A stretch of 49,042 nt of DNA from the NCBI GenBank assembly GCA_947627005.1, contig CANQUJ010000013.1, positions 1-49,042 on the forward strand. The letters are read 5' to 3'. Source of the stretch: an uncultured Clostridia bacterium (GTDB lineage: Bacteria > Bacillota > Clostridia > Oscillospirales > Ruminococcaceae). The notes below the pieces were generated by a model. It ran no database searches and was not told where the DNA came from. It saw only the letters and a list, made by a program, of their open reading frames with translations. Positions 1-49,042 of the stretch are shown piece after piece (position 1 is the stretch's first letter; every line of letters starts with the position of its first letter). Position numbers and translations under genes: made by a program.

Positions 1-12
1 CTCATATTTAAT

Positions 13-51
13 CCTCCATTGTGATGTCTCTATTTTACATCACTTTGGAGG
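13..51. terminator. Inverted repeat, possible terminator
   Basis: Two 15-base arms (13-27 and 37-51) pair with two mismatches around a 9-base loop. The arm tips are CCTCC and GGAGG. It lies just past the end of the broken recombinase reading frame. It could be a terminator or the end of a mobile element; no long T-run decides between these. Confidence 0.35.
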
Positions 52-52
52 T

Positions 53-463
53 TTACACAAGATTTGGGAGGGAGTCGTTTGTCTTCAAACACGAGGCGGG
101 ACATGCGGGATTTTGCCCAAAGAGCGTTCTTCGCACGGTCGATTGACTGCAAAAACAGCTTGGCTTTCGGTTGTTTATACTCGTCCTGCTCGTTCCGCTT
201 TCACCGCACAGGTATGCCCCACAGTATCCGCAGAACAGCTTCGTTGTGAGAAGATAATCGTCCTCTGCCTTATGCCTCGCAGGGGCTTTTTTATTTTCCG
301 AGAGCCGGTTCTGCACCCTGTCGAACACATCTTTAGAAACGATTGCGGGTATGCCGTCGGGGATAATAATGTCGCGGTATGTATACTCCCCGATATATCT
401 GCGGTTTTTCAAAAGGTGCTGAACGCTGTTGTAATTGAGCGGCAGACCGCGGCTGTTTTTCAC
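53..463 (-). pseudogene. Large serine recombinase fragment (recombinase / zinc-ribbon region), broken
   Basis: The N-terminal part reads like the middle of a large serine recombinase. It has the recombinase-domain stretch LKNRRYIGEYTYRD and the DGIPAIVSKDVFDRVQ segment, followed by the start of the zinc beta-ribbon (LFCGYCGAYLCGESG). The catalytic resolvase domain is absent upstream, and after the second CxxC-like pair the frame runs into unrelated sequence (from about residue 93). Both ends are therefore lost and it should be inactive. A second damaged serine recombinase lies at 33.7-35.2 kb, so this chromosome has hosted more than one element of this kind. Confidence 0.7.
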
Positions 464-473
464 GCTGTTTTAA

Positions 474-1274
474 TTACAAATCAATCAAAAAGTCATATAC
501 GATTTGATTAAAATCTTTAGCTTCTTCATACGCTGCGTGACCCAAATTTTCATACATATGAATTTTGCAGCCGAGCTTTTCGGCAATTTCTTCGGAAGCA
601 GCGCCGGTGACGACCCTGTCTTGCTTGCCGCCAATAACGAGCGTCGGGCATTTGATTTTATCCAAAATCTCGTATGTATTGCAGGTGAGGCAGGCTTTTG
701 CCAACATAATGAACCTCTGCGAATCTTTTGGCTTTTGAAGCGACGTCAGCAGCGGCATGAGCAGGCGGTACCGCTTCACATAAGCTTCCGAATACATCTT
801 TTCTGCCATGTCCGCGACAAGCCCCTTGAAGTCGCCTTTCTCAACCATCTCAACCCAATCGTTGACTACCTGCATTACCGTATCGTTATTTTTAGAGAGC
901 GTTACCGCGAGAACCAGTCTGCACACCAGATTCGGTCTGTCGATTGCGAGATATTGCGCGATCATTCCGCCCTGCGAAACGCCGAAAACATCGGCGTTTG
1001 TAATTTCCAACGCGTCCATTGCCGCGGCTATATCCGCAGCCATCTCCCGAACGATTATGCCGTCGTGAACGTCGGGTCGCCTATCGAAAAGATAGACCTT
1101 GAAATCCTTGGCAAAAACTCGGTACATATACGCAAGCGACAGCGCCGAGCCCTTTATCCCGCGCGTGTTTAGACCCTGTATCATAACGAGGGGCTTCGCG
1201 CCGCTGCCAAATGTAATATAATCGAACTGCCTGCCCGAAATATCAAGTTTTGATTCTTTGGCGTTGTACATCAT
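474..1274 (-). CDS. Alpha/beta hydrolase
   Basis: About 266 residues with an alpha/beta-hydrolase layout: an early oxyanion-type stretch (VMIQGLNTRG), the nucleophile elbow GVSQGG, a late acid in GGKQDRVV and the catalytic histidine in LGHAAYEE. Cytoplasmic, with no signal peptide. The substrate cannot be told; relatives include small esterases and MhpC/BioH-like enzymes. I chose the ATG at 1274 because GGGAG sits 7 bases upstream. A longer GTG-started version beginning at 1322 has no good ribosome site. The gene stands alone between the recombinase remnant and the IS200 element. Confidence 0.85.
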   Translation of the reverse strand: MMYNAKESKLDISGRQFDYITFGSGAKPLVMIQGLNTRGIKGSALSLAYMYRVFAKDFKVYLFDRRPDVHDGIIVREMAADIAAAMDALEITNADVFGVSQGGMIAQYLAIDRPNLVCRLVLAVTLSKNNDTVMQVVNDWVEMVEKGDFKGLVADMAEKMYSEAYVKRYRLLMPLLTSLQKPKDSQRFIMLAKACLTCNTYEILDKIKCPTLVIGGKQDRVVTGAASEEIAEKLGCKIHMYENLGHAAYEEAKDFNQIVYDFLIDL

Positions 1275-1530
1275 AAAAACGCTCCCAAAATTCCGAAGTT
1301 TATGGTTAGACTCTATTAGCACTGTATTTTATTTTCCGTTCTCCCGAAGAATCCGAATCAATGCTTCTTTCAGCCTCTCGCTCATCGGCGACTTCGGGTC
1401 GAAGCACATCTTGCACCTTGCAAGACGATTAGAACACATTTCGGAATTTTTGGCAATAGCTTGTTCGCATAAATTATGAAAAAGTTTCGGAGCAAGCACA
1501 GCAAGTGCAGCCACACTTGCGAATAACCAT

Positions 1531-2229
1531 CCCCCGGCGCAGCCGGGGGTATTTCAATAATCGCCCCATAGGGGCTCATGTTACAAGCCACGCCTTGAAA
1601 GGCGTTCCGACACAGGACGCTTCGCGGCTGCGTTCTCTCGCGTCCTGTTACTACTTACCCGTTGAACGGGTCTGTGTCGTCCAACGTCAGCTGACCCGAT
1701 GTTCTATCCTCTTCCAGCTGCCTTTGAATATACTCCGTTATTGCCTTTGTGTTCTTGCCCACCGTATCCACATAATACCCTCTGCACCAGAATGAGCGGT
1801 TCCGATACTTATATTTCATATCTCCCCACTTGTTGTAGATCATGATGCTGCTCTTTCCTTTCAGGTATCCCATAAAAGACGATACCGAATGCTTTGGCGG
1901 TATCTCCACAAGAATATGTACATGGTCGGGACATGCTTCTGCCTCTAACAAAGTTACTCCGTACCAGTTGCATAACTGTCTCAACATTTGACCTATTTCC
2001 AACCTTTTGGTTCCATAAAACACCTTTCTGCGATACTTCGGTGCAAACACTATGTGATACTTGCAATTCCACTTTGAATGTGATAAACTGTGTATGTCAT
2101 TCACGTTGTAATGACCTCCTTTTGACTTCTATTGCAGTTGCAGCTGCAATCTTAGTATAGTCAAAAGGAGTTTTACTTTCAAGACTGATAGCTATAAGCT
2201 CTTTTGAACCCCCGGCCAAGCCGGGGGTT
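1531..2229 (-). mobile_element. IS200/IS605-type insertion sequence
   Basis: A single tnpA gene is bracketed by two short hairpins with the same stem: CCCCCGGC-gca-GCCGGGGG at 1531-1549 and a 10-bp version with loop CAA at 2207-2229. Subterminal hairpins recognised as single strands are the hallmark of IS200/IS605 elements, which lack inverted terminal repeats. No tnpB is present. The true cleavage points lie just outside the hairpins and cannot be fixed from this sequence alone. Confidence 0.8.
1655..2104 (-). CDS. tnpA: IS200/IS605 family transposase TnpA
   Basis: 149 residues, the usual length. The Y1 HUH single-strand transposase signature is complete: the metal-binding pair H61 and H63 in CPDHVHILVE, and the nucleophile Tyr125 in AITEYIQRQ near the C-terminus. 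The early KYHIVFAPKYRRKVFYG stretch is typical of the family. It acts by peel-and-paste of single-stranded DNA, inserting next to short target motifs. The reading frame looks intact, so the element could still be active. An AGGAGG-like site precedes the start. Confidence 0.92.
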   Translation of the reverse strand: MNDIHSLSHSKWNCKYHIVFAPKYRRKVFYGTKRLEIGQMLRQLCNWYGVTLLEAEACPDHVHILVEIPPKHSVSSFMGYLKGKSSIMIYNKWGDMKYKYRNRSFWCRGYYVDTVGKNTKAITEYIQRQLEEDRTSGQLTLDDTDPFNG

Positions 2230-2231
2230 TC

Positions 2232-2630
2232 GAGGTACAAAAAGGTATCCCCTCGCTCCGGCGAGGGGATACTATCTTTAGTCACCCCACCCCTCTCGCT
2301 TTGCTCGCGCCCCCGCCCCTCGAGGGGCGGGGGTGCATGAAAGCGGTTTTTGCCCAAGAGGACGAGCGGGCGGGCATTTATGCCCGCGAAGTCCGATTGG
2401 CTGCAAAAACCAGCTTTCAGTCCCTCGAGGGGCGGGGGCTTTGCTTTTTCATACTTTCGCGCAAAGCTTTATGGGGGTGGGGTGGCTTTAAATAGTATGA
2501 GGCGTTAGCCGAATACCTTTTAAGCAAGGGTCGGCGGGCGGGAATTTTCTGTGATTAACTATGTCCAGCCGCTTAAAACATCATTTGCGCAGCGAATACC
2601 TTTTTTGAATCGTCCGGCCTTAATTTTATC
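2232..2630. repeat. Repeat island 1 (hairpin units)
   Basis: No gene is visible. Contains three hairpin units: an inverted copy at about 2234-2280 with TATCCCCTCG/CGAGGGGATA arms, and direct copies at about 2490-2520 and 2586-2600 (GCGTTAGC-CGAATACCTTTT type). It also holds GC-rich modules with CCCCGCCCCTCGAGGGGCGG palindromes. The same modules recur at 7.4-7.9, 8.7-9.85 and 15.1-16.7 kb. Confidence 0.75.
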
Positions 2631-2651
2631 TCTCTCCCCTTCCCTCCCCCC

Positions 2652-2680
2652 TTGAAAACCTACGAAATATATGTTATAAT
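2652..2680 (+). promoter_or_regulatory. Promoter of the Rrf2-type regulator
   Basis: TTGAAA and TATAAT are separated by 17 bases, about 30 bases ahead of the start codon. AAAGGAGG lies just before the ATG. Confidence 0.75.
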
Positions 2681-2710
2681 TAGGTTATTGACCGCAAAGG
2701 AGGCCGAAAT

Positions 2711-3145
2711 ATGAAAATTTCCACAAAGGGGCGCTATGCGCTGCGAATGCTTCTTGACTTGGCGGCGCACCAAAGCGAGGGCTACATCGCGCTGAAAGAC
2801 ATCGCGGATCGCCAAAAAATCTCTAAAAAATACCTCGAACAGATCGTCCCGATTCTGAATAAGTCTGACGTTTTAAAGGCGAATCGCGGCTACCAGGGCG
2901 GCTATATGCTCGCGAAAGACCCATCGCAATACACCGTCGGCGAGATTCTTCGGCTTACCGAGGGCAGCCTCGCGCCGGTCTTCTGCGCCGAGTGCCCCGG
3001 CGACTGCAAAAGAAGCCCCGATTGCCCCACTCTTCCGGTCTGGCAGGGGCTATATCGCGCGATTAGCGAGTACCTCGACGGCATCACGCTCCAAGATATT
3101 TTGGACGACAGCCAAAAGCGCTCCGCAGACAATTATGTCATTTGA
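2711..3145 (+). CDS. Rrf2 family transcriptional regulator
   Basis: 144 residues starting MKISTKGRYALRMLLDLA, the classic Rrf2 winged-helix opening, with recognition elements around SKKYLEQI and NRGYQGGY. Four cysteines at 92, 95, 99 and 105 (FCAECPGDCKRSPDCP) sit where IscR/NsrR-type proteins hold an Fe-S cluster, so it probably senses Fe-S status or redox. CymR-type cysteine regulators usually lack these cysteines. Next along is convergent cysK, so control of cysteine or Fe-S supply is a reasonable guess. It has its own promoter and may repress itself. Confidence 0.9.
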   Translation: MKISTKGRYALRMLLDLAAHQSEGYIALKDIADRQKISKKYLEQIVPILNKSDVLKANRGYQGGYMLAKDPSQYTVGEILRLTEGSLAPVFCAECPGDCKRSPDCPTLPVWQGLYRAISEYLDGITLQDILDDSQKRSADNYVI

Positions 3146-3178
3146 TTTTGGGGGGTAGCGCCGCATTTTCCAATTTTA

Positions 3179-3404
3179 GGAAATAGTAGAAATATCAGAA
3201 TTTGTATGACTTCTTAAAAAACCGTTTTTAAGATATATTGATATATTATAATACGCATTTTTCCTTTTATAGATATCTATAAAGCCTTTATTATAGGATT
3301 ATATTGCTATCTTGAAAAGAATGTAAAAGAAATTTGAATTGATAATTTATAATATTTCTTGAAATCACGACTACCTTGTTATTTCTGATATTTCTACTAT
3401 TTCC
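3179..3404. mobile_element. MITE-like element with 22-bp perfect terminal inverted repeats
   Basis: 3179-3200 (starts GGAAATAGTAG) and 3383-3404 (ends CTACTATTTCC) are perfect 22-base inverted repeats enclosing 182 bases of very AT-rich sequence with no reading frame. The flanks do not show a clear target duplication. The size and structure suggest a non-autonomous transposon-like element, though no matching transposase is present in the window. Confidence 0.5.
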
Positions 3405-3417
3405 GGAATATGGTAAT

Positions 3418-3527
3418 TCAGAGGATAGAGTTTAGATGATTAGAGGATAGAAGCGCTCGGACTGAAAACCGTCTCCATCTTCCAACTTCTACCCTCTATC
3501 CTCTAACTTCAACTTCTATCTTCTACT
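3418..3527. repeat. Purine-rich 7-8-mer repeat (GAGGATAGA type), inverted arrangement
   Basis: GAGGATAGAG / AGAGGATAGAAG on the left half faces CTTCTACCCTCTATCCTC and CTTCTATCTTCTACTCC on the right half, downstream of cysK. The same word family recurs at 15083-15130 and 27627-27722. Confidence 0.5.
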
Positions 3528-4452
3528 CCGCGAACATCGGGGTCGAAAGATATCTCTCGCCGGTGTCGGGCAAAAGCGCGACGATTATTTTGCCCTTGTT
3601 CTCGGGTCGCTTGGCGAGCTGCGTTGCGGCATAGACTGCCGCTCCCGAAGAAATTCCGACCAGAAGTCCCTCTTTGCGCGCCAAAGCCCTGCCGGTCGCG
3701 AAGGCGTCCTCGTTCTCTACGGTTATTATCTCGTCGTAGACGCCGGTGTTAAGCGTTTCGGGGACGAACCCCGCGCCGATTCCCTGAATTTTATGCGGGC
3801 CGGATATTCCCTTTGAAAGGACCGGCGAGCTCGCCGGCTCGACAGCGACCACCTTAACGTTCGGGTTCTTGGATTTCAGATATTCCCCGACCCCGGTGAC
3901 AGTCCCGCCTGTTCCTACCCCGGCGACGAAGATGTCGACCTTGCCGTCGGTGTCCTCCCAGATCTCGGGCCCGGTGGTTTTTCTATGGATCTCCGGGTTT
4001 GCGGGGTTGGTAAACTGGCTCGGTATAAAGCTGTTCGGGGTCGACTCCGCAAGCTCCTGCGCCTTTGCGATAGCGCCCTTCATTCCCTTTGCGCCGTCGG
4101 TCAAAACAAGCTCCGCGCCGTATGCCTTAAGAAGATTTCTGCGCTCAACGCTCATCGTCTCGGGCATCGTGAGGATAATTTTATATCCCCTCGCCGCCGC
4201 AACGGCCGAAAGCCCGATCCCGGTGTTGCCGCTCGTCGGCTCGATTATGACCGAGTCCGGCTTCAAAAGCCCCTTCGCCTCGGCGTCGTCTATCATCGCC
4301 TTGGCAATCCTGTCCTTAACGCTCCCGGCGGGGTTGAAGTATTCAAGCTTGCCGTAAACCTCTGCCCCCAAAGCGTTTTCTTTGATGTAGTTCGTAAGCT
4401 TCAAAAGCGGCGTCCTGCCGATCAAATCGGTGATTTTATCGTATGTTTTCAT
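3523..4452 (-). CDS. cysK: Cysteine synthase A (O-acetylserine sulfhydrylase)
   Basis: Makes L-cysteine from O-acetylserine and sulfide using PLP, in the cytoplasm. 309 residues, normal for the family. PLP-binding Lys46 lies in [15 protein letters not shown] follows as the substrate-binding loop, then GVGTGGT for the PLP phosphate, and ISSGAA near the C-terminus. I start at the ATG at 4452 ([12 protein letters not shown]), which has GGAG 8 bases upstream, rather than the ATG six codons earlier. Its promoter leaves a 130-base leader. The neighbouring Rrf2-type gene points to sulfur or redox regulation. Confidence 0.95.
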
Positions 4453-4588
4453 AGGTTTTGCTCCTTTCAAAATTGCGGTTTATATTTGTTCGACGGTGTT
4501 TCGCAAAAGCTGCGACATCGTCTATTTATATTCCGCGCGATCACTGAAAATCCCCCTATTGCATATTTTGCCTATTGATTATGTAGGC

Positions 4589-4617
4589 ATTATATCACCC
4601 CTCCCCCGAAATGTCAA
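4589..4617 (-). promoter_or_regulatory. cysK promoter
   Basis: On the minus strand TTGACA and TATAAT are separated by exactly 17 bases. Just downstream CAATAGG occurs twice, 16 bases apart, a possible regulator site within the leader. Confidence 0.75.
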
Positions 4618-4664
4618 GACCAAAATGCGCTGACTGCAAATTTCCGTTTTTTGAACAGTCGCTA

Positions 4665-4693
4665 TTGACAACGGCGGGGTCAATATGTATAAT
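4665..4693 (+). promoter_or_regulatory. Promoter of the HD-domain gene
   Basis: Consensus TTGACA, 17-base spacer, consensus TATAAT. AAGGAG follows before the start codon at 4738. Confidence 0.85.
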
Positions 4694-4737
4694 TCATATA
4701 ATGCCGATAGGTTTAATTTTTTAAGGAGATGCCGAAA

Positions 4738-5310
4738 ATGTCGAAAGAACTTACAAGAAGCGAAGCGTGGGAGCTTTTGCAAAAGTGGAATCAAGAGCCG
4801 TTCCACCTTAAACACGCGGTGACCGTCGAGGGCGTTATGAAATATTTCGCCAACGAACTCGGCTACGCCGACGAGGCAGATTTTTGGGGGATAGTCGGGC
4901 TTTTGCACGACCTCGATTTTGAAAAATTCCCGGAGCAGCACTGCATAAAAGAGCAGGAAATTTTGCGCGAATACGGCGCGGACGAGCGGCTTATACACGC
5001 CGTCGCAAGCCACGGCTACGGGCTTACGGTGGACGTCAAGCCGGAGCACGAGATGGAAAAGATCCTCTACGCGGTCGACGAGCTTACCGGGCTTATCGGC
5101 GCGGTAGCGATAATGCGGCCGTCAAAGAGCGTGTCCGACCTCGAGCTGAAATCGGTCAAGAAAAAGTATAAAACGCCAAACTTCGCGGCCGGCTGCTCTC
5201 GTGAAGTCATCAGCCGCGGCGCGGAAATGCTCGGCTGGGATTTAGACGAGTTGATCAGCCGGACGATTCTGGCAATGCGAAGCTGCGAGGCGGAATACGA
5301 GAAGTTTTAA
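4738..5310 (+). CDS. HD-domain hydrolase
   Basis: 190 residues. The metal-binding HD pattern is seen as HLKHAV near residue 23-28, then GLLHDLDFEKFPEQH (the HD pair), with later histidines in LIHAVASHGYG and an Asp in VDELTG. This matches the small predicted HDIG/HD phosphohydrolases. The substrate is unknown; nucleotide or small phosphoester hydrolysis is likely. The ATG at 4729 overlaps the ribosome site, so the ATG at 4738, 9 bases after GGAG, is the start. Consensus promoter, single gene, ending in a strong hairpin terminator. Confidence 0.85.
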   Translation: MSKELTRSEAWELLQKWNQEPFHLKHAVTVEGVMKYFANELGYADEADFWGIVGLLHDLDFEKFPEQHCIKEQEILREYGADERLIHAVASHGYGLTVDVKPEHEMEKILYAVDELTGLIGAVAIMRPSKSVSDLELKSVKKKYKTPNFAAGCSREVISRGAEMLGWDLDELISRTILAMRSCEAEYEKF

Positions 5311-5346
5311 CGTCATTATAAGTCAATTTTGACCCGAAAATTAAAT

Positions 5347-5380
5347 CGGCAGAATTTTGTATAACCTGCAAATTCTGCCG
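5347..5380. terminator. Bidirectional terminator between convergent genes
   Basis: CGGCAGAATTT (5347-5357) pairs perfectly with AAATTCTGCCG (5370-5380) and is followed by ATTTTTGTC. A near-identical hairpin with the same stem occurs at 47539-47573. Confidence 0.75.
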
Positions 5381-5403
5381 AATTTTTGTCTGTTTCCCGC
5401 GAT

Positions 5404-6417
5404 TTATTCAAAATCAATACTGCCGGTGTCGGTCTTGATCTCGCACCTGCCGCCGGTCGAGGTTTTCGGAACGCTCACCCGCCCGGTGTCGGATTCCGCG
5501 AAGTATATCTTGTCGCTCAAAAGCTTGCCGCTTATGCTGCCGGTGTCGGTCTCGATGTAAAGCTCGGCGGCGTCGCAGCCGTTAAGGCCGATATACCCGG
5601 TGTCGCTTATAAGCTCGAATTTACCGCTTCCCAAAACGTTTTCAAGCTCGATGTCGCCGGTGTCGGTCTCTGCGTAAAGTCCGCCGCAGCCGATGTTTTT
5701 AAGGTCGACCCGCCCGGTATCGACGTCTGCGCGAATCTCCCCACATTCGATATTTTCAATGCCGATATGCCCCGTCCCCGTCTCGGCGACTATGCTTCCG
5801 TCCGTCTTTCCGCCGTCAAGATTTATGCTGCCGGTGTCGGTCTTAAGCTTCATGCTTCCGGCAGAGACGCCGTTTAAGTCTATCGCGCCGGTGTCAAGCT
5901 CTATCTCGACTGTGCGCTCTGCGCTCGCCGAACATTTAACCGCGCCGGTGTGGCCTTGTATGTCAATGCTCTCAAAGGCAAAGTCCTTCGGGATATCCAC
6001 CGCTCCGGTGTCCGTCTCGACTCCCAAAAGGCTATACTCGCTCTTCGGAAGATATACCGTCATCGTCGGGTTTTTAAAAGAAAATGAAATAAAATTCAGC
6101 CATATCCGCGAATCCTCGGTGTCGACTACGAGGGCGCCGTCCCTGACCTCGGCGGTGTGTTTGACCTTCTCGTCCTCACAGCAGACTATCCTGCATTTTC
6201 CGTCCTCTGCGGGCAAAAATTTAATGTCGGTCGTATACACCTTTATCGCGATATTTTCAAAATCTCCGCTCGGCTCAAGGGTCGTTTCTACGTATTCCAC
6301 AGTCCCGAGCTTGTCTATATTCCACCCGCCGAGGGCGAGGGCGGTTACAAACAGAAGCGCTCCCGCAAAAATAAGCGCCGCCGCGGCGATAAGCCAATTT
6401 TTAGTCGTTTTAGTCAT
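5404..6417 (-). CDS. DUF4097-type beta-strand repeat protein, membrane anchored
   Basis: 337 residues. One membrane segment at residues 8-30 is followed by an extracytoplasmic domain of repeated beta strands. TDTG-type turns (ETDTGAVDI, KTDTGSINL, DVDTGRVDL, ETDTGDIEL, ISDTGYIGL, ETDTGSISG, KTDTGSIDF) recur about every 18-22 residues, as in DUF4097/LiaG-type right-handed beta helices. Its start overlaps the stop of the preceding DUF1700 gene by 4 bases, so the two are translationally coupled. The role is probably envelope-related; the exact activity is unknown. Confidence 0.88.
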   Translation of the reverse strand: MTKTTKNWLIAAAALIFAGALLFVTALALGGWNIDKLGTVEYVETTLEPSGDFENIAIKVYTTDIKFLPAEDGKCRIVCCEDEKVKHTAEVRDGALVVDTEDSRIWLNFISFSFKNPTMTVYLPKSEYSLLGVETDTGAVDIPKDFAFESIDIQGHTGAVKCSASAERTVEIELDTGAIDLNGVSAGSMKLKTDTGSINLDGGKTDGSIVAETGTGHIGIENIECGEIRADVDTGRVDLKNIGCGGLYAETDTGDIELENVLGSGKFELISDTGYIGLNGCDAAELYIETDTGSISGKLLSDKIYFAESDTGRVSVPKTSTGGRCEIKTDTGSIDFE

Positions 6418-7016
6418 CTTGCAGTCTCCTTTCCGACAAGCATATGTTTAAGTCCGATAGCGATTTTTTTAGTCGCCCAAATTACCCCACGCGCCGCAGC
6501 AAGGCATATGAAAAACATAAGTATCGCCGCCCCCGCGCTTACAAGCGCGATCGCGAGCAACGCCAAAGCGGCGAGAGGTCTGCCGCAAACCGCATTGTAA
6601 ACTGCGGAAATAATCACACCGAACCAGCTTGCGATAAGCGAAACAAAGACCGCCCAGAGCGAGATTATAACCGACCAGACGACGATATACGCCGCCAAAA
6701 CTATCGCGAAAACAGCGGCCAAAATCGGGAACCACAGCGGGAAGCCGAGTATCAGAAGAACTACGACCCCGGGGTTCACCGGGCTCTTAGGCTTGATTTT
6801 TTCTTTCACGAGTTTTGTAAGCGGGGTCTCCGCCAAAATCTGCGAAACGACTTCGTCAACGCCGCCTATCTCGGCGACCGCCTCGGCCTCGGAAAGGCCC
6901 TCTTCCATTCGGTCGTCGATCATCTCGGCGTAAAAGTTCAGCCGCTCCTCGATATCCCCCTGCGGCAACCCCCGCAGGCCCCGCCGAAGCCGCTCTAAAA
7001 ATTCCTGTTTATTCAT
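6414..7016 (-). CDS. DUF1700 (HAAS) domain membrane protein
   Basis: 200 residues. The N-terminal 70 are the HAAS/DUF1700 helical domain (MNKQEFLERLRRGLRGLP, EERLNFYAEMIDDRMEEGLSE, AVAEIGG), followed by two long hydrophobic regions (about residues 83-140 and 148-180). These proteins typically follow a PadR regulator and work with DUF4097 proteins as membrane partners or anti-regulators. The ATG at 7016 has AGGAGG 6 bases upstream and overlaps the PadR stop codon. Confidence 0.9.
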   Translation of the reverse strand: MNKQEFLERLRRGLRGLPQGDIEERLNFYAEMIDDRMEEGLSEAEAVAEIGGVDEVVSQILAETPLTKLVKEKIKPKSPVNPGVVVLLILGFPLWFPILAAVFAIVLAAYIVVWSVIISLWAVFVSLIASWFGVIISAVYNAVCGRPLAALALLAIALVSAGAAILMFFICLAAARGVIWATKKIAIGLKHMLVGKETAR

Positions 7017-7326
7017 TTTCTTCCTCCTTGACAACAAAACGGTAGATGGAAAGGATCTCCTTCCAGTCCTCTTTAAATTCTTCGATGCGCCCAAGCCCCA
7101 AGGCGGTGATGTGGTAGTATTTTCTAAGCCGCCCGTCGTGCTCGACGCTGTGAACGGTCAACATTCCCGCCGTCTCGAGGCGCTTTAGAATGGTATATAA
7201 AGTCGATTCGGAGAGCGAAAGATACGGCTTCATATCCTTGATGATTTGGTAGCCGTAGGAATCCTTGTCCTTTATCGCCGCCAGCACGCAAACGTCCAAA
7301 AGCCCGCGCTTCAACTGAATATCCAT
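7009..7326 (-). CDS. PadR family transcriptional regulator
   Basis: 105 residues, the short subfamily 1 form. The winged helix is clear: LLDVCVLAAIKDKDSYGYQIIKD, then ESTLYTILKRLETAGML and the wing GRLRKYYHIT. First gene of the PadR-DUF1700-DUF4097 operon, with an 8-base overlap with the next gene. PadR repressors of this type usually control their own operon, and a palindrome fills its promoter spacer. Confidence 0.93.
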   Translation of the reverse strand: MDIQLKRGLLDVCVLAAIKDKDSYGYQIIKDMKPYLSLSESTLYTILKRLETAGMLTVHSVEHDGRLRKYYHITALGLGRIEEFKEDWKEILSIYRFVVKEEENE

Positions 7327-7350
7327 ACAATGCCTCCTTTCACGGTATAC

Positions 7351-7379
7351 ATCATATCACGAAGTATATGATTTGTCAA
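7351..7379 (-). promoter_or_regulatory. padR operon promoter with embedded operator
   Basis: On the minus strand TTGACA, 17 bases, TATGAT. An inverted repeat ATCATAT-N8-ATATGAT (7351-7372) covers the spacer and the -10 box, a natural site for PadR autorepression. Confidence 0.75.
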
Positions 7380-7399
7380 TAGGGGGAGAGAGAAAAATT

Positions 7400-7933
7400 T
7401 TTGAGATAAAAGAAAATGGGAAAGCAGAGCAAAAAAGAAAAATACCCGCCCGCCGGCCCCTGTAAAAAGGAATTCGCTTCGCTCATACTATTTGAATCGC
7501 TCCGCACGAGTTGGGAGACCGCCGAAGGCGGGCTCGCAGCGACGCTGACAAAAGAAATCTCTGCTTCAAAGTTTTGGGCGTCGCTTGCGCCCACCCCCTG
7601 CCCCCTCCCGCAGGGAGGGGAGAACAAGCCGCCGCTGCCTGCTATTTAAAGGAATCGCGCGGGATGCGATGATGTTTTAGCGCAGGGCAGAGCGTTTATA
7701 AATAATAATAGCCCCACCCAAAAGCCGCTGTACCCCGCGTAAAAGGAACTCGGCTTCGCCGAGTGCTATTTTCATTGCACACTCACTGGGTTTATACTTA
7801 AAAATAAGGAAAGTTCCCGCCCATAGTCCGCGAGCCCACGCGGAAAAGGTATTCGGCTAACGCCTCATACTATTTTAAGTCACCCCACCCCTCTCGCTTT
7901 GCTCGTGCCCCCGCCCCACGAGGGGCGGGGGTG
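7400..7933. repeat. Repeat island 2 (hairpin units plus long modules)
   Basis: No believable gene. Inverted hairpin units occur near 7475-7500, 7740-7770 and 7845-7875. A long module at about 7495-7620 contains GCGTCGCTTGCGCCC and GACCGCCGAAGGCGGGC and recurs near 9190-9302, 15840-15970 and 16145-16285. Short reading frames here are repeat translation, not genes. Confidence 0.75.
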
Positions 7934-8685
7934 TAGTGCTATCCTAAAATCGTACACGTAGGGGGTAGAAACTGCACAGAAGATAGTATAATACAAGACA
8001 AGAAAGACTCATCTTCCGCACAAGCAATCCCCAAGTGTGAACAGGAGGTTTAAAATGAAGTACACCAAAGAACAACGATTAGACATCGGACGTAAACTCT
8101 ATTCCGGTGAACTCACTCGCCGTCAGGCAGCCGAAATCTATGGAATCAGCGAACAGTCGGCACGAGACTATATGAGACTGTACCGCGATTCCGAACAGCT
8201 TCCACCGAAACAGGCGGCAAAGCATTCAATCTCTGCGCCGTCCTTTCAGACTCCGCCAGCAGGAATAGAAGAACTTGAATCCATGACAAAAGAGCAACTC
8301 ATTCAAGAGATTGTAAAAGCTCGAATCACGGAAGCTCGGCTAAAAAAAGGATACGAGGTGAAGGGGGATGGTACGGTAATTCTGTACGGCATAACCCGCT
8401 CAATGTCCCGTGCAGGCACTCCGACAGATAATGCGGCGATGGAAGCTATCAACGGTTGGATCAAGGCCGAGTTGTTTATGGATATGCATGTAACCGGTGA
8501 AAGGCTGTGAAGAATGAAATTGATGATTACATTACATTCTTCAACGAACAGCGCCCGGCGTATTCGCTGGGGTACTTGACGCCGAAGCAGTTTAGGGAGT
8601 CCAATTATGCAGGAGGTGGTGTATAATTCACAATTTTCTTGTTATGATTTTTTGAAATTTGTGTACGATTTTTGTTGACTAGTGC
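7934..8685 (+). mobile_element. Internally deleted IS3-family element with target duplication
   Basis: Copies of TAGTGC flank the element (7934-7939 and 8680-8685), and both ends carry inwardly inverted AAAATCGTACAC-type sequences (about 7944 and 8661). Inside is one fused reading frame made from the start of orfA and the end of orfB. It sits in a repeat module whose uninterrupted form is visible near 2440 and 9460, so the insertion is younger than that repeat. Confidence 0.65.
8037..8510 (+). pseudogene. IS3 transposase, orfA fused to orfB end by deletion
   Basis: Residues 1-60 are the helix-turn-helix of an IS3/IS911 orfA protein (YTKEQRLDIGRKLYSGELTRRQAAEIYGIS). At about residue 115 (KGDGTVILYG) the frame jumps to the last part of the orfB integrase (ITRSMSRAGTPTDNAAMEAINGW). 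The integrase DDE core in between is missing. After the stop, the other frame continues with the true orfB end (NEQRPAYSLGYLTPKQF, about 8545-8600). It is non-functional as a transposase; the DNA-binding part could persist. Likely start is the ATG at 8055, after AGGAGG. Confidence 0.8.
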
Positions 8686-8699
8686 AGGGGCGCGCTATT

Positions 8700-9845
8700 T
8701 TATACTTTCGCGCAAAGCTTTACGGGGGTGGGGTGACTAAAGATAGTATCCCCTCGCCGGAGCGAGGGGATACCTTTTTGCAGCGGGACGGCGGGTGGGA
8801 TAATACCTCGTTTATAAATATAAGCCCGGTGGTTTGAGTCCCCCTCCCTGCGGGAGGGGGCTGGGGATGGGCGTCTAAAATAGTACGAGGCGCAGCCGAG
8901 TTCCTTTAGACAAGGGCGGCGAGGGCGGGATTTATTTGGATTTATCTCAGCCCGGCCGCTTAAACCCATTCGCGCAGCGAATACCTTTTTACAGGGGTAC
9001 AGCGGCTTTTTGGGGTGGGATCACTCTTGACTTCTATCCTAAGCTTAGCGGGCGGACTAAAAATAGCACTCGGCGAAGCCGATCCCCTTTTAATCTGGGT
9101 GGCTGCGGGCGGGAATATGCCCTGCTTTTAAGTATGAACCCGGTCTGCCGTTTTCCCCGCCCCTCGAGGGGCGGGGGCACGAGCGAAGCGAGAGGGGTGG
9201 GGTGCAAGCGACGCCCGCGACAAAGAAATAAAGGTCTTGTTTGTCAGCGTCGCTGCGAGCCCGCCTTTGGCGGTCTCCCAACTCGGGCGGAGCGATTCAA
9301 ATAGCATACCCCCGAACGAGCGGCGAGCGAGGTCGCGGGTATACCTTTAAGCAGGGGTTGCGGCGGGTGGGTATTTTCGACTTTTCTATGTTCAAAAAGG
9401 GGCGGCAGCCTTTTAAGTATAAACCCGGATGGCTGTTTCCCCCGCCCCACGAGGGGCGGGGGCGGCGCCTTTTTTATACTTTCGCTCAAAGCTTTATGGG
9501 GGTGGGGTGACTGAAAATAGTACGAGCGTAGCGAATTCCTTTTAGGAAGGGGTCGCGGCGGGCGGGAATTTTCTGTAATTAACTCAGTCCGGCCGCTTAA
9601 AACCCATTCGCGTAGCGAATACCTTTTTACAGGGGGTGCAGGCGGTTTGGGCGGGAAACTTTCCTTATTTTTAAGTATAAAAAGTATAAACCCAGTGAAT
9701 GTGCAATGAAAATAGCCCTCGGCGCAGCCGAGTTCCTTTAGACGAGGGGCCGGCGGGTGGGCATAAATTATTTGCAGTTTGCAACTTTTGATGGAGCTTT
9801 AATTATATGAGCGCAGCGAATTCCCTTTTATCACGTTGCCGCCCC
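8700..9845. repeat. Repeat island 3, tandem-like hairpin units
   Basis: No gene. Nine hairpin units in the same direction near 8743, 8876, 8968, 9059, 9298, 9515, 9600, 9710 and 9805, mostly spaced 85-110 bases. Each is a small stem-loop such as ACTCGGC-gaa-GCCGA, then CCTTTT, then a G-rich GGCGGGCGGG stretch. Long modules (for example 9190-9302) are inserted among them. Confidence 0.8.
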
Positions 9846-9856
9846 TCTCACCCTCC

Positions 9857-9885
9857 TTGACATTCCCCTTTCTTCGCGCTAAAAT
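9857..9885 (+). promoter_or_regulatory. rsmE promoter
   Basis: TTGACA, 17 bases, TAAAAT. The ribosome site GAGGTGAGG lies directly before the ATG at 9903. Confidence 0.65.
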
Positions 9886-9902
9886 TATCTCGAGGTGAGG
9901 TT

Positions 9903-10622
9903 ATGCCGAGATTTTTTGTTGACGAAAAGCCCGCAGGCGGGAATATAATAATAGTCGGAGAGGACGCGCGCCACATCGGCCGAAGCTTGCGAATGGCTGT
10001 CGGCGAGCGGATAACCGTCTGCGCGGGCGGGGTCGACCACCTCTGCCGGCTCGAAAAAATATCCGATTCCGAGGTCGTCTGCTCGGTGATTTCCTCGGAA
10101 ATTTCAAAAGAGCCGTCCGTCCGGCTGACCTTATACCAAGCCCTGCCTAAGCTCGATAAGCTCGAATTTATCGTTCAAAAGGCGGTAGAACTCGGCGCGG
10201 CGGAGATCGTCCCGGTCTTGACAAAGCGGTGCGTCTCTCGTCCCGGCTCCGAAAGGTTCGATAAAAAGCTCGACCGCTTAAATAAAATCTCGCTCGAAGC
10301 CGCAAAACAGTCCGGCCGCGGTATTATCCCCCGCGTTTCGGGAATAATATCCTTTGAAGACTGCTTAAAAAGGCTCTCGTGCGAGGACTTGGCCCTTATC
10401 TGCTACGAAAAGGGCGGCAAAAGGCTCTCAGAGCTAAACTTCCCGAAGTCCGGGAAAATCGGCGTTCTGATCGGTTCCGAGGGCGGATTCGAGCCGAGCG
10501 AGGCCGAGTCGGCGAAGGCTTCGGGGGTGGTCCCCGTCTGGTTGGGCGACAGAATTTTAAGGTGCGAGACCGCGCCGATAGCCGCCTTGGCGATCATAAT
10601 GAATTTAACCGATAATATTTAA
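9903..10622 (+). CDS. rsmE: 16S rRNA (uracil-1498-N3)-methyltransferase
   Basis: 239 residues, the usual RsmE length. The N-terminal PUA-like part starts MPRFFVDE and holds the conserved HIGRSLRM stretch. The C-terminal SPOUT knot carries LIGSEGGFEPSE and LGDRILRCETA, which form the SAM pocket. It methylates U1498 of 16S rRNA in the 30S subunit. In Firmicutes it often follows prmA, but here it is alone, flanked upstream by a repeat island and downstream by an acidic-protein gene with its own promoter. Confidence 0.95.
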   Translation: MPRFFVDEKPAGGNIIIVGEDARHIGRSLRMAVGERITVCAGGVDHLCRLEKISDSEVVCSVISSEISKEPSVRLTLYQALPKLDKLEFIVQKAVELGAAEIVPVLTKRCVSRPGSERFDKKLDRLNKISLEAAKQSGRGIIPRVSGIISFEDCLKRLSCEDLALICYEKGGKRLSELNFPKSGKIGVLIGSEGGFEPSEAESAKASGVVPVWLGDRILRCETAPIAALAIIMNLTDNI

Positions 10623-10630
10623 CAAAAGTC

Positions 10631-10659
10631 TTGCAAAAAATAAATTTATGTGCTATAAT
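10631..10659 (+). promoter_or_regulatory. Promoter of the acidic Cys-rich protein gene
   Basis: TTGCAA, 17 bases, consensus TATAAT directly after the rsmE stop. AAAGGA is 9 bases before the ATG. Confidence 0.8.
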
Positions 10660-10689
10660 GGTTAAAATTAAGCGAAAGGATCTGACATT

Positions 10690-11247
10690 ATGGGAAATTT
10701 TCTTAAAATAGCTTTGGGTTTGGGCGCCGCTGCGGCCGCCGCCGCGGTTGCGATCGCTCTCGCCAAAAAGACCAGCGAGGAAGACGAGTGCTGCTGCGAC
10801 GATTGCACCGAAGGCGAGGATATCCTCGATTCTGTTGAAGACGCAGCCGACGAAGCGGCGGAAAATATCGAAGACGTTTTCGAGTCCGACGACGACGAAT
10901 GTGAAGACTGCGAAGAGTGCGACGACTCTGCCGACTCCGGCGTTAAGATCGACCTTCGCGAATCCGTAAACAATATCGTAAACGGCGTTATGGGCGGGGT
11001 CGTAGTCGCTTCGGATAAGATCTCCGAGCTTGCCGGAAGATTCGCCGACTTTATGGCCGATAAGCTTGCCGAAAGAAGCAGCGAAGACTTCGACTTCGGC
11101 GACCTTGACCTCGGCGAAGCCGCAGAAGACGCCGCCGATTCCGTCAAAGACGCCGTAGAGAACGCCGTAGACAAAGCCGAAGACGCCGTTGAAGACGTTG
11201 TGGAAGACATTAAAGACGAAACCGGCCTCGGGGAAGACAAGGATTGA
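10690..11247 (+). CDS. Acidic, Cys-rich, membrane-anchored protein of unknown function
   Basis: 185 residues, not recognised. A short Ala-rich hydrophobic helix at residues 5-25 ends in KK. Then comes a strongly acidic region with two cysteine clusters (DECCCDDC and CEDCEECDD). Residues 95-130 form an amphipathic helix, and the tail repeats AEDAADSVKDAVENAVDKAEDAVEDV-like heptads, suggesting a coiled coil. The YtxH-like layout (helix plus charged repeat) suggests an envelope or stress protein. The Cys/Asp clusters could bind metal. Good promoter and ribosome site support it over the long antisense frame. Confidence 0.7.
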   Translation: MGNFLKIALGLGAAAAAAAVAIALAKKTSEEDECCCDDCTEGEDILDSVEDAADEAAENIEDVFESDDDECEDCEECDDSADSGVKIDLRESVNNIVNGVMGGVVVASDKISELAGRFADFMADKLAERSSEDFDFGDLDLGEAAEDAADSVKDAVENAVDKAEDAVEDVVEDIKDETGLGEDKD

Positions 11248-11286
11248 TACATTCTCCTCTAAATCTGCCAATTTATAACCAATTTT

Positions 11287-11316
11287 ATCAGCGACGCAAT
11301 ATTTTGCGCCGCTGAT
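11287..11316 (+). terminator. Hairpin terminator after the acidic-protein gene
   Basis: ATCAGCG pairs with CGCTGAT and CGCAA with TTGCG around a TATT loop, one mismatch, followed by TCGTTTTAT. Confidence 0.65.
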
Positions 11317-11446
11317 TCGTTTTATAATCGAGAAGTGGTTATACGATTGCGGGGCGGCGCAAAAAAGCCCGCTTTCGGCAAGCCGAACGGCGAAGCTTAG
11401 ACCCGAGAAGTCAACTTTTTCCATCATCTTTTTATCCTTTAAAACT

Positions 11447-11470
11447 CCCCTGTCGGCGTTCCGGCAGGGG
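11447..11470. terminator. Terminator of the uvrA-phosphatase transcript
   Basis: CCCCTG and CAGGGG arms with an inner CGG/CCG pairing. T-runs follow on the plus strand and a shorter one on the minus strand. It lies 9 bases beyond the histidine phosphatase stop. Confidence 0.6.
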
Positions 11471-11478
11471 TAAGTTTT

Positions 11479-12207
11479 TTAATGTCTCTCGTCAAAATCT
11501 ATGTATCTCTCGCAGAAGCGCGCCGCAAAGGCGGGCTCTTCGCCGGCGGCGTATAGGTGCGAAAGGTCGCCGAAACTCTGCATCCTGAAGATCGCGATCC
11601 CCTCTTCCCGCTCCTCGGTTATAAGGGTGGTGACTGATGTCGGCGCGGCGCAGAAATTTTGAGCCAAAATAACCGGCGAAAGCCCCAGAATATGCCCCAA
11701 AAGCTGGCACTCTATCCCGAAGTGACAGAACAAAACGATCGTGTCGCGGTTCGGCGATACCGCGTCGTAATACCGGCCGTTTCTGCGGTAGCCGTGCTTT
11801 TCAAAAAGCGAATCCAGCCCGTCGGTGACGGCCTTATAAAGCTCCGGGTAGCGCCCTTCGCGCATATAGTCTATCTCTTTAAATCTGACCGGGTCGTAAA
11901 GGTCGTCGACCTTCGTGTAAAAGCTCGGCAGAAAGTCCCAACAAATGTCCGCCTCTTCCCTTCCGGGGACTTTCACCCTGCAATAATAAAACTCTTCGAG
12001 CCAGTCCAAAATCTCCGCCTCGCGGCCGGTTTTTTCAAGGGTGGGCTTCGCGGTGTCCTTCGCTCGGCCGAGCGGCGAGCAATAAAACGCCTTGACGTCC
12101 AATTTAGAAAGCCTGTCGGCAAGGATCTCCGCCTCTCTCCGGCCCTTTTCGGTAAGGCTGTCTATCGAATAATCCGGGTCGCCGTGGCGAACTATCAAAA
12201 CTCTCAT
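11479..12207 (-). CDS. Histidine phosphatase family protein
   Basis: 242 residues. The phosphoglycerate-mutase-like catalytic motif RHG is at residues 7-9 ([11 protein letters not shown]), followed by [16 protein letters not shown] and [11 protein letters not shown]. The second catalytic histidine is in LFCHFGIE. It probably dephosphorylates a small metabolite or protein; the substrate is not evident. Its start overlaps the uvrA stop by 4 bases (ATGA), so it is made from the same transcript, with GGGAGG upstream. The link to excision repair may be positional only. Confidence 0.9.
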
Positions 12208-15059
12208 TCTTTTCCTCCCGCGGTGTTTTTATATCCGTTCAGCGCAAATTTAAGATACTGCCCTGTAAAGGATTTTTCGTTCTTCGCGACTTCCTCCGGC
12301 GTGCCGGTCGCAACAACCGTTCCACCCCTGACTCCCCCCTCCGGGCCGAGGTCGATGATATAGTCTGCGGATTTTATAACGTCCAAATTGTGCTCAATGA
12401 CCAAAACGGTGTTGCCCGCGTCTGCAAGCTGCTGAAGCATATCTATAAGCTTCGATACGTCGTCCGCGTGAAGCCCGGTCGTCGGCTCGTCCAAAACATA
12501 TATCGTCCTGCCGGTCGCGCGGCGAGAAAGCTCGGTCGCAAGCTTGACCCTTTGCGCCTCTCCTCCCGAAAGGGTAGTCGAGGGCTGCCCCAGCTTTATA
12601 TACCCAAGCCCGACGTCCCGCATAGTCTTGATCTTTCGATATATCTTCGGCATATTCTCGAAGAACGCGCAGGCTTCCTCTACGGTCATATCCAAGACCT
12701 CCGAGATATTCTTGCCCTTGTATCTAACCTCGAGGGTCTCGCGGTTATAGCGCTTGCCCTTGCAAACCTCGCAGGGAACGTAGACGTCCGGCAAAAAGTG
12801 CATCTCTATCTTGATGATTCCGTCGCCGGAACATGCCTCGCAGCGGCCGCCCCTGGTGTTAAAGCTGAATCTTCCGGCCGAATACCCCCTCATTTTCGAC
12901 TCTTGGGTCATCGCGAAGAGGTTTCTTATGTCGTCGAAAACCCCGGTATATGTCGCGGGGTTCGAGCGCGGGGTGCGCCCTATCGGCGACTGGTCGATGT
13001 TTATTATCTTGTCGAGGTTTTCAAGCCCCTCGATCTTCTTGAATTCCCCCGAGACGGTGTGCGCGCGGTTAAGCTTGTTCGCAAGCTCTTTATAGATAAT
13101 GTGGTTTACAAGCGAGCTCTTGCCGCTACCCGAGACCCCTGTAACGCAGGTAAAAGTCCCGAGAGGGATAGCTACGTCGATATTTCTAAGGTTGTTTTCC
13201 TTCGCGCCGATAACTTTTAAGAAAGCGCCGTTCCCCTTTCTTCTCGTTTTGGGAATGGGTATGCTCCTCTTTCCGCTCAAATATTGGCCGGTTATCGACT
13301 TCTCGCAGGCCATGATCTCCTCCGGCGTTCCGGCGCAGACAATCTCTCCGCCGTGAATTCCCGCGCCCGGGCCCACGTCGACTATATAATCCGCCGCAAG
13401 CATCGTCTCTTCGTCATGCTCGACTACGATAAGCGTGTTCCCAAGGTCGCGAAGGCGCTTCAAAGCCTCTATAAGCTTAGAGTTGTCCCGCTGATGAAGC
13501 CCTATCGAGGGTTCGTCGAGGATATATAAAACCCCCATCAGCATCGAGCCTATCTGGGTCGCAAGTCGGATACGCTGGCTTTCGCCGCCCGAAAGGGTCG
13601 ACGACGAGCGAGACAGGGTGAGATAATCGAGGCCGACGTTTTTCAAAAAGCTCAAGCGAGAGCGTATCTCTTTTAAAATCTGCCCGCCGATAAGCCTCTC
13701 GCGCTCCGAAAGCTCAAGCCCGTCGACAAAATCGAGAGCGTCCGAGATCGACATCTTTGTGAAGTCTGCGATATTCAGCCCGCCGACCGTCACCGCGAGG
13801 CTCTCTTTTTTAAGTCTGTCGCCGTGGCAGGTGTGGCACTTGACGTCCGACATATATTCCTCGATCTTCGCCTTGGTAACGTCGCTGTCCGAAGATTTAT
13901 AGCGGCGCTCGAGGTTGTTTATAACCCCCTCGAAGGGCGTTATCCAATATCCCCCGCCCCAGTCCTCCGGCCTCTTGAATTTAAGCTTGCGGTCGCCGGT
14001 TCCATAGAGGAAGATGTCGATAGCGTCGCGGTCAAGGTCTTTGATCGGTACGTCGAGCGATATGCCGAATTCCTTAGATATCGCCTCGTAGAACATCATA
14101 GTCATCGAGCCGTCTTCAAGGGTGTTCCAGCCGTCCGCGCGAATCGCCCCCTCGCGGATAGAAAGCTCGTCGTTCGGAATCACGAGCCTCTCGTCGACCT
14201 TTCTGAAGACGCCGAGGCCGGTGCAATCCGGGCAGGCGCCGAAAGGATTGTTAAACGAAAACATTCTCGGCGCAAGCTCTTCGACCGAAACGCCGTGGTC
14301 GGGGCAGGCGTAGTTCTGGCTGAACAAAAGCTCCTCCCCGCCGATGACGTCTACCCCCACAAGTCCGCCCGAAAGCCCCGCGACGGTCTCGATACTGTCC
14401 GAAAGCCGCGAACGTATGCCCTCTTTGATGACGAGGCGGTCGACGATAATCTCGATATTGTGCTTCTTGTTCTTCTCCATCGTGATTTTTTCGGAGAGGT
14501 CGTGGGTCTCGCCGTCTACCCTAACCCTAACGTAGCCGGATTTGCGGGCGTTTTCAAGCTCGCTGCGATATTCGCCCTTTCTGCCCCTAACTATCGGGGC
14601 GAGAAGCTGGATCTTAGTCCCCTCCGGCAGCGCCAAAACCTGGTCGACTATCTGATCTACCGACTGGCGCTTGATCTCTCTCCCGCAGACCGGGCAATGA
14701 GGTATGCCGATTCTGGCGTATAAAAGTCTTAAATAGTCGTAGATCTCAGTGACGGTTCCGACCGTCGACCGCGGGTTGTTAGAGGTTGTCTTCTGGTCGA
14801 TAGATATCGCCGGTGAAAGCCCCTCGATAGAGTCGACGTCCGGCTTGTCCATCTGCCCCAAAAACATTCGGGCATAGCTCGAAAGGCTTTCGATGTAGCG
14901 GCGCTGGCCGTCGGCGAAAATGGTGTCGAACGCAAGGCTCGACTTCCCCGAGCCGGATAGGCCGGTGAATACGACGAGCTTGTCCCGCGGGATAACGACG
15001 TTGACGTTTTTAAGGTTGTGCTCCCGCGCGCCTTTTATTATGATTTCGTTTGATGGCAT
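12204..15059 (-). CDS. uvrA: Excinuclease ABC subunit A
   Basis: 951 residues, full length. DNA damage sensor of nucleotide excision repair, acting with UvrB. Two ABC ATPase halves are visible: first Walker [10 protein letters not shown] (residues 33-41) with [10 protein letters not shown], and second GVSGSGKSS with [10 protein letters not shown], each with an LSGGE signature. Zinc-binding cysteines occur in [18 protein letters not shown] and [14 protein letters not shown]. The ATG at 15059 has GGAG 8 bases upstream. It is unusual only in being separated from uvrB by a 1.6-kb repeat island. Confidence 0.98.
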
Positions 15060-15082
15060 ATATAGAACTCCTTTGCTTTTAG

Positions 15083-15130
15083 AAGATAGAAGATAGAGGG
15101 TAGAAGACAGAGGGCAGAAAACAGAGGGTG
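15083..15130. repeat. Purine-rich 7-8-mer repeat upstream of uvrA
   Basis: Repeated AGAAGATAGA / AGAGGGTAGA / AGACAGAGGGCAGA words just ahead of the uvrA ribosome site, of the same family as those at 3418-3527 and 27627-27722. Confidence 0.5.
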
Positions 15131-15139
15131 AGGAAGCCG

Positions 15140-16690
15140 ACCGCAGAACCGCGCTTAAAAGGAACTCGGCTTCGCCTCGTGCTATTTTTAGTCACCCCAC
15201 CCCCTCACCCCGCCCCTCAAGGGGCGGGGCTCCTTCACTTTTCTGCTTGTGCAGAAAAGTGAAGCGAAAAGACACACCAAAAGGGGAAACGCCGCGTCAG
15301 ACGTTGCGCCGAGGTAACTTAGTCACGCGGCGTTTGCAAAGGCGCCTCGGCTTTGCCTCGGGCCTGCTTGCGCAGACTACCGCCTTTGCCATACTTTTCC
15401 CCTTGAAACGCTGACGGTAGCCGCGCCTTCGTAGAAGGACTTTTGTTACTGACCGAAACAGAGGGAAACGGCGCGGCCATGCGCCATTCGGCGCAAATAC
15501 CAAGTCCTTCGCTGTGTAAAGATAAATTTTGCGCCTTGAGCACCCCACCCCTCTCGCTTCGCTCGCGCCCCCTCCCCTCGAGGGGAGGGGGCTGCGCTTT
15601 TTCATACTTTCGCGCAAACCCCGGTGGGGGTGGGGTGACTAAAAATAGTATGAGCGTAGCGAATACCTTTTCACAGCGGGAGGCTGTGGGTGGGAAATTA
15701 TCCCCTTTAAATTTGAGCCGGCAGTAGAGGCTGCGACAAAAATATCTTTCGCGAAGCGAATTCCTTTTTATCGGGGATTGCGGCCTATGGGTGGGACTAT
15801 ATCTCGTTTTTAAGTATAAACCCGGCGGTCGAATCCCCCTCCCCGCGGGAGGGGGGCAGGGGGTGGGCGCAAGCGACGCCCAAAACTTTGTAATAAAGAT
15901 CTTGTTTGTCAGCGTCGCTGCGAGCCCGCCTTCGGCGGTCTCCCAACTCGGGCAGAGCGGTTCAAATAGCACTCGGCGAAGCCGAGTTCCTTTAAACGAG
16001 GGGTCGGCGGGTGGGAATTTTCTGAATTTATCTCTGCCCGGCCGCGTATAACGCCATCGTGCCCCGCGCGATTCCTTTTTTATGGCGGTCGGCCGAGGGT
16101 GGGACTATATCTCATTTTTAAACATAAACTCGGCGTGCCGAATCCCCCTCCCCGCGGGAGGGGGCAGGGGGTGGGCGCAAGCGACGCCCAAAACTTTGTA
16201 ATAAAGATCTTGTTTGTCAGCGCCGCTGCGAGCCCGCCTTCGGCGGTCTCCCAACTCGGGCAGAGCGGTTCAAATAGCACTCGGCGAAGCCGAGTTCCTT
16301 TAAATAAGGGCGGCCGGCGGGCGGAAATATTCCTTGTTATTTAATGCAAACACAGGCGTTTCAAATAGTATGAGGCGTTAGCCGAATTCCTTTAAACGAG
16401 GGGTCGGCGGGCGGGAATTTTCTGAATTTATCTCCGTCCGGCCGCGTATAACGCCATCGCGCCCCGCGCGATTCCTTTTTATGGCGGGAGGTTGTGGGCG
16501 GGAGCACATCTCGTTTTTAAGTATAAACCCGGCGGTCGAATCCCCCTCCCTGCGGGAGGGGGTTAGGGGGTGGGCGTCTGAAAATAGCACTCGGCGAAGC
16601 CGAGTTCCTTTAAGCGAGGGGCAGGCGGGCGGGATTTTTCAGTTTTCGTCTCTGTACGAATACCTTTTTCGTCTCCGTACAAAAAACTTT
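15140..16690. repeat. Repeat island 4 between uvrA and uvrB
   Basis: About 1.5 kb without a gene. Hairpin units occur near 15155 (inverted), 15642, 15740, 15963, 16050, 16270, 16365, 16460, 16585 and 16655, often 87-95 bases apart. Two copies of the long GCGTCGCTGCGAGC module lie at about 15840-15970 and 16145-16285. A distinct structured segment lies at 15225-15540. Apparent open frames follow repeat modules and are not believed. Confidence 0.8.
15225..15540. repeat. Structured segment with nested long hairpins
   Basis: Contains CTTTTCTGC-ttgt-GCAGAAAAG, then AAACGCCGCGT (15287-15297) pairing with ACGCGGCGTTT (15325-15335), then GCAAAGGCG pairing with CGCCTTTGC. It lacks the surrounding hairpin-unit motif, so it looks like a different element inserted in the island. 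Confidence 0.5.
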
Positions 16691-16723
16691 ACACACCCGC
16701 GCGGCGCTCTTTTGCCCTCTCCC

Positions 16724-18700
16724 CTACCTCTTCACAGCCTTCCTGTCCGGCGCTCTTATCTCCGCAATCTTATCCCTATAATACGCCGCCTGCTCGAAGT
16801 TAAGCTGCTTCGCGGCCTCTTTCATAAGCTTGGTCATCTTCTCAATCATCTCGAGCCGCTCTTTTTTGCTGTATTTCTTAAGGTCTTTGTTGACGTTCTC
16901 CTTCGCCGTGATCTCGATAACGTCGCGAACGCCCTTGATTATAGTCTTCGGCGTGATTCCGTGCTCGGCGTTGTATTCGCTCTGAATCTCTCTGCGGCGC
17001 TCCGTCTCGGTTATAGCGCGCTCCATCGAGCCGGTAACGCTGTCGGCGTACATTATAACCTTTCCGCCCGCGTTTCTCGCCGCTCGGCCGACTGTCTGTA
17101 TCAGCGAACTTTCGCTTCTCAAAAATCCCTCTTTGTCCGCGTCGAGGATCGCCACAAGCGAAACCTCCGGCAGGTCGAGCCCCTCGCGCAGAAGGTTTAT
17201 TCCCACCAAAACGTCAAATTCGCCGAGCCTTAAATCCCTGATTATCTCCATTCGCTCGATCGTGTCGATCGAATGGTGCATATATCTGACCCTTATCCCG
17301 ACGTTTTGAAGATACTGCGTCAGATCCTCCGCCATTTTAACGGTTAAGGTCGTGACGAGCACCCTCTCGCCCTTTTCGGTCCGCTGGTTGATTTCAAGTA
17401 TAAGGTCTTCGATCTGGCCCTGGGTCGGTCTGACCTCGATTATCGGGTCCAAAAGCCCGGTCGGGCGAATGATCTGTTCGACGACCGCCTCGGAGTGCTC
17501 TTTCTCGAAAGGCCCCGGCGTCGCCGAAACGAAGACCGCCTGACCTACCCTCGAATAAAATTCGTCGAATGTCAGCGGTCGGTTGTCAAGCGCCGAGGGC
17601 AGCCTAAAGCCGTAGTCGACGAGGATATTCTTCCTCGCCCTGTCCCCCGCGAACATCCCCCTGACCTGCGGCAGCGCGACATGAGATTCGTCGACGAAAA
17701 GCAAAAAATCCTTCGGGAAGAAGTCGAGCAGCGTGAAGGGTACCGCCCCCGGCTCACGCCTTGCAAGAACCCTCGAATAGTTCTCTATTCCCGAGCAGAA
17801 GCCCACTTCTTCGAGCATCTCCATATCGTATTTGACCCGCTGCTCTATCCTCTGCGCCTCGATGAGCTTGTCCTGCGACTTGAAGAACTCTACCCTCTCC
17901 CTCATCTCGGCCTCTATGTCTTCGATCGCGTCGTGAAGCTTGTCTTTGCTCGTGATGTAGTGCGACGCGGGGAAGATCGGGACGTGGGCGAGCGAGCTTA
18001 AAACCTCTCCTGTGACTACGTTTATCTCGTTTATTCTGTCGATCTCGTCGCCGAAAAATTCAACCCTTATCGCCGTTTCGGTCGAGCCGGAGGGGTAAAT
18101 CTCGACGACGTCGCCCCGAACTCTGAATCTGTTGCGCTGAAAGTCGATGTCGTTCCGCTCGTATTGTATCGCGACAAGCTCCGAAAGAAGCTCGTCCCGC
18201 GATTTGGTCATTCCGCGCCGAATCGAAACTATCTGGTCTTTATATTCCTCCGGGTCGCCGAGAGAGTATATGCAGCTGACCGACGCCACGATTATAACGT
18301 CCCGCCGCTCAGAAAGCGCGGCAGTCGCCGAATGGCGCAGGCGGTCGATCTCGTCGTTCACGTCCGAATCCTTTTCGATGTATACGTCGGTCGACGGAAT
18401 ATAAGCCTCGGGCTGGTAGTAGTCGTAGTAGCTGACGAAAAACTCCACCGCGCTGTCCGGGAAAAACTCGCGGAACTCGGAACAAATCTGCGCCGCAAGT
18501 GTCTTGTTCGGCTCTAAAATAAGGGTCGGCCTGTTGATCTCCGCAATGACGTTAGCCATCGTAAAGGTCTTGCCCGAGCCGGTGACCCCCATAAGGGTCT
18601 GGTTCCGCTTTCCCTCGCGTATCCCCTTTACGAGCTCGGCTATCGCCTGCGGCTGGTCGCCCGTCGGCTTGTATTCGCTTTTGAGTACGAATCTGTCCAT
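16724..18700 (-). CDS. uvrB: Excinuclease ABC subunit B
   Basis: 658 residues, full length. Helicase-like subunit that verifies damage and loads UvrC. Walker A GVTGSGKT is at residues 38-45. The DNA-clamping beta-hairpin region [15 protein letters not shown] follows near residue 92. Helicase motifs include VDESHV, SATPGP and QTVGRAARN. The C-terminal UVR helix pair ([24 protein letters not shown]) that binds UvrC is present. AAAGGA precedes the ATG. The mRNA leader carries a GC-rich palindrome cluster. Confidence 0.98.
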
Positions 18701-18732
18701 CGAAGAATCCTTTCATAAAGTGCGGTTTTCCG

Positions 18733-18832
18733 GGCGAAGCCCGCACTCGCCCCCTGCGGGGGGCGAGTGCCCGCGCCCGCGGCGCGGGCGCGGCCGCCGC
18801 GCTTCGCGCGGCGGGGGCTTCGCCCTTCGCAG
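18733..18832. repeat. GC-rich palindrome cluster in the uvrB leader
   Basis: Adjacent hairpins: GCACTCGCCCCC/GGGGGCGAGTGC, CGCGCCCGCG/CGCGGGCGCG and CCGCCGCGC/GCGCGGCGG. It lies between the uvrB promoter and start codon. A sister cluster is at 20235-20348 and a related one at 42975-43080. Confidence 0.75.
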
Positions 18833-18864
18833 GCGCAAAGAACAAACGTTTTAGCATCGCTATT

Positions 18865-18893
18865 ATGATACCACGGCGCAAACAAAAAGTCAA
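18865..18893 (-). promoter_or_regulatory. uvrB promoter
   Basis: TTGACT, 17 bases, TATCAT on the minus strand. The -35 lies inside a perfect 12-bp inverted repeat (18884-18895 and 18901-18912) that also looks like the terminator of the preceding TSCPD gene. Confidence 0.7.
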
Positions 18894-18912
18894 TGCCGCA
18901 CATTGACTTTTT
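18884..18912 (-). terminator. Terminator after the TSCPD gene
   Basis: AAAAAGTCAATG pairs perfectly with CATTGACTTTTT around a 5-base loop, ending in a T-run on the minus strand, 27 bases after the stop. Confidence 0.65.
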
Positions 18913-18938
18913 GCAAAATTCTCGATTTTAAAATAAAA

Positions 18939-19181
18939 TCACAGCGCCTGTTTAAGCGCCTGTGCAAGCTGGTCGGGGCAGGAGGTGGGCTTCATACCGC
19001 ATTTGGTGTTTTCAAGCCTCTCGATAACGTCCTCAACCTTCATTCCCTTGACGAGGCTGCTTATCCCCTTGGTGTTGCCGTTGCAGCCGCCGACAAATTC
19101 GACGTTTTTGATAATCCCGTCTTCAACGGTAACGTTAATCTGGCGGGCGCAGGTCCCTTTTGTCTGATATTGAATCTCCAT
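18939..19181 (-). CDS. TSCPD-domain protein (TIGR03905 type)
   Basis: 80 residues, the typical size of the stand-alone TSCPD family. Conserved features are KGTCARQINVTVEDGIIKNV, FVGGCNGNTKGIS and the C-terminal TSCPDQLAQAL from which the domain takes its name. In larger proteins this domain is attached to ribonucleotide reductases; the free form's role is not known. It has its own promoter, reading out of the end of the RluA-type gene, and GGAGG at the start. Confidence 0.92.
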   Translation of the reverse strand: MEIQYQTKGTCARQINVTVEDGIIKNVEFVGGCNGNTKGISSLVKGMKVEDVIERLENTKCGMKPTSCPDQLAQALKQAL

Positions 19182-19213
19182 TTTAAAATTCCTCCGTAAA
19201 AATTATTATCTTC

Positions 19214-19242
19214 AGTATAACCCCGAAACGCGTTTCAGTCAA
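19214..19242 (-). promoter_or_regulatory. TSCPD gene promoter with palindromic spacer
   Basis: TTGACT, 17 bases, TATACT. Twelve of the spacer bases form a perfect palindrome, GAAACGCGTTTC (19225-19236), a possible repressor site. The promoter overlaps the stop codon of the upstream gene. Confidence 0.7.
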
Positions 19243-20197
19243 TAGCCGAGCCGAAAAATTCGGCGACAAATTCCGGCTCGGGGACTGTAAAAGTCCTCCC
19301 CCGAAGATAGGAAAGGGGACCGTCCTTCATCGAGTCGAAACAAAGCTTATACGCGCAAAGGGCTTGGGTTTTTCTGCGATATTTCCGGTTTATCTCGTTT
19401 CTGCCGTATTTGCCGTCGCCGAGAATCGGGCAGCCGATATACGCAAGGTGGACCCTAATCTGGTGGGTTCGGCCGGTTATAAGCTCAACTTCGACGAGAG
19501 AAAGCTCTCCTGCGGTTTTTAAGACCCTGTATTTCGTTATCGCGGTCTTCGAATTCGGGGTCTTCTTCTGCCTGACGTAAACGGTGTTCTCGCTCTCGAC
19601 CTTTTCGAGGAAGGTCTTAACAGTCCCCTCTTTTTCGCGAGGGACCCCGACGACAACGCAAAGATAGGTCTTTTTTATGTCGCGGTTTTTGATGGCCTCG
19701 TTCAGGATTCGCAGGCTCTCGGCGTTTTTCGCGCATATGACCAGCCCCTCGGTGTTGCGGTCGAGCCGATTGCAGAGCGCCGGTGCGAAGCTCTGCTCTT
19801 TTTCGGGGTTGTATTCGCCCTTTGATATCAGATACGCGGTGACGCGATTTATCAGGGTGTCGCGCTCGGCGGTCGAGTCCTCGTGGACTACGAGACCGCT
19901 CGGCTTGTTTATCAAAATGATGTTTTCGTCTTCGTAAACTATCGAAATTTCCGATGAAATATCCGAAAAATCGGCTTTCGGCGCGGGATTTTCAAAAAAT
20001 TCGTCCGAAATGTACATTTGAAAAACGTCGCCTTCGCTGATTCGCGTTGAAATTTCGCACCTTTTTCCGTTCAGCTTTATCTTTTTTTCGCGCAGAAATT
20101 TATACATCTTCCCGCTCGGAAGATTCGGCACAGCCTTCGAGATAAAGCGGTCCGCCCGCTGTCCGGCGTCGTTTTTCAATACGGTAAATTCTTTCAC
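19235..20197 (-). CDS. RluA family pseudouridine synthase
   Basis: About 320 residues. An N-terminal S4 RNA-binding domain (SGKMYKFLREKKIKLNG) is followed by the RluA-type catalytic domain with the active-site Asp in NRLDRNTEGLVI, and later GRTHQIRVHLAYIG. It converts uridine to pseudouridine in rRNA (RluC/RluD-like); the target position is not certain. I place the start at GTG 20197, because GGAGG is 6 bases upstream. The frame stays open further upstream only through a GC-rich palindrome cluster. Confidence 0.9.
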   Translation of the reverse strand: MKEFTVLKNDAGQRADRFISKAVPNLPSGKMYKFLREKKIKLNGKRCEISTRISEGDVFQMYISDEFFENPAPKADFSDISSEISIVYEDENIILINKPSGLVVHEDSTAERDTLINRVTAYLISKGEYNPEKEQSFAPALCNRLDRNTEGLVICAKNAESLRILNEAIKNRDIKKTYLCVVVGVPREKEGTVKTFLEKVESENTVYVRQKKTPNSKTAITKYRVLKTAGELSLVEVELITGRTHQIRVHLAYIGCPILGDGKYGRNEINRKYRRKTQALCAYKLCFDSMKDGPLSYLRGRTFTVPEPEFVAEFFGSAID

Positions 20198-20234
20198 TTT
20201 CCGCCTCCGAATATCGGCTTTTTTGTTCCGCCGC

Positions 20235-20348
20235 CCCTGCGGGCGGCGGCTTAGGCGAAGCCCGCAAGCGCCCCCTCTCGGGGGCGCTTGCCCGCGCCCG
20301 CGGCGCGGGCGCGGCCGCCGCGCTCCGCGCGGCGGGGGGCTTCGCCCC
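20235..20348. repeat. GC-rich palindrome cluster upstream of the RluA-type gene
   Basis: Same order as the uvrB-leader cluster: GCAAGCGCCCCC/GGGGGCGCTTGC, CGCGCCCGCG/CGCGGGCGCG, then CCGCCGCGC/GCGCGGCGG. The middle part is identical between the two clusters, while the outer hairpin differs with paired changes in both arms. Confidence 0.75.
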
Positions 20349-20357
20349 GACAATGCG

Positions 20358-20393
20358 CAATCTTTAAGCCCCGCTCAATCTTTAAGCCCCGCT
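20358..20393. repeat. 18-bp tandem duplication over the SDR stop codon
   Basis: CAATCTTTAAGCCCCGCT occurs twice in a row. Each copy holds an in-frame stop for the SDR gene on the minus strand. Confidence 0.85.
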
Positions 20394-21143
20394 GAATTTC
20401 ATAATAAACCCGTGCGGCAAAAGCTTTGCCAAAACGCGGTAGAATTTATAAAAAACTCTCGGCGTATAGACGGTCCTGCCCTTTTTAAGCGCCGAAAGCG
20501 CGCCTTTCGCGACCTTTTTCAGGTCGCAATAGGGCAAAAGGTCGAACGCCTTCGAGGCGCCCTCGCCTATGTTCGCGACCTCTAAAAATTCCGTCCTCAT
20601 CGGCCCGGGGCAGACGCAGCAGCAGCCTATCCCCCGCGGCTTAAGCTCTTTTGAAAGCCCCTTCGTAAAGCTCATAACATAGGCTTTGGTCGACGAATAA
20701 ACCGTAAGCCTCGGGTTCGGGGCAAAGGCCGCGATCGAGCAGACGTTCAAGATTCCGCTCCCTCGGTTCATATGCTTAAGCGCCTCGGCGGTAAGGGCGG
20801 TAAGCGCCTTGACGTTAAGGTCGATCATATCGGTCTGCGATTTCGCGGTAGAATCGGCGACGTCGCCCAGCTTCCCGAACCCCGCGTTGTTGATCAAAAG
20901 CTCTATCTCCGCGCCGGAAGCCTTTATCTTCTCAAAAAGCCCCGAGAGCGCGTTTTCGTCGCAAAGGTCGATCGGAACAGCCTTGAATTTATCTTCGCCG
21001 AGCTCTTTCGCGAGGGCCTCGAGCCGGTCTTTTCTTCTTGCCAAAAGCCAAATTTCGCCGACTTCGGGATAAGTCTTCTCAACAAGCTTTGCGAATTCAA
21101 CCCCGAGGCCGCTCGAAGCGCCGGTTATTATCGCGGTTTTCAT
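20382..21143 (-). CDS. Short-chain dehydrogenase/reductase
   Basis: 253 residues, classical SDR. Cofactor motif TGASSGLG is at residues 8-15, with ARR/KDR afterwards suggesting NADP(H). NNAGFG follows, then the catalytic Ser in VCSIAA and the YSSTK pair. CPGPMRTEF is the usual loop after the active site. It reduces or oxidises an unknown alcohol, keto or acyl substrate. Own promoter, with AGGGGTGA before the ATG. Confidence 0.92.
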   Translation of the reverse strand: MKTAIITGASSGLGVEFAKLVEKTYPEVGEIWLLARRKDRLEALAKELGEDKFKAVPIDLCDENALSGLFEKIKASGAEIELLINNAGFGKLGDVADSTAKSQTDMIDLNVKALTALTAEALKHMNRGSGILNVCSIAAFAPNPRLTVYSSTKAYVMSFTKGLSKELKPRGIGCCCVCPGPMRTEFLEVANIGEGASKAFDLLPYCDLKKVAKGALSALKKGRTVYTPRVFYKFYRVLAKLLPHGFIMKFSGA

Positions 21144-21164
21144 AAAATCACCCCTATATATTCA

Positions 21165-21192
21165 ATTATAGCCTTTTGCTCGGCTTTGTCAA
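21165..21192 (-). promoter_or_regulatory. SDR gene promoter
   Basis: TTGACA and TATAAT on the minus strand with a 16-base spacer. Confidence 0.75.
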
Positions 21193-21246
21193 TATTCCGG
21201 CGGGCGGCGGCGAAATCTTAAATTTTATTAAAATTGCGAATTTTTA

Positions 21247-21275
21247 TTGAATTTGCCGCGAGTCGGTGATATAAT
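21247..21275 (+). promoter_or_regulatory. CotH lipoprotein promoter
   Basis: TTGAAT, 17 bases, TATAAT, then GGAGGA 9 bases before the ATG at 21323. Confidence 0.75.
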
Positions 21276-21322
21276 TGAAAAAAATATTAAAAACGCAGCC
21301 CCTTTTCGGAGGATTTTTAAAT

Positions 21323-23038
21323 ATGAATTTTTTTGTGAAATTTTTCAGAGCAAAAGCCCTTGCTTTTTCCGCGATGATGATTTCGTCGCTTATTCTCTCT
21401 TCCTGCACCGCCGTTAAAACCGACCCCGCGCCCGGAACCTCTTCCCCGGCGACGAGCCCTTCGAGCGAGAGCGAAACCCTTCAAAACGTCCCGGACAGAG
21501 TCGTCGGCCCGGCTTCTTCGGAAAATTCCTCCCCCGCGCAGACCGCCGGGGAAAGCGCCGGGCCCGAGGTTTTGCCGACCGCACCGCCCGAGACCGAGCC
21601 GCCCGAAACCGAGCCGACAGAGACTAACCCCGCCGGCGAGATAGTCGACGACTGGCAGAGCGGGCTCGACCTTTCTTCTAACGACCCGAAAGCCCTTTAC
21701 GAAAGCTTTAGGATAGACCCCGCCCACCGCGAGGGGTACTACACCAAGATCTGCTCCGAGACCTCATTCCCGATAATCCACATCTCTACCCAAGACGAGC
21801 GCGAAATCCTCTCCCTTGAAGACTACGTTCCGAGTCTTATAGAGGTTATGAACTGCGACGAAATCTATAAATTAGAGGCTTCAGAGGCCGGCGTAAGGGT
21901 CCGCGGAAACGCCAGCGCCAACTACGGCGACGTCGACTGGATCAGAAAAAACCAGGTCTCATATCGCGTTAAATTCGCCGAAAACCAGTCTATGCTCGGG
22001 CTCAACGACTTTGCAAGGTGCAAATCCTGGGTCTTGCTGAAATCATACGAGGCCGCGATAGAAAACCACCTTGCGTTTAAAGTCGCGAGGGCGATAAACA
22101 ACGGCGACTATTTCTGCTCCGACTCCGTTTTCGTCCAGCTTTATATCAACGAGGAATACAAGGGGATATACCTTTTGTGCGAGCAAACGCAGGCGAATTC
22201 CGAGAGGATCGACCTTAACGAGGCCGAGGAAAACTATCAAGGGACCGACATCGGCTATCTTGTCGAGCTCGACAACTACGCCACCGGCGACGACCACCCC
22301 TATTTCTTCCTAAACTACAATCTCGAAAAAATAACCGACGTCTACGGGACTTCCAGAGTTCCGAGGAAATACGCGTATTCGGTCAAAAACGACCTTTACT
22401 CGGACGAGCAGCTTAAATTCATCGAAAGATATTTCGAGGTTGCGTGGGAGATTCCGATGAGGGCTATCCGCGACGGCGAATATTATAAGATCGGCGAAAA
22501 CTACGAGCTTATCCCCGCGCAGGATGAATTTTCATCGGCCGAAGATTGCATTTCCCAAGTCTTCGATATTGATTCGGTCGTGGATATGTATATAACCTAC
22601 GAAATCATCAACGACCAAGACGTCGGCGGCGGAAGCTTCTTCTTCGCGGTCGACTTCGGCGAAAACCCGAAATACGAAAAGCTTACGATGGTCGCCCCCT
22701 GGGACTTCGACTGGGCGTATTACGACTATTCGAGCGACGCCGACGGCGGGCTTTACGCGGCGGCCTTTAAAGACAGCTATTTCGTCGAGCACTGGGGCGA
22801 CCGCTCGAACCCATGGCTTATCCTCTTCTATTCGGCGGATTGGTTCCGCGAGCTCGTCAAGCAAAAATGGAGCGAGAGGCTGCCCTATATAAATTCGGCG
22901 ATAGACGAAGTCGAGAGCCTTGTGGTGAACAACTCCGAAGAATTCAACCGCGACGGAACAAGGCGCTCGGGCGGCGCGATGACCACGATAAAGTGGGTCC
23001 GCAACCGGCTCGACTACCTTGACACCCTCTGGCGGTAA
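21323..23038 (+). CDS. CotH kinase family lipoprotein
   Basis: 571 residues. A lipoprotein signal ends in LSSC (Cys28), followed by a Ser/Pro/Thr/Glu-rich linker to about residue 115 (PPETEPPETEPTETNP). The CotH domain begins with VRVRGNASANYG and KNQVSYRVKF, then QLYINEEYKGIYLLCEQ, the DQD stretch, and APWDFDWAYYDY. CotH proteins are atypical kinases, first known for phosphorylating spore-coat proteins. Surface forms with linkers may instead act on cell-envelope or cellulosome-type proteins. The start at 21323 is fixed by GGAGGA. Single gene. Confidence 0.9.
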   Translation: MNFFVKFFRAKALAFSAMMISSLILSSCTAVKTDPAPGTSSPATSPSSESETLQNVPDRVVGPASSENSSPAQTAGESAGPEVLPTAPPETEPPETEPTETNPAGEIVDDWQSGLDLSSNDPKALYESFRIDPAHREGYYTKICSETSFPIIHISTQDEREILSLEDYVPSLIEVMNCDEIYKLEASEAGVRVRGNASANYGDVDWIRKNQVSYRVKFAENQSMLGLNDFARCKSWVLLKSYEAAIENHLAFKVARAINNGDYFCSDSVFVQLYINEEYKGIYLLCEQTQANSERIDLNEAEENYQGTDIGYLVELDNYATGDDHPYFFLNYNLEKITDVYGTSRVPRKYAYSVKNDLYSDEQLKFIERYFEVAWEIPMRAIRDGEYYKIGENYELIPAQDEFSSAEDCISQVFDIDSVVDMYITYEIINDQDVGGGSFFFAVDFGENPKYEKLTMVAPWDFDWAYYDYSSDADGGLYAAAFKDSYFVEHWGDRSNPWLILFYSADWFRELVKQKWSERLPYINSAIDEVESLVVNNSEEFNRDGTRRSGGAMTTIKWVRNRLDYLDTLWR

Positions 23039-23061
23039 AAAAGTAAACAAAAGGTTAAGAT

Positions 23062-23089
23062 TTCCCCCGAAAGCTTATTTTCGGGGGAA
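23062..23089 (+). terminator. Terminator of the CotH gene
   Basis: TTCCCCCGAAA pairs with TTTTCGGGGGAA, followed by TTTTATT. Confidence 0.8.
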
Positions 23090-23094
23090 TTTTA

Positions 23095-23123
23095 TTGAGA
23101 TTTTGAGCGGGATAATATATAAT
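23095..23123 (+). promoter_or_regulatory. Response regulator promoter
   Basis: TTGAGA, 17 bases, TATAAT. It precedes the duplicated leader segment. Confidence 0.65.
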
Positions 23124-23216
23124 TAAAACGAAATTTGCAAAAAGCCTCCGCACATTGATTTCAGACGTTTGCGAGCGGAGCTTTGAATACAGTTTTGTCG
23201 GATTGGAGAAAGCGAT

Positions 23217-23297
23217 ATGAAAACGATACTGATAATAGACGATGATAAACGCAGCGCGGACTGCCTGCGCAACCGCACTTTTGCGACGCTGCGTTAA
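23217..23297 (+). pseudogene. 26-codon remnant of a duplicated response regulator start
   Basis: Reads MKTILIIDDDKRSADC and stops after 26 codons; the first ten residues equal those of the real regulator at 23395. The 5' flank is also duplicated: GCCTCCGCACATTG occurs at 23143 and 23322, 179 bases apart. The segment ends in a CGCAGCG (23250-23256) / CGCTGCG (23287-23293) stem. It may be a dead duplicate or act as a translated leader peptide. Confidence 0.65.
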
Positions 23298-23394
23298 TCA
23301 ACGTGCGTCGGCGGGATTGATGCCTCCGCACATTGATTTCAAACGTTTGCGAGCGGTGCGGTTAAAATACAAAGATTAGGTTGGAGGAGTTTGA

Positions 23395-24054
23395 GTGAAA
23401 ACTATACTTATAATCGACGATGACGTCTATATCGGCGACATGCTCTCCGAGGCGCTCGGACAGGAGGGATATGCCGTGATGAGGGCGTATTCGGGGACGG
23501 AGGCGCTTTTGATACTCGAATCAAAGCGGCCCGACCTTATTCTGCTCGATTTAATGCTGCCGGGGCTTTCGGGCGAGGAAATTCTGCCGAAGATAAAGGA
23601 TATTCCGGTCATCGTTTTGTCGGCGAAAGCTGACGCGGAATCAAAGGTAAATCTTCTTTTGGGCGGGGCGCAGGATTACGTCACAAAGCCGTTTAATCTG
23701 AACGAGCTTGCCGCGCGGATAGCCGTCAGACTTAGAAACCTGCCGGATGGCGGCGGGAAAATTTTAGAATACGACGGAATCGTTTTAAACACCGAAACGC
23801 ACTCGGCGGAAGTCTGCGGAGCGGCGGTAAAGCTCACCCGGACGGAATACGCGATCTTAAAGCTTTTGATGCAGAAACCGTCGTCGGTATTCACGAAAAC
23901 GCAGCTTTTGGATAAAATCTCGGCCGACACCCCCGACTGCACCGACAGCTCGCTTAAAATTCACATCTCTAACCTTCGGCGAAAGCTTCGCGAGCCCTCG
24001 GGAAAGGACTATATCGAGGCGGTCTGGGGAATAGGCTTTAAGCTGAAAAAATAA
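23395..24054 (+). CDS. OmpR-family response regulator
   Basis: 219 residues. The receiver domain has the acidic pocket D8-D10, phospho-acceptor Asp52 in LILLDLMLPG, Ser76 and Lys98 (VTKPF). The C-terminal winged helix has LTRTEYAILKLL and HISNLRRKL, ending GIGFKLKK. No histidine kinase gene is adjacent, so its partner is elsewhere or lost. The start is GTG with GGAGGAGTTTGA upstream. It faces an ABC exporter operon across three phased repeats that are likely its binding sites. Confidence 0.93.
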   Translation: MKTILIIDDDVYIGDMLSEALGQEGYAVMRAYSGTEALLILESKRPDLILLDLMLPGLSGEEILPKIKDIPVIVLSAKADAESKVNLLLGGAQDYVTKPFNLNELAARIAVRLRNLPDGGGKILEYDGIVLNTETHSAEVCGAAVKLTRTEYAILKLLMQKPSSVFTKTQLLDKISADTPDCTDSSLKIHISNLRRKLREPSGKDYIEAVWGIGFKLKK

Positions 24055-24065
24055 TTTTGAAGAAA

Positions 24066-24112
24066 TCTTAACCCCTTTCTTAACCGCTTTCTTAACCTTT
24101 TTCGGGTATTAT
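24066..24112 (+). promoter_or_regulatory. Three phased direct repeats ahead of the ABC operon
   Basis: TCTTAACC occurs at 24066-24073, 24078-24085 and 24090-24097, exactly 12 bases apart, followed by a TATTAT -10 box at 24107-24112. No good -35 is seen; the last repeat occupies that region. This is the layout expected of an OmpR-family activated promoter. Confidence 0.7.
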
Positions 24113-24156
24113 TTTCTTCGGGAAGACCCGACTTTTTCAGAAAAAGGAGAAATTTT

Positions 24157-25062
24157 ATGGAATACGTTTTAACGGCAAATTCGCTTTATAAAGACTACGG
24201 AAAGTTCCGGGCGCTTTCGGGGCTTTCGATGAAGGTCCCAAAGGGCTCGATCTACGGCTTCGTCGGTAAAAACGGCGCCGGAAAAACCACGCTTATACGC
24301 ATCATCTGCGGGCTTCAAAGCCCGAACCTCGGCGACTATTCTCTCTACGGGATAGAAAACCGCAGCCCGAAGATATCAAAATCCCGAAGAAGAATGGGCG
24401 CGGTGGTCGAAACGCCGTCGATCTATCTCGATATGTCCGCGGTCGAAAACCTTAAGCAGCAGTATCGGATCTTGGGGCTGCCGTCGTTTCAAGGGATCGA
24501 CGAGATTTTAAAGCTCGTCGGGCTCGAATCGACCGGGAAAAAGAAGGCGAAGAACTTCTCGCTCGGCATGCGCCAGCGGCTCGGGATAGCCATCGCCCTT
24601 TGCGGAAGCCCCGATTTTTTGGTGCTCGACGAGCCGGTCAACGGCCTCGACCCGCAGGGAATCGTCGAGATAAGAGAGCTTATTTTAAAGCTGAACCGCG
24701 AGAAAAACATCACCGTTTTAATTTCGAGCCACATCTTGGACGAGCTTTCTAAGCTTGCGACACACTACGGATTTATCGACGGCGGAAAGATGATAAAAGA
24801 AATTTCCGCCGAGGAGCTTGAAGCGGCGTGCAGAAAGTGCATGAGGATAGAGGTCACAAGCGCGCCCGCCCTCGCGAGGGTTTTGGACGGAATGAAGGTT
24901 GAATATAAAATCCTCTCCGACACCGAGGCGGACGTCTATGCAAAGCTTAACATAACCGCGCTGACCAACGCCCTTTCGGCCGAGGGCTGCGAGCTCGTCT
25001 CGGTCGCCGAGCGGGACGAAAGCCTTGAGAGCTATTATATAAGCCTCGTCGGCGGAAAGTGA
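24157..25062 (+). CDS. ABC transporter ATP-binding protein (BcrA/NatA type)
   Basis: 301 residues. Walker A GKNGAGKTT is at residues 37-45, Q-loop near VVETPS, signature FSLGMRQRL, Walker B FLVLDEPVNGLDP and switch SSHILDE. Residues beyond 220 form the C-terminal extension common in antibiotic or lantibiotic exporters. It powers the three ABC-2 permeases that follow. The likely substrate is an antimicrobial peptide or another envelope-active compound, inferred from family and from the regulator. AAAAAGGAG precedes the ATG. Confidence 0.93.
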   Translation: MEYVLTANSLYKDYGKFRALSGLSMKVPKGSIYGFVGKNGAGKTTLIRIICGLQSPNLGDYSLYGIENRSPKISKSRRRMGAVVETPSIYLDMSAVENLKQQYRILGLPSFQGIDEILKLVGLESTGKKKAKNFSLGMRQRLGIAIALCGSPDFLVLDEPVNGLDPQGIVEIRELILKLNREKNITVLISSHILDELSKLATHYGFIDGGKMIKEISAEELEAACRKCMRIEVTSAPALARVLDGMKVEYKILSDTEADVYAKLNITALTNALSAEGCELVSVAERDESLESYYISLVGGK

Positions 25063-25070
25063 GGCAGAAA

Positions 25071-25952
25071 ATGAGAAATCTTTTATCGGCCGATTTCAGC
25101 CGCCTGTTTAAAAAGAAGCTTTTTTGGGTGATGACTCTCGCCCTGCTCGCCTACTCGGTTATTTCGACCTGCGACAACGCCTTGCAAACCGTCGCCGAGC
25201 CGGAGCATTATTCAAATCGGTCTCCCGAATCAATTTGTTTCGACGAGGGCCCTGTCGTTCTGATGATGATACCCGTCTTCGCCTCGCTGTTTATCGGGAC
25301 GGAGTTTTCGGACGGAACGATGAGGAACAAAATCGTCGTCGGCAGCAAGCGCGAACAGATCTACCTCGCGAATTTCATAACCGTCGCCGCGGCGTCGCTC
25401 GTCTTCTGCGCGGCTTGGCATATCGGGGCGCTCACCGTGCTGCCGATTCTCGGACTCTGGAGAGTCGGCGTTTTGGGCTGGCTGCTGTTGGTAATTAAAA
25501 GCGCGCTGTTCTGCGTTGCGTTTTCGGCGATGATCTGCCTTATAAGTCATATAATCACCAACAAGGCCGCAGTCGCGGTGTTCGAGATAGTCTTCGCGCT
25601 CGCGGTGCTTATGTGCGGGAGCGTTTTATACAACAGCCTTTTAGAGCCCGAGACGGTATCGAGCGGCGTGACCATCACAAGCGACGAAAACGGCAACATG
25701 GTAATGGATCCTATCGAACCTTACCCGAACCCCGAGTATATCCCCGAACCGCAGAGAACGGCGTATAAAAACGTTCTGAATGTGCTGCCGAGCGGGCAGG
25801 CGATACTTTTGGCGAACGTCTCGGACGCGGAGAAAGAGAATCTCGACCTCGACCTTGAAACGCCGTATTATTCATACTGCGCCTCTGCGGGGATAACCGT
25901 TGTTTTTACGGCGCTCGGGGCGGCGATCTTCAGGAAAAAAGACCTTAAATAG
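25071..25952 (+). CDS. ABC-2 type permease 1
   Basis: About 293 residues with six hydrophobic segments. The permease-family motif FSDGTMRNKIVVGSKREQIYLAN is present near residue 80. The first 20 residues (NLLSADFSRLFKKKLFWV) are cytosolic and basic. The ATG at 25071 has GAGG 6 bases upstream; a GTG at 25059 overlapping the ATPase stop is less likely. Paralogue of the next two genes, forming the exporter channel with them. Confidence 0.88.
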   Translation: MRNLLSADFSRLFKKKLFWVMTLALLAYSVISTCDNALQTVAEPEHYSNRSPESICFDEGPVVLMMIPVFASLFIGTEFSDGTMRNKIVVGSKREQIYLANFITVAAASLVFCAAWHIGALTVLPILGLWRVGVLGWLLLVIKSALFCVAFSAMICLISHIITNKAAVAVFEIVFALAVLMCGSVLYNSLLEPETVSSGVTITSDENGNMVMDPIEPYPNPEYIPEPQRTAYKNVLNVLPSGQAILLANVSDAEKENLDLDLETPYYSYCASAGITVVFTALGAAIFRKKDLK

Positions 25953-25963
25953 GCGGTGGAGCT

Positions 25964-26830
25964 ATGCGGAATCTTGTTTTTGCGTGTTTTAAAAAATATC
26001 TCGCATCGGCGGAGCTTAAAATCGGCTCGGCGATTTCGCTCGCGGCGGGGATAATCTGCGGGCTTATTTTCAAAAATAGCGCTTCGTCGGCGGCTCTCGC
26101 GGCGGTCGCGCCGGCGGCCGCAAGCGTTGCGGCGGCGGTTATGAACATCGCAAAAGAGTGGGAATTTCGCACCTTTGCGAACAAGCTTATTATCGGCCAC
26201 ACGAAGGTTAAAATTTTCTTCTCGGAGCTTATTGCGGCGCTTTCGGCCGGCGCGGCGATATACGCGCTTTTCGGCGCGGGGTTTGCGGCGGCCTCGCCTA
26301 AAATCATCTTCGGGCCGAATCTTCCGGCAATCCTGCGGATCTCCGCGCTTATGGCCATTGCGGGGCTAAGCCTTTGCGCGATCTCCTCCGCGATAAGCTT
26401 TGTCTGCAAGACGCACAATTCCGCGCTGGTTATAAGCTTCGCCGCGATTTTTATTTTGTTTTTCCTCTCGGAGCCGATAAGCGAGTTCGTCTATTCAAAC
26501 GAAATCCAAAGTCAAATTTATGAAAGCTACTATTCCGGCCTTGCCGCCGACTCCGCTTCCGGCGGATATATCGACCCGGCGACCGGGATAGAGCTCGCGG
26601 CGGCGGATTATGTTCCGACGAGGGTTATAAAGCTTGCGAAGGCGGCCTATGCGATAAACCCGATCGGCGCGCTCGACCTTTACGCCAACGAGCTTTTGCC
26701 CTATTTAGAGGGCGGCCTCCCCGACCCATGGAGCCGCTATCCGAGGGCGCTGCCGCTATGCTCTTTCGGGCTGATCTCTGCGGCTGCGGGCTTTGGCGCG
26801 GCGGTCTTTCACAAAAAAGACGTAAAATAG
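25964..26830 (+). CDS. ABC-2 type permease 2
   Basis: 288 residues, six predicted membrane spans. The family motif is degenerate here: EWEFRTFANKLIIGHTKVKIFFSE replaces SDGTxRNK. It is Ala-rich and the most divergent of the three paralogues. It ends with VFHKKDVK, matching the tails of its neighbours (FRKKDLK, FRRKNVD), which supports descent by duplication. GGTGGAG precedes the ATG. Confidence 0.87.
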   Translation: MRNLVFACFKKYLASAELKIGSAISLAAGIICGLIFKNSASSAALAAVAPAAASVAAAVMNIAKEWEFRTFANKLIIGHTKVKIFFSELIAALSAGAAIYALFGAGFAAASPKIIFGPNLPAILRISALMAIAGLSLCAISSAISFVCKTHNSALVISFAAIFILFFLSEPISEFVYSNEIQSQIYESYYSGLAADSASGGYIDPATGIELAAADYVPTRVIKLAKAAYAINPIGALDLYANELLPYLEGGLPDPWSRYPRALPLCSFGLISAAAGFGAAVFHKKDVK

Positions 26831-26841
26831 GGGGAAATTTT

Positions 26842-27624
26842 ATGGCTAATCTTCTTTCGGCGGGGTTCGCAAGGCTTAAAAAAAGCCGGCTGTTTTGGCT
26901 TTTCATCGCGGCCGAGACGGCCTGGGGCGCGCTTTTGGCGTGGATATTATATTACTTCGGAAACATTAGGGAGAACCTCTCTCTTTCTGTTTTTATGCCG
27001 ATGTTTTATCTCTGCGTCGCCGAGGCGGTTTTCTGCGGGTTTTTCATCGGGGTGGACTATTCCGACGGCACGATTCGCAATAAAATCGCGGTCGGACATT
27101 CGCGGGAAAAAATATATCTCTCGAACCTGATAATATGCGCCTCGGCCGGGTCGGCGGTTATGTTCGCGCATATGGCGGCTTTCTTTGTCGCGGGGTTTTT
27201 GCTTATAGGCCCGGCGGTCTTTCCGACCGTCGCCGCGACGGTCTATTTATGCGCGTTTTTAAACGTCGTCGCCTACGCCTCGCTTTTTACGATGATATCC
27301 ACGCTCTGCAAAAAGACCGCCTCTGCGACGGTCGCGAACATTTTTCTCTCGCTCGGGCTGATAGTCTCGGGGATTTACGCCTATGCCTTTTACCATCAGC
27401 CCGAATTTTTCGCCGACGGCAGCGCCAACCGCAGATACGTCGGCGGGGCGGCGAGGGCGCTTTTGGGCTTTTTTGACGCAATTCTCCCCTCTTCCTCGGC
27501 GCTCGACGTTATGTCGCGCGGCTCGCTTTTCGTCTGCCTAAGGATTATCCTCTGCTCGCTCGCCGAGGCGGCGATCTTCGCCCTTATCGGCATTTGGGCG
27601 TTTAGAAGGAAAAACGTCGACTGA
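26842..27624 (+). CDS. ABC-2 type permease 3
   Basis: 260 residues, six predicted spans. It starts NLLSAGFARLKKSRLFWLF, close to permease 1, and holds the motif YSDGTIRNKIAVGHSREKIYLSN. The ATG at 26842 follows a GGGGGAAA site. Last gene of the operon; downstream come purine-rich repeats and a terminator. Three permeases with a single ATPase suggest alternative or heteromeric channels. Confidence 0.88.
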   Translation: MANLLSAGFARLKKSRLFWLFIAAETAWGALLAWILYYFGNIRENLSLSVFMPMFYLCVAEAVFCGFFIGVDYSDGTIRNKIAVGHSREKIYLSNLIICASAGSAVMFAHMAAFFVAGFLLIGPAVFPTVAATVYLCAFLNVVAYASLFTMISTLCKKTASATVANIFLSLGLIVSGIYAYAFYHQPEFFADGSANRRYVGGAARALLGFFDAILPSSSALDVMSRGSLFVCLRIILCSLAEAAIFALIGIWAFRRKNVD

Positions 27625-27626
27625 AG

Positions 27627-27722
27627 CAGAAGACAGAAATCAGAGGTCAGAAGTTAGAAGGATAGAAAGTCCGAAACCGAACAAAGCCGCAAAAACTACT
27701 TCTGTTCTCTGACCTCTGATCT
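27627..27722. repeat. Purine-rich 7-8-mer repeat, inverted halves
   Basis: AGAAGACAGA, ATCAGAGGTCAGAAG and TTAGAAGGATAGAAAG on the left face CTTCTGTTCTCTGACCTCTGATC on the right, so the segment can fold on itself. Same family as at 3418-3527 and 15083-15130. Confidence 0.55.
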
Positions 27723-27737
27723 CCGATATCTAAAAAA

Positions 27738-27760
27738 GCAGACCTAAAGGTCTGCTTTTT
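27738..27760. terminator. Bidirectional terminator
   Basis: GCAGACC-TAAA-GGTCTGC followed by TTTTT and preceded by AAAAAA, between the ABC operon and the convergent GNAT gene. Confidence 0.9.
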
Positions 27761-28176
27761 CAGATTTTCTTAACCATACTTACATGGGGGTAGTCCTGCT
27801 CGAAGTAGCGCTCGCCGGTCGGCTTAAAGCCGCAGCGGGAATAGAACCCCGCCTTGTCCTCCTGCGCGCCGACAGTCATCTGCTTTCCGCCGAGCTTTAT
27901 AACCTCTTCGACCGCGCCGTCCATAAGAAGCCTTCCGAGGCCCTCGCCCCGCCGCTCTTTTTTAACGGCCACCCTGCCGACGTGGTAGGACCCGCCGCCC
28001 TCGTCGTAAAACCGCAGCGTTGCTATCGGCTCGCCGCCGTCGAACATAACGAGGTGGATTGATTTTTCGTCGAACTCGTCGAATTCGTCGGTAAATCCCT
28101 GTTCATATACGAAAACGCTCTGCCTAAGCTCGGCCGCCTCTTTCGGGACCGAGTTTTTATAAACCTCTATCCTCAT
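27760..28176 (-). CDS. GNAT family acetyltransferase (ElaA-like)
   Basis: 138 residues. The acetyl-CoA pyrophosphate loop lies in GRVAVKKERRGEGLGRLLM. ELRQSVFVYEQGF near the start and DKAGFYSRCGFKPTG near the end are typical of the ElaA/YjcF group. The substrate is unknown. The start overlaps the stop of the membrane-protein gene upstream by 4 bases, so the two are co-translated. Confidence 0.92.
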   Translation of the reverse strand: MRIEVYKNSVPKEAAELRQSVFVYEQGFTDEFDEFDEKSIHLVMFDGGEPIATLRFYDEGGGSYHVGRVAVKKERRGEGLGRLLMDGAVEEVIKLGGKQMTVGAQEDKAGFYSRCGFKPTGERYFEQDYPHVSMVKKI

Positions 28177-28910
28177 TTCTTTTTCCTTTTCTGATAATAG
28201 GGGTAGGGGCTTTCGTTCGCCTTGGCGCGCTTGTCTTCAAGTCTTAGGCCGTAGATGAACAGCGCGAACGAAACTATCATCGCCGCGCCGAACGGCACCG
28301 CGATAAACCAGTATCCCACAGTGTCAGACCCTTTGGGGAGCTGACCTATCTTAAGGGTATAGCTAAGGGTCTTCTCTTGGTGAAGGCCGAGCTTTGATAT
28401 CCCAGAAGACATTATCGACTCTTCCTGCGAGGTCATATTTTTGAATCTTCCCGATATCTCTTCAAAGGCGCTGCCGTTATAGCCGCCGTCCGGGTCTTGG
28501 GCGTATGAGAGGAAAGAGTCTATGACCGACTCGATGTTCTCGTCCATCTCTTTCGGGGCCTCTACAAGGGTAAGATATTGCTCGCCGTCGGCGGCGTCGG
28601 TATACATAAAGTAATAGAAATGAGTGGCGGCCTTTTCGCTTTCGGCGATATAGCCGAGCTTCGCCAAAAATTTATAGGCGCTGCCCTGAACGTATTGGCC
28701 GTTAAGGTCGCCGCTGACGTCGAGACCGGTAAGGTTTTTAAGGTTTTTGGCCTCGCTTATATTTGAATATATGCTGACTATCCCCGCCATGGTAAGGATA
28801 AATACCAAAGCGGTTATAACCGCGACCGCGAGCTGTGAATATACCCTGCCGCCGGTCAGAAATTTTTTAAGCTTTGTGTCTTCGGTCTCGGAAAAAATGT
28901 CGTTGTTCAT
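28173..28910 (-). CDS. Two-span membrane protein of unknown function
   Basis: 245 residues, not recognised. One membrane helix at residues 26-48, an extracytoplasmic domain of about 145 residues, a second helix near 203-223 and a basic cytoplasmic tail ending in KRKKK. The outside domain has regular acidic helices and an FYYFMYTDAADGEQYLTLVEAP stretch with no clear catalytic motif. First gene of a two-gene operon with the acetyltransferase. Ribosome site AAAGGAG is strong. Confidence 0.75.
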   Translation of the reverse strand: MNNDIFSETEDTKLKKFLTGGRVYSQLAVAVITALVFILTMAGIVSIYSNISEAKNLKNLTGLDVSGDLNGQYVQGSAYKFLAKLGYIAESEKAATHFYYFMYTDAADGEQYLTLVEAPKEMDENIESVIDSFLSYAQDPDGGYNGSAFEEISGRFKNMTSQEESIMSSGISKLGLHQEKTLSYTLKIGQLPKGSDTVGYWFIAVPFGAAMIVSFALFIYGLRLEDKRAKANESPYPYYQKRKKK

Positions 28911-28963
28911 CTTTTATGCTCCTTTAAAATGCGGGAAATACAAATTAGAAACGTCGTTTTGTT

Positions 28964-28992
28964 ATTATAGCACACTTTAAAGGGCAAGTCAA
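28964..28992 (-). promoter_or_regulatory. Promoter of the membrane protein-GNAT operon
   Basis: TTGACT, 17 bases, TATAAT on the minus strand. Confidence 0.8.
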
Positions 28993-29059
28993 TCTTTGCG
29001 CAATATTTTGACGCTGACGCGTCAAGATAGAAGATAGCGCGGGCGCTCGCGGAATAGTT

Positions 29060-29758
29060 TTAAGAGACCCGAAAATGCCCGACTATATCGTCGCGAAGCT
29101 CCAAGATATCCTGCTCGTAGTCGTCGGGGTAATCTATCTGGCTTTCGCTGCCGTGGTGGATAACGAGCGGGGTTCCGTTTACGTTCCGCCTGTCAGAAAC
29201 TATCCCGATATGCCCCTCGAACACGACTATATCCCCGCCCTGCCATTCCGAGATCTCTTTTATGTCTGTGGTGAGCTCTTTTGCGGTGTGGCGAAAATAC
29301 ACCAAAAGATTTCTCACCCGCCGAAAGTCGATGTTTTTATCGCCGACGTCGGGGTCGTAGTCGGCCGAGTTTTTTGCGATATCCTCGGCTACAAGCTCCA
29401 TAAGATCGTAGCCCGCAGACTTAAGCGCTTGTGCGACCACATCGGTGCAAACGCCGTATTCGTCGTCGGGGTAGCCGCCGTCGTAGTATTTGCTCAAATA
29501 TTTCGGCTTTTTCTTGACGTATTCCCTTGCGCCGGAAAGGATATCGCTTTGGTCGTTAAGGCCGTCTCCGTCGCGGTCGACGGGGCTTATATAGTCGGCT
29601 ATGCCGAAATCGGCGTTAGAATAGGTCTTTCCGCCGAAATAATACCGCCAAAGCGCGCCGATCGGAAAAACCTTAAACAAAACGGTTATGATTATCGCCG
29701 CCGCGAAAAGAGCTATAATTATCTTCGCGGGGGGCTTTAAATAATATCTCTTTTTCAT
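29060..29758 (-). CDS. DUF1287 domain protein, membrane anchored
   Basis: 232 residues. One N-terminal membrane anchor (residues 12-32), then a DUF1287 domain: YGVCTDVVAQAL with a conserved Cys, DKNIDFRRVRNLLVYF, and GGDIVVFEGHIGIVSDRR followed by a late His in VIHHG. The Cys/His arrangement resembles NlpC/P60-like hydrolases, so a cell-wall role is possible. Single gene with its own promoter. Confidence 0.87.
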   Translation of the reverse strand: MKKRYYLKPPAKIIIALFAAAIIITVLFKVFPIGALWRYYFGGKTYSNADFGIADYISPVDRDGDGLNDQSDILSGAREYVKKKPKYLSKYYDGGYPDDEYGVCTDVVAQALKSAGYDLMELVAEDIAKNSADYDPDVGDKNIDFRRVRNLLVYFRHTAKELTTDIKEISEWQGGDIVVFEGHIGIVSDRRNVNGTPLVIHHGSESQIDYPDDYEQDILELRDDIVGHFRVS

Positions 29759-29790
29759 CTTTCGCGCCCCTTTTAAGCTTTGTTGATTCG

Positions 29791-29819
29791 AGGATAAACC
29801 GCTGTCGGCGCAAAGTCAA
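29791..29819 (-). promoter_or_regulatory. DUF1287 gene promoter
   Basis: TTGACT, 17 bases, TATCCT on the minus strand. Confidence 0.55.
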
Positions 29820-29868
29820 TCGAATTAAGAAAATCTTAATAAAAGATTAAGCTTCTTAATGTAGGCGC

Positions 29869-29900
29869 AAAAAGCCCCCGAGGCGCAGGGCGACGGGGGC
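29869..29900 (-). terminator. Terminator of the GH43 gene
   Basis: GCCCCCG and CGGGGGC arms with a T-run on the minus strand, 15 bases after the stop. Confidence 0.85.
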
Positions 29901-29914
29901 GGGGTTGTTTTATA

Positions 29915-31492
29915 TCACGACTCGGAATCGAGATAGGCGAACTGCCATTTGTCGAAGACGAAGCTTCCGCCGAAGACGAAGTATAGGTCGTGGGTACCGG
30001 AGACGGTCTTTTTAAGGGCGGCGGAGATATTTACGAACTCGGTGCCGGTCTCGAACTGGATCGAGGCGACAGGGTCGGAATCGGCTTTGTCGAGCCGGAC
30101 TTCTATAACCCCCTTGCCGTGAACCCTTACGACGACGGAATTTGCGCCGCCGCCGAACGAAACGTCGGTAAGGCCGACCCAGTCGCCGTCCGAAATGTCG
30201 GTGACGTAGTAGCTTTCTTCGTCGTCGGCGCGGTAGTATTTTACCCCGGCGGCGGTGTGAACGGTCTCTGCCTCGTTGACGGAGAAGGCGTCTAAGTCTT
30301 TGAGCTGTTCGACCCCTTCGTCGCTCATCGAAGCGACCGAGATAGCGGCGGTTTCTTCGTCGACTTCGCAGAGGTCGATCCCTATGCTTCTGAAGCCGTC
30401 GGCGCGTTCGAGCTTGTTCATATTTTCAAGCAGCGAGACGTTTTGGTAGAGGAGGTAGTAATTATCCCCGAATTTTTGAAGGTGTGAGTGGTTGTTCGAG
30501 AACGGATAGCCGTGGGTGTTCGGGTTAGTAAGATATTCCCCTCCCCACTCCCAGCTGTTAGGGTCGAGCGGGTCGGAAGAAGTCATATAGCACATCGAGC
30601 AGGTGTGCGGCGCGGCGCCGAGGTCTATCGGGAACATATCCCTTGAGGCGTAGTTAGAGCAATAGGTCAGAACGTATTTCCCGCCGATGTAGTTGAGCTC
30701 GTTGGCCTCGAAGTGGAAATAGGTCGGAACCTTGACGATGTCGCCGTCCACCGAGGTGAGGTCTTTCCCTAACTTGGCTATGCGGCAGTTTCCGGTTCGC
30801 ATCTCGGTTTCGTCAGAATGTTTGGGGCTTCCGCCGCCGAAAGCTATCCAGCCGACTCCGTCGTCGTCGATAACTACCCCCGGGTCGAAGCACCAGTCCA
30901 CCGGGTCGTCTTTAAGGCCCTTCATTTCGTTGTAGATAAGAGGGCCGCCCACCGGGTCTTTCCATGGGCCGGTCGGCGAGGTAGAGGTCAATACCCCGAT
31001 ATTTGCGCCGGAATTTGCGAAATAAAGATAGAAATGGGTCTTTCCGTCGGATTCTTCGCGAGAGACAATCGAGGGCGCCCAAGAGCAGCCCGCCCAAGTC
31101 GCTATCTCGCAGACGGGGACGGTCCCCTCGTATCTGAAGTTTGACATATCGTCAGTAGAGTAGCAGACGAGGGAGTTAATCGAGCCGTAGTCGTTAGAGC
31201 CGAAGCCGTCTTTTGACTCAAACTCCTGCGAGTCGTTGGTACCGTAGATATAAAGCCTGCCGTCGTATTCGACGGAGGTAGGGTCGGCAAAGAAGATGTC
31301 GGAAGAGACGGGGTTGTTTTCGTCCATGCCTTTAAATGCGGTTGAAAGCGAGCTTTTAACGGTATATCCGAGGTCTTTCGATTCTGCGACGTTTTCAAAC
31401 GAAAAGTCGCTCGCCTCGGCCCCGCAGCCGCAAAGCGATGAAAAAACAGCGAGTGAAGCAGTCATTGCGATTATCCTTTTCTTAAGAGTCAT
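29915..31492 (-). CDS. Glycoside hydrolase family 43 lipoprotein
   Basis: 525 residues. A lipoprotein signal ends around LCGC (Cys23). The five-bladed propeller motifs of GH43 are seen: FADPTSVEYDGRLYIYGTND with the catalytic base Asp, SWAPSIV, DWCFDPGVVIDDDGVGWIAF with the pKa-setting Asp, and HFEANELNYIGGKYVLTYC with the likely acid Glu. Residues beyond about 390 form a carbohydrate-binding-type beta domain (VVRVHGKGVIEVRLD). Expected to release arabinose or xylose from plant polymers at the cell surface. The ATG at 31492 follows AAGGAG; the upstream TTG is too close to it. Confidence 0.9.
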   Translation of the reverse strand: MTLKKRIIAMTASLAVFSSLCGCGAEASDFSFENVAESKDLGYTVKSSLSTAFKGMDENNPVSSDIFFADPTSVEYDGRLYIYGTNDSQEFESKDGFGSNDYGSINSLVCYSTDDMSNFRYEGTVPVCEIATWAGCSWAPSIVSREESDGKTHFYLYFANSGANIGVLTSTSPTGPWKDPVGGPLIYNEMKGLKDDPVDWCFDPGVVIDDDGVGWIAFGGGSPKHSDETEMRTGNCRIAKLGKDLTSVDGDIVKVPTYFHFEANELNYIGGKYVLTYCSNYASRDMFPIDLGAAPHTCSMCYMTSSDPLDPNSWEWGGEYLTNPNTHGYPFSNNHSHLQKFGDNYYLLYQNVSLLENMNKLERADGFRSIGIDLCEVDEETAAISVASMSDEGVEQLKDLDAFSVNEAETVHTAAGVKYYRADDEESYYVTDISDGDWVGLTDVSFGGGANSVVVRVHGKGVIEVRLDKADSDPVASIQFETGTEFVNISAALKKTVSGTHDLYFVFGGSFVFDKWQFAYLDSES

Positions 31493-31533
31493 ACTGATCA
31501 ATCTCCTTAAAAGCGATCGTTTCGGTGATTTGT

Positions 31534-31562
31534 ATTATATCCTTTTTCAAAAAATTTTGCAA
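31534..31562 (-). promoter_or_regulatory. GH43 gene promoter
   Basis: TTGCAA, 17 bases, TATAAT on the minus strand. The rest of 31563-31738 is AT-rich spacer in which I see no gene. Confidence 0.7.
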
Positions 31563-31738
31563 TAGTTATTGATAAAAAATGAGAATATTTCACTTGATTC
31601 GTAAGTATCGGTAAACGTTTTGCGCAAAAGCCCTTCTCGCAAGAGCGGATTTTTTCGCTTTTGCGGCTGAAATATTGACACAATATTTTATAATTGTTCG
31701 GTTAAATTTATGCAAACTGACTTTTTTGCGCGCGGTAC

Positions 31739-31767
31739 TTGAAAACCGCGGCGCATTTTGATATTAT
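31739..31767 (+). promoter_or_regulatory. Promoter of the Na/Pi symporter gene
   Basis: TTGAAA, 17 bases, TATTAT, 83 bases before the start codon. Confidence 0.65.
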
Positions 31768-31849
31768 TTAGATATCGAACGGAAAATATAGAAGTTTCGG
31801 CGCGAAATTGGCGCGCCCGGTTTTAAAGACACGGAAACGGAGAAAGAAA

Positions 31850-33604
31850 ATGAGCATTACCGATATAGTTGCGCTGCTCGGCGGCGTTGCGTTTTTCCTC
31901 TTCGGCATGAACACGATGGGCTCGGGGCTTAAACAGCTTGCCGGGAACAAGATGGAAGCCGTTTTATGGAAGCTTTCGTCGACCCCTCTTAAGGGCTTTT
32001 TGCTCGGAACTCTCGTCGCCGCGGCGATACAATCATCAAGCGCGACCAGCGTTATGGTCATAAGCTTCGTATCCACCGGCATGATGAATTTTTCGCAATC
32101 GGTCGGAATAGTTTTGGGCGCGAACGTCGGAACTACGATGACCGGCTGGATACTTTCAATCTCTAACGCAAACAGCGGTTCATTCACCTCGGTGCTGCTT
32201 TCACTGCTCGCCTTGGTCGGATGTGCGCTGGTTCTTTTTTCTAAAAAGACTTCTTACCGCGCTATCGGAAACGTCGCCCTCGGGCTTGCGACCCTTTTGT
32301 TGGCGATGTCTATCATAAGCGACTCGGTCAGCCCTTTAAAAGAGAGCGCGCAGTTCCAAAGCCTTTTGACTTTATTTAAGAATCCCCTCTTCGGCATAGT
32401 CGCCGGAATACTCATCACGGCGGTGACTCAATCGAGCTCGGCCTCGGTCGGTATTTTGCAGGCCCTTTCGGTCTCCGGTGCGATAAGCTATACCGTCTGC
32501 CTGCCGATAATCCTCGGAATAAACATCGGAGCGGCGACCCCGGTTTTGCTCGCGATGCTCGGCGCGAACCGAAACGGCAAGCGCACCGCGGTATCCTATC
32601 TTATAGTAAACGTAATCGCGCTGTTTGTGACATATATCCTCTATATCCCCGCGAACTTGATATTCGACCTTTCGTTTATGGACGGCGCGGCGAACGTTCT
32701 CGGCATAGCGATCATGAACACCGTTTTAAGGCTTATCGCGGTCGCGTTCGTGCTTCCGGCGCTTAAGCTCGTCGAAAAGCTTTGCTATAAGATCATCAAG
32801 CCCGACCCTTCGGAGAGCGAGGATATGTATGAGATAGACAGCCTTGACGACAGCCTTTTGAACTATGCGCCGACGGCCTTGGAGCTTTCAAAGAACGCGA
32901 CTTTGCGCATGTGCGACATCGCGACGAAAAACGTCTATCGCGCGCTGCGGCTTTTGACCGAATACGACCGAAGCAAATATCAGAAGGTCATAACCAAAGA
33001 GGCGCTTTGCGACAAATATGAGGACAAGCTTGGCAACTATATCGTCAAGATAGGCAAAAACGGCCTCACCGAGAAGCAGCAGGCGATCTCGCGGGAGCTT
33101 CTTTCGGCGGTCGGGGATTTCGAGAGATTGAGCGACCACGCGCAGAACATAGCCGACACCGCGAACGAGATCAACGAGAAAAAGGTCGCGCTTACAGACG
33201 AAGTTCTCTCCGAAATCAAGCTTATGGTTGAGGCGACGAAGGAGATCATCGGCCTTTCGAGAACCGCTTTTATAGAGCGCCGCCGCGACCTTGCCCTTAA
33301 AGTCGAGCCGCTCGAAGAGACTATCGACGAGATGACGAAGCAACTTAGGGCGAACCACATCGAGAGGGTGTCTTCAAACACTTCGACGATTTTGACCGGG
33401 TTTATTTACAGCGACCTGCTTATCAACATCGAGCGCGTCGCAGACCACTGTTCTAACATCGCGTTCAGCGTTGTTCACAGCTACGACATCAACGCCGAGG
33501 AACACAAATACACCGCCCAGGCCGCCGACTCGCAGGACTTCAGAGATGAGCTGGAAAACTATCTCGAAAAATACGTCGCGCCGATCACCCCGAAGCAGGA
33601 TTGA
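31850..33604 (+). CDS. Na/Pi cotransporter family protein with PhoU-like tail
   Basis: 584 residues. Two inverted halves carry the QSSS signatures of the NptA/SLC34-like family: AAIQSSSATS at residues 59-67 and AVTQSSSASVG near 200. About eight membrane spans end near residue 325, followed by a cytoplasmic PhoU-like helical domain (ATLRMCDIATKNVYRAL, FERLSDHAQNIADTANEI, IERVADHCSNIAF). Imports phosphate with sodium; the PhoU-like part probably regulates it. The ATG at 31850 follows GGAGAAAG. Confidence 0.93.
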   Translation: MSITDIVALLGGVAFFLFGMNTMGSGLKQLAGNKMEAVLWKLSSTPLKGFLLGTLVAAAIQSSSATSVMVISFVSTGMMNFSQSVGIVLGANVGTTMTGWILSISNANSGSFTSVLLSLLALVGCALVLFSKKTSYRAIGNVALGLATLLLAMSIISDSVSPLKESAQFQSLLTLFKNPLFGIVAGILITAVTQSSSASVGILQALSVSGAISYTVCLPIILGINIGAATPVLLAMLGANRNGKRTAVSYLIVNVIALFVTYILYIPANLIFDLSFMDGAANVLGIAIMNTVLRLIAVAFVLPALKLVEKLCYKIIKPDPSESEDMYEIDSLDDSLLNYAPTALELSKNATLRMCDIATKNVYRALRLLTEYDRSKYQKVITKEALCDKYEDKLGNYIVKIGKNGLTEKQQAISRELLSAVGDFERLSDHAQNIADTANEINEKKVALTDEVLSEIKLMVEATKEIIGLSRTAFIERRRDLALKVEPLEETIDEMTKQLRANHIERVSSNTSTILTGFIYSDLLINIERVADHCSNIAFSVVHSYDINAEEHKYTAQAADSQDFRDELENYLEKYVAPITPKQD

Positions 33605-33673
33605 AACTAAAGATAATAAATATCCCCCGGCATAACGCGGGACGTCATAAGGAAGTTAAAACTAATTTTCCTG

Positions 33674-33701
33674 AAACGGCATGATTTCGGTCACGCCGTT
33701 T
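33674..33701 (+). terminator. Possible terminator after the symporter gene
   Basis: AAACGGC and GCCGTTT arms followed by a T-rich CTCTTTGTTTTT. It overlaps the last codons of the convergent recombinase. Confidence 0.45.
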
Positions 33702-35202
33702 CTCTTTGTTTTTCCGCTTGCAAAAGCTCATTTATGGGTATGAAATCCACAAGGTCGTACTGAATCCTTATCTTTTGCTTTTTCTTGCCGCTTGACTTGT
33801 CGGGCTTCTCAACGTAAATCGCCTTGACAAGCTCGCGTAAAGCATAAGGGGTCAATTCTTTCAATCCATCGTATTTTTTTGCCTTTTTAATGAACAACTC
33901 CAGATTTTCAGTCTGCCGCTCCTGTTCTGCAATTTCTGCCTGCAGCTCGGAAATATCCTTGCGAAGTTGTGCTTGCTCGTCCTCGTACTGTTCGCTCATC
34001 ATTGCAAACCGCTCGTCACTTAATTTTGCCGCCACGTTGTCCTCGTAAATCTTGACAAAGAGCCTATCAAGTTCTGCAAGGCGTTTCTCTTTTTGAGTCA
34101 GTTTACGCTTAGCAGATTTAATGATTTCAGCACTTTTAAGCGACATCTTTTCAGTCATAACCTGCCGAAAATAATTCTCATGAGCCGTAACATACGAAAT
34201 CACAACTTGTAAATTATTCAGCACAAGCTGCTCCAAAACGACCGCTCGGATAAAGTGAATGGAACAACTCCCGGTGTTGCTTTTGTAATTCCCGCAGACA
34301 AAATGGTCATGCCGCTTTTCAAAGTCTTTAGTCGTGCAATACCTCATTTTCGCTCCGCAATCCTCGCAATACATCAGGCCTGAAAACATACTGCTTTTGC
34401 CCGTTCGTGATCTGCGATGGCGTTGTTTGCGAATCTCTTGCACCTTTTTGAATACATCAGGTTTAATAATTTCGGGGTGAGTATTTTCAAAAACCGCCCA
34501 ATTTTCCTCGGGGTTGTCGCGCTGTTTCTTATCCCAAATTGAATTGGTATAAGTCTTGAAATTGACAGTGCAGCCTGTGTATTCGCGCCGTTCGAGAATA
34601 TGAACGACGGTGTTCGCATTCCAATGGTAAAGGTCTGAACTGAAACTTCTTGGACTTAACCCGTGTGCATTTTTGTATGCCGACGGGTTTGGTACTTTTG
34701 CAGCAGTCAGAGCCTTTGCAATCTGCATCGGGCCGCGCCCTTCCATACACATCTGGAAAATCTGCTTAACAACTTCCGCAGATTCCTCGTCAACTTCCCA
34801 TGCTCCGTTGTCGCCCTTTTTATAACCGTATGGAATGTTCGTGGTCAAAGGCACTCCACGAGTTCCTTTCGCCTTTTGAACGGCTCGGATTTTACGGCTG
34901 GTGTCCTTCGCGAAGAACTCGTTGAACCAATTCTTTATACCCGCCATGTCGTTGTCCGTACTGTTCGGATCGATGGTGTCGAAGTGGTCATTAATTGCGA
35001 TGTAGCGCACGCCGTATTTCGGGAAAGTGAAGTTGATGTACCGCTTCGCCGAATCCATAATGATAAATTCGCTTTCATGCTGCTTTCGGAATTCCTCCCT
35101 CGCTCGGTCGGACTTCAAAGTTTTATACATTTTTTTGCCAAAAAGCAGGTATCCAATCAAAAAATTTTTTGCTTTCTCACTAAACGGACATTTTCCGGTC
35201 AA
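33691..35202 (-). CDS. Large serine recombinase missing its catalytic N-terminus (probable pseudogene)
   Basis: 503 residues. Homology to large serine recombinases begins only at YINFTFPKYGVRYIAINDHFD, in the middle of the resolvase domain, and then runs to the end: FAKDTSRKIRAV, the recombinase domain, the zinc ribbon (CEDCGAKMRYC, HFVCGNYKSNTGSC) and the coiled coil. The first 100 or so residues with the catalytic Ser are absent. In their place are about 50 residues (MYKTLKSDRAREEFRKQHES) that look like the tail of a relaxase. It is therefore probably an inactive chimera made by deletion in an integrative element. Confidence 0.8.
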   Translation of the reverse strand: MTGKCPFSEKAKNFLIGYLLFGKKMYKTLKSDRAREEFRKQHESEFIIMDSAKRYINFTFPKYGVRYIAINDHFDTIDPNSTDNDMAGIKNWFNEFFAKDTSRKIRAVQKAKGTRGVPLTTNIPYGYKKGDNGAWEVDEESAEVVKQIFQMCMEGRGPMQIAKALTAAKVPNPSAYKNAHGLSPRSFSSDLYHWNANTVVHILERREYTGCTVNFKTYTNSIWDKKQRDNPEENWAVFENTHPEIIKPDVFKKVQEIRKQRHRRSRTGKSSMFSGLMYCEDCGAKMRYCTTKDFEKRHDHFVCGNYKSNTGSCSIHFIRAVVLEQLVLNNLQVVISYVTAHENYFRQVMTEKMSLKSAEIIKSAKRKLTQKEKRLAELDRLFVKIYEDNVAAKLSDERFAMMSEQYEDEQAQLRKDISELQAEIAEQERQTENLELFIKKAKKYDGLKELTPYALRELVKAIYVEKPDKSSGKKKQKIRIQYDLVDFIPINELLQAEKQRETA

Positions 35203-35804
35203 ATGGACACCCCCACGATTGTAAAATTCCTATTAACAGTGTCACATACCCCTCTCTCACGATACAACGTACATTTTTTTCGCAAAAATCAGGGTACTTT
35301 CAAAAAAGTTTGCCCAAAAAAGCAAAATTTCTCCGTTTGGCACAAATCACAAGGGTTTTATGGTAAGTTTGTTGTGCAATTTTAGCGTCTGCTTTTGTTT
35401 CAATAACACTTAAATTCAAGAAAAAGCAACTAACGTGGAAAGAATTTAAATATAAAAATACCAATGTACCAAGATTTGATACATTGGCGTTTTTGATTAG
35501 GGGGCCTCACAAAGCCGCTATATTTTGTGGGGAAAAGGAGGAGCAGCGGAATGAGTGAGCCCTGCCGATTTCGGCATGGCGAGGATACGGAGCTTGCGAC
35601 AACGCGCGGGGTTTGGGGAAGACTACTCCCCAACAAGATTCCGCGCAACCAAATTTGAGCTTTGAGCCAAATTTGGCCCCGCGGTAGAATCTTGCTCTTT
35701 TTTCCTCTTTTTTCTTTTGCTCTTTATTTCTTTCAAAAATATGCAAAGCTCTCTCAGCCAAGAGGCTATTTTTCATCGTTATTTTATAAATTCTCCTGCT
35801 TCTA
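35203..35804. other. Non-coding region with possible oriT remnant
   Basis: No gene seen. 35461-35487 is a CCAATGTA/TACATTGG hairpin with T-runs. 35545-35690 is a GC-rich block unlike its surroundings, with several short inverted repeats: TGCCGATTTCGGCA, TTGGGGA-N7-TCCCCAA and AAATTTGAGCT-ttg-AGCCAAATTT. Dense inverted repeats beside a recombinase with a relaxase-like start suggest a transfer-origin remnant. This is an inference. Confidence 0.4.
35461..35487. terminator. Hairpin terminator
   Basis: CCAATGTA (35461-35468) pairs with TACATTGG (35480-35487), followed by CGTTTTTG on the plus strand. Confidence 0.6.
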
Positions 35805-35833
35805 TTGAAATACCCCCGTATTTGCGATATAAT
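35805..35833 (+). promoter_or_regulatory. Promoter of the XRE/TPR regulator
   Basis: TTGAAA, 17 bases, TATAAT; AAGGAA lies before the start codon. Confidence 0.75.
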
Positions 35834-35866
35834 ACAAGAAAAATCCACGATTAAGGAATGATTTAT

Positions 35867-36793
35867 ATGGCGCTATTTAACATCGGGAATTTCATAAAAC
35901 AGCGGCGGGAGGAGCTCGGGATCACGCAGGCGGAGCTTGCGGAGGGGCTGTGCTCGCTGCCGACCCTTTCTCGAATCGAAAACGGCAATAACGTCCCGCA
36001 CGGAAACACTTTGAGGGCGCTTTTGCAGCGGCTCGGCTATTCCGACGCGCTGATGCTTCTGCCCGCAAGCCGAGAGGAGTTTGAGATCACTCGGTTGCAG
36101 GTGAAAATCCGGCAGCTTTACAACACCCGCGACCGCGAGGGCGCAAGAGAGCTGTTTGCAAAGCTCGGCGAATATAAAGACTTTTTCTCGGTGAGCGACC
36201 GGCAATTTTACGAAGTTATGCTCACTGTTTTCTATAATAAAGATTTTACGAGCGAAGAAATTCTTGACAAGCTCGAAAGCGCTATGCGTTTGACTCACCC
36301 CGACTACGGCGTTGACAATCTTCCGAGAATTATTACATACGAAGAAGCTACGGCTCTTAACAATATCGCCATCATTTATTCCGAAATGGGAAAGACCGAC
36401 TACACGATAAAAGTCCTTTATCATCTAAAGGACTTTTACGAGCACGACGTATTAGACGTCGGCGAATCCATGCGCGCGCTCCCGACAGTAATGTATAATT
36501 TGTCCAAATTCCTCGGGCTGTCGGGAAGATATGACGAGTGCATTGATATTTGCAAACAATGCATCAACATCATGAAAACTTATCATCGAACAGACCAATT
36601 GTCTCTTACCTATTATAATTTAGCATGGGCATCAGTAAGGCGAAATTGCGAAGACGATCTTAAGACGGCAAAGCAAGCTGCTATAAAATCATATTGCCTA
36701 TCACTTGCACTTGAAGAGAGACCAGAATTTCTTGAAAAGCTGAAAAAATTTTTAATAGATAATTTTAATGAGAATATAGTTTTAATCGCCTAA
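35867..36793 (+). CDS. XRE/TPR regulator of RRNPP (Rgg/PlcR-like) type
   Basis: 308 residues. N-terminal XRE helix-turn-helix (FIKQRREELGITQAELAEG, then LCSLPTLSRIENGNNVP) as in PlcR/Rgg proteins, where CS-xxTLSRIE is typical. The remaining 240 residues are helical repeats (ATALNNIAIIYSEMGKTDYT, ALPTVMYNLSKFLGLSGRYDE, LSLTYYNLAWASVRRN) resembling TPRs that bind a peptide pheromone. It overlaps a convergent secreted-peptide gene by 12 bases. It likely controls the divergent promoters at 37.0-37.1 kb. The ATG at 35867 suits the AAGGAA site; an earlier ATG overlaps it. Confidence 0.85.
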   Translation: MALFNIGNFIKQRREELGITQAELAEGLCSLPTLSRIENGNNVPHGNTLRALLQRLGYSDALMLLPASREEFEITRLQVKIRQLYNTRDREGARELFAKLGEYKDFFSVSDRQFYEVMLTVFYNKDFTSEEILDKLESAMRLTHPDYGVDNLPRIITYEEATALNNIAIIYSEMGKTDYTIKVLYHLKDFYEHDVLDVGESMRALPTVMYNLSKFLGLSGRYDECIDICKQCINIMKTYHRTDQLSLTYYNLAWASVRRNCEDDLKTAKQAAIKSYCLSLALEERPEFLEKLKKFLIDNFNENIVLIA

Positions 36794-36976
36794 TATTTTT
36801 GAGGCATCTTCATCGCACATGGGCGAGACATCGGAATTTTCCTCGCAGGATTCTTCTTGAGTAAAATCCCGGGTTTCCAAAACCGTATCGTTGGGAACCG
36901 GTACTGCGGTTACTACCGTGAGGACGGCCATCAATGATAGCAGGGCTGAAAGAAGTTTGAAAATTTTTGATTTCAT
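36782..36976 (-). CDS. Small secreted peptide, candidate signal precursor
   Basis: 64 residues. A basic start (MKSKIFK) and hydrophobic stretch LLSALLSLMAVLTVVTA form a signal peptide, with likely cleavage after Ala24. The mature part is acidic with two cysteines (C44 and C54) and ends CDEDASKILGD. A strong AGGAGG is 7 bases upstream. It is convergent with the RRNPP-type regulator, overlapping its last four codons. Its promoter abuts the 40-bp palindrome. By analogy with Rgg/SHP and PlcR/PapR pairs it could supply the regulator's peptide ligand, but the sequence matches no pheromone family I know. Confidence 0.7.
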   Translation of the reverse strand: MKSKIFKLLSALLSLMAVLTVVTAVPVPNDTVLETRDFTQEESCEENSDVSPMCDEDASKILGD

Positions 36977-37007
36977 ATGGGTTCCTCCTAAAGATAGATT
37001 TATGATG

Positions 37008-37036
37008 ATTATACTATGGATTTCTTCTTTTGACTA
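37008..37036 (-). promoter_or_regulatory. Promoter of the secreted peptide gene
   Basis: TAGTCA, 17 bases, consensus TATAAT on the minus strand. The -35 overlaps the left tip of the palindrome by two bases. Confidence 0.65.
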
Positions 37037-37074
37037 TATCATTTCGTGAAAATAAATTTTCACGAAATGATATA
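37035..37074. promoter_or_regulatory. 40-bp perfect palindrome between divergent promoters
   Basis: Arms of 19 bases, TATATCATTTCGTGAAAAT and its exact complement, around a central AA. It lies between two outward-facing promoters and touches the -35 region of each, so it is probably a shared operator. The adjacent XRE/TPR regulator is the natural candidate to bind it. Confidence 0.8.
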
Positions 37075-37100
37075 GACTTATGGATTTCATGAGGTATAAT
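37073..37100 (+). promoter_or_regulatory. Promoter of the first Cys-rich precursor
   Basis: TAGACT, 16 bases, consensus TATAAT. The -35 overlaps the right tip of the palindrome by two bases, mirroring the leftward promoter. Confidence 0.6.
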
Positions 37101-37201
37101 ATACTTGTAGGAAATGATTTTTTGCTAAGGAAAATTTGTTTTCTATCAAAGTCGTCTTAAATTTATATATAATAAAATTAGAAAGGAGATAAAATAAAGA
37201 A

Positions 37202-37375
37202 ATGGAAATTATTACTCCAATTCCTTTACCCGGAAACCAACCTAACGGATGCTCGACAGAGGCGCATATGCCGCCACATCATGGTGATGGCGGTGGCGGC
37301 GATGGCTGTTTCTACTGCTCCGATCTTTCTTCCGGAGGTTGCATTTGCATATTCCAATGCTATTATTTTACCTAA
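37202..37375 (+). CDS. Cys-rich RiPP precursor peptide 1
   Basis: 57 residues. The leader begins MEIITPIPLPGNQPNGC and continues STEAHMPPH; it is nearly identical to that of the peptide at 39457. The core after residue 27 differs: a Gly/Asp run (GDGGGGDG), then CFYC, CIC and a final C with aromatic residues (QCYYFT). Six cysteines at 17, 36, 39, 47, 49 and 53. Conserved leader with variable Cys-rich core, plus a radical SAM/SPASM gene nearby, fits a thioether-type RiPP. The ribosome site GAAAGGAG is shared with the second copy, though the spacing here is a long 13 bases. Confidence 0.82.
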   Translation: MEIITPIPLPGNQPNGCSTEAHMPPHHGDGGGGDGCFYCSDLSSGGCICIFQCYYFT

Positions 37376-37380
37376 ACATA

Positions 37381-37422
37381 TCAATTATGGGCATATGGTT
37401 ATTTTCATATGCTCATAATTGA
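37381..37422 (+). terminator. Long hairpin after precursor 1
   Basis: 17-base arms (37381-37397 and 37406-37422) pair fully except for one G-T, starting 6 bases after the precursor stop. There is no T-run, so it more likely stabilises or partly limits the transcript ahead of the lipoprotein gene. Confidence 0.7.
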
Positions 37423-37447
37423 CAGAATTGGCAGATGATTCAATACC

Positions 37448-38092
37448 ATGAAAAAAAGAATACTACTGTTTACAACCATTTTGGCAGCACTGATACTGTT
37501 GGTATCCTGCGCTCTTCCAACTGAAGAGCCGCTCGCGGCCGAAGACCCTTCCGCACTGACCGAGGTGGAAACGGAGAGGGACACGCCGATTTTGGATTTT
37601 TCACAATACGAATATCGGTATACAAACGCCCGCGAAAGCAACTGGGAGCGCGATATCGTATATCTTGCGAACACATTTTTCAATAAGCACGCAAAGCTGA
37701 TGCAGAAAGAGATTCGCGCGGGGATAAAATTTGAAGACAGCATATACGTCGATATGCGCGACAAGTCAGTTAAAAAAGAATTTTCCGACGAAATATACGG
37801 AGTTTTGAACGATCTGCCGAAACTTACCGACAGCGAAGTGATCTGTCGGCTCGCAAAGGCGGTCGCCCTGCTTGACGACGCGCATTCGGCGATAAGGCTT
37901 TCAAGTATCGTCGACTACGGCTTTAACAAAGTTTTTCCGTACAGATTCGCCGCGTTTCACACCGAGGACGGATACGAGCTTAGGACCGTAACGGTTCCCG
38001 CAGAGCAAAGCGAGATGCTGATGTCGCAGCTTGTCTCGATAAACGGCATTCCTGTCGAAGAAATCGCAAAAAGGTTGTCTGTGTATAGATAG
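37448..38092 (+). pseudogene. Truncated S41-type lipoprotein
   Basis: 214 residues. The lipoprotein signal ends LLVSC (Cys21). It matches the N-terminal half of the intact homologue at 39716: YEYRYTNARESNWERDIVYLA, ALLDDAHSA, and LVSINGIPVEEIAKRL, then stops at VYR. The S41 catalytic part found in the homologue (DFRDNGGG and the VSAAV serine region) is missing. The break lies exactly where the radical SAM frame begins, so a deletion is likely. Ribosome site weak. Confidence 0.8.
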
Positions 38093-38147
38093 ACTTGCAG
38101 ATGGAAGAATACTAATCTATAATACCTTTACTGGAATTTGCGGTATT

Positions 38148-39389
38148 ATGGACAAGAAAACTCAGGCTGTATATAAAGATATAGAAATAGCAGATATTGA
38201 CTTGATAATTGATGCTGATTCAAAAGAAAATGTACTCACTTTAATTAAAGCTGGATATATTGTTGATGCAGAAAAGGATGAACTTGCTACAGTTAAATTG
38301 GGTAGAGAACTTGGTATGCATAATCGTTTATCTTTGTCGTTGACGATTGCGCCTACGATGGCCTGCAATATGCAGTGCCCATACTGCTATGAAAATAAAG
38401 ACGGTCGGGTAATGACTGCAGAAATTCAAGACATGCTTGTAGAATTTGTAAAAACCCATTTGTGTGCTTCTCCATCAATAAATACGCTTAGCGTTAATTG
38501 GTATGGAGGGGAACCCTTGCTGCAGAAAAAGATCATATACAATTTGTCAGAAAAGTTCCTTAATATCTGCAGCGAGCGTGGAATTCAATACCGTGCAAGT
38601 ATGGTAACTAATGGATCATTGCTTGATGCGGAAACCGCTAAAAAGTTGGTAGAAGATTGTAAAGTCAGTAATGTGCAAATTACTATTGATGGCATGCCAA
38701 AGCGACATAATATGCGAAGAATATTTGTCGACGGAACTGATAGTTTTGACGTGATTGTTAAAAACATTGAGGACTGCCGTGACTTTTTGCCAATCAGCGT
38801 TCGTGTAAATGTAGACAGAGAAAATATTAGTGATGTCGAATCACTACTCAAGTATTTTGTTGAGGAAAAAAGATGGAAAGGCAATCCGCATATATACATC
38901 GCGCCGGTTAAAAACTATACAGCTTCATGCAAGCAAGAATGTTTTCAAAATCAGGAATTTGCAGATGCGAGCAGAGAGTTTAATAATTCCTACTATGCGG
39001 TTGATAGAGACATTGTTACATCGCGTCTGTTTCAACATCGTCCAATAGTATTTTGCGGAGCGGAATGTGTAGAAAACTATGTGATAGATCCAGAAGGCTA
39101 TTATTATAATTGTTGGTTACTAATTGGCGATAAGAGAAGAAATAGCGGTCATATTAGCAAGCCCTATACTGTAAGTTCGGAATACTATAAATGGTTATCT
39201 ATAGGGATACCTCAGAAATGTGAATCTTGTGAATATCTTCCAATGTGTGTTGGAGGATGTCCGTATTACCGAGTTGACCATATTAATGAACCAACTTGTC
39301 CGAATTCATATTATACATATAAAGATAACCTACGCTTAGCGTATTTTGATTATGTTGAGCAAAAAAAGAAAAAAGCGATAATGGTATAA
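38148..39389 (+). CDS. Radical SAM/SPASM peptide maturase, start codon unclear
   Basis: 413 residues from the first in-frame ATG. The SAM-binding [4Fe-4S] motif is CNMQCPYC (C73, C77, C80), with WYGGEPLL at 118. SPASM cysteines at 303, 307, 322, 358, 361, 367, 371 and 384 would hold two auxiliary clusters. Such enzymes crosslink Cys sulfur to carbon atoms in RiPP precursors. Homology seems to extend upstream of this ATG (LADGRILIYNTFTGICGI, from about 38094) with no good start codon or ribosome site, so the N-terminus is probably lost by deletion. Clearly AT-richer than its neighbours, suggesting transfer. Confidence 0.85.
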   Translation: MDKKTQAVYKDIEIADIDLIIDADSKENVLTLIKAGYIVDAEKDELATVKLGRELGMHNRLSLSLTIAPTMACNMQCPYCYENKDGRVMTAEIQDMLVEFVKTHLCASPSINTLSVNWYGGEPLLQKKIIYNLSEKFLNICSERGIQYRASMVTNGSLLDAETAKKLVEDCKVSNVQITIDGMPKRHNMRRIFVDGTDSFDVIVKNIEDCRDFLPISVRVNVDRENISDVESLLKYFVEEKRWKGNPHIYIAPVKNYTASCKQECFQNQEFADASREFNNSYYAVDRDIVTSRLFQHRPIVFCGAECVENYVIDPEGYYYNCWLLIGDKRRNSGHISKPYTVSSEYYKWLSIGIPQKCESCEYLPMCVGGCPYYRVDHINEPTCPNSYYTYKDNLRLAYFDYVEQKKKKAIMV

Positions 39390-39456
39390 TGTGCTTAAAT
39401 CGTATATAATTGTGATGAACAATATATATAAAATATTACAGAAAGGAGTATGCAAT

Positions 39457-39621
39457 ATGGAAATTATTACCCCCATTCCCTTACCCGGAAGCCAGCCTAA
39501 CGGATGTTCGACAGAGGCGCATATGCCGCCACATTATGACGATGGTGGCTGTCAGATACACGGAGGTTGTCCATTTTCTGGCTGTCTACCTATAATATGT
39601 CCAAAGAATAATGGTGGCTAA
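39457..39621 (+). CDS. Cys-rich RiPP precursor peptide 2
   Basis: 54 residues. The leader MEIITPIPLPGSQPNGC, then STEAHMPPH, equals that of precursor 1 except for Ser12. The core (YDDGGCQIHGGCPFSGC, then LPIICPKNNGG) differs almost entirely, with five cysteines at 17, 32, 38, 43 and 48, spaced five to six residues apart in the core. AAAGGAG lies 9 bases upstream. It directly follows the radical SAM gene and is followed by a hairpin and an S41 lipoprotein. Confidence 0.85.
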   Translation: MEIITPIPLPGSQPNGCSTEAHMPPHYDDGGCQIHGGCPFSGCLPIICPKNNGG

Positions 39622-39650
39622 ATGATGTTTGTATGCCCTGCTGGTTTGCT

Positions 39651-39693
39651 GCCGTTAGAGCATACACTACATAGCTAACGGCTATATATTTTT
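39651..39693 (+). terminator. Hairpin after precursor 2
   Basis: GCCGTTAG (39651-39658) pairs with CTAACGGC (39675-39682), followed by TATATATTTTT. Probably a leaky terminator that sets a high precursor-to-lipoprotein ratio. Confidence 0.65.
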
Positions 39694-39715
39694 CACGATA
39701 GCAAGGGTGTGTACT

Positions 39716-41203
39716 ATGAAGTATTTGATTTTTGTACGAACTGTTTTAGTTTTGCCAGTTATGTTGATGCTACTCACATCCTGTTTGAAAGCTAAACCAT
39801 CCACACCATACCAAAGTGTTAATTCACAAGATGCAAATACAACAATCATCGTTGACGATGAATATACTGCGCCTCCCCTGAATCTTGCAAGCTATGAATA
39901 CCGCTATGACGAGGGCCGCGAGCGGGATTGGGAGCACGATATCATCTATCTCGCAAAACAGGCGGTTTATAAGCACCCGAAGCTTACCGGCGGAATCTTC
40001 AGGACATACGTCGCCGAAGATTACAACCTTTCCGGCGGCCTCGATCAAGCGGTTTACAGCAGGGAATTTACCGATATGGTCTACGACGAAGATTTGTTAA
40101 ACGCCTTTCTTAAAGAAGTCGACCGGATTGTTTCCGAGATCCCGAATCTTTCGGACGACGAGATCTCTTTTGAGATCGTCAAGCTTATAGCCCTTCTCGA
40201 CGACGCCCACTCTTGGGCTGAATTGCCGCAAAAGGGCGTTTTCCCCCTTTCGTTCGAGGCTTTTTATACCGACAGCGGTATCGAAGTTCGGCTTGTAAGC
40301 GCCCCCGCCGAGCGGGAAGACCTGCTTTTCTCAAAGCTTGTTAAAATAAACGAAACGCCGGTCGACGAGGTTTTAGACCGATTGTTTGAATACGTCAGCG
40401 CAGAGAACGATTATCTCAACCTGCGGACCGCAGTCAGGCCGGTCGACCCTTGGCTTTCAAACGCGCTTTTGCTTAAGTCCGCCGGAATTTCGGAGCGTGA
40501 TTCTATAACCGCCGACTATACCTTCGAGCTTGACAACGGCGAAGAAATAACCTATACCGCGACCGAAACGACGAAGGAAGGGCTCGCCGAGATCGAAATA
40601 ATCAACAAGGCGTTTTATAACACCGACGCGCTGATGTATAAAAACAAGCAGCTGCGATATTGGTATGAATACCTCCCGGAGGACAACATCGTATATATAA
40701 AAATAAACTCGGTCGTCGAGAGGGAAGACCTTCCTTGGAGCGAGCTTTTTAAGCAGATTTTAGAGACCGAGGCCGCCGCCGAGGGCGCGCAAAAGATAGT
40801 CTTTGATTTTCGGGACAACGGCGGCGGGTTTTTCACCGATTTCGGGCCGCTTATCGACGAGCTTAACGGCCGCGAGACCGACGGAGTATATATAGTCGTC
40901 GCCGGAAACAGCGTTTCCGCCGCGGTGACCATACCCTATACTTTAAAAAAGAGAATCGACGGCGCGATTTTAATAGGCGAGCCCGCCGGCCAGCCGGTCA
41001 ATTACTTCCCCTTTTGGGACGCAAGATACACGCCTTCGCTGCCGACCCACGGCAATTCGTTCAGAATCGCCGACCAGTATCTCGTCCAGGATATCGACTA
41101 CCCCTACGACGCGCTTATGCCGGATATAACCGTATACCAAACGGTTGAGGACTATAAAAACGGAGTCGATACGGTGATGGAAGAGATAAGGGGGAGGAAA
41201 TGA
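39716..41203 (+). CDS. S41-type peptidase-like lipoprotein
   Basis: 495 residues. The signal ends LMLLTSC (Cys23), so it is anchored outside the cell. The N-terminal helical domain matches the truncated copy at 37448. The C-terminal part is S41/tail-protease-like: IVYIKINSV, IVFDFRDNGGGFF, then VVAGNSVSAAVTIPYTLKK where the catalytic Ser and Lys are expected, and IGEPAGQPVNYF. It could trim the exported RiPP leader or degrade competing peptides; the role is inferred from position. The ATG at 39716 follows AAGGG; a GTG nine bases earlier is less likely. Confidence 0.83.
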   Translation: MKYLIFVRTVLVLPVMLMLLTSCLKAKPSTPYQSVNSQDANTTIIVDDEYTAPPLNLASYEYRYDEGRERDWEHDIIYLAKQAVYKHPKLTGGIFRTYVAEDYNLSGGLDQAVYSREFTDMVYDEDLLNAFLKEVDRIVSEIPNLSDDEISFEIVKLIALLDDAHSWAELPQKGVFPLSFEAFYTDSGIEVRLVSAPAEREDLLFSKLVKINETPVDEVLDRLFEYVSAENDYLNLRTAVRPVDPWLSNALLLKSAGISERDSITADYTFELDNGEEITYTATETTKEGLAEIEIINKAFYNTDALMYKNKQLRYWYEYLPEDNIVYIKINSVVEREDLPWSELFKQILETEAAAEGAQKIVFDFRDNGGGFFTDFGPLIDELNGRETDGVYIVVAGNSVSAAVTIPYTLKKRIDGAILIGEPAGQPVNYFPFWDARYTPSLPTHGNSFRIADQYLVQDIDYPYDALMPDITVYQTVEDYKNGVDTVMEEIRGRK

Positions 41204-41525
41204 GCCGGCATGAGGCAAACGCTATGAAAACCCGATTAAGGCTTTTCGCGATATTGGCGGCGGGGCAGATTAAAAGATAAGCGTAAACAAGCGGATTTCT
41301 ATCTTGTCGTTGAAGAATTTGCTTGCCGAAAAAGGCCGTAATGCATTTGCAGAGCGGAAAGCAACAGTGGATAACGGCGAGAAAAGAAAAAAGCATGAAG
41401 CAGGGAAGGACCCTACTTCGTGCTTTTTGATTGCCAAATTCCGCTTGATGGGTGCCGTAAATTGAATTTTTTGATTGAAAACTTCTTTATGGGCACCTGC
41501 CATAGCCGGGGGTTTTTGTTATGTA
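41204..41525. other. Non-coding tail with terminator
   Basis: An 18-codon frame at 41224 (MKTRLRLFAILAAG) resembles the start of a lipoprotein signal and stops at once; it may be a remnant. A hairpin at 41388-41428 (AAAGCATGAAG against CTTCGTGCTTT, with inner AGGG/CCCT) ends in TTTTT. Nothing else is recognised. Confidence 0.5.
41388..41428 (+). terminator. Terminator after the S41 lipoprotein
   Basis: AAAGCA-GAAG and CTTC-TGCTTT arms with an inner AGGG/CCCT pairing, followed by a T-run. Confidence 0.6.
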
Positions 41526-42950
41526 TCAGAGTATCTCGACATCTTTGGTTTTGACTATTTCTATCTTAGAGACGGCCTCGCGAATCTCTTTTACGAGCCT
41601 GTCGACCTGCTCGGGGCAGCGGCCGATATAAAGCTTCGGCTCTAAGACCGCTTCCATCTCGCGCTCGGTCATCGAAAACTCGGGGTGGGAGGCAAGCCGC
41701 TTTAAAAGGTCGCAGCTCTCGCCCTCTTTCATTCGGGCCGAGGCCTCCATCGAGCAGACGCGGATTATTTCGTGGAGCTTCTGGCGGTCGCCGCCGCGCT
41801 TTACGCCCTCCATCATAAGGTTCTCGGTCGCGATGAACGGGAGATATTCCCTTACCGCCTTTTCGACCATTTTTTCGTTGACGTGCATGCCGTCGGTGAC
41901 GTTCTGCGCAAGCCTTAAGATCGCGTCGGCGCAAAGATAGCCCTCGGGCAATGAAATTCTTCTGTTCGCAGAGTCGTCGAGGGTGCGCTCAAGCCACTGG
42001 GTCGAGGCGGTCATCGGGGCGTTCAGCGCGTCGGCCATAAGATACCTCGAAAGCGAGCAAATTCTCTCGCAGCGCATCGGGTTGCGCTTATAGGCCATCG
42101 CCGACGAGCCGATCTGGTTCTTTTCAAACGGCTCTTCGACCTGCCGATCATGCTGCAAAAGCCTTAAGTCGTTCGCCATTCGGTAGCAGCTTTGGGCTAT
42201 CGAGGAGAGAACGTTTAATATCCTCGAATCGAATTTCCGGGGGTAGGTCTGCCCCGAGACGGTGAAGCATTTTTTAAAGCCGAACTCCGCCGAGATCATT
42301 CTGTTCATCTCGTCGATCTTTTCGCCGTCGCCCTCGAAAAGCTCCATAAAGCTGGCTTCGGTGCCGGTCGTCCCCCGGCAGCCGAGGAATTTAAAGCTGT
42401 CGATGACGAAGTCGAGCTCCTCGAGGTCGGAGAGAAAATCCTGCGCCCAAAGCGACGCCCTCTTTCCGACGGTCACGAGCTGGGCGGGCTGGTAGTGGGT
42501 GTATCCGAGGGTCGGGGTAGATTTATACTTTTCCGCGAAGTCGGCGAGGTTTTTTAATACCTTCGCAATCTCTCCGCGAAGATAGACGAGGCCGTCGCGA
42601 TAGATGATAAGGTCGGCGTTGTCGGTGACGTAGCAGCTCGTCGCGCCGAGGTGGATAATTCCCGCAGCCGAGGGCGCCGCCTTGCCGTAGGTATAGATAT
42701 GCGCCATAACGTCGTGGCGGACCTCTTTTTCGCGGGCGTGCTCGGTCTCGTAGTCTATGTCTTCGATGTGGGCTTCAAGCTCTTTTACCTGCTCATCGGT
42801 GATCGGCAGGCCGAGCTTCGACTCCGCCCTTGCGAGCGCCACCCAAAGGCGCCGCCAAGTCTGAATCCTTTTGTCCATCGAAAAAAGGTTGAGCATATAT
42901 TCCGAGGCGTAGCGCGAAGAAAGCGGGGATTCGTAGATATTAGTGGGCAT
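41526..42950 (-). CDS. purB: Adenylosuccinate lyase
   Basis: 474 residues. Acts twice in purine synthesis, cleaving SAICAR and adenylosuccinate to release fumarate. The fumarase/aspartase superfamily signature IGSSAMAYKRNPMRCER is intact, with the catalytic Ser in the SS pair. HLGATSCYVTDNAD and GYTHYQPAQ supply the substrate and general-acid His. GAAAGGAAG lies before the ATG. It follows purA on the same strand across a 142-base gap occupied by a GC-rich palindrome cluster. Confidence 0.97.
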   Translation of the reverse strand: MPTNIYESPLSSRYASEYMLNLFSMDKRIQTWRRLWVALARAESKLGLPITDEQVKELEAHIEDIDYETEHAREKEVRHDVMAHIYTYGKAAPSAAGIIHLGATSCYVTDNADLIIYRDGLVYLRGEIAKVLKNLADFAEKYKSTPTLGYTHYQPAQLVTVGKRASLWAQDFLSDLEELDFVIDSFKFLGCRGTTGTEASFMELFEGDGEKIDEMNRMISAEFGFKKCFTVSGQTYPRKFDSRILNVLSSIAQSCYRMANDLRLLQHDRQVEEPFEKNQIGSSAMAYKRNPMRCERICSLSRYLMADALNAPMTASTQWLERTLDDSANRRISLPEGYLCADAILRLAQNVTDGMHVNEKMVEKAVREYLPFIATENLMMEGVKRGGDRQKLHEIIRVCSMEASARMKEGESCDLLKRLASHPEFSMTEREMEAVLEPKLYIGRCPEQVDRLVKEIREAVSKIEIVKTKDVEIL

Positions 42951-42974
42951 GATTTAACTTCCTTTCATATACAG

Positions 42975-43080
42975 GCTGCAAGGCGCAGCCCTCCGCCCCC
43001 CCGCTGCGCGGGGGGGCGGCCGCGGCTTCGCCGCGGGGTCGCGCGGCTTCGCCGCGCGGCCGGGGCTGCGCCCCCGCTCG
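42975..43080. repeat. GC-rich palindrome cluster between purA and purB
   Basis: Consecutive hairpins: CCGCCCCCCCGC/GCGGGGGGGCGG, CCGCGGCTTCGCCGCGG and CGCGCGGCTTCGCCGCGCG, inside an outer GCGCAGCCC/GGGCTGCGC pairing. Same kind of position (between co-directional genes, ahead of the next start) as the clusters near uvrB and the RluA-type gene. Confidence 0.7.
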
Positions 43081-43092
43081 CCTAAGCTTGGT

Positions 43093-44367
43093 CTATCTTA
43101 AAATAATGCTTTCGCGCTCCGGCCCGACCGAAACGTAGCCGATCCGGCAGCCGATTTCGCGCTCGATGTATTCGACGTAGTTTCTCGCCTCAATAGGCAG
43201 GTCTTCCCATTTTCTGCAGCCCGAAATGTCGCGCTTCCAGCCGGGCATGGTGATGTTTACCGGCTTGGCCTCGGGCAGGATTGCCGGGAAGGGGAAACGG
43301 TCGATCTTTTCGCCGAAGAGCTCGTATTGAGCGGTTATCGGGATCTCGTCCATATAGCTCAAAACGTCCAATTTTGTAAGCGCGATGACGGTCGCCCCTT
43401 GGGTCTCGACTCCGTACCTTGTCGCGACGATGTCTATCGGGCCGACTCTGCGCGGTCTGCCGGTTTTGGCGCCGTATTCGTCGCCCGCCTCGCGAAGCTT
43501 TTCGGCCTCGTCGCCGAACCATTCGCAGGTGAAGGGCCCCTCGCCCACGCAGGAGGAATATGCCTTTACGACGCCGATTACCTTGTCGATCTTGACCCCC
43601 GGGAAGCCCGAGCCGACCGGCGCGAAGGCCGCGATGGTGTTTGAAGAAGTGGTATAGGGAACTATGCCGTAGTCGAGATCGCGCAAAGCGCCGAGCTGCG
43701 CCTCGAAGAGGATCTTCTTTCCTGCGGCCGAGGATTTTTTAAGAAACTCGCCGGTATCCTTAACGAACGGCTTTATCTTCTCTCCGTAGTCGCGAAGCCA
43801 TTCTTCAAGCTGCGCCATGGTATACCCCTCGGCGCCGTAGACGTTTTTCAGCGTGAGGTTTTTATACTCCAAAAGGTCGGCAAGGTGGGCTTTAAGGTGG
43901 TCGGGATAGTTAAGCTCGCCGGCCAAAACGGTCTTTTTTGAATATTTGTCGGAATAAAAAGGCGCTATCCCCTGCCTCGTCGAGCCGTATTTTTTGTCCG
44001 CAAGCCTCGCCTCTTCAAGGCCGTCCAACTCTCTGTGCCAAGGGAGAAGAAGCGAAGCGCGGTCGCTTATCATAAGGTTTTCGGGGGTGATAGAAACTCC
44101 CCTCGCCCTTACTTCTTCGATCTCTTTCCACAAATTCTCCGGGTCGAGGGCCACTCCGTTCCCGAGAATATTCACAACTCCTTTAGTGAATATCCCCGAG
44201 GGAAGAAGATGGAGCGCGAACTTACCGTATTCGTTGATGATGGTGTGGCCCGCGTTTCCGCCGCCCTGATATCGAACGACGACGTCGTGGTCGCGGGTGA
44301 TGAGGTCAACCATACGGCCCTTGCCCTCGTCCCCCCAGTTGATTCCGACTATTGCGCAGTTAGACAT
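43093..44367 (-). CDS. purA: Adenylosuccinate synthase
   Basis: 424 residues. Joins aspartate to IMP using GTP, the first step to AMP. The GTP-binding opening GINWGDEGKG is followed by the substrate loop GGGNAGHTI. EGAQ is replaced by FEAQLGALRDLDYG. TGRPRRVGPID and the late TKLDVL guanine motif are present. Paired with purB to complete AMP synthesis. Start codon supported by AAAGGAACG. Confidence 0.97.
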   Translation of the reverse strand: MSNCAIVGINWGDEGKGRMVDLITRDHDVVVRYQGGGNAGHTIINEYGKFALHLLPSGIFTKGVVNILGNGVALDPENLWKEIEEVRARGVSITPENLMISDRASLLLPWHRELDGLEEARLADKKYGSTRQGIAPFYSDKYSKKTVLAGELNYPDHLKAHLADLLEYKNLTLKNVYGAEGYTMAQLEEWLRDYGEKIKPFVKDTGEFLKKSSAAGKKILFEAQLGALRDLDYGIVPYTTSSNTIAAFAPVGSGFPGVKIDKVIGVVKAYSSCVGEGPFTCEWFGDEAEKLREAGDEYGAKTGRPRRVGPIDIVATRYGVETQGATVIALTKLDVLSYMDEIPITAQYELFGEKIDRFPFPAILPEAKPVNITMPGWKRDISGCRKWEDLPIEARNYVEYIEREIGCRIGYVSVGPERESIILR

Positions 44368-44423
44368 ATAAAACGTTCCTTTCTATATTAAGCGATTCGG
44401 CGTTTGTTTGCACATACGCATAT

Positions 44424-44452
44424 ATGATATCAGATTTTTCCTCGGTATTCAA
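44424..44452 (-). promoter_or_regulatory. purA-purB promoter
   Basis: TTGAAT, 17 bases, TATCAT on the minus strand. I see no purine riboswitch fold in the short leader. Confidence 0.65.
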
Positions 44453-44494
44453 TAGATTATCGCAAACTTTTTATAAATTTTTTTTTCAAAAAAA

Positions 44495-44516
44495 CCGCCG
44501 ACTTCAAAGCCGGCGG
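44495..44516 (-). terminator. Terminator of the GH127 gene
   Basis: CCGCCG and CGGCGG arms with an inner CTT/AAG pairing, then a T-run on the minus strand. Confidence 0.8.
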
Positions 44517-44564
44517 GAATTTATTCGGCGGGGCGGCCTTTGAAAGCGTACGCCCTTGCCCGAA

Positions 44565-46376
44565 TTATTTTTCGATCTTCCAGTAGATTCCGTATCTTTC
44601 CTCGATCAGATAATAGGGAATAAACTTTAACCCGCCGAGCTCGAATTCGGCCAGCCCTGTCTTTTTGACGAATCTCTGCGGCTCGGCGATAAGCTCTTCT
44701 GCGCTGCCGCCTATCTTCAAAACGCCGTCCGAAACGCTCTTTTCGGGTATCGCGACGTGAACGCCGGTTCGGGTCTCGGTCATATTTTCCCTCCCGAGCT
44801 TTGCCGCCAAAAGCCAAGGACCGTATTTAAGCGCGACTACGCCCTTTCCGCCCGAAAGCGGCAGCGCCGCAAGCTTTGGCGTAAAGGTTATTTCAAGCTC
44901 TGCGCCCTCCCCCGCCGGGATATCTATAAAACCGTTTTCGGCATGATATTCCGCGCTCTTTCCGCCGGAAAAAATCTTTATTCCGTCCGACCAATCCGGC
45001 AGCCTTAATGTGACGGTTTTAACGCCGCAGACCTTAAGCGAGACCTTGCCGCTGTTCTCGATATCGGAAGTCAGGCTCGCGGAAATATCGCCGCTACGAA
45101 GCTCGCAGGAAAGGTATCTTAAGACCCAAAGGCGGTCGCTTCCGCCGAAGAAGGAAAGCTCGCCGAGCTTGGTAAAGTTTTCCATTCCGCTGCCGGTGCA
45201 GCACCAAAAATCCTCCCACCTGCTTGAAAATACCTTGAAATAGCCTGTCGCCATCGACTGGAAATAGGTGGTCATGCCGGTCTCGGGGTTTTGAGAGGCC
45301 AGAATGTGGTTTATAAAGGCGTTCTCCATATAGTCGGCGTATTTCTTCTCGCCGGTTATTTTAAAGAGTTCTTTAGTAAGCTTAAGCATATTGTAGACGT
45401 TGCAGGTCTCGCAGTTGCAGTTGGTTCTGTTTTTGTCAAGCTCGCCGTCCTCGCGGAAATGCTCCCACTCGCTGTTTCCGCCGGTGTGGTAGGTGTGATT
45501 CTCTGTAACGTTTGACCAAAACGCCTCGGCGACTTTAAGATAGCGCCCGCAGTCGAGCTTTTTGCCCATGACCTGATATCTTCGCAGCGCTCCGATTATC
45601 TTCGGAATGGTGGTGTTGGCGTGGCGGCCGGTAAGAAGATTTTCGCGGTTCGAGAGGATGTCGTCGAAAAGCGGTTCTTCGTCGAAAACGTGGGCGGCCT
45701 CGGCGAATCGGGCTTCGCCGGTCGCGCGGTAAAGCTCGTACATAACGTCGTTCATTCCGCCGTATTCGGTGTTCAAGACGACCGCGCGGGTCTTCTCGCT
45801 CCAAGAAAGGGCGCGCCCGCAGACCCACCCGCCGAGCTTTTTAGCGATCTCAAGGGCCTTTTCCTCGCCGGCGATCTCATACGCCGAAAGAAGCCCCGCG
45901 AGAATTTTGTGCATAGTATACCAGGGCACCCACGCGACGTTGATGATGTCTTCGTTGCCCCGCCCCTGCTCTACAAGGTCGAACTGTATCTCGGGGTTTT
46001 CGGGGTCGGAAATCCTTCCCGCCCACAAAAAGCCGGTTTCGCTCTGACATTCTTCGAGGCCGTAGAGAATGGCCGAAAGCTTGGATTTTAGGGCTTTGCG
46101 GTCGGCGGAGCAAACGCCCGGGTCGACGGAGGCTTGGGATATCGCGGAAAAATAGTGGCCCATCGCGTGCCCGCCGATAAGGTGGCTCTCCCACCCGCCG
46201 TAGGGCTCGGCCGAGGTTTTTATACCGGCGTTTTTGCGAAATCCCGCCAAAACGCGGTCAACCTCGAACGCTTTAAGGTATTCGACCTCTTTTTTAACGG
46301 CGTTTTCGCAGTAGGGGTCGGTCATTTTAACGCTTCCGAGAGGAAGCGCGGCGATTTTAGAAATTTCGGGCAGCAT
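44565..46376 (-). CDS. Glycoside hydrolase family 127 (beta-L-arabinofuranosidase type)
   Basis: 603 residues, cytoplasmic. The family's zinc-cysteine site is recognisable: CNCETCNVYNMLKL and FWCCTGSGMEN, with an acidic residue in GNSEWEHFRED. The N-terminal alpha/alpha barrel covers about residues 1-400 and beta domains follow. HypBA1-type enzymes release L-arabinose from hydroxyproline-linked or other beta-arabinofuranosides. Together with the GH43 lipoprotein 13 kb away this suggests plant arabinan use. The ATG at 46376 has GGAG 9 bases upstream. Confidence 0.93.
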   Translation of the reverse strand: MLPEISKIAALPLGSVKMTDPYCENAVKKEVEYLKAFEVDRVLAGFRKNAGIKTSAEPYGGWESHLIGGHAMGHYFSAISQASVDPGVCSADRKALKSKLSAILYGLEECQSETGFLWAGRISDPENPEIQFDLVEQGRGNEDIINVAWVPWYTMHKILAGLLSAYEIAGEEKALEIAKKLGGWVCGRALSWSEKTRAVVLNTEYGGMNDVMYELYRATGEARFAEAAHVFDEEPLFDDILSNRENLLTGRHANTTIPKIIGALRRYQVMGKKLDCGRYLKVAEAFWSNVTENHTYHTGGNSEWEHFREDGELDKNRTNCNCETCNVYNMLKLTKELFKITGEKKYADYMENAFINHILASQNPETGMTTYFQSMATGYFKVFSSRWEDFWCCTGSGMENFTKLGELSFFGGSDRLWVLRYLSCELRSGDISASLTSDIENSGKVSLKVCGVKTVTLRLPDWSDGIKIFSGGKSAEYHAENGFIDIPAGEGAELEITFTPKLAALPLSGGKGVVALKYGPWLLAAKLGRENMTETRTGVHVAIPEKSVSDGVLKIGGSAEELIAEPQRFVKKTGLAEFELGGLKFIPYYLIEERYGIYWKIEK

Positions 46377-46499
46377 GGGCGGCGTCTCCTTTATCACAAA
46401 ATGTTAAAGAGATAATAGCACGTTTTCGCGCGATTTTCAAGTATGCCGCGATATTTTTCGGAATTTGGCGGAAATCTTCTCGCGATAGGTCAATTTTAA

Positions 46500-46526
46500 A
46501 AAGCCGCGGCAAAAAAGCGCGGCTTT
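46500..46526 (-). terminator. Hairpin upstream of tRNA-Arg
   Basis: AAAGCCGCG and CGCGGCTTT arms with a T-run on the minus strand. Confidence 0.5.
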
Positions 46527-46530
46527 GGAC

Positions 46531-46559
46531 TTGACACAAGCGTTTTTTCGTGATAGAAT
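46531..46559 (+). promoter_or_regulatory. tRNA-Arg promoter
   Basis: TTGACA, 17 bases, TAGAAT, ten bases before the tRNA. Confidence 0.8.
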
Positions 46560-46568
46560 AACCAAGAT

Positions 46569-46645
46569 GTCGTTGTAGCTCAGTAGGATAGAGCGGCCGC
46601 CTCCTAAGCGGCAGGCCGGAGGTTCGAATCCCCTCAACGACGCCA
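46569..46645 (+). tRNA. tRNA-Arg (anticodon CCU)
   Basis: Acceptor arms GTCGTTG and CAACGAC pair fully. The D-arm holds AGCTCAGTAGGATAGAGC. The anticodon stem GCCGC/GCGGC encloses loop CTCCTAA with anticodon CCT. The T-arm is GGAGG-TTCGAAT-CCCCT-like. CCA is encoded at 46643-46645. Reads AGG codons. Its 3' end is directly followed by a long dispersed repeat that also follows the tRNA-Ser fragment at the window end. Confidence 0.96.
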
Positions 46646-47060
46646 CGCCGTCGCGGACTACGTATCGTTCGCGGCGGCATTTTCACGCTTTCGCGCTCAA
46701 TGTCACCGCTCATTCACTCCGTCGCTCCGGCTTTTCCGCGAAAAGTCACGCTTGCTTCGCCTGTTCGCTTGCAAGCGCGCTCACTACGGCTCCGCGGCGC
46801 TACCAACTTTTCGCGGTTTTTGTTTTTTCGCGGACTTCGTATCGTTCGCGGCAAGCGGGGCGTTAAAACTTGCTTTTCGGGCTTCGCGGGCATATATGCC
46901 CGCGAAGTGCGAGCGGCTAAAAGCAACGCTTCTTTTTCCGGCTTCTCCCCACAAAATCCACGGATTTTGTGGGGCCCTATTTTTTTGCAAGCTTTGCTTG
47001 CTCCGCCGAAACTTTTTAATTTCCTTACTTCATAAGGATAAAATCTTTCTCCGCCGACTT
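46646..47060 (+). repeat. tRNA-3'-end repeat, copy 1, with further modules
   Basis: 46646-46825 matches, inverted, 48755-48940 (GTCGCGGACTACGTATCGTT, then GCAAGCGCGCTCAC and CAACTTTTCGCGG). 46830-46985 holds a second module (GCGGGCATATATGCCCGC palindrome, GAAGTGCGAGCGG, AAGCAACGCTTCTTT) also found inverted near 48405-48475, ending in a CCCCACAAAATCC/GGATTTTGTGGGG hairpin. No gene seen. Confidence 0.75.
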
Positions 47061-47088
47061 TTTTACCGCCGACTTTTTAAATAATCCC

Positions 47089-47466
47089 CTATTTCCCGCT
47101 TGCGACTTTGCTGATTACGATTCTCCTCGCGGCGGTGGCGATAAATTCCGAGTTGGTCGCCTTGCCCTTTTCTTGGCTGATGGTGTTGCCGAAATATTCT
47201 TTCAACGTATCAATATCCGCCCGGCGAAACGCGATTTCAATGGCGTTTCTGATCGAGCGCTCGACCCGAAGCGGCGTTGTGTTATTATGCTGTGCGATTT
47301 CGGGGTAGAGACGTGAAGTCACCGCGCGAAGATAGGTAGGGTCGCGATAAACCAGCGCTATCGCGTCGATTAAGAACGCGTAGCCGTTGACGTGCGCGGG
47401 CACGCCGAGGACAAAGAGGGTCATACAAATCTCCTGCAAAAGCGCGGGGTCAAATTCTTCGAGCAT
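47089..47466 (-). CDS. Stand-alone Spo0A C-terminal domain protein
   Basis: 125 residues, nearly all matching the DNA-binding (effector) domain of the sporulation master regulator Spo0A: LGVPAHVNGYAFLIDAI, LYPEIAQHNNTTPLRVERSIRNAIEIAF (recognition helix) and GKATNSEFIA. There is no receiver domain, so it cannot be phosphorylated like Spo0A. It could compete for or share 0A boxes. A perfect 0A box sits at the -35 region of its promoter. The ATG at 47466 follows GGGAGG; it is not the genome's main spo0A. Confidence 0.85.
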   Translation of the reverse strand: MLEEFDPALLQEICMTLFVLGVPAHVNGYAFLIDAIALVYRDPTYLRAVTSRLYPEIAQHNNTTPLRVERSIRNAIEIAFRRADIDTLKEYFGNTISQEKGKATNSEFIATAARRIVISKVASGK

Positions 47467-47491
47467 ATTAAAACCTCCCAAAATTTTTATT

Positions 47492-47527
47492 TTATTATAC
47501 CTCGTTGAGCAATTTTTGTTTGTCGAA
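47492..47527 (-). promoter_or_regulatory. Promoter with 0A box ahead of the Spo0A-C-like gene
   Basis: TATAAT on the minus strand near 47493-47498, with a poor -35. The 0A box TTTGTCGAA (plus strand, 47519-47527) lies just upstream of it, as in Spo0A-activated promoters. A second perfect TTTGTCGAA is at 47579-47587. Confidence 0.6.
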
Positions 47528-47538
47528 AAATGTAAAAG

Positions 47539-47573
47539 CGGCAGAATTTTGTAACAATCTACAAATTCTGCCG
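47539..47573. terminator. Hairpin shared with 5347-5380
   Basis: CGGCAGAATTT and AAATTCTGCCG arms, followed by AAATTTTTGTCG. Terminates the minus-strand gene that ends at 47590 only if read leftward; it lies between the two Spo0A-C-like genes. Confidence 0.7.
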
Positions 47574-47589
47574 AAATTTTTGTCGAATT

Positions 47590-48027
47590 TTACGCCCAGC
47601 CGTGCTTGCCGTAGTAGCGCTTGTGGTTGACCATGATCACCTCGCGGATGAACTTGAACATCGCGCGGACGTCCTTTGGGTCGGGCAGGTGGACGTCGTT
47701 GCGGAATGGAAAATATTTGCAGAGCAGTTTGTCCTCGTTGCAGTTGCGGACCAGCGCCTCCATGCAAAATTCGATGCTCTTTTTGATGATCGCGGGGTCC
47801 TCCTCGCGCTCCTCTGCGATGTCGGCATAGATCTTTTCAAGCGGTTCGTCGAGATACTCGGGGTGGTAGATGCTGTCGAGCATGACCATTCGGAGGCAGA
47901 GGCAGCCGTGACCGATCGCGTAGACTCCGAAATCGTACATCGCGGTGAGGTATGAGAGATTCTCCGGCGTGCACTCGCGAGCCTCTTTCGGCAGCCTCGG
48001 CCGCGATTCTATCTCTATCATTGTCAT
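47590..48027 (-). CDS. Divergent Spo0A-C-like protein
   Basis: 145 residues. Residues 33-95 (YAIGHGCLCLRMVMLDSIYHPEYL, then LEKIYADIAEEREEDPAIIKKSIEFCMEAL) follow the pattern of the Spo0A effector domain: G-x-PAH-x-xGY-xxLRxAI, YPxIA, TPxxVERAIRxAIE. Key DNA-contacting residues have changed, so DNA binding is doubtful. Its tail is His/Arg/Lys-rich (VNHKRYYGKHGWA). It lies directly upstream of the clearer Spo0A-C homologue on the same strand. The start at 48027 is chosen because GGGGGAA precedes it. Homology is by eye and weak. Confidence 0.6.
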   Translation of the reverse strand: MTMIEIESRPRLPKEARECTPENLSYLTAMYDFGVYAIGHGCLCLRMVMLDSIYHPEYLDEPLEKIYADIAEEREEDPAIIKKSIEFCMEALVRNCNEDKLLCKYFPFRNDVHLPDPKDVRAMFKFIREVIMVNHKRYYGKHGWA

Positions 48028-48300
48028 TGCGATTCCCCCAAACATTTGTTTTATATGTTAATGATAGCACGCCGCCGCACATTTTTCTACACTATCGCGC
48101 AGAAATGAGAGAAAAATCCGAAATTTTCTGCGTTGTGCATAAATTTGAGGGAAAAATTTGGAGAAGATGACGAGAATTTTTTCATAATTTTTACATTTTT
48201 GCAGTATTAAGAAGTGGTTGGAACGGAAGACGAGCAGGGTGAATTTAAAATGATTGAAGGAAAAATCAAGAGATAGAGCGGTTTTTGCTAATGATTTTAT
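48028..48300. other. AT-rich spacer
   Basis: No gene seen. 48100-48133 can fold through CGCAGAAA/TTTCTGCG arms. The rest is A-rich sequence with no recognisable signal. Confidence 0.4.
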
Positions 48301-48311
48301 GAACTATCGCG

Positions 48312-48720
48312 GCACAGTTTTAAAACCGCGAAAAGTTGGTAGCGCAGCGGAGCCGTCGTGAGCGCGCTTGCAAGCGAACAGGCGAAGCAAGCGTGACTTT
48401 TCGGGGAAAAGCCGGAAAAAGAAGCGTTGCTTTTTACCGCTCGCACTTCGCGGGCGTATATTCTTGCCCCGCTCGTGCTTGCGGAAAAGCAATCGCATCT
48501 TTGCTCCGGAGTGAATGAGCGGTGGCATTGAGCGCGTAAGCGTAAAAATGCCGCCGCGAACGATACGTAGTCCGCGAAAAAAGGGGCCCCCGAAAATGCG
48601 AAGCATTTTTGGGGAAAAGGAGCGGCATCAAAAGAAGCGTTAAAACTATCTTTTCGCCTTCCCTCGGCGTAAAGGATCGCCTCGGTCGGCTCAAAGAGTT
48701 TTAATCGCATCTTTCCGTCA
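48312..48720 (-). repeat. tRNA-3'-end repeat, copy 2, rearranged
   Basis: Begins like the copy at 48755 (AACCGCGAAAAGTTGGTAGC) and ends with the same GCATTGAGCGCGTAAGCG and CGAACGATACGTAGTCCGCG. About 110 bases of another module (GAAGCGTTGCTTTTT, CGCACTTCGCGGGCG) are inserted in the middle. No gene. Confidence 0.75.
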
Positions 48721-48754
48721 AGCGAAGCCGGGAAGAATTGCAGAAAGCAATAAG

Positions 48755-48940
48755 AGCGCAGTTTTAAAACCGCGAAAAGTTGGTAGCGCTGCGGAGCCGT
48801 CGTGAGCGCGCTTGCAAGCGAACAGGCGAAGCAAGCGTGACTTTTCGCGGAAAAGCCGGAGCGACGGAGTGAGCGAGCGGTGGCATTGAGCGCGTAAGCG
48901 TAAAAATGCCGCCGCGAACGATACGTAGTCCGCGACGGCG
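48755..48940 (-). repeat. tRNA-3'-end repeat, copy 3
   Basis: Inverted copy of 46646-46825, ending flush with the CCA of the tRNA-Ser fragment just as copy 1 begins flush with the CCA of tRNA-Arg. A few base differences only. Confidence 0.85.
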
Positions 48941-48999
48941 TGGCGGAGCGGGAGGGATTCGAACCCTCGGTCCCGATTAAGGGATTACTCGATTTCGAG
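48941..48999 (-). other. 3' half of tRNA-Ser(CGA), candidate attachment site
   Basis: On the minus strand it runs from the anticodon loop CTCGAAA through the 3' stem half TCGAG, a variable arm TCCC-N6-GGGA, a T-arm GAGGG-TTCGAAT-CCCTC and acceptor end CCGCTCC-G-CCA. Upstream sequence does not complete the anticodon stem, D-arm or 5' acceptor. The break at the anticodon loop is a usual crossover point for tyrosine-recombinase elements, so the DNA to the right may be an integrated element. Confidence 0.65.
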
Positions 49000-49042
49000 A
49001 AATGCAGTCAATTCGGAACTTAGAGGAAATTGGAAAAAGTTA

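Follow-up and report, generated by a model that had tools for sequence, protein, structure and literature searches.

What does a locus make in which two short peptides begin almost identically and end quite differently, with a radical SAM enzyme between them and a peptide-responsive type of regulator upstream? We asked this of a contig from an uncultured Clostridia bacterium; the window, that is, the whole stretch of DNA analysed, is 49,042 nucleotides long. The initial annotation, made from the letters alone, had proposed a peptide-signalled radical SAM RiPP locus. This is still the best reading, and its signalling half has gained support, whereas an Rgg identity of the regulator and a partnership with the S41 lipoproteins are unproven. 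The locus comprises:

35858-36793, plus strand: RRNPP-like receptor/regulator with an N-terminal HTH_3 domain and C-terminal TPR repeats
36782-36976, minus strand: secreted small ORF of 64 aa, candidate precursor of the signalling peptide, in tail-to-tail overlap with the regulator
37008-37036, minus strand: promoter-like site (TAGTCA-17-TATAAT; consensus match only) toward the small ORF
37032-37077, neither strand: palindrome, candidate operator for the regulator
37073-37100, plus strand: promoter-like site (TAGACT-16-TATAAT; consensus match only) toward precursor 1
37202-37375, plus strand: precursor peptide 1, 57 aa, with the shared 26-residue N-terminus and a Gly/Cys-rich core with 5 Cys
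37381-37422, plus strand: RNA hairpin 3' of precursor 1, possible attenuator
37448-38092, plus strand: S41a, 5' part of an S41-type lipoprotein gene, cut before the protease core
38080-38092, plus strand: approximate junction at which the end of S41a meets the start of radical SAM homology
38148-39389, plus strand: radical SAM/SPASM enzyme; 413 aa if counted from ATG38148, in a frame that is open from 38043 and shows homology from ~38085
39457-39621, plus strand: precursor peptide 2, 54 aa, with the N-terminus of precursor 1 and a different core with 4 Cys
39716-41203, plus strand: S41b, a complete S41-peptidase-type gene for a secreted lipoprotein, by eye with lipobox LLTSC and with DDAHS, SVSAA and GEPAGQ

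Both peptide ORFs are present at the starts originally assigned to them. By eye, AAGGAG precedes each ATG, by 8 nt in precursor 2 and by 13 nt, a long spacing, in precursor 1. Their N-termini, described as near-identical, agree at 25 of 26 residues, and the cores that follow are indeed unlike and Cys-rich. Between the two leaders there are five synonymous codon changes against one nonsynonymous (p ~0.004 if neutral). With dN at 0.017 and dS at 0.36, the leader is therefore under purifying selection. A conserved leader, a variable core and a gene beside a modifying enzyme are the attributes of a RiPP precursor, and both peptides have them. The S41a/S41b pair is far more divergent (dN 0.62, dS 3.4, that is, saturated). 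Since the leaders' synonymous sites are not saturated, the two units did not arise by recent joint copying, and we rejected a young tandem duplication of precursor and S41 gene. Of the hairpins reported after each peptide, the one following precursor 1 is significant (z -6.0, 0/200 shuffles), whereas that following precursor 2 is not (z -1.05, 27/200 shuffles).

The leader, which begins MEIITPIPLPG, had been said to match no known class, and it went unmatched in every collection searched: no other genome among 197 of the family and 31 of the genus, no plasmid and no viral contig contained it. Beyond its own two peptides, the matches listed reach down to E 0.001 in the family genomes and E 0.0045 in the genus genomes, and no convincing relative of either precursor emerged from these collections. 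The motif was likewise absent from 30 of the matched loci, read on both strands. The nearest likeness, a 41-codon frame in genome G148 (locus L151), was attributed to chance: it has only one Cys and by eye overlies a terminator-like hairpin; the 3 kb examined there contain no relative of the enzyme or of S41. The proposed check for co-occurrence of leader and radical SAM enzyme yielded no convincing leader homologue, and because no convincing precursor relatives were found, the co-occurrence itself rests on one locus. The literature collection searched contained no paper on Clo7bot or on the MEIITPI leader.

The gene flanked by the peptides does encode a radical SAM/SPASM enzyme, as first described. 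The protein scores 59.7 bits against the Pfam model PF04055 (cut-off 29.5) and carries the radical SAM motif CX3CX2C as CNMQCPYC. SPASM domains have the cysteine pattern CX9-15GX4C ... CX2CX5CX3C ... C. In the extended protein, a regular expression for this pattern matched residues 327-346 and 382-408; Pfam listed no SPASM model at E up to 1. The best NCBIfam models were Clo7bot (TIGR04334; 263 bits, or 270 with the upstream residues; cut-off 600) and TIGR04463 (237 bits, or 256 with the upstream residues; cut-off 525). The PapB ranthipeptide maturase model NF047865 gave 134 bits (cut-off 340), and the enzyme lies under the cut-off of all 25 NCBIfam models among the matches listed. Judged by its sequence, it is a distant relative of the Clo7bot/TIGR04463 maturases. 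In a tree of 23 enzymes, with long branches and open forks, it was not securely placed.

Among 398 genomes of the phylum, 10 besides our own encode relatives of the enzyme, at 31-36% identity. The genome contigs search gave 15 distant loci with a best match of E 1e-8, and none was found in viral contigs. Among 21 loci with related enzymes, seven (L066, L085 and L089-L093) by eye hold several Cys-rich ORFs with a common leader; the other 14 show no such precursor set. A reading as a defence system was rejected, PADLOC having returned only viperin-type and HTH-type matches. A close parallel is Clo7bot, a maturase with tandem Cys-rich peptides, for example on the Paraclostridium bifermentans plasmid NZ_CP079738, where, as here, one SPASM enzyme accompanies several precursors with one leader and variable Cys-rich cores. 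The maturase encoded there is homologous to ours over 96% of the query, at 33.6% identity. Unlike Clo7bot, our locus has an enzyme short of the family cut-off, a leader whose resemblance ends after the first residues, no ABC transporter, a different regulator and an S41 lipoprotein.

The upstream RRNPP-type regulator and the small secreted peptide were both borne out. In Pfam, the regulator matches HTH_3 (47.4 bits, cut-off 23) and TPR_12 (32.7 bits, cut-off 30.1), the combination expected of an RRNPP receptor; RNPP_C stays under its cut-off (21.8 bits, 26.5 required). In a sequence search of PDB, the matches spanning both domains were PlcR (residues 8-253, E 0.0024) and PrgX (E 0.11); better scores, over one domain only, went to a designed HTH protein and to kinesin light chains. 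The arrangement had been likened to Rgg/SHP. The tail-to-tail overlap does correspond to the group III Rgg/SHP layout, as described in PMC13361665, whereas the regulator itself is PlcR/PrgX-like and no Rgg model appears among its Pfam or NCBIfam matches at E up to 1. Orthologues are 94% identical in G148 and 90% in G870. The small ORF has AGGAGG 7 nt upstream of its ATG (by eye). It also has the recurrence expected of a propeptide gene: a convergent secreted ORF is found at 15 of 30 regulator loci but next to only 4 of 129 control frames, these being open frames of at least 250 codons, many of them probably non-genes.

Between the divergent promoter-like sites lies the palindrome, 42 bp long, with 20 paired bases on each side (37034-37075) of a 2-nt centre. 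None of 50 shuffles equalled it, and the genome contains its core pattern only once. It stands at the same place in locus L136 and in related forms in L138, L140 and L143; in L139 it is absent or does not exceed shuffles. A sub-threshold Rfam match on the palindrome was rejected. Homology with the congener G148 runs from 35859 to 37077 at 92.5% identity, taking in the regulator, the small ORF and the palindrome; it ends at the palindrome, and unrelated genes follow. The switch looks genus-specific. At the other side of the locus, a candidate empty site was set aside as not clean: in G044 and G148 the similarity breaks off at 41524-41526, next to purB, and the left neighbour was not found in the stretch examined there. 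The recurrence of the receptor/peptide pair, the conservation of palindrome and leader, and the family of the enzyme were all computed, and the recurrent pair and the conserved palindrome give the signalling half more support than the initial annotation could know of.

The S41-type genes call for more caution. An S41-type lipoprotein had been reported after each peptide, which holds for S41b: it scores 24.1 bits against PF03572 (cut-off 24.0), with only 47 of 165 profile positions aligned, and so counts as a Peptidase_S41 member; a congener's homologue reaches 25.2 bits. It does not hold for S41a, whose 214 aa form the N-terminal part only; it has no Pfam match and lacks the protease core, so that it falls outside Peptidase_S41. 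S41a is 39% identical to S41b over S41b residues 9-226, and the two were also aligned with three relatives. The lipoproteins may simply be ordinary surface proteases, carried as cargo of the switch and with no part in making or resisting the peptide; we consider this only slightly less probable than its opposite, and it is compatible with the explanation that we prefer. Their partnership with the peptides, first presented as an unmatched feature, is unproven: in G881, G004 and G230, relatives of S41b stand without a related enzyme, peptide or regulator in the stretch examined, none of the 21 loci with related enzymes carries an S41b relative, and viral contigs contain none. Moreover, other cassettes of the genus adjoin lipoproteins or secreted proteins of other kinds. 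Against this, the order precursor, then S41-type gene occurs twice within the locus, and there is precedent for an S41 protease with a RiPP substrate: SaNSR, an S41 peptidase bound to the membrane, inactivates nisin (PMC4828448). Like NSR, S41b would be a membrane-associated S41 serine peptidase acting on a modified peptide, with the catalytic Ser in a conserved motif and a His upstream. Unlike NSR, S41b is a lipoprotein and has no match among PDB chains at E up to 1. In the literature collection searched, a single paper linked S41 peptidases with RiPPs, and it concerns nisin; of 18 matching places in a review of RiPP leader proteases, the 12 examined name S41 only in DOI strings.

Could the locus be a remnant? 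The end of S41a and the start of enzyme homology lie within ~12 bp of each other. Upstream of ATG38148 the enzyme frame stays open, with residues from ~38085 that match the N-terminus of relatives, yet our enzyme lacks the starting S-x-[YF]-[NV], the first strand, which all 22 relatives in an alignment without L099 retain. The start is apparently missing because the junction with the cut S41a gene removed the first codons, which makes it uncertain whether the enzyme is still made, and the locus may be decaying. On this account a deletion fusing S41a to the radical SAM gene cost the enzyme its start, the peptides are unmodified or unmade, and the cargo is a RiPP remnant. A relic of the S41b 3' end on another contig and an upstream serine recombinase without a match to the catalytic resolvase domain would fit. 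However, intact reading frames remain for the enzyme (413 codons), the two precursors and S41b, the leader is under purifying selection, and translation could still start, either at ATG38148, whose ribosome-binding site is by eye weak, or from a non-canonical codon farther upstream. We regard decay as rather improbable. Less probable still is that the peptides are unmodified, disulphide-bonded secreted or antimicrobial products and the enzyme serves something else, for although no leader relative was found beside another radical SAM enzyme, the N-termini have no secretion signal recognisable by eye, the best-scoring families of the enzyme are peptide maturases, and its gene sits directly between the two precursors.

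With somewhat more confidence than doubt, we favour a quorum-sensing switch whose cargo can be exchanged and in this genome is a radical SAM RiPP with two cores. The receptor (35858-36793) would sense a peptide released by cleavage of the secreted 64-aa protein that the convergent gene encodes and, once bound to this peptide, would act at the palindrome. Because the palindrome separates the signal-gene promoter from that of precursor 1, one operator would set both autoinduction and cargo expression. As cargo there would be two precursors, alike in a conserved N-terminal recognition segment but with different Cys-rich cores, both modified in trans by the single enzyme, most likely with Cys-based (thioether) crosslinks. 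The product would presumably be exported; no transporter lies within the locus. S41b might then act on it at the surface, either by trimming or by degrading it in self-protection, as NSR does with nisin.

Similar arrangements have precedents. In the streptococcal Rgg/SHP-controlled RiPPs streptide, tryglysin and streptosactin, a receptor of the RRNPP group adjoins the radical SAM RiPP genes, as it does here (PMC8326336). Our locus differs in its PlcR/PrgX-like receptor, its 64-aa acidic signal precursor, its two precursors with unlike cores and its non-streptococcal host. PMC10075063 describes an RRNPP_detector set of 196 RRNPP systems inferred to control biosynthetic clusters, with clostridial hosts in Clostridiaceae, Peptoniphilaceae and Tissierellaceae; it includes adjacent receptor/propeptide pairs next to RiPP clusters, as here. 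Unlike in that set, the boundary between switch and cargo is visible here at base level. A bolder version, which we offer tentatively and consider doubtful, is that receptor, signal gene and palindromic operator form a portable switch in the genus, with cargo swapped exactly at the operator, and that here it captured an undescribed family of RiPP precursors, whose two unlike cores share one modifying enzyme and whose product has its own specific protease, the S41 lipoprotein at the surface.

If the proposed reading is correct, peptide pheromones control radical SAM RiPPs not only in streptococci but also, through a PlcR-like receptor, in Clostridia-like bacteria. The two peptides would represent a new precursor family without relatives in the searched collections, with an S41 lipoprotein as a testable partner, and the signal peptide would offer a simple trigger for an otherwise silent product. 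Moreover, receptor, signal gene and operator would be inherited together and readable at base level, so that the cargo could be listed in other species of the genus.

We hold, with moderate confidence, that the locus is best explained as a quorum-sensing switch driving a two-core radical SAM RiPP locus. No other sampled genome yielded the whole gene set in searches that used leader, enzyme and S41b as queries. The layout is as follows.

Features of the locus and its flanks (window positions)
33691-35202, minus: serine recombinase remnant, left flank
35858-36793, plus: regulator with HTH_3 and TPR domains
36976-36782, minus: 64-aa small secreted ORF (signal gene), convergent with the regulator
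37036-37008, minus: promoter-like site
37032-37077: palindrome, candidate operator, between the two promoter-like sites
37073-37100, plus: promoter-like site
37202-37375, plus: precursor 1
37381-37422: RNA hairpin, possible attenuator (z -6.0)
37448-38092, plus: S41a, S41-like lipoprotein gene, truncated
38148-39389, plus: radical SAM gene (enzyme)
39457-39621, plus: precursor 2
39716-41203, plus: S41b, S41 lipoprotein gene, full-length
ending at 41526, minus: purB, right flank

The initial annotation had described two near-identical leaders with unlike cores. This was borne out: 25 of the first 26 residues are identical, and the cores, with five Cys in precursor 1 and four in precursor 2 by count, align poorly. 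The 26 leader codons differ by five synonymous changes and one nonsynonymous change (dN 0.017, dS 0.36), a bias with p of about 0.004 if neutral (17.3 synonymous and 60.7 nonsynonymous sites; computed with a synonymous share of 0.24). S41a and S41b are 39% identical; across 208 aligned codons their dN is 0.62, and their dS of 3.4 is saturated. Since the dS of the leaders is low and that of the S41 pair saturated, the leader copies either arose far more recently than the S41 pair or have been homogenised. A simple recent tandem duplication of the locus is rejected, because the leaders are far less diverged than the S41 pair.

The leader had also been said to match no known class, and indeed no relatives were detected in plasmids or viral contigs, or, this genome set aside, in the remaining 30 of the 31 genus genomes and 196 of the 197 family genomes. 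Weak matches occur in 78 of the 197 family genomes (E up to 1) and 15 of the 31 genus genomes (E up to 0.5), this genome being counted in both; the leader motif was absent from 30 weak-match loci read on both strands. The nearest leader candidate, a frame in the congener G148, looks like chance and was rejected. The pattern M-x(0-4)-[FWYHMI]-[ILVM] fits all 26 hand-picked precursor N-termini (ours included), 20 of them with a nearby proline; as these were chosen by eye, the weak resemblance is a lead, not a test.

The enzyme has a radical SAM domain (PF04055, 59.7 bits) with the CX3CX2C motif, and carries both SPASM-type cysteine patterns. Its nearest models are the peptide maturases Clo7bot (TIGR04334; 263 bits, cut-off 600) and TIGR04463 (237 bits, cut-off 525), and the best 25 of the 66 NCBIfam models matching it are all under their own cut-offs. 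By these scores, it is a divergent relative of the Clo7bot/TIGR04463 maturases rather than a member of either family. At E 1e-50 or better, 11 of 398 phylum genomes have a match; at E 1e-30, 10 of 197 family genomes do, each count taking in our own. At least two small Cys-rich ORFs sharing one leader were seen by eye in 7 of the 21 related-enzyme loci examined (L065-L067 and L082-L099), namely L066, L085 and L089-L093; several of the others have one precursor candidate and the rest none. Such sets are an organisational precedent, not a rule, and our confidence in the best explanation is slightly lowered because most relatives' loci do not have them. At L091 (6020-6912) and L090 (8426-9060), both from other families of the phylum, 3-4 Cys-rich small ORFs each, with near-identical leaders, lie beside related radical SAM enzymes. 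One of the best relatives (33.6%) is on the 10-kb plasmid p8 of Sarcina sp. JB2, a chimpanzee isolate (L065; NZ_CP051762). It adjoins an MFS transporter, and although the annotation lists no precursor, a 43-codon frame with four Cys lies upstream at 1733-1864.

The enzyme frame is open upstream to 38043, and its translation from about 38085 (IDRLADGRILIYNTFTGI...) lines up with the N-termini of enzyme relatives. Adding these upstream codons raises the TIGR04334 score from 263 to 270 bits and that of TIGR04463 from 237 to 256. The enzyme may start at ATG38148, behind a ribosome-binding site that is weak by eye, or at a non-canonical start further up. All 22 aligned relatives (by eye; L099, whose copy has an internal stop, omitted) have a starting strand S-x-[YF]-[NV]. 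Ours lacks it, since that position is occupied by the end of S41a, itself without the protease half. The simplest reading of the junction is that one deletion took the 3′ part of S41a together with the first codons of the enzyme; the same junction may also stem from an assembly error.

An S41-type lipoprotein had been proposed behind each precursor, which holds for the full-length S41b and only partly for S41a, truncated as it is. S41b scores 24.1 bits against PF03572 (cut-off 24.0), and aligned with relatives from three other genomes, G881, G004 (L100) and G230 (L101), its DDAHS, SVSAA and GEPAG regions fall on conserved columns. The supposed co-occurrence with the enzyme and leader was not seen there: in the fetched stretches of these three genomes the S41b relatives stand without relatives of the enzyme or the precursors, and relatives of the regulator and signal ORF were likewise absent. 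Moreover, contig C5 of our own genome carries (G000:C5:22960-23055; L062 8964-9053) a 90-nt relic 93% identical to the S41b 3′ end, which suggests earlier copies or gene shuffling within this genome. Judged by eye, the genes next to the relic encode a MATE-like transporter and a RelE-like toxin/antitoxin pair. Given relatives without enzyme, precursors or switch, and a relic elsewhere, the S41 genes are treated as a candidate, unproven RiPP partner. The one relevant precedent for an S41 peptidase acting on a RiPP is SaNSR, a membrane-bound enzyme that, according to PMC4828448, cuts the last six residues off nisin. Among the matches listed (12 of 18 places) in a review of RiPP leader proteases (PMC10885120), "S41" stands solely inside DOI strings.

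The proposal of an RRNPP-type regulator with a small secreted peptide is upheld by the HTH_3 and TPR domains and by the convergent ORF recurring in relatives' loci. When the regulator was searched against PDB sequences, the matches covering both domains were PlcR (E 0.0024 over residues 8-253) and PrgX (E 0.11); better scores, each over one domain, came from a designed HTH protein (E 5e-7) and from the TPRs of kinesin light chains (E 0.0013). Of 80 genomes, 20 (ours included) have a regulator relative, and 19 of the 20 belong to this genus. In 15 of the 30 loci returned (ours included; further matches came without a locus), a small ORF of 35-110 aa runs convergently to the regulator, has a hydrophobic N-terminus and is preceded by a ribosome-binding site. 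The overlap of these ORFs with the end of the regulator is 3 to 36 bp, the filter permitting 80 bp either way. For comparison, 4 of 129 other open frames of at least 250 codons (L136-L150) had such an ORF, an imperfect control in that many of these frames are probably not genes. A related small ORF at L110 (L140) went uncounted by the ribosome-site filter. Since the pair is still seen with regulators as distant as about one third identity, a receptor/propeptide system is strongly supported. Convergent secreted acidic peptides overlapping the regulator tail were seen at L112-L114, L116, L119-L121, L130 and L133-L135, many ending in DY or EY with Cys nearby; genus-wide, they apparently form a large receptor/peptide family.

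The palindrome core occurs once in the 2.07-Mb genome and was equalled by none of 50 shuffles. The flanking promoter-like sites are consensus matches only, of which the stretch has 32, versus 12.8 in shuffles. In the congener G148 (L136), a 92.5% match over 35859-37077 ends at the palindrome; beyond it lie a 135-aa secreted protein and lipoproteins, with no relatives among our locus genes. At L138, the palindrome (88%) directly follows the regulator without a signal gene, and related palindromes are present at L140 and L143; at L139 none beat shuffles. That of L143, 264-312 bases past the regulator stop, is perfect, with 24-bp arms, in the operator position, and the signal gene there is apparently frameshifted (by eye). 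Palindromes of different sequence at L108, L124, L127 and L132-L135, equalled by no shuffle, might represent terminators or repeats. Elsewhere, cassettes stand beside solute-binding lipoproteins and ABC permeases (L139, L140; permeases by eye) or secreted proteins (L144, L145, L148; by eye). As to the left flank, the serine recombinase matches the Recombinase, zinc-ribbon and DUF4368 domains and not the resolvase catalytic domain, and is a remnant. L137 and L139, too, have recombinase-like pieces close to the regulator, a hint of mobile islands.

By analogy with the RRNPP group, the signal gene product would be secreted, cut and re-imported. The position and conservation of the palindrome suggest that the receptor may act there on both promoters. 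Precursor 1, enzyme and precursor 2 would then be expressed, a partly supported step in which the hairpin perhaps attenuates. Leader conservation and the enzyme's relatives point to a single enzyme modifying both cores via the common leader; the crosslink would probably be a thioether, as expected of such enzymes on Cys-rich cores. More speculatively, S41b might trim or destroy the product. No export candidate was found within the locus. About 10 kb away (23395-27624, plus), genes read by eye as a response regulator, an ABC ATPase and, behind it, three ABC-2-like permeases follow one another; they might export a peptide or serve as an immunity transporter.

In streptococci, radical SAM RiPPs under RRNPP control are already known (PMC8326336 and PMC13361665), and 196 candidate clusters adjoining RRNPP pairs have been catalogued (PMC10075063). 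Clo7bot likewise has several precursors with one leader. What marks this locus out is the combination of a precursor family for which no relatives were found, a PlcR-like receptor that has a convergent acidic propeptide, and cargo that begins at the operator; it is a variation on these known arrangements rather than a categorically new system.
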